IMG/VR virus record: IMGVR_UViG_3300025585_000178
Location: 1 to 22,908 of that record
Strand: one strand, 5' to 3'
Origin: a virus
Length of the DNA: 22,908 nt
How positions within the stretch are numbered: the stretch's first letter is position 1; each line of letters begins with the position of its first letter. The notes under the pieces are model-generated. The model saw only the letters and a program-made list of their open reading frames with translations, had not been told where the DNA came from and did not search any database. This document shows, piece by piece, positions 1 to 22,908 of the stretch. Position numbers and translations under genes: made by a program.

Positions 1-2402
1 AAAAAAGAAAGAAAAATGCGGTTAATCCAATCATCTATTCAGTAAAACAAAAATCGGATGTAAAGTTTTTTGATCTTGATTCAAAAATAGATTTAGACTC
101 AAAGGAACTTTCCTCCTTTAAAAAGAATCTTGAGTCCGACTCAGAATATAACGAATCCGCTGAATATGCTTTGTCTGAGCTTTTGGATGGAAATGTCAAG
201 ACATATACTGAACTTCTGAATGAATCGAGAAAGGGTTCGGTAAAGGATGAATTTCAGGATTTGGTAACAAATATTCAAGAAGATTTGAAGAAGCAAGGGT
301 ATGGGGGTTTTGAGCATACGGGCGGAAAAATAGTCGGAAAGAAAGAGCATCAAGTCAGAATTTATTGGGAGCCGGAAAATCAGATCGAGTTGAAAGAGGT
401 TATTGAAAGCGATCTTTACGAAACTCCAGAAATACATTTGGAGAGGGACTCGACATTCAAAGATTTCTTCAAAGAATCTAAAGGCGTACAGGCTTGGCTT
501 AACTATGCTTGGGGTGATATTCTTGACGCTATTCTTCCGCCAAGTAAAGCCGATGCGAACTTAAAAAAATCAATCATTGAAGATCTGAATATCAGTAAGG
601 AAATTCAAAAAGAAAAAGGTATTCAAAGAGTCCGTACGGATAAGTTTATAGACGCGGCAAAGGAAGCGTTTGGCTTTTCAAAAGAGGGAGATTTGCACGA
701 TAAGTTTTTACAAGACAGTAAACAAGAGGTAATAGGTGTTTTTGTGAATAGTGCAGGAAAAAGAAAAAGACTTAAGTATTCTAAAGCTCAAGCAAGAAAA
801 TTCTGGATGGAGTTGCAAGATCCATCTCTTAAAGAAACCATTGAGTCACCAGAAGGTATGGGGTTCACGCCTGAGATGATTGCAGCAGTAACTTCAACAC
901 TCGATCATAAAGATATTTCTTTTGCAAAAGCTCAGTTAAGACTTTACGAAGAATTTTATCCAGAAATCAATAAAGTTTATCGCCTTATTTATGGCGTGGA
1001 TTTACCGTCAATTGAGAACTATAGCCCAATCTCAAGAATTGTGGATAAGATATTAGATTCTTCCGTTGGAGAGTTTCTTCAAGAAACTTTTGTCAGACTT
1101 TCAATCGCTCCGGGCAGCTTAAAAAGCCGTGTAAATAATTTGGGCGAGCTGCGTAAAAGCAGTGATATTGAAGTTTATCAAAAACATATTGTAGAGATGT
1201 CTCACTTTATTGCGATGCAAGAAAAGGTTCAGCAAATCCAACAAGTATTTGGCGATAAAGAAGTCAGAAAAAATATTGAGAAAGTTGCCGGAAAATTATA
1301 CTTAAAACTTATTGATGAGAATGTGGAAAGTTTTGCCAAAAATGGTGCAGCAAAATCTAACTTCCTTGGCGATATGATTAATTACCTCAACAGAGGTTTT
1401 GCCCTATCAGTTCTTGGTGGAAAGATGGCTCTGACGGCTAAGCAAGCAACGTCAATCTTCGCTTATTGGGATGAGATGTCAGCAAAAGATTTTGTCTCTG
1501 GCGTAATTGATTTTGCAAAAAATCCCAAAAAAGCAATTGATATTTTAAATCAGTCCGAACTCGTTAAGGCTCGTGGCGTGCCGGAATATGACTTGGCAAA
1601 AATCGGAAAAACAAATCAATTTAAAATTGTTGCGACCAAAAATAAATTCATTGACGCAATGCTTCTTCCGGTAAAATTTGGTGATAAAGGAGCGATTTTA
1701 ATTGGTGGTTGGGCTTACTACAAAAACCAAATCAGACAAGGTAAAACTCCTGACCAAGCATTACAGGCGTTTGAAGAATTTACTGCAAAAACTCAGCAAT
1801 CGACTGACTTAGATCAGATCACTTCATTACAAAGAAGCGGTGCTTTTGGAAGAACTTTAACAATGTTCTTGACAGCTCCTAACGCTTACTACAGAGCGGA
1901 AGTAAAAGCGATCAGACAGTTCAAGCGTGGAGAAATTTCTGGAAAAGAATTTGGAAAAAAATTATTCATCTACCATATTTTGTTGCCAGCTACATTCCAA
2001 TTTGTTGCGAACGGATTTACCTTTGATGAAGAAGATCAGTTGGTTGCGGTTGCTACTGGACCATTGAACGGATTTTTTATCCTTGGAGATCTGATAAATA
2101 ATTTAATCAGAGAGGCTTTTGACGGCGATTCTTTTCAAGAGAGCGGTTTTAAATTTATGAAATTTGCTCAAGAGGTAAAAGATGGTATGTTAGAGATTGC
2201 AAAATCTGGCGGAGATATGGAAGATGTTCTTGAGGGTGTTCAGGATATTTCCAAAGGAATAGGAAGGATTGCTGGGCTACCAGTCGATCAAGCTAAAAAT
2301 ATGGCTGAGGGAATTGATGATTTTGATTCAGGTCGTCCGGTAAGGGGAACGCTAAGATTTTTGGGCTATCCGAAGAAATCAGTTGAAGAAATTGATAATT
2401 AG
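1..2402 (+). CDS. Large internal virion / LPD38-like protein, 5'-truncated by window
   Basis: The frame is open from base 3 to the TAG at 2400-2402, giving 799 visible residues, so the true start lies left of the window; the TTG at 171 is only the first start-like codon inside a longer gene. The product is mostly charged helix. A C-terminal segment (around 1360-2100) has the look of the 'large polyvalent protein associated' domain LPD38: an ALSVLGGKMALTAKQATSIF stretch, then a TAPNAYYRAEVKAIRQFKRG stretch followed by a hydrophobic HILLPATFQFVANG segment. Proteins of this type in podophages are very large virion proteins thought to be ejected with the DNA. Position just before the tail fibre fits. 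The family assignment is by remembered resemblance; the N-terminal domains are not visible. Confidence 0.7.
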   Translation, partial: KRKKNAVNPIIYSVKQKSDVKFFDLDSKIDLDSKELSSFKKNLESDSEYNESAEYALSELLDGNVKTYTELLNESRKGSVKDEFQDLVTNIQEDLKKQGYGGFEHTGGKIVGKKEHQVRIYWEPENQIELKEVIESDLYETPEIHLERDSTFKDFFKESKGVQAWLNYAWGDILDAILPPSKADANLKKSIIEDLNISKEIQKEKGIQRVRTDKFIDAAKEAFGFSKEGDLHDKFLQDSKQEVIGVFVNSAGKRKRLKYSKAQARKFWMELQDPSLKETIESPEGMGFTPEMIAAVTSTLDHKDISFAKAQLRLYEEFYPEINKVYRLIYGVDLPSIENYSPISRIVDKILDSSVGEFLQETFVRLSIAPGSLKSRVNNLGELRKSSDIEVYQKHIVEMSHFIAMQEKVQQIQQVFGDKEVRKNIEKVAGKLYLKLIDENVESFAKNGAAKSNFLGDMINYLNRGFALSVLGGKMALTAKQATSIFAYWDEMSAKDFVSGVIDFAKNPKKAIDILNQSELVKARGVPEYDLAKIGKTNQFKIVATKNKFIDAMLLPVKFGDKGAILIGGWAYYKNQIRQGKTPDQALQAFEEFTAKTQQSTDLDQITSLQRSGAFGRTLTMFLTAPNAYYRAEVKAIRQFKRGEISGKEFGKKLFIYHILLPATFQFVANGFTFDEEDQLVAVATGPLNGFFILGDLINNLIREAFDGDSFQESGFKFMKFAQEVKDGMLEIAKSGGDMEDVLEGVQDISKGIGRIAGLPVDQAKNMAEGIDDFDSGRPVRGTLRFLGYPKKSVEEIDN

Positions 2403-2440
2403 TTTATTTTTAATAAAAATAAAAATTGTTTTACCCCAAT

Positions 2441-2626
2441 ATGAAAAATTTTTTAAAAAAATACTGGCCGTTCTTCCCATTGATCTTAGTAGTCTCTGCT
2501 GCTTTTTTACTAATAACTATAGCAATTGTTGGAGATCTATATGGCTATTGGTCAATTTCTAGATATGATAACGATTATCAAAGTGACGGGCTTTATGATA
2601 ATAGTAATGATTCTTTGAGGAATTAA
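2441..2626 (+). CDS. Small single-span membrane protein, unknown function
   Basis: A 61-residue product starting MKNFLKKYWPFF with a strong hydrophobic helix at about residues 9-32 (LILVVSAAFLLITIAIVG) and a Tyr/Asp/Asn/Ser-rich polar tail. An in-frame TTG at 2426 would add five residues; neither start has a convincing Shine-Dalgarno site, and ATG is preferred because it leads straight into a positively charged, membrane-insertion-type N-terminus. The gene sits 38 bases after the virion protein and 6 bases before the tail fibre, so it is probably co-transcribed with late genes. Function is not recognised; a minor virion or envelope-active membrane peptide is possible. Confidence 0.55.
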   Translation: MKNFLKKYWPFFPLILVVSAAFLLITIAIVGDLYGYWSISRYDNDYQSDGLYDNSNDSLRN

Positions 2627-2632
2627 AAATTT

Positions 2633-4273
2633 ATGACCATAGAAACAGTAACAAACAAAACAATCCAATCAGGCAATGGCTCTAACAAGGATTTCGACTT
2701 TGCGTTTGAAATCCCTGATGAGGATTCTTTGTCGTTGACGAAGCGTGGATCTGATGGAACCGAGACGGCAATCACTACGAATTTTACAGTTACCGGAATT
2801 GGTGATGAGGCTGGCGGAACTGTTAATTATCCTACCACTGGATCTGCTTTGGGTGCGAGTGAAAAAATTATTATCAAGCGTGTCGTTGCTTTAAAACAAC
2901 TTGAGAATCTTAGAAACCAAGGTGATTACTCGTTAGAGGATATTGAGGATGCCCTTGATCGTGCGGTGATGTTATGTCAGCAATTACAAGAGCAAATTGA
3001 TAGATCTCTAAAATTGCCTTTAACAAGCTCATCAACCTATGTTACCGTTAATGATTTTGTGGCAAACAAATTGCTTTATGTCAGCTCCGATGGGACAAAA
3101 GTTAAAATGTCTGATGCTGATTTTGGATCTATTCAGACCTACTTAACATCCCTTGCTGCTATCGCTGCCGATATTTCAGCGGTTGCGGCTATTGACACCG
3201 AAGTAATGACCATTGCAGGAATATCCGCTGATGTCACAACCGTTGCCGGAATAGCTGCTGATGTAACTGCGGTTGCTGATATAGCTGCGGATGTGTCGGC
3301 CGTTGCAGCGATTGATACTGAGGTCGCTACCTTATCAGCTTTTACTGTAGAAATAGCTGCTGTGTATGCTAATCTTTCGGATATTTTGAATGCAGCAAGT
3401 TTTAATTTTCCAACTTTAAGTGGGAGTGATGCTGGAAAATTTCTAAAAGTAAATGCTGGTTATAACGGTTATGATTTAGTTGCAAGTGCAAATCTGACGT
3501 TACTTGGTGCATTAACTCCATTAGCCGGGACGATCCCATATTTTGATACGCCATCAAATGCCACGCTATTCAGCTTAACGGGGGCGATACTTCCTTTTGC
3601 AGGTTCAGCATTACCTGCGGGTTTTCTAGCTTGTAATGGAGCCGCTATTTCTCGTTCAACATATGCAAATTTATTCGCAGCCTTAGTTACAGCCGATAGT
3701 TTCTCCGCACAAACTTTTACTGTAACAATTGCAAGCCCGGGTGTTTTCACTAAATCTTCTCACGGCTTTTTAGGTGGTGAAAGAATAAGGTTATCAACAA
3801 CTGGCGCATTACCTACAGGATTAAATACTTCTACTGATTATTTTGTTGTTTACGTAAGCTCTAGCACATTTAAGTTAGCCACAACACTTGAAGGAACTGA
3901 TATTGTGACAACTGGCTCTCAATCCGGCACACATACTTATCTTCAATCACGATATGGCTTAGGAGATGGCTCAACAACTTTTAATTTACCGGATTTAAGA
4001 GATCAATTTTCAAGAGGGTATAGCTCAACTAGAACTCTTGGCACAGGGCAACTTGATGCTTTTCAAGGTCACTGGCATACTTCAAATAAAAACAACACCA
4101 ATCCATATGATTCGGGGGCCAATTCCAATATTTATATCGGAACTACAGCCAACGGCTCTGCGGATAATGTGAGTATTAAAAGCCCTATTTCCGATGGCAC
4201 TAATGGAACACCTCGAACCGCATCAGAAACACGACCTGTTAACGTAGCATTAAATTATTGTATTAAATATTAG
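2633..4273 (+). CDS. Tail fibre with T7-type N-terminus and interrupted collar domain
   Basis: A 546-residue fibre. Residues 1-130 resemble the T7-like tail-fibre N-terminal adaptor (GNGSNKDFDFAFEIP, a GA.EKIIIKR strand, then a DALDRAVMLCQQLQEQ helix), which attaches fibres to the tail. Residues 175-247 are decapeptide repeats (separate entry). Residues 316-350 begin a phage tail collar domain (GAILPFAGSALPAGFLACNG, then YANLFAAL). That domain resumes at 441 (YGLGDGSTTFNLPDLRDQFSRG) and ends with SETRPVNVALNYCIKY. About 80 residues are inserted between the halves (see findings). GAGG at 2617-2620 is the ribosome site, 12 bases from ATG. The stop overlaps the ribosome site of the next gene. 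The protein should bind the host surface. Confidence 0.88.
   Translation: MTIETVTNKTIQSGNGSNKDFDFAFEIPDEDSLSLTKRGSDGTETAITTNFTVTGIGDEAGGTVNYPTTGSALGASEKIIIKRVVALKQLENLRNQGDYSLEDIEDALDRAVMLCQQLQEQIDRSLKLPLTSSSTYVTVNDFVANKLLYVSSDGTKVKMSDADFGSIQTYLTSLAAIAADISAVAAIDTEVMTIAGISADVTTVAGIAADVTAVADIAADVSAVAAIDTEVATLSAFTVEIAAVYANLSDILNAASFNFPTLSGSDAGKFLKVNAGYNGYDLVASANLTLLGALTPLAGTIPYFDTPSNATLFSLTGAILPFAGSALPAGFLACNGAAISRSTYANLFAALVTADSFSAQTFTVTIASPGVFTKSSHGFLGGERIRLSTTGALPTGLNTSTDYFVVYVSSSTFKLATTLEGTDIVTTGSQSGTHTYLQSRYGLGDGSTTFNLPDLRDQFSRGYSSTRTLGTGQLDAFQGHWHTSNKNNTNPYDSGANSNIYIGTTANGSADNVSIKSPISDGTNGTPRTASETRPVNVALNYCIKY
3155..3373 (+). repeat. Decapeptide repeats in the tail-fibre shaft
   Basis: Residues 175-247 of the fibre are about seven 10-residue units of the pattern (A/D/S)x(D/E)(V/I)xx(V/I)Axx, for example SADVTTVAGI, AADVTAVADI, AADVSAVAAI and DTEVATLSAF. 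Such units, common in phage fibres, probably form a trimeric shaft joining the adaptor to the collar domain. The DNA units are related but not identical. Confidence 0.75.
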
Positions 4274-4282
4274 GAGAAAATA

Positions 4283-4822
4283 ATGACAAAAATAGTTTAC
4301 ACATATCATCCGGAAACTAAGGAACTAATTGGGAAAGACACGGCTTATGAGAGTCCTTTGGAAAAAGGTACTTTTATGATGCCCGCAAATTCCACAATCA
4401 AAGAACCAATTTTTGAGCCGGGGAAAATTACCAAATGGGTGGATGAGAATTGGGTATTAGAAGATATACCCGAATTACCATTACCACCAGAACCAACATT
4501 GCAGGAGATTCAGCAAGCCTTAATCCTTGAGACTAAAGCGATATGCGCTTCTATTATCATCAATTCATATCCTGAATATAAACAAATGAATTTGCTTGCT
4601 AAGGTGGCATCAATTCAGAATAAAGAAATTGTAGCCTTAAAAACTGGCAGTGTATATCAATTGTCAAAAGAAGATATGATGTATTTAGGGCAGGCGCAAA
4701 GATGTGAGAGCTTCATTGCTTCTGTGAGGGCAAAATCAAATGAATTAGAGCAAAAGATTTTAGCGATGACACAAGAAAGCCTTAAGGCTTTTGACCCAAA
4801 AGACGATAGTAATTGGAGATAG
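4283..4822 (+). CDS. Tail-fibre assembly-like protein
   Basis: A 179-residue product. The first 60 residues (YHPETKELIGKDTAYESPLE, then PANSTIKEP..FEPGKITKWVDENWVLEDIP) match the pattern of phage tail-fibre assembly proteins, whose N-terminal domain describes a short repeat-like beta structure ending in a W..ENW motif. The remainder is helical. In known phages such proteins help fold or cap the fibre encoded just upstream, which is the position here. An excellent ribosome site (AGGAGA, 4272-4277, 5 bases from ATG) overlaps the tail-fibre stop codon, suggesting translational coupling. The final codons overlap a TTG of the next frame but not its preferred ATG. Confidence 0.65.
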   Translation: MTKIVYTYHPETKELIGKDTAYESPLEKGTFMMPANSTIKEPIFEPGKITKWVDENWVLEDIPELPLPPEPTLQEIQQALILETKAICASIIINSYPEYKQMNLLAKVASIQNKEIVALKTGSVYQLSKEDMMYLGQAQRCESFIASVRAKSNELEQKILAMTQESLKAFDPKDDSNWR

Positions 4823-4824
4823 TT

Positions 4825-5193
4825 ATGCAGAAATTCACAGAAGAACTTTTGGTCGAATCCACCGGGGAAAAATGGGTGCTAAAGCGTGCGTTTAAATTTT
4901 ACTATGCTGATAACGCTGGCAATCCATTAAAAGAAATAATTATACCAGAAGGCTTTGAGACTGATTTTGCATCAACTCCAAAACTTCTTTATCCTTGGTT
5001 TCCGCCGATTGGGATTTACAACAAAGCTGCGATGGTTCACGATTTTCTTTATTCAGAATCAACTCCGATAACCAGACGGGAAGCCGATAAATTTTTCCTG
5101 CAAGCGATGGAAGTTTTAAAAGTTCCGGCGTGGAAAAGAAGGTTGATGTATTTTGCCGTAAGATTATTCGGTGCATCCCACTATGCTAAATAA
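4825..5193 (+). CDS. DUF1353 family protein
   Basis: A 122-residue protein with the DUF1353 signature: an IPEGFETDFASTPKLLYPWFPP strand-turn region (about residues 39-60), AAMVHDFLYSE (His-Asp pair), an RREADKFFLQAM helix and a C-terminal RLMYFAVRLFGASHY. DUF1353 proteins are common beside phage tail and lysis genes and have an enzyme-like conserved His-Asp core, but no proven role that I can cite. ATG at 4825 is chosen over the TTG at 4813 because GGAG at 4815-4818 is correctly spaced from it. The 3' end overlaps the next gene by 11 bases. Confidence 0.85.
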   Translation: MQKFTEELLVESTGEKWVLKRAFKFYYADNAGNPLKEIIIPEGFETDFASTPKLLYPWFPPIGIYNKAAMVHDFLYSESTPITRREADKFFLQAMEVLKVPAWKRRLMYFAVRLFGASHYAK

Positions 5194-5827
5194 GATTCTT
5201 GGAATAATTTTAGCAACGAATTTTCTTCAAGTCTTTTTCATCCACAGTTTTTCGGACAACGCACAATTCTTCGTCTGGAATGTTTATATGCTGCTGCAAT
5301 GCTTCCTGCTGAGTATCGTTCTTCACCAATCAATCAATTACAAAGAACAAAAAACCAAGGCACTGAATTTTGTGGTGTTGATTTTTGCGACTTACAACCT
5401 TATCGACTTTGTTGCTGAGTGGTCCGTGGCAGAAACTCAATTTTACAATTACACAGTCGTAGTTTTTAGCGTGATTTTATTCTGTGGAATTTTGCCGTTT
5501 AGTGCGCTCGTTATTTGTCGATCCCTGATGCCGACCGGATCTGATTACAAAGAAGGTGATTCTTTTCTTGTTTACAAAAAACCTACCAACTGGTCTGGTC
5601 TTTTGGGGCTTGCGTTCCAAGCACCTTACGGACATTGTTCTTTGATAACTGAGGGGCAACATTTTCGTTTTAAAAAAGGCGAAGTTGTCGAAGAAAAGTA
5701 TGTTGAAAAAAAAGATGATTTACATATAAAAATTCTTCCAGTAAAGTTAGAAGAAGCGAGAAAATTATTAGGCACTGAATGGTCGCTGAATAACAACTGT
5801 TTTAATGTATTTAAAAAATTCAAATGA
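5183..5827 (+). CDS. Four-helix membrane protein with LRAT/permuted NlpC-P60-like C-terminus
   Basis: A 214-residue protein (ATG 5183; GTG at 5171 would add four residues). Hydrophobic segments near residues 4-22, 28-48, 60-79 and 89-113 predict four membrane helices. The soluble tail (about 120-214) reads EGDSFLVYKKP, then GHCSLITEG with His151, and ends NNNCFNVFKKF with Cys206. This His-before-Cys order with an NC..F motif is typical of circularly permuted papain-fold proteins (LRAT, YiiX and related NlpC/P60 relatives), which act as hydrolases or acyltransferases on lipids or peptidoglycan. It lies between DUF1353 and the lysis genes; its stop overlaps the next start (ATGA). The enzymatic role is inference from motif order only. 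Confidence 0.55.
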   Translation: MLNKILGIILATNFLQVFFIHSFSDNAQFFVWNVYMLLQCFLLSIVLHQSINYKEQKTKALNFVVLIFATYNLIDFVAEWSVAETQFYNYTVVVFSVILFCGILPFSALVICRSLMPTGSDYKEGDSFLVYKKPTNWSGLLGLAFQAPYGHCSLITEGQHFRFKKGEVVEEKYVEKKDDLHIKILPVKLEEARKLLGTEWSLNNNCFNVFKKFK

Positions 5828-6177
5828 CTCAGCAATTGGAAGACTTCATCAAGAGCGACACTTTCAAGGAACAGATAACAACGATTATGGTTCCTTATAC
5901 TACAAAAGTTATTGAAGAAGTAATTCGTCAGCACTCTCACAACACAAAAGACATTGTTGCTGACACGGTTAAAACAGTATTTTTGGAGATGGGATTAAAT
6001 ATTTCTAAAGAAACCGATGAGATAAAAAAAGATTTTTCGCATATGCGGCAAGCAAGACAAGGGTGCGAAGCCATCAAAAGCAATGCCATAAAGACCATAT
6101 TAACAGTAACGATCCCGACAGTTCTTTATTTTGTCGGCAACGCAATAATAGAAAAATTACAAATTGTTATCAAATAA
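5824..6177 (+). CDS. Small accessory protein with C-terminal membrane helix (DUF6127-like)
   Basis: A 117-residue protein starting at the ATGA overlap with the upstream gene. Residues 1-85 are polar helix with an EEVIRQHSHNTKDIVADTVKTVFLEMGL core and a FSHMRQARQGCEAIKSNAIKT stretch, followed by one hydrophobic helix (ILTVTIPTVLYFVGNAII). The layout recalls small alphaproteobacterial phage proteins of the DUF6127 kind, usually found next to holin and endolysin genes; this is a pattern-level resemblance. It may serve as a holin partner or anchor. Its last 14 bases overlap the next gene. Confidence 0.55.
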   Translation: MTQQLEDFIKSDTFKEQITTIMVPYTTKVIEEVIRQHSHNTKDIVADTVKTVFLEMGLNISKETDEIKKDFSHMRQARQGCEAIKSNAIKTILTVTIPTVLYFVGNAIIEKLQIVIK

Positions 6178-6430
6178 ATTAGCACAGTTTTTTGAGGGAC
6201 CAGCCGGATCAAAATCTTCAAAAAGATTGATCGGAATTGTCGGCGGCATAGCGCTGATTTATCTTGCTGTCCGTGGTGGAGAGCATTTTTTAGCACAAAA
6301 TAATTCCGAAGCCTTCCTTAGATTATTTGACAGCCTCGCAATTTTTGTTGCTGGGGTTCTTGGTCTTGGTTTGGCGGATTATAAAATTAAAAAAGAAAAT
6401 GAAAAAGTATCTGATCCTGATAGTAAGTAG
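6164..6430 (+). CDS. Holin-like two-span membrane protein
   Basis: An 88-residue product from a TTG start; no ATG is available in the frame before the first membrane helix. It has two membrane helices (RLIGIVGGIALIYLAV, about residues 21-37, and DSLAIFVAGVLGLGLADY, about 56-74) and a very charged tail KIKKENEKVSDPDSK. Size, two spans, charged C-terminus and position just before the spanins and endolysin fit a holin, the protein that opens the inner membrane to release the muramidase. No Shine-Dalgarno site is evident; translation may be coupled to the upstream gene, which it overlaps by 14 bases. Confidence 0.6.
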   Translation: MLSNKLAQFFEGPAGSKSSKRLIGIVGGIALIYLAVRGGEHFLAQNNSEAFLRLFDSLAIFVAGVLGLGLADYKIKKENEKVSDPDSK

Positions 6431-6653
6431 TCTTGTAATCATAGGTCTAATATGGTTCTATCGCTTTGCCGAAAATAACGGCACAACAAAATGTGAATTA
6501 AAATATGAAAAAATATCTGGAGAAGTCCAAGCTAAAATTATCGAAGATAAAAAAATTATTTCTCAGCGGCAGGCTATTGCTAAGTCTGTTAGCTCCGATG
6601 GTAATCTTGAGTGGTTGCGCCAAAACCGATGCAAAGATTGTTCCAGTAAATGA
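6399..6653 (+). CDS. i-spanin (Rz-like), inner-membrane subunit
   Basis: An 84-residue protein beginning MKKYLILIVSSLVIIGLIWF: a short basic N-terminus and one membrane helix, then a periplasmic helix (KYEKISGEVQAKIIEDKK) and the ending LEWLRQNRCKDC, a tail seen in many phage inner spanins. An earlier in-frame ATG at 6327 would put 24 extra residues inside the holin gene and is disfavoured. The 3' half (6505-6653) is also coding for the o-spanin in another frame, the classic embedded Rz/Rz1 arrangement. Together they fuse inner and outer membranes in the last step of Gram-negative lysis. Confidence 0.75.
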   Translation: MKKYLILIVSSLVIIGLIWFYRFAENNGTTKCELKYEKISGEVQAKIIEDKKIISQRQAIAKSVSSDGNLEWLRQNRCKDCSSK

Positions 6654-6822
6654 TTTTTGCGAAGGTAGATTTACCACACAATATCTGACAAAAAAAGATT
6701 ACGACAATCTGGATGAGATCAGAAAGAATAAGGACTGGAAGATTACTGTAGATTTATTAACCGACAACAAAACTGAAAACGAAAAAGAATATGAACACTG
6801 TAAAGCAGAAAGTAATAAGTAA
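6505..6822 (+). CDS. o-spanin (Rz1-like) lipoprotein
   Basis: A 105-residue protein whose first 149 bases lie inside the i-spanin gene in a different frame. A basic N-terminus and hydrophobic run LLLSLLAPMVILSGC form a lipoprotein signal with a lipobox (LSGC, lipidated Cys38). The mature part has NDFCEGRF, a LTKKDYDNLDEIRKNKDW segment and a late Cys (YEHC), a Cys...W...Cys layout like many short phage o-spanin lipoproteins. The unusually long signal N-terminus may mean that the true start is further in, but no better ATG is seen. The last 32 bases overlap the endolysin gene. Confidence 0.7.
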   Translation: MKKYLEKSKLKLSKIKKLFLSGRLLLSLLAPMVILSGCAKTDAKIVPVNDFCEGRFTTQYLTKKDYDNLDEIRKNKDWKITVDLLTDNKTENEKEYEHCKAESNK

Positions 6823-7333
6823 GATCATCGAAGTCGAGGGTGGATACTCAAATGATCGTAGCGATAGTGGCGGGGAAACCAAATACGGAATCACGGTTGC
6901 GGTAGCAAGAGCTAATGGCTATGCCGGAGATATGAGAAATCTTTCTTACGATCTGGCGTTTAAAATTTACTCCACAAAATATTGGGATTCACTTAATCTT
7001 GATGCCATCGAAAAACTTGCACCAAGAATTGCAGAAAAGATGGCTGATATAGGGGTTAATATGGGCGTTGGTCGCTCAGGATTTTTTTTGCAGCGTTGCC
7101 TTAATGTTTTAAATAATTGCGGCACTGCTTATGCAGACATCGTTGCTGATGGTAATGTGGCTGGCAAGACATTATCAGCGTTAAACTCATTCCTATCCCT
7201 CAGAAAACTCGATGGCGAAGAAGTTTTATTGAAGATGCTGAATTGTCTTCAAGGAGAATTTTATATTTCTCTTGCTGAAAAAAGAGAGAAGGATGAAAAA
7301 TTTGTTTTTGGTTGGTTTAAAAATAGAATATGA
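6791..7333 (+). CDS. GH108 family endolysin (N-acetylmuramidase)
   Basis: A 180-residue lysozyme of glycoside hydrolase family 108. The N-terminal catalytic motif EVEGGYSNDRSDSGGETKYG has the family's glutamate (Glu16 in EGG) and DxGGxTxxGIT signature. The C-terminal half (MADIGVNMGVGRSGFFLQRCLN onwards) resembles the peptidoglycan-binding domain usually fused to it. No signal peptide is seen, so export would depend on the holin-like protein. It cleaves the glycan strands of peptidoglycan. Overlap with the o-spanin gene (32 bases) places it in the same lysis transcript. It is the last convincing rightward gene. Confidence 0.92.
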   Translation: MNTVKQKVISKIIEVEGGYSNDRSDSGGETKYGITVAVARANGYAGDMRNLSYDLAFKIYSTKYWDSLNLDAIEKLAPRIAEKMADIGVNMGVGRSGFFLQRCLNVLNNCGTAYADIVADGNVAGKTLSALNSFLSLRKLDGEEVLLKMLNCLQGEFYISLAEKREKDEKFVFGWFKNRI

Positions 7334-7392
7334 TAAAAAAATTACCAGACGGAAAATCTTTCGGATTTATACACTTTAAGGTTGATTGAGAT

Positions 7393-7731
7393 TTATTTAT
7401 TAGGCGTTTTTAAATCTTCAATTTTTCCAGTATAATCACCATTAGAAGTTTTTGAACCTTCCCACTTCTTTCCATCTATCAAAAAATACAGAATTCCCAG
7501 AAGAATCGCCGCTTTCCACCAATGATTAACGAGAAAACATTTCCAAGATGAATCATAAATTGCTTTTGCATCGGAAATTTGTTTAGTAGCTTCTCTTATT
7601 TCGCTCCTAATTTCCCCTATGTTATTAATTGCAGTCTCGACTTTTCCATAAGCAACACTTATTTCTTTTTACCATTCTTTTAGAAGTTCAGCAACTTCTT
7701 TAGCATCTAGTTTTCCGTCATTATCTGGCAT
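7393..7731 (-). pseudogene. Membrane-protein gene interrupted by in-frame TAA
   Basis: Read leftward from ATG 7731, the frame gives MPDNDGKLDAKEVAELLKEW, then TAA at 7669-7671, then 91 further sense codons to a TAA at 7393-7395. The second part starts KEISVAYGKVETAINNIGEI, forms an amphipathic helix, has a membrane helix (WWKAAILLGILYFLIDG) and ends DLKTPNK. No ATG, GTG or TTG start precedes the helices in the second part, so the two halves look like one gene with a single nonsense change (CAA, AAA or GAA to TAA), or a readthrough case. The first part resembles an EF-hand loop (DNDGKLDAKE) lacking the first ligand. The ATG lies inside the end of the upstream gene (11-base overlap), as is usual in this block. 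Confidence 0.55.
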
Positions 7732-7939
7732 ATTGTAGTAGCAATGGATATTGATGATCTAATCGGGCATTAAATTCTTTCAGATTGGAAATTTCTTTTT
7801 TCAGCACTTCCTTTACCAATCCCATTGGAGATGGTGAGATTGGCGAGGTTTCAAATTTAATTTGTATCTCAAGTTCACTACGACCAGAAGTGTAATGAAT
7901 AATTGCTGGCGGATTAAATTCAAATTTATTAAGCAACAT
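7721..7939 (-). CDS. Hypothetical protein, 72 aa
   Basis: A small soluble protein (MLLNKFEFNPPAIIHYTSGRS...). The first half is beta-strand-like with ELEIQIKFETSP, and the second is a charged helix (GLVKEVLKKEISNLKEFNARLDHQ). It overlaps the preceding leftward gene by 11 bases and the following broken gene by 11 bases, consistent with one transcript. I do not recognise the family. Confidence 0.5.
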   Translation of the reverse strand: MLLNKFEFNPPAIIHYTSGRSELEIQIKFETSPISPSPMGLVKEVLKKEISNLKEFNARLDHQYPLLLQYAR

Positions 7940-8192
7940 TTTCCGACTCCTTTAAAAGTTTGCTAAGAATATCATTTAAAGATTTAGCGTGCTCTAAATC
8001 AATTACAATTCTTTCTATTAACGCAACGCTATCTTTACCTTCACTATAAGCCATTGTTAAAACTACATTTTTGTTTTTTAGAAGCCCTATGTTTATATTT
8101 GTACAAAATTTAGGAACTATTTTTTCCTGTGTAGATTTAATTTCTAAAATTTCTGGTGCTTTAGCTTGGTTATCCATATTATTATCTTTCAT
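7929..8192 (-). CDS. DUF3467-like small protein
   Basis: An 87-residue protein. The core is FCTNINIGLLKNKNVVLTMA, then ERIVIDLEHAKSLNDILSKLL. The strand, 'RIV', 'HAK.L...L' order recalls DUF3467, a small family with unassigned function found in phages and bacteria; the match is partial and inferred. The ATG at 8192 follows the transposase-fragment stop by one base, so the gene is now downstream of mobile-element debris. An internal ATG (8177, MDNQAK) is an alternative start. Confidence 0.5.
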   Translation of the reverse strand: MKDNNMDNQAKAPEILEIKSTQEKIVPKFCTNINIGLLKNKNVVLTMAYSEGKDSVALIERIVIDLEHAKSLNDILSKLLKESENVA

Positions 8193-8193
8193 A

Positions 8194-8481
8194 TTACGCT
8201 ACACAATTATTGATTAAATTACTAAACATTGCTGGATTTTCTTTGTTGTTAAATCTCCAACAAAACTCATCCATATACTTTTCTAAATACTTCTTACTAA
8301 CCCAATGAAACTGCCCCATCATTCCTCTTTTGACAATAGCCCAAAAGCTCTCAATAGTGTTAGTATGAATATCACCAACAACATATTGTTTCGCACTGTG
8401 ATTGACTGTATGATGAGGCATTAAGCCTTTAAAAGGGATATAACCTTTAAAATCATCAGTCATTAAAACAGTTGGGGAAAA
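8194..8481 (-). mobile_element. IS1595 (ISXO2-like) transposase C-terminal remnant
   Basis: The 89-residue frame (ATG 8463) carries the C-terminal catalytic part of an IS1595-family DDE transposase: TDDFKGY (an acidic catalytic residue), HHTVNHSAKQYVVGDIHTNT, then IESFWAIVKRGMMGQFHWVS and a YMDEFCWRFNN helix. Homology appears to continue seven codons upstream (FSPTVL) to an in-frame TAA at 8482-8484, so the N-terminal zinc ribbon and first catalytic Asp are absent. No inverted repeat is evident after the stop, where another gene begins one base later. The fragment is therefore a decayed insertion, not an active element; translation from 8463 is possible but unlikely to be functional. Confidence 0.85.
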
Positions 8482-8512
8482 TTAAAGTCAACCCATTAAC
8501 GTATAATTCCGT

Positions 8513-8776
8513 TTAAAATAAACCCAACTGAACACTCTTGCCGATCGGTTTCTCAATCGCATCTGGAAATTGCTTATCGAACTCCTGCTCACACTCACCA
8601 TTCATTTCGCAGAACCAATAGCCAAGAGATTGATTGTGAAGACCTCTAATCTTTAAGCCCTTGCCGAATGGTGCGTGTTTTTCACCGCACATACAGCACG
8701 GGTGGATGATGACCACTGCGCCGGATGATTTTAAAGCGTAGGCTTTTGCTGGAAATTTAACTGGTAGCTTTACCAT
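8513..8776 (-). CDS. Cysteine-rich hypothetical protein
   Basis: An 87-residue protein with a CCMCGEKHAPFGKG knuckle (about residues 27-40), followed by GYWFCEMNGECEQEF with two further cysteines: four or five Cys plus His arranged like a small zinc-binding fold. A basic N-terminus precedes it and a short QLGLF tail closes it. The start overlaps the end of the DUF3310 gene by 20 bases, so the two are probably translated together. Small zinc-ribbon proteins are common in phage early regions; the specific family is not recognised. Confidence 0.55.
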   Translation of the reverse strand: MVKLPVKFPAKAYALKSSGAVVIIHPCCMCGEKHAPFGKGLKIRGLHNQSLGYWFCEMNGECEQEFDKQFPDAIEKPIGKSVQLGLF

Positions 8777-9152
8777 CTAACTCCTCAATCAATTTATCCA
8801 GATACCAACGGCATTTTTTTAAATCATCAACCTTGTCTTTGTGGTCAGCTCTGGTAATGTATTTTATCACATTGCCTTTGCAGAATCCAGCAAGTTGAGT
8901 TGGTGATAACTTGGCTCGCAAGATGTCAAAGGTTTCGATACCACCGACTTTGTAATGATCGGGGTTTATTTTGTCAGCTTCGCCGCAGAATTTTTCGTCA
9001 ATCGGAAATCTGGTCTTTACTCCAGCGAGTTCCCAATTAGCGATGCCGTGTTCTTCAAAAAATTGTGAGATAAAATTTGCATACTGAACACAGGTGCTAA
9101 ATCTTTTGTCAGCAACGATGGCTGCTGGTTGTTGGTAATAATCTTTTTTCAT
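8757..9152 (-). CDS. DUF3310 domain protein (T7 gp1.7-related fold)
   Basis: A 131-residue protein. The C-terminal 65 residues carry the DUF3310 pattern: INPDHYKVGGIETFDILRAK, then FCKGNVIKYITRADHKD and a LKKCRWYLDKLIEEL helix. DUF3310 is widespread in phages and includes the region of T7 gp1.7, reported as a nucleotide kinase; whether this short version has that activity is unknown. The N-terminal half (QYANFISQFFEEHG) is not recognised. The leader has no Shine-Dalgarno site but carries AAAAACAAA 11 bases upstream (9164-9172 on the plus strand). Confidence 0.8.
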   Translation of the reverse strand: MKKDYYQQPAAIVADKRFSTCVQYANFISQFFEEHGIANWELAGVKTRFPIDEKFCGEADKINPDHYKVGGIETFDILRAKLSPTQLAGFCKGNVIKYITRADHKDKVDDLKKCRWYLDKLIEELDGKATS

Positions 9153-9199
9153 TTTTTACGAAATTTGTTTTTAATATTAATACGTTAGTTTAATAATTT

Positions 9200-9565
9200 T
9201 CATAGTCCGAATAATTTTTGGATCCAAGTTTTTTTCTCTACCGGAAGATCTCTGATTCCCATCTCAATTTTTCTGATCTTGATGAGGTGCTTGATCTTGG
9301 TTTTTTTCCGACAATCCAAAACGATTCCTGATGTAAATGCTGGATACATAATCCTCCTAGGTTTTGTTGAACAAAAATCAAAGAACTGATCCACAGTCTG
9401 AAAGATTAAAGTCCGGTCAGTACCTGAGCCAGTAGCTTTAAAGCTATTCAGAATGTGGATAGCGTGAGAAATAATCTCGTTAGTTACTCGCTCCTGCCTC
9501 AGGGTTGTTATCTGGAACTTTAATTTCTCCACCTGCAATACCGGATTCATTTCTAACGCTTCCAT
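9200..9565 (-). CDS. Hypothetical protein, about 121 aa
   Basis: A basic, mixed helical protein (MEALEMNPVLQVEKLKFQIT... to ...KKTWIQKLFGL). Two starts are possible: ATG 9565, and ATG 9550, which has GGAAG about ten bases upstream. It overlaps the preceding gene by 86 (or 71) bases in another frame, an unusually long overlap. No family is recognised. The C-terminal KTKIKHLIKIRKIEMGI stretch is strongly basic and could bind nucleic acid. Confidence 0.45.
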   Translation of the reverse strand: MEALEMNPVLQVEKLKFQITTLRQERVTNEIISHAIHILNSFKATGSGTDRTLIFQTVDQFFDFCSTKPRRIMYPAFTSGIVLDCRKKTKIKHLIKIRKIEMGIRDLPVEKKTWIQKLFGL

Positions 9566-9779
9566 TTAAAATCAAAATTTGTTTATCAAGAGTTTGTAAA
9601 GCTGCAATGTCTTGGCCGTTAATGGTATTAAGTTCCTGAACATATTTTGCAGTAGCCTTAATCAAAGAAGCTGTCAAGTTAATTCTTTGCAGAACTGCTC
9701 CCCTCAAGATCTTTAATCTATTTGCCAAATCTTCATTCGGGCTAATTGATGGTGTGGTTGGTTGGTTCTCGTTGTTCAT
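9480..9779 (-). CDS. Hypothetical helical protein, 99 aa
   Basis: A product with a polar, Pro/Asn/Ser-rich N-terminus (MNNENQPTTPSISPNEDLAN), a central coiled-coil-like helix (RLKILRGAVLQRINLTASLI... TLDKQILILNG) and a flexible Gly/Asn tail. AGGAT about nine bases before ATG (minus strand) serves as ribosome site. It overlaps both neighbours (38 and 86 bases). Family not recognised. Confidence 0.5.
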   Translation of the reverse strand: MNNENQPTTPSISPNEDLANRLKILRGAVLQRINLTASLIKATAKYVQELNTINGQDIAALQTLDKQILILNGSVRNESGIAGGEIKVPDNNPEAGASN

Positions 9780-9987
9780 AATTTATCCTATTATTTAATT
9801 CAGTGATTGTCAAATGCAGCTCACTGTTTACTGCACAAAACTCAGCGAGTTTCAATCGGTAGACTGGCAGAACATTTTTGTAATGATCTAGCTCTGTCCT
9901 CAAAGCTATCAAGGAATCTACGCTTTTTTTATTTGCGAGTTCTTCGATTTCTTTCTGGAAAATTTTTTGTAGAATCTTCTTTAACAT
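9742..9987 (-). CDS. Hypothetical coiled-coil protein, 81 aa
   Basis: A product starting MLKKILQKIFQKEIEELANK, amphipathic and basic, followed by helices DSLIALRTELDHYKNVLP and ELHLTITELNNRINYEQ. It could be a small multimerising protein. The start is well supported by a perfect ribosome site, TAAGGAGG (9995-10002 on the plus strand), seven bases upstream. It overlaps the preceding gene by 59 bases and the next by 38. No family recognised. Confidence 0.55.
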   Translation of the reverse strand: MLKKILQKIFQKEIEELANKKSVDSLIALRTELDHYKNVLPVYRLKLAEFCAVNSELHLTITELNNRINYEQREPTNHTIN

Positions 9988-10201
9988 AACCTTGCCTCCT
10001 TAGTCTATTAACCTCTAACGACCTTTGTTGATCGCTAAGCAATAACTCAGAATCAAAGTCGTAATATTTTTTTACTGGTCCAAATAAATCTTCTCCGTCA
10101 ACGACTTCCAATTGTTTGTTGGTCGGACATTCAAAGATTTTTATGATCTGGTTTTGGACTAAAACCAACCAGCGTCTGAGCGTTTTAGTTTTGCTACCCA
10201 T
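9929..10201 (-). CDS. Hypothetical basic protein, 90 aa
   Basis: A product MGSKTKTLRRWLVLVQNQII... with an acidic patch (VVDGEDLFGPVKKYYDFD) and a very basic C-terminus (NFPERNRRTRK). GAGG four bases before the ATG (10206-10209 on the plus strand) and a one-base gap from the preceding stop support the start. Its last 59 bases overlap the next gene. No family is recognised; the basic tail hints at nucleic-acid contact. Confidence 0.5.
   Translation of the reverse strand: MGSKTKTLRRWLVLVQNQIIKIFECPTNKQLEVVDGEDLFGPVKKYYDFDSELLLSDQQRSLEVNRLRRQGYVKEDSTKNFPERNRRTRK
9995..10002 (-). promoter_or_regulatory. Perfect Shine-Dalgarno site TAAGGAGG
   Basis: The strongest ribosome site in the leftward block, seven bases before ATG 9987 and wholly inside the coding sequence of the upstream gene. 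It fixes the start of the 81-residue gene and shows that the overlapping frames here are really translated. Confidence 0.8.
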
Positions 10202-10202
10202 A

Positions 10203-10913
10203 TTACCTCACAGATAAAGTTTCCTTCTGGTAAATTCTCAGACCCGGAATTTCTCTCTCCCCGTTTCTGATCGCCTGACGGATTGCCACTGTGTTTTCAA
10301 TTACCAGATCAGCTCTGGACTTAGCCAACTCCTCAACGGAGATGACATCAAAAGTCCAATCTTTTCTGATGGTTGAAGTGCCGGACATCGTTCTAACCGG
10401 AGCAACCTTAACTGGCTCCACCTTAACGATCTCTTGCTTAACCTCCTCAACTTTTTGTTCAGCTTCGGCAACCGCTTCCGGCTCCTCGTCATCACCAAAA
10501 ATTGATGCTGTTAATTTCGCAGCCTCAGCGTCTTCCTGTGCTTTCTTGATACGCTCTTGCTTCTCACGCTCTGCATTTTCTTGAGCTTCCTTCAATCGCT
10601 TTTGTTGCGCCTCCTGATTGAATTTCAAAATTGATGCAGAAAGTTTTGTGATCGCATCGTCAAGAGGATTTGTTTTTGCCTTAAAAATTTCCTCAATTTT
10701 TTTGACAGTCGCTTTCAATCCCCTTGTGAGATCAAGACGCTTCTCATCGTAGAGCTTGACGGCACGCTTGGCTTTTGCCAAAAATTCTGTTGCATCAAGA
10801 AGTGATTGCTGATCTACGATCTTATGAGTTCTTACAAACTCTTGGATCATAGTGAGATCAGCAACCTTCGACTCTTCTGCCTGCTCTACAAATGTTTCTA
10901 ATTCGTTTGTCAT
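10203..10913 (-). CDS. Coiled-coil phage protein of the recombination cluster
   Basis: A 236-residue protein with three parts: an N-terminal helical bundle (DATEFLAKAKRAVKLYDEKRL and KATVKKIEEIFKAKTNPLD), a long Glu/Lys/Gln/Ala coiled coil to about residue 165, and a compact C-terminal domain (RKDWTFDVISVEELAKSRAD, ending NGEREIPGLRIYQKE). The same architecture, with the REIPG.R.Y ending, is common in phage proteins encoded next to RecT and SSB genes and has no proven role that I can cite. Here it sits downstream of the SSB and methyltransferase genes. The gap to the methyltransferase stop is one base. Confidence 0.7.
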   Translation of the reverse strand: MTNELETFVEQAEESKVADLTMIQEFVRTHKIVDQQSLLDATEFLAKAKRAVKLYDEKRLDLTRGLKATVKKIEEIFKAKTNPLDDAITKLSASILKFNQEAQQKRLKEAQENAEREKQERIKKAQEDAEAAKLTASIFGDDEEPEAVAEAEQKVEEVKQEIVKVEPVKVAPVRTMSGTSTIRKDWTFDVISVEELAKSRADLVIENTVAIRQAIRNGEREIPGLRIYQKETLSVR

Positions 10914-10914
10914 A

Positions 10915-11769
10915 TTAATTTTTAAATATAGTTGATAAAATATGCTTAATTACTGGTACAGTAAAACTATTCCCTAAAGCTTTATAAGCTTGAGTTTTGC
11001 TAACTGAGTCACAATAACCACTAGGGAATCCTTGTAGTTCACAAGATTCGTTAACAGTAAGCATTCTATATAACGATTTATCAGTACTATCCATATCTTG
11101 TCCAACTACAGATTTATGAGCAATGATTGGTCTTCCTGCTCCCCTTACACCTTTATACATTGAAGCGGTTAGTGTTCCAAGTTTTTCAGTTTTTCTAAAA
11201 AATCTTTTATTTGAAAACCCAATAGCTGCATAACACCAATTTTCATCAATCATTAATAGCTGATTAGCTTCTTTAGGCTGTTCAATTATTACTTGATTAT
11301 ATTTATCGGCAACCAACTTTCCAACCCAATAATACCGCTTGCGCTGCTGCGCCGTTAAAAGTGCAGAATTAATCATTATCGGTTCAATTCCCAGATTCTT
11401 ACTGATAATATCACGATCAGCAGCTTTCATTGATGCAACATTTTCTAAAACAAAATATCTTGGTTTAACCTTGTTCAAAATTCTTAGATATTCAAAAAAC
11501 AATCCGCTTCGCTTACCTTCTAAGCCTTTTCCGTTACCTGCAATTGATAGGTCTTGGCATGGCGAGCCACCAATAAGCAAATCAACATCAATGACACTAC
11601 CGCCCACATTCCTAACATCGCCCATCTGGACAATATCGGGGTAATTAGCTTTAGAAATCTGCATAGCGTATTTATCGATCTCACTAGCATAATATTCACA
11701 ATCGATATTAAGCTCTTTGAGCGCCTGCCTAGCTCCAGATATTCCGTCGAATAAACTCAATACTCGCAT
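10915..11769 (-). CDS. Orphan DNA cytosine-5 methyltransferase
   Basis: A 284-residue C5 methyltransferase with all core motifs: I (SLFDGISGA, AdoMet binding), IV (GGSPCQDLS, catalytic Cys71), VI (ENV, Glu109), VIII (QQRKR, 141-145), IX (RMLTVNESCELQGFP) and X (AYKALGNSFTVPVI). The target-recognition region between VIII and IX is short (about 90 residues). No restriction endonuclease gene is adjacent, so it probably protects phage DNA from host restriction or alters expression. The segment around motifs I-VIII (LFFEYLRILNKVKPRYFVLE, DRDIISK..GIEPIMI) is notably like the DNMT3-type layout. Its ATG overlaps the upstream stop (TAATG), suggesting coupled translation. Target sequence unknown. Confidence 0.93.
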   Translation of the reverse strand: MRVLSLFDGISGARQALKELNIDCEYYASEIDKYAMQISKANYPDIVQMGDVRNVGGSVIDVDLLIGGSPCQDLSIAGNGKGLEGKRSGLFFEYLRILNKVKPRYFVLENVASMKAADRDIISKNLGIEPIMINSALLTAQQRKRYYWVGKLVADKYNQVIIEQPKEANQLLMIDENWCYAAIGFSNKRFFRKTEKLGTLTASMYKGVRGAGRPIIAHKSVVGQDMDSTDKSLYRMLTVNESCELQGFPSGYCDSVSKTQAYKALGNSFTVPVIKHILSTIFKN

Positions 11770-11969
11770 TACTCAGCCCCCCTAACACGATACCCTTTAG
11801 TTGGGTGGAATGTCACCTCCCGCTTGATACCAGTTAATGAGATGAATGGATGGAACACTTGAATTTTGCCCTCCATTTTAAGCCTGCCCTCTGCGTTGAG
11901 AGCTGGCTTGATAAATTTATCGTCCGGTTTTTTTAACCTTCCTGATCTTTTAATATTTCTATTGCTCAT
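11769..11969 (-). CDS. Small basic hypothetical protein, 66 aa
   Basis: A product MSNRNIKRSGRLKKPDDKFI... with a Lys/Arg-rich N-terminus and a strand-rich remainder (GKIQVFHPFISLTGIKREVTF, ending TKGYRVRGAE). It overlaps the methyltransferase start by one base (TAATG), so it may be a translation leader or partner for the enzyme. It has the AAAAACAAA-type leader (11971-11987) rather than a Shine-Dalgarno site. No family recognised. Confidence 0.5.
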   Translation of the reverse strand: MSNRNIKRSGRLKKPDDKFIKPALNAEGRLKMEGKIQVFHPFISLTGIKREVTFHPTKGYRVRGAE

Positions 11970-11987
11970 ATTTGTTTTTTGTTTTTG

Positions 11988-12098
11988 TTATTCTTTTATA
12001 TTAAAAAATTTAAGATCTCGCTTTGTTTGCCTCGCTGCTAAAAATTCTATTAAAAAATTTATAGCCGAACAGACTGCTAAGATACAAACTAGTTCCAT
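11988..12098 (-). CDS. 36-residue membrane microprotein
   Basis: The frame MELVCILAVCSAINFLIEFL... ending FFNIKE encodes one hydrophobic helix (about residues 2-21) followed by a basic tail (AARQTKRDLK). It is too short for usual length filters. Support: its start is preceded by a leader identical over 20 bases (including the ATG) to that of the next gene (11969), and it fills an otherwise empty gap. The TAA is followed after 18 bases by the next ATG. Function unknown; a small inner-membrane effector is possible. Confidence 0.4.
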   Translation of the reverse strand: MELVCILAVCSAINFLIEFLAARQTKRDLKFFNIKE

Positions 12099-12245
12099 AT
12101 TTGTTTTTTGTTTTTTATTATTTTAGTTTTCCCCTGCTTGGCTCCTATAAAAATAAAACTACACGAGATGGCGACCACGCAGCAAGGGCTTTATTCCTAA
12201 CTTCAACCAACAAAGCTAAGTTATACTCTCTCGCAAGTTATTCTT
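12099..12245 (-). other. Intergenic leader between SSB and the microprotein
   Basis: This 147-base gap holds no convincing gene. A 30-codon frame reading ...YNLALLVEVRNKALAAW... is present but lacks an ATG. Near its downstream end (minus strand) are AGGAG and AGGGGAAAAC, then an A-rich AAAAACAAA-type leader. I see no clear -35/-10 pair. Confidence 0.4.
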
Positions 12246-12689
12246 TTACCAAGGAATCTCATCGCCAAGATCATCGTCTTGAGAATTTGATTGCGCTTGT
12301 TTCGCAGGGGCGGCAGCAGCTTTGCGCTGACCATCCTCTTTCTTGTCAAGAAGAACCAACTCGCCACCAAACATAGGAATTTCTACCTCAGTATTGTAGC
12401 GTTCGATGCCTTCTCTATCAGTGAATTTTTTAGTCTTCATCTGACCTTCGACATAAACACGAGAGCCTTTGTGCAGGTATTGAATCAGCTTACAAATTCT
12501 TTCATTGAAAGTTGAGATGTTGTGCCATTCAGTTTTTGATTCCCACTCTCCGGTCTGTTTACTTTTAAATTCTTCCGAGGTTGCGATTGAAAATCTCGCC
12601 CAAGGATTTCCGTTTTTTGTTGTGCCGCTTTCCGGGTCTTTACCCAAAGTTCCTAGTAAGCTGACTTTATTTAATGATCTTAATGCCAT
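12246..12689 (-). CDS. ssb: Single-stranded DNA-binding protein
   Basis: A 147-residue SSB. The OB-fold starts MALRSLNKVSLLGTLGKDPE and continues WARFSIATSEEF, TEWHNISTFNERICKLIQYL, GSRVYVEGQMKTKKFTDREG. A Gln/Ala/Ser linker leads to the acidic tip DDDLGDEIPW, which in SSBs recruits partner proteins. The tip ends in Trp, where Phe is usual. The ATG at 12689 is chosen because the canonical SSB N-terminus starts there; the longer frame from 12752 only adds shadow of the upstream gene. It coats single-stranded DNA in replication and recombination and belongs with RecT and the exonuclease just upstream. It overlaps the HTH gene by 23 bases. Confidence 0.95.
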   Translation of the reverse strand: MALRSLNKVSLLGTLGKDPESGTTKNGNPWARFSIATSEEFKSKQTGEWESKTEWHNISTFNERICKLIQYLHKGSRVYVEGQMKTKKFTDREGIERYNTEVEIPMFGGELVLLDKKEDGQRKAAAAPAKQAQSNSQDDDLGDEIPW

Positions 12690-12918
12690 TTTTTTCTTTC
12701 TCTTTTTCAAAGTTAATAATGTCAGAATATTTGTAATAAACATTCCGCCCAATGTAAAACCATTGGGGATGATTAAAAGCTAAATACCTTGCAGACCGGA
12801 TGGACTGTGGATGCCACCCCCACCGAGCCGCAAGTTGATTAGATGTTAAACAATTTCTTGGCTTAGGAACCATCTCTTTTGGTTTCCGCCTAATTTTATT
12901 TCCTGATTTAAAACGCAT
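12667..12918 (-). CDS. Small helix-turn-helix DNA-binding protein
   Basis: An 83-residue basic protein. The motif LTSNQLAARWGWHPQSIRSA (about 26-45), then NHPQWFYIGRNVYYKYSDII, is the winged HTH_17/AlpA/excisionase type: one recognition helix and a wing with IGR.VYY..SDI. Such proteins act as excisionases or small regulators; no integrase gene is visible, so a regulatory role is equally possible. ATG 12918 is preferred to 12954 because GGAGG lies six bases upstream (12925-12929). The start overlaps the RecT gene end by 11 bases. Confidence 0.75.
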   Translation of the reverse strand: MRFKSGNKIRRKPKEMVPKPRNCLTSNQLAARWGWHPQSIRSARYLAFNHPQWFYIGRNVYYKYSDIINFEKEKEKNGIKIIK

Positions 12919-13987
12919 CGCCGTCCTCCGCTGGTTCGAGATCGTCCTCCTCAACGACTGCCGCTAATTTCTTGCTGGTAGTTTTTTGTTGAGGTTGGGG
13001 CTGATCCCAGTTATTAGGATTGCCGACATCGTTGTCCTCAGATTCTTTTATCGGTGCTGGTTTTTTAGCTTCCTGTTTTGGAAGTTTGTTCAACACCTCA
13101 GTAATCCAAGTCGCCACTTCTTTCTTGTGGTCGATCGGCAATTGTTCAAACCAACTCTTCAATGATACTCTGTCCTTAAAAGACTCGGCTTCGTTTCTGA
13201 GTTGTTGTGGTAGAGAGATCTTCTCACGATCAGCAACAACCTGTTCATTTACTATTGGTTGAGGTTGGTTTTCGTCAGGAGTCCCTGTCTCGTTTTCAAT
13301 AACTACACCATCTTCATCCGCAACAATGTCGGAATCTAAATGGCTGGTTACTGATTTCATTTCTTCGGAATTTTTCGGTAGGAATTTTGAGATCTGTCTT
13401 AACGCTGACTTACCCCAGAACTCATCTGCCTCTTGATCCCATAGCTTTGGATTTTTGCTTTTAGCTTTGAGCTTCATAACTTTTTCTTTGCTCAAAAATT
13501 TCAACAAAACATTTCCATCGGTCAGTTTTGCTGCGGCGTAAACACCGATCCGTTCGCCCTTATCTTTTTCTGGAGCGAAGACTAAAGGCTCGTGTTCCAT
13601 TTGTTCTTCGCCGTTTACGATCTTGATCTTGAAAGGCTCATTCGACCAAACCAAATAAACCGAAACCTTTGATACGGCTCCAGAATTTTGAATCAGTTTC
13701 ATCAAGCCCCAAACCATCGGAGAGTATTGAGCCTCAGACCCGAAGGTCATCCAACAAGCCTCGTTACCATCCATTAACAAACCTTCCTTGGCAGCCTTTT
13801 CAAGGGCGACCATAATAGATTTTTCTGATGCGCCTTGCAGCTTTCCAGTTTTATCTTTTGAGATTGAATCAACATAGAAAGTTTTTGCCGCAGTCACGAA
13901 CTTCTCTGCTAAGATGTGCGCTGGTAGTAGCTTACGATACCTTTCGATCTGGGTATCAATCAGTTGTGAAAACTTTTTCGGTTCCAT
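12908..13987 (-). CDS. recT: RecT-family single-strand annealing protein
   Basis: A 359-residue annealase. The RecT core is clear: MVALEKAAKEGLLMDGNEAC, then FGSEAQYSPMVWGLMKLIQN (the YxPMxxGLxxL helix), a VYAAAKLTDG strand and KSKNPKLWDQEADEFWGKSA LRQ (the E..W..K.A...... block). A long acidic and Gln/Pro-rich tail follows residue 230, ending LEPAEDGDAF, and may interact with SSB or the exonuclease. RecT anneals complementary strands produced by the exonuclease encoded just upstream, forming a two-component phage recombinase. The gap to the upstream gene is one base. Confidence 0.9.
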   Translation of the reverse strand: MEPKKFSQLIDTQIERYRKLLPAHILAEKFVTAAKTFYVDSISKDKTGKLQGASEKSIMVALEKAAKEGLLMDGNEACWMTFGSEAQYSPMVWGLMKLIQNSGAVSKVSVYLVWSNEPFKIKIVNGEEQMEHEPLVFAPEKDKGERIGVYAAAKLTDGNVLLKFLSKEKVMKLKAKSKNPKLWDQEADEFWGKSALRQISKFLPKNSEEMKSVTSHLDSDIVADEDGVVIENETGTPDENQPQPIVNEQVVADREKISLPQQLRNEAESFKDRVSLKSWFEQLPIDHKKEVATWITEVLNKLPKQEAKKPAPIKESEDNDVGNPNNWDQPQPQQKTTSKKLAAVVEEDDLEPAEDGDAF

Positions 13988-13988
13988 A

Positions 13989-14993
13989 TTATGATATTTT
14001 TTTAATTGTTATTCTACGATAGCCAGAACGACCGCCGTAGGTAGTGCCAACCATATCACTAGTGATAACAGTTGGAGGTGATGCCTTAACTTCGGAAAAT
14101 TTTACAGCGTAGTTGTAAGATACGGCAGCCGGAGCATTCTTAATTAAGTCAGTGATCTCAGCCTTTGCAGCATCTTCAATTTTTTCTAAAGCCTTCCTTT
14201 GTTCTCCGGCTTCCAAGAATCTTTGGCAAGCTGCTTGGAAATTAATGTCATCACCAAAATCAATTGCTTGATCGTGCAGATTGTGAGCGTAAATTTTCTT
14301 GATGATGTCGCCATCCTCTGAGTAGTCAGCTTGTGGAGGAGTTTGCTTCGCAACCATATCCCAGAACTTCGTGATTTTTTTACAGATTCTTCTACCAAAA
14401 TCTTCATCACGATCACGCAACAAAATGTGGATGTCATACCCGATCACCGATGCAACAAGAGCGGTCCAGCCTCTACGGCAGATTTCTAATTGTTGCTGCA
14501 CTTGGAACTCGATGTGAAGCGGGGCTTCCTCGTCAGTCCATTCTTTTTTGTGGACAAAATAATCCACGAGTTTGATCTCTAAAATTCCGGGACCGCTTTC
14601 GATAAATTTATCACGCAACATATTGGCGTTATATTTATCTTGAGCCATCTCAGGATTCCAATCGTCAGCAAGACCGATGATTTCGTAATCAAAGCTCGCA
14701 CCCATTTTAGGAGTTTCGCCGTGGCGCATATACTCTTTCATTGGGCGGACGATCACGCCATACATTTTAGCAATTGCTTCTGCGGTTGGAGCTTCGTAAA
14801 TTTTTCCCCAGAAAGCACGCTTGGATTTTAGCTCATCTTTTTCAAGCAGCCCAGCCTTCTCGTGGTAAAGCGAGAACGCAGTTGCGTAAGGAGATTTATT
14901 GTAAAGGGCAGCAACCTCTGTTGAGGAGATGTCCTCGGACTTCCATTGAAGCCACTCGGTATCATCTTTTGGATGTAAAATTATAGGATTCAT
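13989..14993 (-). CDS. YqaJ-like viral recombinase exonuclease
   Basis: A 334-residue nuclease of the YqaJ/lambda Exo type. Features: ISSTEVAALYNKSPYATAF with the LYHEKAG that follows (N-terminal substrate motif), a FWGKIYEAPTAE helix, the catalytic FDYEI Asp102, the E-x-K pair in GILEIKLVD (Glu139, Lys141) and HIEFQVQQQL. It would resect double-stranded DNA 5' to 3', leaving the 3' strand for RecT. ATG 14993 begins the conserved core; the earlier in-frame ATG at 15062 adds a low-complexity stretch inside the upstream gene and is not used. The leader is A-rich with a C/A pattern and no Shine-Dalgarno site. Confidence 0.88.
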   Translation of the reverse strand: MNPIILHPKDDTEWLQWKSEDISSTEVAALYNKSPYATAFSLYHEKAGLLEKDELKSKRAFWGKIYEAPTAEAIAKMYGVIVRPMKEYMRHGETPKMGASFDYEIIGLADDWNPEMAQDKYNANMLRDKFIESGPGILEIKLVDYFVHKKEWTDEEAPLHIEFQVQQQLEICRRGWTALVASVIGYDIHILLRDRDEDFGRRICKKITKFWDMVAKQTPPQADYSEDGDIIKKIYAHNLHDQAIDFGDDINFQAACQRFLEAGEQRKALEKIEDAAKAEITDLIKNAPAAVSYNYAVKFSEVKASPPTVITSDMVGTTYGGRSGYRRITIKKIS

Positions 14994-15012
14994 ATTTATT
15001 TTTTTTGTTTGT

Positions 15013-15258
15013 TTACTCTTGTTTTGTAGCTGCTTTGACTGCAAACATAGCGGCGGATTCAATTTGATCCTGAGCTAAAGTAGTCAGCCTATATATATCC
15101 TGGTCTAAAAAATCCCTTGGAGGGTTGGCTCTTGGTTTTATTTCTTGAATTAAATCAATAAGTTCCGCAGCCTTAGTTTTTATTTCATCCACGAGTGGAT
15201 TGTTTGAAGGATTAAAGTTTATTCCAACCCTAAATTCACCTAATGTTTTTTCGTTCAT
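15013..15258 (-). CDS. Acb2/Tad1 hairpin-like protein (possible nucleotide sponge)
   Basis: An 81-residue protein: FRVGINFNPSNNPLVDEIKT (residues 9-28), a KAAELIDLIQEI helix, then a second helix ending ESAAMFAVKAATKQ. Two helices joined by a turn with this FNPS...IK..A.LID...AAM.AVKAATK pattern recall short phage proteins placed in the Acb2/Tad1 hairpin family. Characterised members (Acb2, T4 Vs.4) sequester cyclic nucleotide signals of CBASS, and Tad1 sequesters the Thoeris signal. Many family members are uncharacterised, so sponge activity is an inference. It lies between the exonuclease gene and the tRNA in a recombination cluster, which fits an accessory anti-defence gene. The leader is A-rich without a Shine-Dalgarno site. 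Confidence 0.55.
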   Translation of the reverse strand: MNEKTLGEFRVGINFNPSNNPLVDEIKTKAAELIDLIQEIKPRANPPRDFLDQDIYRLTTLAQDQIESAAMFAVKAATKQE

Positions 15259-15283
15259 ATTGTTTTTGTTTTAAAATTAATAA

Positions 15284-15361
15284 TGGTTGCGGGTGCAAGA
15301 TTTGAACTTGCGATCTCCTACTTATGAGGTAGGCGAGATAACCAAACTTCTCCAACCCGCA
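15284..15361 (-). tRNA. tRNA with CAT anticodon (Met or Ile2), CCA encoded
   Basis: The minus strand folds as a complete cloverleaf: acceptor TGCGGGT paired with ACCCGCA, D-stem GAGA/TCTC with a GG in the loop, anticodon arm CCTAC-CTCATAA-GTAGG, variable AGATC, T-arm GCAAG-TTCAAAT-CTTGC, discriminator A, then an encoded CCA at 15284-15286. The anticodon is CAT. The first acceptor pair T-A is matched, so it is not a classic initiator; elongator Met, or Ile2 after lysidine modification, is likely. It lies in the early leftward transcript between the Acb2-like gene and a hypothetical gene. Confidence 0.93.
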
Positions 15362-15523
15362 ATAATTTAGCAGACTCAATCCACGAGGGATCGCTGGTCT
15401 GCCAGCAGCACATTTTTTAATTATGCCTGTAAAAAATTAATCAGGGACAGTCTCTCACTGGTCAAAGATTTCCTATTTTATTTGAGGCTCTTTCCAATCC
15501 TTAAGTTTTGAGCCTTGACTGCA
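15362..15523. other. Hairpin-rich intergenic segment beside the tRNA
   Basis: These 162 bases carry no convincing gene but several inverted repeats on the plus strand: GCAGAC...GTCTGC (nested over ATCC-ACGAG-GGAT), GCTGG-TCTG-CCAGC followed shortly by TTTTTT, and GAGGCTC...GAGCCTT. They could be a precursor-tRNA leader, processing signals, or a small RNA. Strand and function cannot be decided by eye. Confidence 0.35.
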
Positions 15524-15796
15524 CTAATCTTTATCCGTGCCGGATTTTTTAACTTCGGTAGATAATCTTTCCAAAGCCTTCATTGCAACCTTACCGATCT
15601 CAATCATTTCTTCTTCGTTAAGTTGCACTTCGACTGCGCCTTTGTAAGACATATAGTCGCTGGAATTTGCACCTTCATCTACGAATGAAGCTCTGCCTGA
15701 AAGTTTTTGTTCAGTTGATCTGCCGGAAGAGTCCGCCATTTTTTCTGTACAACACATACTTTCAGAATTGATGTAGAGGTTAGTTAGTTTTTTCAT
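15524..15796 (-). CDS. Hypothetical protein, 90 aa
   Basis: A product starting MKKLTNLYINSESMCCTEKM with a Ser/Gly-rich middle and a C-terminal acidic helix (VQLNEEEMIEIGKVAMKALE). The start is fixed by AAGGAGA nine bases upstream (15806-15812 on the plus strand) and by an ATGA overlap with the preceding microprotein. It is driven by the promoter at 15986-16014. No family is recognised. Confidence 0.5.
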   Translation of the reverse strand: MKKLTNLYINSESMCCTEKMADSSGRSTEQKLSGRASFVDEGANSSDYMSYKGAVEVQLNEEEMIEIGKVAMKALERLSTEVKKSGTDKD

Positions 15797-15948
15797 AATT
15801 TTATTTCTCCTTGTTGATATTTTTTTTTGATCTCTTCGATTAATTTTTCGTTGTGAGATTTTGTCTGAATTTTTTTAGACTGATTCACAACAAAAAACAT
15901 GATGACAAAGCAAACTAAAGTTGTAATTATTATTTCTAATGTTTTCAT
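15793..15948 (-). CDS. 51-residue single-span membrane microprotein
   Basis: The frame MKTLEIIITTLVCFVIMFFV... encodes a membrane helix (residues 4-21) and a Lys/Glu-rich tail ending YQQGEIKL. Its TGA overlaps the ATG of the next gene (ATGA), and the ribosome site of that gene lies within its last codons, typical of real coupled genes in this block. It is the first gene after the strong leftward promoter, about 30 bases from the predicted transcript start. Too short for ordinary length cut-offs; function unknown, perhaps a small membrane regulator. Confidence 0.6.
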   Translation of the reverse strand: MKTLEIIITTLVCFVIMFFVVNQSKKIQTKSHNEKLIEEIKKKYQQGEIKL

Positions 15949-15968
15949 AAAACTAATTTATTAAGTTG

Positions 15969-15996
15969 GTAGTAATATAAGTAGTAATATAAGTAG
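15969..15996 (-). repeat. 12-bp tandem repeat over the promoter -10
   Basis: On the plus strand GTAGTAATATAA occurs twice in perfect tandem (15969-15980, 15981-15992), followed by a partial third copy (GTAG). One copy holds the -10 hexamer, and the other starts just downstream of it where transcription would begin. This may be an operator for a phage regulator or simply a slippage product. Confidence 0.75.
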
Positions 15997-16014
15997 CACT
16001 ACAACTAATGTCAA
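15986..16014 (-). promoter_or_regulatory. Strong sigma70-like leftward promoter
   Basis: On the minus strand: TTGACA (16009-16014), a 17-base spacer, and TATATT (15986-15991), a perfect -35 with a 5/6 -10. The -35 begins just past the VRR-NUC stop codon (16018-16020). It should transcribe the microprotein, the 90-residue gene, the tRNA and probably the recombination cluster. The -10 and predicted start lie in a 12-base tandem repeat. Confidence 0.8.
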
Positions 16015-16017
16015 GCA

Positions 16018-16395
16018 CTATTTTAAAATATTTTTATATTCATCGTCAGACCTTGCGAATCCTGCATAGCCGCCAGATTTTTTTACTTGTTCAATAAAAT
16101 TTATTTGTCCTTTTAAAGTTTCGTTTGGGTTTTTTGGAAAAACAAATCCCTCTTTTTTACATTCGATTGCCGTAAAAATTGCGACAGTTTTTCCAACCAT
16201 ATCCGGCGTGATTTTTACCTCAGTCCATCCAATTAAATCTGAGCTGCCATTATGCAATCCGGTCTTGATAACTCTGCCGTCAAGAGTTTTGAACAATCCT
16301 ACATTGTTGCGGAATAATCTGTTGCGAAGGCGTGATGCAGCAAGAAGTATCTTGGCTTGAACATTACATTCGGCGGTTAGTTTTTCCGTTGCCAT
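16018..16395 (-). CDS. VRR-NUC domain nuclease
   Basis: A 125-residue stand-alone VRR-NUC protein of the PD-(D/E)XK superfamily. Visible motifs: RNRLFRNNVGLFKTLDGRVI, GLHNGSSDLIGW (catalytic Asp), TAIECKKEG (E-x-K), QINFIEQVKKSGGYAGFARS. Short viral members are structure-specific nucleases or Holliday-junction resolvases and usually lie next to a helicase, as here: its start overlaps the SF2 helicase stop by 19 bases. Likely roles are processing branched replication or recombination DNA. The leader has AAAAACAAA at 16400-16408 (plus-strand coordinates) but no Shine-Dalgarno site. Confidence 0.9.
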   Translation of the reverse strand: MATEKLTAECNVQAKILLAASRLRNRLFRNNVGLFKTLDGRVIKTGLHNGSSDLIGWTEVKITPDMVGKTVAIFTAIECKKEGFVFPKNPNETLKGQINFIEQVKKSGGYAGFARSDDEYKNILK

Positions 16396-17852
16396 ACAAT
16401 TTGTTTTTGCTTTCTAAAGTTAAAAATCTTATGCGCCCAGCTATCTTTATAGCCACGCTTCTTACCAAGAGCGATCAACTCTTCAAGCGATTGAGCCGAT
16501 GCTTGCTCTCTTATGGCGTGCTGACGCACCGCTTCTTTGTCGATCTCAACTAACTCACCTTCGACCTGCTCAACCTGCCTGCCTTCATATTGGAAGCCGC
16601 AGTTTGGGCAAGCTGGAGCTGGTGGGTGGATGTGATAACATTGATCGCAAATTTTTGTCGCAACTTTTCTCTCGCTAACTTTCTTCTTTTTAGTCGCAGA
16701 AAATTCCAGCTCCCAATTTCTATCCTCGTCCGGAAGACCGTGGCGCAAGATGTTTCCAGCGTGATCTAAAATAATTGCTTTTGGTTTCCCTTTTTCTGCA
16801 CGCAAACATCTTCCGACTTGCTGCAAATAAATCGTGAGTGATGCGGTCGGGCGCAACAAGATGCAGACCTCAACCGCAGGGACATTGAACCCCTCGCCAA
16901 CGAGATCAACATTGCAAAGAATCTGAATTTTTTTCTCACGAAAATCAGTAATGATTTTTTTTCTCGTCTTCTTGTCGAGCTTTGAATCTAAATGCTCGGC
17001 GACATATCCTGCCGCAATAAATTCTGCCGCAATATGTTTCGAGTGTTTGATTGATGTGCAAAAAACTAATGCTTGGCGACCATCGGCGAGCTGCTTGTAG
17101 TGCTTGATCGCATCACCCGTGATAGCAGAGCGATCCATAATTTTATCCGCTTCTTTTTTGTTGAAGTCGCCACCAGTCTTTTTAACTCCAGCCATATCCG
17201 GCGTGTATGGAGCGTATGGTATGTAGTCAGAAAGAAATCCGTTTTGTATCAACCATTTCATTGACGGACCGCAGATAATATTATCGAAAATATCTCCCAA
17301 GCCACGACCATCAAGGCGTTTCGGAGTTGCTGAAAGTCCAACACATTTTGATTTTGCGTAATAAGTTTTGACAGCTTCCCAAGTATGCGACTTGCAGTGG
17401 TGCGCCTCATCAAAGATAATTACGTCTGGAAATTTTATATGAAAAATTGCGTCAGAAATTTCGTGTTCGTAAAGCGACCGGAAAAAATAATTCTTCCGCA
17501 GCTTTACGCCATCACCATTCTCAATCATTTGAATCAGATTGTAGAGAGTTTGGATTGAACATATCTGAATTTTTTTTGTGAGGTCTGGCTTCTCGCCGCT
17601 TGCGATTTTACCATACTCCAAACCCAATTCATCAAACGCTTCGCCAGCCTGATCTCCAATCTCTTGGCGATGCACCAAGAAAAATACAGAGTGTCCAAGT
17701 GCCGCCGCACGCTCAAAAATGTCAGCGGCGATTCTTGTTTTTCCGGCTCCGGTGGCAGCTTGTAAAATTACTGAGTTAGATTTTCTCAATGTCAATCTCG
17801 TGTCCAATATCATCTTCTGCTGATATTGTCTCAGAGGTTTCTTTTTTGTCAT
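16377..17852 (-). CDS. SF2 DEAD/DEAH-type helicase with zinc finger
   Basis: A 491-residue superfamily 2 helicase. Motifs: ATGAGKT (Walker A, 33-39), FDEAHH (148-151 DEAH), GLSATPKR (172-179), LVGEGFNVPAVE (motif V) and QQVGRCLRAEKG (motif VI, 344-355). A zinc ribbon C402-x2-C405...C415-x2-C418 follows, then a C-terminal helical region. It should unwind phage DNA during replication with the adjacent primase and VRR-NUC. ATG 17852 is preferred to 17864, since AAAAACAAATG leads straight into it. The first 77 bases overlap the 3' end of the primase gene. Confidence 0.93.
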   Translation of the reverse strand: MTKKKPLRQYQQKMILDTRLTLRKSNSVILQAATGAGKTRIAADIFERAAALGHSVFFLVHRQEIGDQAGEAFDELGLEYGKIASGEKPDLTKKIQICSIQTLYNLIQMIENGDGVKLRKNYFFRSLYEHEISDAIFHIKFPDVIIFDEAHHCKSHTWEAVKTYYAKSKCVGLSATPKRLDGRGLGDIFDNIICGPSMKWLIQNGFLSDYIPYAPYTPDMAGVKKTGGDFNKKEADKIMDRSAITGDAIKHYKQLADGRQALVFCTSIKHSKHIAAEFIAAGYVAEHLDSKLDKKTRKKIITDFREKKIQILCNVDLVGEGFNVPAVEVCILLRPTASLTIYLQQVGRCLRAEKGKPKAIILDHAGNILRHGLPDEDRNWELEFSATKKKKVSERKVATKICDQCYHIHPPAPACPNCGFQYEGRQVEQVEGELVEIDKEAVRQHAIREQASAQSLEELIALGKKRGYKDSWAHKIFNFRKQKQIVWQRKN

Positions 17853-20466
17853 TTGTTTTTCCAAAAATGTAAGTTAAAGGTATTTTCGTGCCACGAGAAT
17901 TAATCCCTGCGGCGTAAGTTTTATTTGGGGCTGGTTCCGCACCCAAAATATTTTTCAACTGTTGACCCCAAGATCCAGCCCAAGGTGTTCCAGCTAAAAG
18001 TTTTCCGAGGGGAATTGATTGATTAGCGACCCATAAGAAGTCCTCGTCAATATCCATTCCCCATCTTCTGAGTTCGATCTTCGCACCCTCGTCTTTGCGC
18101 CAAGTGTTGTGATCGTTGCAGATAGAAATCAGCTCTCCGATACTCGTTTCTCTAATCAACTGACCATTATCATATTTAACCGTGGTCGTGAGCAAAGTGT
18201 TGAGCAATCTATCTTCATCACGCAACAATTCTCGTGAGTGTTCGATCCAATCCTCGCCAGCGATCCATTCTTTTGCTTCCTCAAGCGTCAATCTTTTTGT
18301 TGAAACGCAAAGATAAGTTCCCGCTAACATCGGCGCAATCTGATCTGCTTGTCTTTTCTCAGTAAAGATTTCTCTTGCAGCTCGGTTGAAAGTTTTGATG
18401 TTTACCAAAAGGGTTTCGATATTATCGAACGCTCTCTTCATCATCGCCGCTGCATACTCCGCCGTGATTGTCTCGTTAATTTCAACAACCAGTTTGTTGT
18501 ATTTTTCCGCTGATCCAAGCTCAAAACTTTTCTTCAAAATCAATTTGGTGATACGGCTTTCATCCGCATACTGGCTGATTGAAGGGTTGATTGCAAAGAA
18601 ACAAAACGAGGAGCGGATGCAATAACTCATACTCTCGCCGCCCGCAGTTCCTTTAACCATCTCGCCGCCGGAAGATGCAACACGAGCCAAATCTAAAATG
18701 CCCTGCATCCGAATTGCGCTGGCTTTATCTTCTGCCTCAGCTTCATCAAAGACAATTGGTAAAGCGTCTCGCTTCAATGTTTGCCTGATTCCTGCCTCGG
18801 TCGTTTTTCCTTCGATAAATAATCCGAACTCACCAAGCATCGGCTTAATTACCATATTATTAATGGTTGATTTTCCCACGCCACTCGGTCCGGTGACGAA
18901 AATATGAGGTCGCCATTCTAACATTCCGCAGATCGGCGCAATTACGCACCAGCCCGGCAAAATTTTTCCACTCAAATCATTGACCCAAGAAAATTCATTG
19001 CAGATTTTGTAAAACTTTTGAGCCTCTTCATCGCTGAGTGGCTTGATTAATGGGTCGAAAGATAGCGGATAAGCACCCTCATAAACGCAGCGGGTTTCCG
19101 TTTTGCCCGGCAAATATTCTTTTCCGTCAATAAAGACTGTATCGCCAAGATGTAACACTTTTTGTTTTCCATCAATCCACGCTCCACGACCACGGCGCAT
19201 TTTCGTCTCAGAAAAAATTCCTTTTTTAGTGCATTTATCCATCAATGCGGAACCGATCAAATCCCAATTTACTTTATCTTTTTCTCCGAGGTGAGCAAAT
19301 TTCTCCTCCCACCAGCCGATAGATGCGAGCTGAAATAAATTTAATTTGGTATGCGCTCCGGCAGAAAGAGAAATCACTTGCTGCCCTCTTCTTGGGAGAT
19401 AAAAATAATTTCCATTATTATAGCCAAGCACCACAAACTCATCTTGCATATCAAAAATATCGCCAGACTCAGCGGCGATTTTAAATTCTTTTTTCTCCAC
19501 CTCTACACAGAACTTTCTCAGCCAAGATTGAACCATTTCTTTTGTCCAATTTTGCTCCAAGCAATCGGCGGCATCAAAACCTTTCGGCGTGTCTTGAGGT
19601 GCGAAAGTTATTTTGATCTGCTCAACGCCAATTTTAAAAAGCTCTTGCTTAATTTCTTCTGCTGCCTCTGATCCGGCTTGGTCAGCGTCCGCCCAGATTG
19701 CAACCTTTCTTCCGGCAAGAGGTTTCCAGTCAGTTTGTCTCACAGATTTTGCACCACCAGACCAAGAAACCACATTGCAGCCAAGCAGCTTGGCGCAAGC
19801 GTCCGCAGCCTTTTCACCTTCGCAAATAATTACTTGCTTATCATTCGATTGAATTGTTTCCAGTCTGTAAATTGGGCGTGGCGTAGGAAAAGCCTTGACG
19901 CACCAGCCCTCAGTCCCATCTTCTTTTCTGCACCAAGTGAGTGGGAAAAAGATTTTTCCAGCGGCAAGCGAATCAACCCGCACAATATAGCCAAGCAGCT
20001 TTCCTTCTTTGTTTTTGTAAGGATGAATCAGTGTGGCTTTTTGTTTTATTGTCGTGTCCCGCTTCGGATTGTAAGCCTCAAAATCTCCGGTAATTTCCGG
20101 CACAGTTTCTGGCACGGGAAAAATTTGGTAGAGCGAATCCTTTGGCTCCTTAATTACTATCGCCCGCTTCGGTAGCTTGGTGAGCTTTAACTCTTCGCCA
20201 CTAAGCATCTTGCACGCATCGACAAAAGTTTTGCCACGAGTTTGCACAATATAATCAATAGCGTCTCCGTGCGCCCCACAACCAAAGCAATAATAGAGTC
20301 CTTTCTTGTCATTGACATCGAAGCTCGGCGTGCTTTCTTGGTGGAATGGGCAGAGTCCAAGAAAAATATCAGCGGTTTGTTTTTTTAATTCAGTGTCTTT
20401 GCCAATAAGCTCCGACAACTTTATCTTAGACTTTATTTCGTCTGTGTCGAATCTTGACTTTTGCAT
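17776..20466 (-). CDS. Primase-helicase fusion (CHC2 + TOPRIM + ATPase)
   Basis: An 896-residue replication protein. The N-terminal CHC2 zinc finger has C39, H42, C60 and C63 (LCPFH, YYCFGCGAHGDAIDY). TOPRIM follows with ICEGEKAADA (Glu216, Glu218) and IWADADQAG (Asp260, Asp262). A DUF927-like ATPase/helicase is in the C-terminal half, with Walker A GPSGVGKST (526-534) and Walker B IVFDEAE (571-577), plus an NPSISQYADESRI arginine-finger-like stretch. The protein would make RNA primers and unwind DNA. No DNA polymerase is in the window, so it may recruit the host enzyme or one encoded outside. The start overlaps the small HTH gene by 34 bases. Confidence 0.9.
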   Translation of the reverse strand: MQKSRFDTDEIKSKIKLSELIGKDTELKKQTADIFLGLCPFHQESTPSFDVNDKKGLYYCFGCGAHGDAIDYIVQTRGKTFVDACKMLSGEELKLTKLPKRAIVIKEPKDSLYQIFPVPETVPEITGDFEAYNPKRDTTIKQKATLIHPYKNKEGKLLGYIVRVDSLAAGKIFFPLTWCRKEDGTEGWCVKAFPTPRPIYRLETIQSNDKQVIICEGEKAADACAKLLGCNVVSWSGGAKSVRQTDWKPLAGRKVAIWADADQAGSEAAEEIKQELFKIGVEQIKITFAPQDTPKGFDAADCLEQNWTKEMVQSWLRKFCVEVEKKEFKIAAESGDIFDMQDEFVVLGYNNGNYFYLPRRGQQVISLSAGAHTKLNLFQLASIGWWEEKFAHLGEKDKVNWDLIGSALMDKCTKKGIFSETKMRRGRGAWIDGKQKVLHLGDTVFIDGKEYLPGKTETRCVYEGAYPLSFDPLIKPLSDEEAQKFYKICNEFSWVNDLSGKILPGWCVIAPICGMLEWRPHIFVTGPSGVGKSTINNMVIKPMLGEFGLFIEGKTTEAGIRQTLKRDALPIVFDEAEAEDKASAIRMQGILDLARVASSGGEMVKGTAGGESMSYCIRSSFCFFAINPSISQYADESRITKLILKKSFELGSAEKYNKLVVEINETITAEYAAAMMKRAFDNIETLLVNIKTFNRAAREIFTEKRQADQIAPMLAGTYLCVSTKRLTLEEAKEWIAGEDWIEHSRELLRDEDRLLNTLLTTTVKYDNGQLIRETSIGELISICNDHNTWRKDEGAKIELRRWGMDIDEDFLWVANQSIPLGKLLAGTPWAGSWGQQLKNILGAEPAPNKTYAAGINSRGTKIPLTYIFGKTNDKKETSETISAEDDIGHEIDIEKI

Positions 20467-20615
20467 GTTATCAATTGTAATTTTTTTGGTATTGGTCTTT
20501 TTGCAGATAAATATTTAGCGAGGGATTGTCGGCAAAATCCCAGCTCTTTTTCAGCATCGTAGAGACTTAGAAGTCCCCGCTTTTCCAAATAATTTTTTAA
20601 TTCTTCAGGGGTCAT
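20433..20615 (-). CDS. Small HTH protein (Cro-like)
   Basis: A 60-residue protein: MTPEELKNYLEKRGLLSLYD, then an HTH-like AEKELGFCRQSLAKYLSAKR and PIPKKLQLITCK. The HTH with an L..YL.GKRPIPK ending resembles small Cro/XRE or YdaS-like regulators. Its position directly before the primase suggests control of the early/replication transcript. The leader carries AAAAACAAA (20621-20629). A Lys/Thr tail overlaps the primase start. Confidence 0.6.
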   Translation of the reverse strand: MTPEELKNYLEKRGLLSLYDAEKELGFCRQSLAKYLSAKRPIPKKLQLITCKSQDSTQTK

Positions 20616-20628
20616 AGTTATTTGTTTT

Positions 20629-20814
20629 TTAGTTGATAATGCACTGGCAGTTGCATTGAGCCATTAGCAGCCAGAATCCCAGCCAGAAGCAGATATTAAA
20701 AAATTTTTGGGTTAAATCCCAAACAGTAAAACAGATTGGAGATTTTAAAAATGATTCTTTTCTTGCGTCTATTATGGCAATTTTTTCCTCAAACCCTCTT
20801 TGATCTTCAGTCAT
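20629..20814 (-). CDS. Hypothetical protein with C-terminal hydrophobic helix, 61 aa
   Basis: A product with a charged N-terminal half (MTEDQRGFEEKIAIIDARKE) and a hydrophobic stretch (FFNICFWLGFWLLMAQCNCQ) close to the C-terminus, so probably tail-anchored in the membrane. The ATGA overlap with the preceding gene supports it as a translated gene. The AAAAACAAA leader (20821-20829) is part of the Lys codons ending the upstream gene. Family not recognised. Confidence 0.5.
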   Translation of the reverse strand: MTEDQRGFEEKIAIIDARKESFLKSPICFTVWDLTQKFFNICFWLGFWLLMAQCNCQCIIN

Positions 20815-21098
20815 ATTTTTTTTGTTTTTATTAATTTTAATAGTAGGCGGGCGGCGGTATCAGCCATTGATTCGTCAGTTTTAAAAACACAGAACAGCGG
20901 TTCAATTTGTGTATTAATTCTTATCAAGATCCCATCTAGCCCAATGCTTATGGGCTTTGGCAATGTTTTAATTAAAGTTTCCAAATCATAAGCGGGAAAC
21001 TTTTCCCCAAGAATTTTATCTTGGATCATCGTATTAGATTTTCCCCGAAAACCCGCTTCGTGTAGCTGCTTACTTATTTCGTAAGATGTGATATTCAT
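20811..21098 (-). CDS. Phage hypothetical protein of the 'ISKQL' type, 95 aa
   Basis: A product MNITSYEISKQLHEAGFRGK..., with PAYDLETLIKTLPKPISIGL and a C-terminal DESMADTAARLLLKLIKTKK helix. The same ITS.EISKQL.EAGF start and LADT.ARLLL ending occur in many unannotated phage and prophage proteins, which supports a real gene, but I know of no function. The overlap with the next gene is four bases. Confidence 0.65.
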   Translation of the reverse strand: MNITSYEISKQLHEAGFRGKSNTMIQDKILGEKFPAYDLETLIKTLPKPISIGLDGILIRINTQIEPLFCVFKTDESMADTAARLLLKLIKTKKI

Positions 21099-21118
21099 TA
21101 TTTTTTGCCCCCGACTAA

Positions 21119-21361
21119 TTATTTAGGTGAATCTGGCAACGGCATCCAATGTGTAGGCTCGCCTGTTATCTCATACACAAACTCAGTTCCTCCGTCTGGT
21201 GCGAGTTGCCAGCCATAATAATCCCAACCCACAATCAACACCTGCATAAAAATTTCCATATTTTTTTTCCTACAATAACCTGAATTTAAAGGAAAAAATG
21301 CTAGTATTCTCGAGCCGTCCTTGGGAGCCGTCTCGATTGGTTGCCACTCATAATTAATCAT
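21119..21361 (-). CDS. DUF551 family protein
   Basis: An 80-residue protein with the DUF551 signature: YEWQPIETAPKDGSRILAFF at the start, VGWDYYGWQLAPDGG in the middle and EPTHWMPLPDSP at the end. DUF551 proteins are common small phage proteins of unknown function. The leader has AAAAACAAA about 15-23 bases upstream of the start (21376-21384), and a pair of inverted repeats (21392-21443) precedes it. Confidence 0.85.
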   Translation of the reverse strand: MINYEWQPIETAPKDGSRILAFFPLNSGYCRKKNMEIFMQVLIVGWDYYGWQLAPDGGTEFVYEITGEPTHWMPLPDSPK

Positions 21362-21391
21362 AAATACTCTTTTTTTTTGTTTTTGTTTTCT

Positions 21392-21443
21392 GGTTAAAAA
21401 ATTAACCTAAACAGAAATTCTTTGCAAGTTAATTTTTTAACTT
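21392..21443. promoter_or_regulatory. Paired dyads, possible operator sites
   Basis: GGTTAA-AAAA-TTAACC (21392-21407) and AAGTTAA-TTTT-TTAACTT (21426-21443) have the same GTTAA core in opposite senses, with centres 35 bases apart. On the minus strand a weak TTGCAA-17-TAATTT pair lies between and across them. This could be a regulated promoter; the second dyad overlaps the stop of the next gene, and its T-run would also suit a plus-strand terminator. Confidence 0.35.
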
Positions 21444-21824
21444 TTTTTTTGCGACTAGGCTCCGTAATAATCGCCACACTTTTTCCGCTTCGTTTAAGTT
21501 TCTGATTTTGGCAGTGTGATATTTAAAGCCCAATTCAGCCGATAAAAAATTGTAAAGATCTTTGCGTGTCCAACTGCCACCTTGCCACAGCGGATCAAGC
21601 AGCTTGTGGATTTCTTGCCGCGCCGTGCGAAGTCTTGGCGTTGGGATATTGCCTAGCGGATTGGTTGGGTTGGTGGTTTTGTAGTGACAGCCAACATAAT
21701 TTTTGCAGCCATTGCAGCGCCAGAACGGCTTGGAATATAAATCCTCTCGATGAGGATAAATTTCCTTGCCGTTCGTTAAGCGCGCTTCCACTTTAGTTTG
21801 ACAACCGCAGCAGAAAATCAGCAT
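21429..21824 (-). CDS. DUF3268 zinc-finger domain protein
   Basis: A 131-residue protein with two Cys pairs (Cys5-x2-Cys8 and WRCNGCKNYVGCH, Cys37/Cys40/Cys46), then LRTARQEIHKLLDPLWQGGS, the recurring DUF3268 pattern of a zinc ribbon followed by an R..EIH...D.LW helix. Function is not established; it is common in phage early regions. The start overlaps the previous gene by seven bases and has no Shine-Dalgarno site. Confidence 0.8.
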   Translation of the reverse strand: MLIFCCGCQTKVEARLTNGKEIYPHREDLYSKPFWRCNGCKNYVGCHYKTTNPTNPLGNIPTPRLRTARQEIHKLLDPLWQGGSWTRKDLYNFLSAELGFKYHTAKIRNLNEAEKVWRLLRSLVAKKKLKN

Positions 21825-22024
21825 AGGATCAAGGACAAAATCCTAGGCGAATCATTAACCTTGTATAATTTTTTAAGCTCAATCAAGCGTTTAATTAGAA
21901 GGCTCGCCCCCGTCTCGCTACAATTTAATTCTTCCGCAATTTTCTTATTTGAAATAAAAAATTCTTCTTTGTCCGAATAATTCTTGACAAGGTGGGCGTG
22001 TAGGCGGGCGGTGTTGCCTGTCAT
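21818..22024 (-). CDS. Small winged-helix/HTH protein
   Basis: A 68-residue product from ATG 22024 (MTGNTARLHAHLVKNYSDKE), with an HTH: FFISNKKIAEELNCSETGAS, LLIKRLIELKKLYKVND. A longer frame starts at 22045 and adds MKNKTKK; the AAAAACAAA (22034-22042) and A-rich leader directly before 22024 support the shorter form. A MarR/winged-helix-like replication or transcription regulator is likely. It overlaps the zinc-finger gene by seven bases. Confidence 0.6.
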   Translation of the reverse strand: MTGNTARLHAHLVKNYSDKEEFFISNKKIAEELNCSETGASLLIKRLIELKKLYKVNDSPRILSLILC

Positions 22025-22047
22025 TTTTTTAGTTTTGTTTTTCATTG

Positions 22048-22242
22048 TTAGTTTTTGCTTAAATTGTTAATATCAATTATTTGTGCCTGAATTTGAATTA
22101 TTCTTTTGTTAAAAAAATTGACTTCTTTCTTTGCAGCTTCTAATCTTTTTTCTGCAAATTTTTTGTCGGTCTTAACCCATTTTAGACATTTTTTTAACTC
22201 CAAAATACTTTTGGCGGCTTGGTCAATTGTTTTTTTAGTCAT
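22048..22242 (-). CDS. Short coiled-coil protein, 64 aa
   Basis: From ATG 22242: MTKKTIDQAAKSILELKKCL, then WVKTDKKFAEKRLEAAKKEV..., almost wholly Lys-rich amphipathic helix that should form a coiled coil. An earlier ATG at 22290 lies inside the upstream gene and is not favoured. The AAAAACAAA leader (22251-22259) overlaps the last codons of the upstream gene. Family unknown. Confidence 0.5.
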   Translation of the reverse strand: MTKKTIDQAAKSILELKKCLKWVKTDKKFAEKRLEAAKKEVNFFNKRIIQIQAQIIDINNLSKN

Positions 22243-22246
22243 AAAT

Positions 22247-22723
22247 TTATTTTGTTTTTGAGTTGATAAAATTAATCCAGTCCGTTTCAATCAAGGTTTC
22301 AGCCTCAAATAAAAACTGCTCTGGATCTAAGCCCAAATCTTTGACCTGGTGTAACCTGCTTACAATTTCCGGTTTGAGTTCCGTTTTATCGTCAACAAAA
22401 ATTGCATAGCCAACCGCCCCTAATTGCTCCGCCAATTCAAATAAAATTCCCATTTGTAGCGAATCATCTTTTATAGCGAGTGTCTTTTTTAACAAATCCG
22501 AGAGTATCATCAAAAGGCGGTTGCTATCTTTTAACTTCGTGGCTTTTTCAATCTCGCTTTCAATCCGTTTCGAAAAATTTTCTTTAAAATAAGTATTAAT
22601 CAAAAGAGCAGTTTCTTTTGCCTGCTCTTCTTTCGATAAAATTCTTACGCCGGATAAATTTTCTTTTGGCACGCCCAAAGTTTCGGCGAGCGTGTCAATT
22701 ATTTTTTGGTCTTTGATTTGCAT
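22247..22723 (-). CDS. Hypothetical helical protein, 158 aa
   Basis: From ATG 22723: MQIKDQKIIDTLAETLGVPK..., a helical protein with KRIESEIEKATKLKDSNRLL and FELAEQLGAVGYAIFVDDKT. The same frame extends upstream to 22807, but that extension (LLKIMLLTN twice) only reads the antisense-frame shadow of a duplicated tail in the neighbouring gene, so it is rejected. No family is recognised. Confidence 0.55.
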   Translation of the reverse strand: MQIKDQKIIDTLAETLGVPKENLSGVRILSKEEQAKETALLINTYFKENFSKRIESEIEKATKLKDSNRLLMILSDLLKKTLAIKDDSLQMGILFELAEQLGAVGYAIFVDDKTELKPEIVSRLHQVKDLGLDPEQFLFEAETLIETDWINFINSKTK

Positions 22724-22742
22724 ATTTTTTAAATTGTTTTGG

Positions 22743-22907
22743 TTATTGGTCAAAAGCATAATCTTTAAAAGATTGGTCAAAAGCATAATCTTTAAAAGTT
22801 CCAGCAATTTCGCCGCAAATTCTTTTTATTTCGTAATCGTTCGGAGTTACCTTCTCTGAATAATTATCAATCGCTTCCACAAGGGCTTGCCCTAAGTCTC
22901 GCAATAA
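22743..22907 (-). CDS. C-terminal end of a gene extending beyond the window
   Basis: The frame LLRDLGQALVEAIDNYSEKV... runs from the window edge to TAA at 22743-22745 (54 visible residues); its start is outside. The last residues are a duplication: FKDYAFDQS followed by FKDYAFDQ, encoded by a perfect 27-bp tandem repeat. Upstream residues (NDYEIKRICGEIAG) look like a normal helical protein end. Product not recognised. Confidence 0.65.
   Translation of the reverse strand, partial: LLRDLGQALVEAIDNYSEKVTPNDYEIKRICGEIAGTFKDYAFDQSFKDYAFDQ
22745..22798 (-). repeat. Perfect 27-bp tandem duplication
   Basis: Bases 22745-22771 and 22772-22798 are identical. The length is a multiple of three, so the duplication extends the upstream gene's C-terminus by nine residues without a frameshift. 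The first copy abuts the stop codon. Confidence 0.95.
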
Positions 22908-22908
22908 T

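Follow-up and report, generated by a model that had tools for sequence, protein, structure and literature searches.

Judged by its sequence, the product of an 81-codon gene of the viral contig studied here (22,908 bases, called the window below) belongs to the Acb2/Tad1 hairpin family (PF24729); it is a small protein built as a helical hairpin, and it occupies a distant branch of that family. We think it probable, although by no means assured, that this protein is a cyclic-oligonucleotide sponge working by the anti-CBASS mechanism of its family, because both its family membership and the oligomer contacts that it has kept support such a mechanism; an anti-immunity role of the gene would be likely. 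The family itself is already known and named in Pfam, and the protein adds a new member to a large branch of it. This is a real gene, beyond chance, with hundreds of family members, a record of purifying selection and a match to a curated Pfam model.

A first-pass annotation, made from the letters of the window, had described an 81-residue product with the motifs FNPS, IKTKAAELIDLI and AAMFAVKAATK, lying next to genes for an exonuclease, a RecT protein and an SSB. All three motifs are present as quoted, and the three neighbours are confirmed by their matches to PF09588, PF03837 and PF00436, respectively (Table 1). That annotation did not include the tRNA-Met gene just upstream, which is separated from the start of the hairpin gene by about 25 nucleotides. 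On the other side, the ATG of the exonuclease lies at position 14993, about 20 nucleotides past the stop codon of the hairpin gene, and the RecT and SSB genes follow the exonuclease on the same strand.

Table 1. Hairpin gene, predicted helices of its product, and surrounding features of the window
Feature	Coordinates	Strand	Remarks
Acb2/Tad1 hairpin-family gene	15013..15258	-	81 aa; ATG start; stop codon included
Short N-terminal helix, residues 6-10 (LGEFR), predicted	15229..15243	-	AlphaFold2
First hairpin helix, residues 21-38, predicted	15145..15198	-	Bears K27, L33; AlphaFold2 and alignment
Second hairpin helix, residues 50-77, predicted	15028..15111	-	Bears R57, A62, A69, A73, K75; AlphaFold2 and alignment
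tRNA-Met (anticodon CAT)	15284..15361	-	ARAGORN; directly upstream of hairpin gene
YqaJ/RecE-like exonuclease	13989..14993	-	PF09588, 58.3 bits; phrog_434; downstream neighbour of hairpin gene
RecT single-strand annealing protein	12908..13987	-	PF03837; phrog_148
SSB	12246..12689	-	PF00436; phrog_44; start taken at internal ATG (MALRSLNK...)
C-5 cytosine DNA methyltransferase	10915..11769	-	PF00145, 165.9 bits; possible anti-restriction gene
Small ORF upstream of hairpin gene region	15524..15796	-	90 aa; without family match
Small ORF	15793..15948	-	51 aa; hydrophobic N-terminus; weak matches below cut-offs
VRR-NUC domain nuclease	16018..16395	-	24.3 bits against a cut-off of 23.8; adjoins DEAD/ResIII helicase
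Open-ended ORF	3..2402	+	799 aa; resembles C-terminal end of phrog_9880 (2231 positions), a very large phage protein of unknown function

The family assignment had been proposed from pattern only, with a search against the hairpin Pfam profile as its check, and it turned out to be correct: PF24729 matches residues 18-78 with 33.9 bits, above the curated cut-off of 27 (E 3.5e-8). The same model is matched at E <= 1e-3 by 86 out of 87 diverse relatives, none of which matches another family, and by proven sponges as well (T4 Vs.4, 70.5 bits; PaP2 Acb2, 66.1 bits). When a profile of the 87 relatives was run against all PDB sequences, it reached T4 Vs.4 (7uq2) at E 7.1e-4, Acb2 homolog 43 (9ptq) at E 0.04 and Tad1 chains at E of about 0.6; these matches are individually modest, and designed helical proteins rank similarly to the sponges. 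A forward profile of 12 of the relatives retrieved Vs.4 and homolog 43 from the PDB, whereas the reversed-sequence profile of the same 12 retrieved no sponge. Finally, the relatives' profile aligned with a profile of 25 Vs.4 sequences over the C-terminal helix with a probability of 92% (E 6.4e-7), against 0.5% for the reversed control. The single sequence searched against the PDB with phmmer found no sponge, and neither PADLOC nor NCBIfam holds a model for the hairpin protein; the silence of NCBIfam is uninformative, since T4 Vs.4 is without an NCBIfam model too. In a tree of the family, T4 Vs.4 and PaP2 Acb2 could not be placed, their branch lengths being at the limit.

Vs.4 is a hexamer that binds three cGAMP molecules (PMC10097602); it requires L29, A66, A73 and A77 for hexamer formation, which is broken by their mutation, and its pocket consists of Y8 and F82, which stack on the bases, with H11, K23 and R79 as polar contacts, the change F82A lowering affinity more than 25-fold (PMC10097602). 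We aligned the C-terminal helix without gaps, and anchored the first helix by hand on its lysine, by spacing and motif rather than by a program alignment. In this alignment the four hexamer contacts correspond to L33, A62, A69 and A73 of the hairpin protein, all identical. In the pocket, K23 is matched by an identical K27 and R79 by a conservative K75; the stacking F82 is replaced by T78 and so lost. Elsewhere, S74 corresponds to A70 and T68 to D64. The equivalent of H11 is uncertain, and so is that of Y8 (perhaps F15): F15 stands 12 residues before K27, whereas Y8 of Vs.4 and Y11 of PaP2 Acb2 stand 15 before K23 and K26.

Relatives were collected with a scan pattern covering residues 69-76, which contain A69 and A73, so that the invariance of alanine and lysine within this motif is partly by construction, and for this reason we rely on positions outside it. 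There, conservation among the 87 relatives is high (K27 in 85, L33 in 76, A62 in 84, and an arginine at position 57 in 86), and K27, L33, R57, A62 and the F15-N16-P17 triplet are 87-99% conserved. R57 aligns with R67 of PaP2 Acb2, a residue that we take to belong, in the Acb2 of PaMx33 and PaP2, to the site where cyclic trinucleotides bind at the interface of the trimer; we treat this correspondence as a lead. The kept Arg57, together with the loss of the stacking phenylalanine of Vs.4, would weakly suggest that the main ligand is a cyclic trinucleotide and not a dinucleotide.

With Vs.4 (T4, 7uq2, the hexameric cGAMP sponge) the protein shares the Pfam family and the gapless C-terminal helix, where YRLTTLAQDQIESAAMFAVKAAT pairs with DQLTIAKTKLKEASMWACRAVF, but a very long tree branch separates the two and its first helix is much shorter. 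The Acb2 proteins of the PaP2/PaMx33 group (8h2j, 8h2x, 8ixz) also belong to the same Pfam family, with K26 aligned to K27, R67 to R57, and GRWLAIGKTDIQ paired with YRLTTLAQDQIE; they differ in the spacing of Y11 and K26 (15, against 12 for F15 and K27), lack both FNPS and AAM[FW]AVKA, and show weak profile similarity (hhalign probability 11%). Acb2 homolog 43, whose structure is solved (9ptq), passes PF24729 with 36.4 bits, has the same asparagine-to-lysine spacing (N9 to K20, as N16 to K27), and has R, E, A, A, K and A in common with the hairpin protein, but its loop is shorter and it is without the GE[YF]RVG lead-in. The likeness to Tad1 (cbTad1, 7uav and 8smd; Tad1, 8kbe-8kbh) lies in the C-terminal helical hairpin and the weak profile match already mentioned; unlike the hairpin protein, Tad1 possesses an N-terminal beta domain, which contributes to its gcADPR site. 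True relatives are found in the unnamed hairpin proteins of Flavobacterium phages (the FCL-2 group and elemo), Aggregatibacter phage S1249 and Providencia phage PS3, although in other gene neighbourhoods.

The AlphaFold2 monomer (mean pLDDT 94.7, pTM 0.83; input alignment made of the window sequence and the rows of fetched relative loci, those of annotated phage records being left out) has three helices and no strand. The description of the product as a two-helix protein thus holds for the two long helices, to which the model adds the short helix at the N-terminus. The packing, read off the hairpin, would be antiparallel for the two long helices, as in the PF24729 family. The first-pass annotation had also proposed a comparison of the predicted fold with Acb2, and in this respect the result is unfavourable: Foldseek placed no solved Acb2 or Tad1 among the 50 best matches listed from the PDB (best E 2.9), whereas a control model, built for the Vs.4 of a viral contig, found 7uq2 at E 7e-10 and PaP2 Acb2 (8h2x/8h2j) at E 0.025 with a TM of 0.75. 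We consider this miss a real negative, because the control shows that the method can link distant Acb2 proteins, although a monomer search is a blunt instrument for so small a hairpin. The miss is likely due to the predicted first helix, which has 18 residues instead of the 33 of the Vs.4 model, and to the long loop. When the model was compared with predicted viral structures, the top match was a protein of an uncultured phage that bears the name Acb2/Tad1 hairpin (E 1.9e-5); this match is not independent, since the name presumably derives from the same Pfam model.

One may ask whether the resemblance to PF24729 could be the chance product of a short helical sequence, with no homology behind it. 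Short helical proteins do yield spurious weak matches, such as the designed proteins met in our PDB searches, and the negative Foldseek result can be read in this way. However, the match stands above a curated cut-off, 86 of the 87 relatives point to one and the same family, the reversed controls are clean and the interface residues coincide with those of Vs.4. We regard a chance resemblance as very improbable indeed, and as largely refuted already.

The family has proved to be large. With tblastn, 154 phage records proved to contain a relative, Flavobacterium phages accounting for 146 of these records, with identities of up to 50%; those of the FCL-2 group, elemo, Aggregatibacter S1249 and Providencia PS3 are 38-50% identical to the hairpin protein, and the relatives inspected in annotated phage records carry the label hypothetical protein only. 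Among IMG/VR contigs, six with a relative were found with the single sequence as query, and at least 432 of 600 candidate viral-contig stretches were confirmed as relatives when the query was an alignment of 12 sequences. Scanned with the single sequence, bacterial genomes gave no relative; scanned with the alignment, they gave 23 loci. No relative exceeds 64% identity to the hairpin sequence of the window. Matches in Kuravirus (OR983333 and others) at E of about 5 fall inside a 344-aa protein and were taken as chance. It is clear that the family codes for protein and is subject to purifying selection: the median dN/dS is 0.17, and the ratio is below 1 in 882/882 informative pairs of sufficiently close relatives, pairs that are not independent of one another and in none of which the hairpin gene of the window itself takes part. 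Our literature search found no functional test, whether of nucleotide binding or of CBASS, for this branch.

The position of the gene next to an exonuclease, RecT and SSB raises the alternative that it encodes a divergent hairpin-family protein that has lost signal-nucleotide binding and works in phage DNA metabolism instead, for instance as a small oligomer that partners the exonuclease, the annealing protein or the SSB. In the elemo phages, too, the relative lies near an Erf annealing protein and a 5'-3' exonuclease, as well as a tRNA-Met gene; in several contigs, DNA polymerase A, an SNF2-type helicase or PhoH is encoded close by. Moreover, conservation is strong for an accessory gene, the invariant residues differ from the dinucleotide pocket of Vs.4, and the predicted fold does not retrieve solved Acb2. 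However, the neighbourhood varies among relatives. FCL-2 has its relative beside RusA and an SSB-like gene, that of Aggregatibacter S1249 lies between Rz1 and terminase, and that of Providencia PS3 between internal virion proteins; in many contigs the gene is close to terminase, portal, DNA polymerase A, helicase or PhoH. Such scattered contexts are more in keeping with an accessory gene that moves about than with a partner dedicated to recombination. We think that a role in DNA metabolism is unlikely. Because gene context is inconsistent among the relatives, we rejected a shared neighbourhood as a functional clue, and the position of the hairpin gene suggests an accessory gene and not a component of the recombinase. 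As to the tRNA-Met gene of the elemo phages, it lies about 3.3 kb downstream of their hairpin gene (L009:8558-8631).

If the hairpin protein is a sponge, as we favour, its copies would assemble through the alanine-lined faces of the two long helices, probably into a hexamer as in Vs.4, and would bind between their subunits the cyclic oligonucleotides made by CBASS (or type III CRISPR) sensors of the host. The signal would then be kept from its effector, and the infected cell would not kill itself. From the gene position, the protein may be produced together with the exonuclease, RecT and SSB. Genes for SMODS (CD-NTase) proteins are not notably frequent in genomes holding relatives (SMODS matches over the cut-off in 3 of 16, against 2 of 14 controls), a result that neither helps nor hurts the sponge reading.

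The sponge might instead take up a ligand foreign to CBASS, be it gcADPR, some other Thoeris signal or a still undescribed nucleotide. The hairpin of Tad1 belongs to the Pfam family, and Tad1 chains turn up weakly in the profile search; phrog_717 is matched in its C-terminal part (positions 212-284 of 289), its long N-terminal region being absent here. The first-pass annotation had likewise mentioned Thoeris signals among those absorbed by some members of the family. The gcADPR pocket of Tad1 is formed by conserved loops, the C-terminal tail and helices of two protomers (PMC12043709). Yet only about 14 residues precede FNPS in the hairpin protein, and there is no beta domain; binding of gcADPR is unlikely for this reason, and a non-CBASS ligand in general seems to us quite improbable. 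We retain a cyclic-oligonucleotide sponge as the preferred reading; nevertheless, "Acb2" should not be written as the proven function of this protein.

A broader proposal is possible, although we lean against it ourselves. Acb2 has been called "relatively rare" (PMC11722364). The branch described here, recognizable by the pattern GE[YF]RVG-x-x-FNPS ... RLxxLAxT ... AAM[FW]AVKAxT, is large, mostly environmental, and spread over phages of Alphaproteobacteria, Bacteroidota and others; with its rebuilt nucleotide site (no F82, a short first helix, a fixed Arg57), it might soak up a signal other than that of known Acb2, which would make hairpin sponges far commoner than that description implies. 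Should the branch bind signal nucleotides, sequestration would prove a widespread means of counter-defence among environmental phages, relatives being present in at least 432 viral contigs; the altered pocket would allow one to test directly how a two-helix scaffold evolves its choice of ligand. If the branch binds none, the automatic naming of proteins as "Acb2" from PF24729 would prove unsafe.

A few further observations were made among the loci of relatives. The gene of Providencia phage PS3 (Autographiviridae; L012:4998-5195) encodes a hairpin-family protein of 65 aa, annotated as hypothetical. In three loci (L060, L061 and L062, each at 5995-6423) the hairpin protein bears a C-terminal extension of about 65 aa, for a total of 143 aa. 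Another locus (L084:2230-4461) encodes a terminase-like protein with an apparent intein interruption (GTMKALDSDTPILTIEGWKRHGDL...VAGHTLIATHNS), as judged by eye only.
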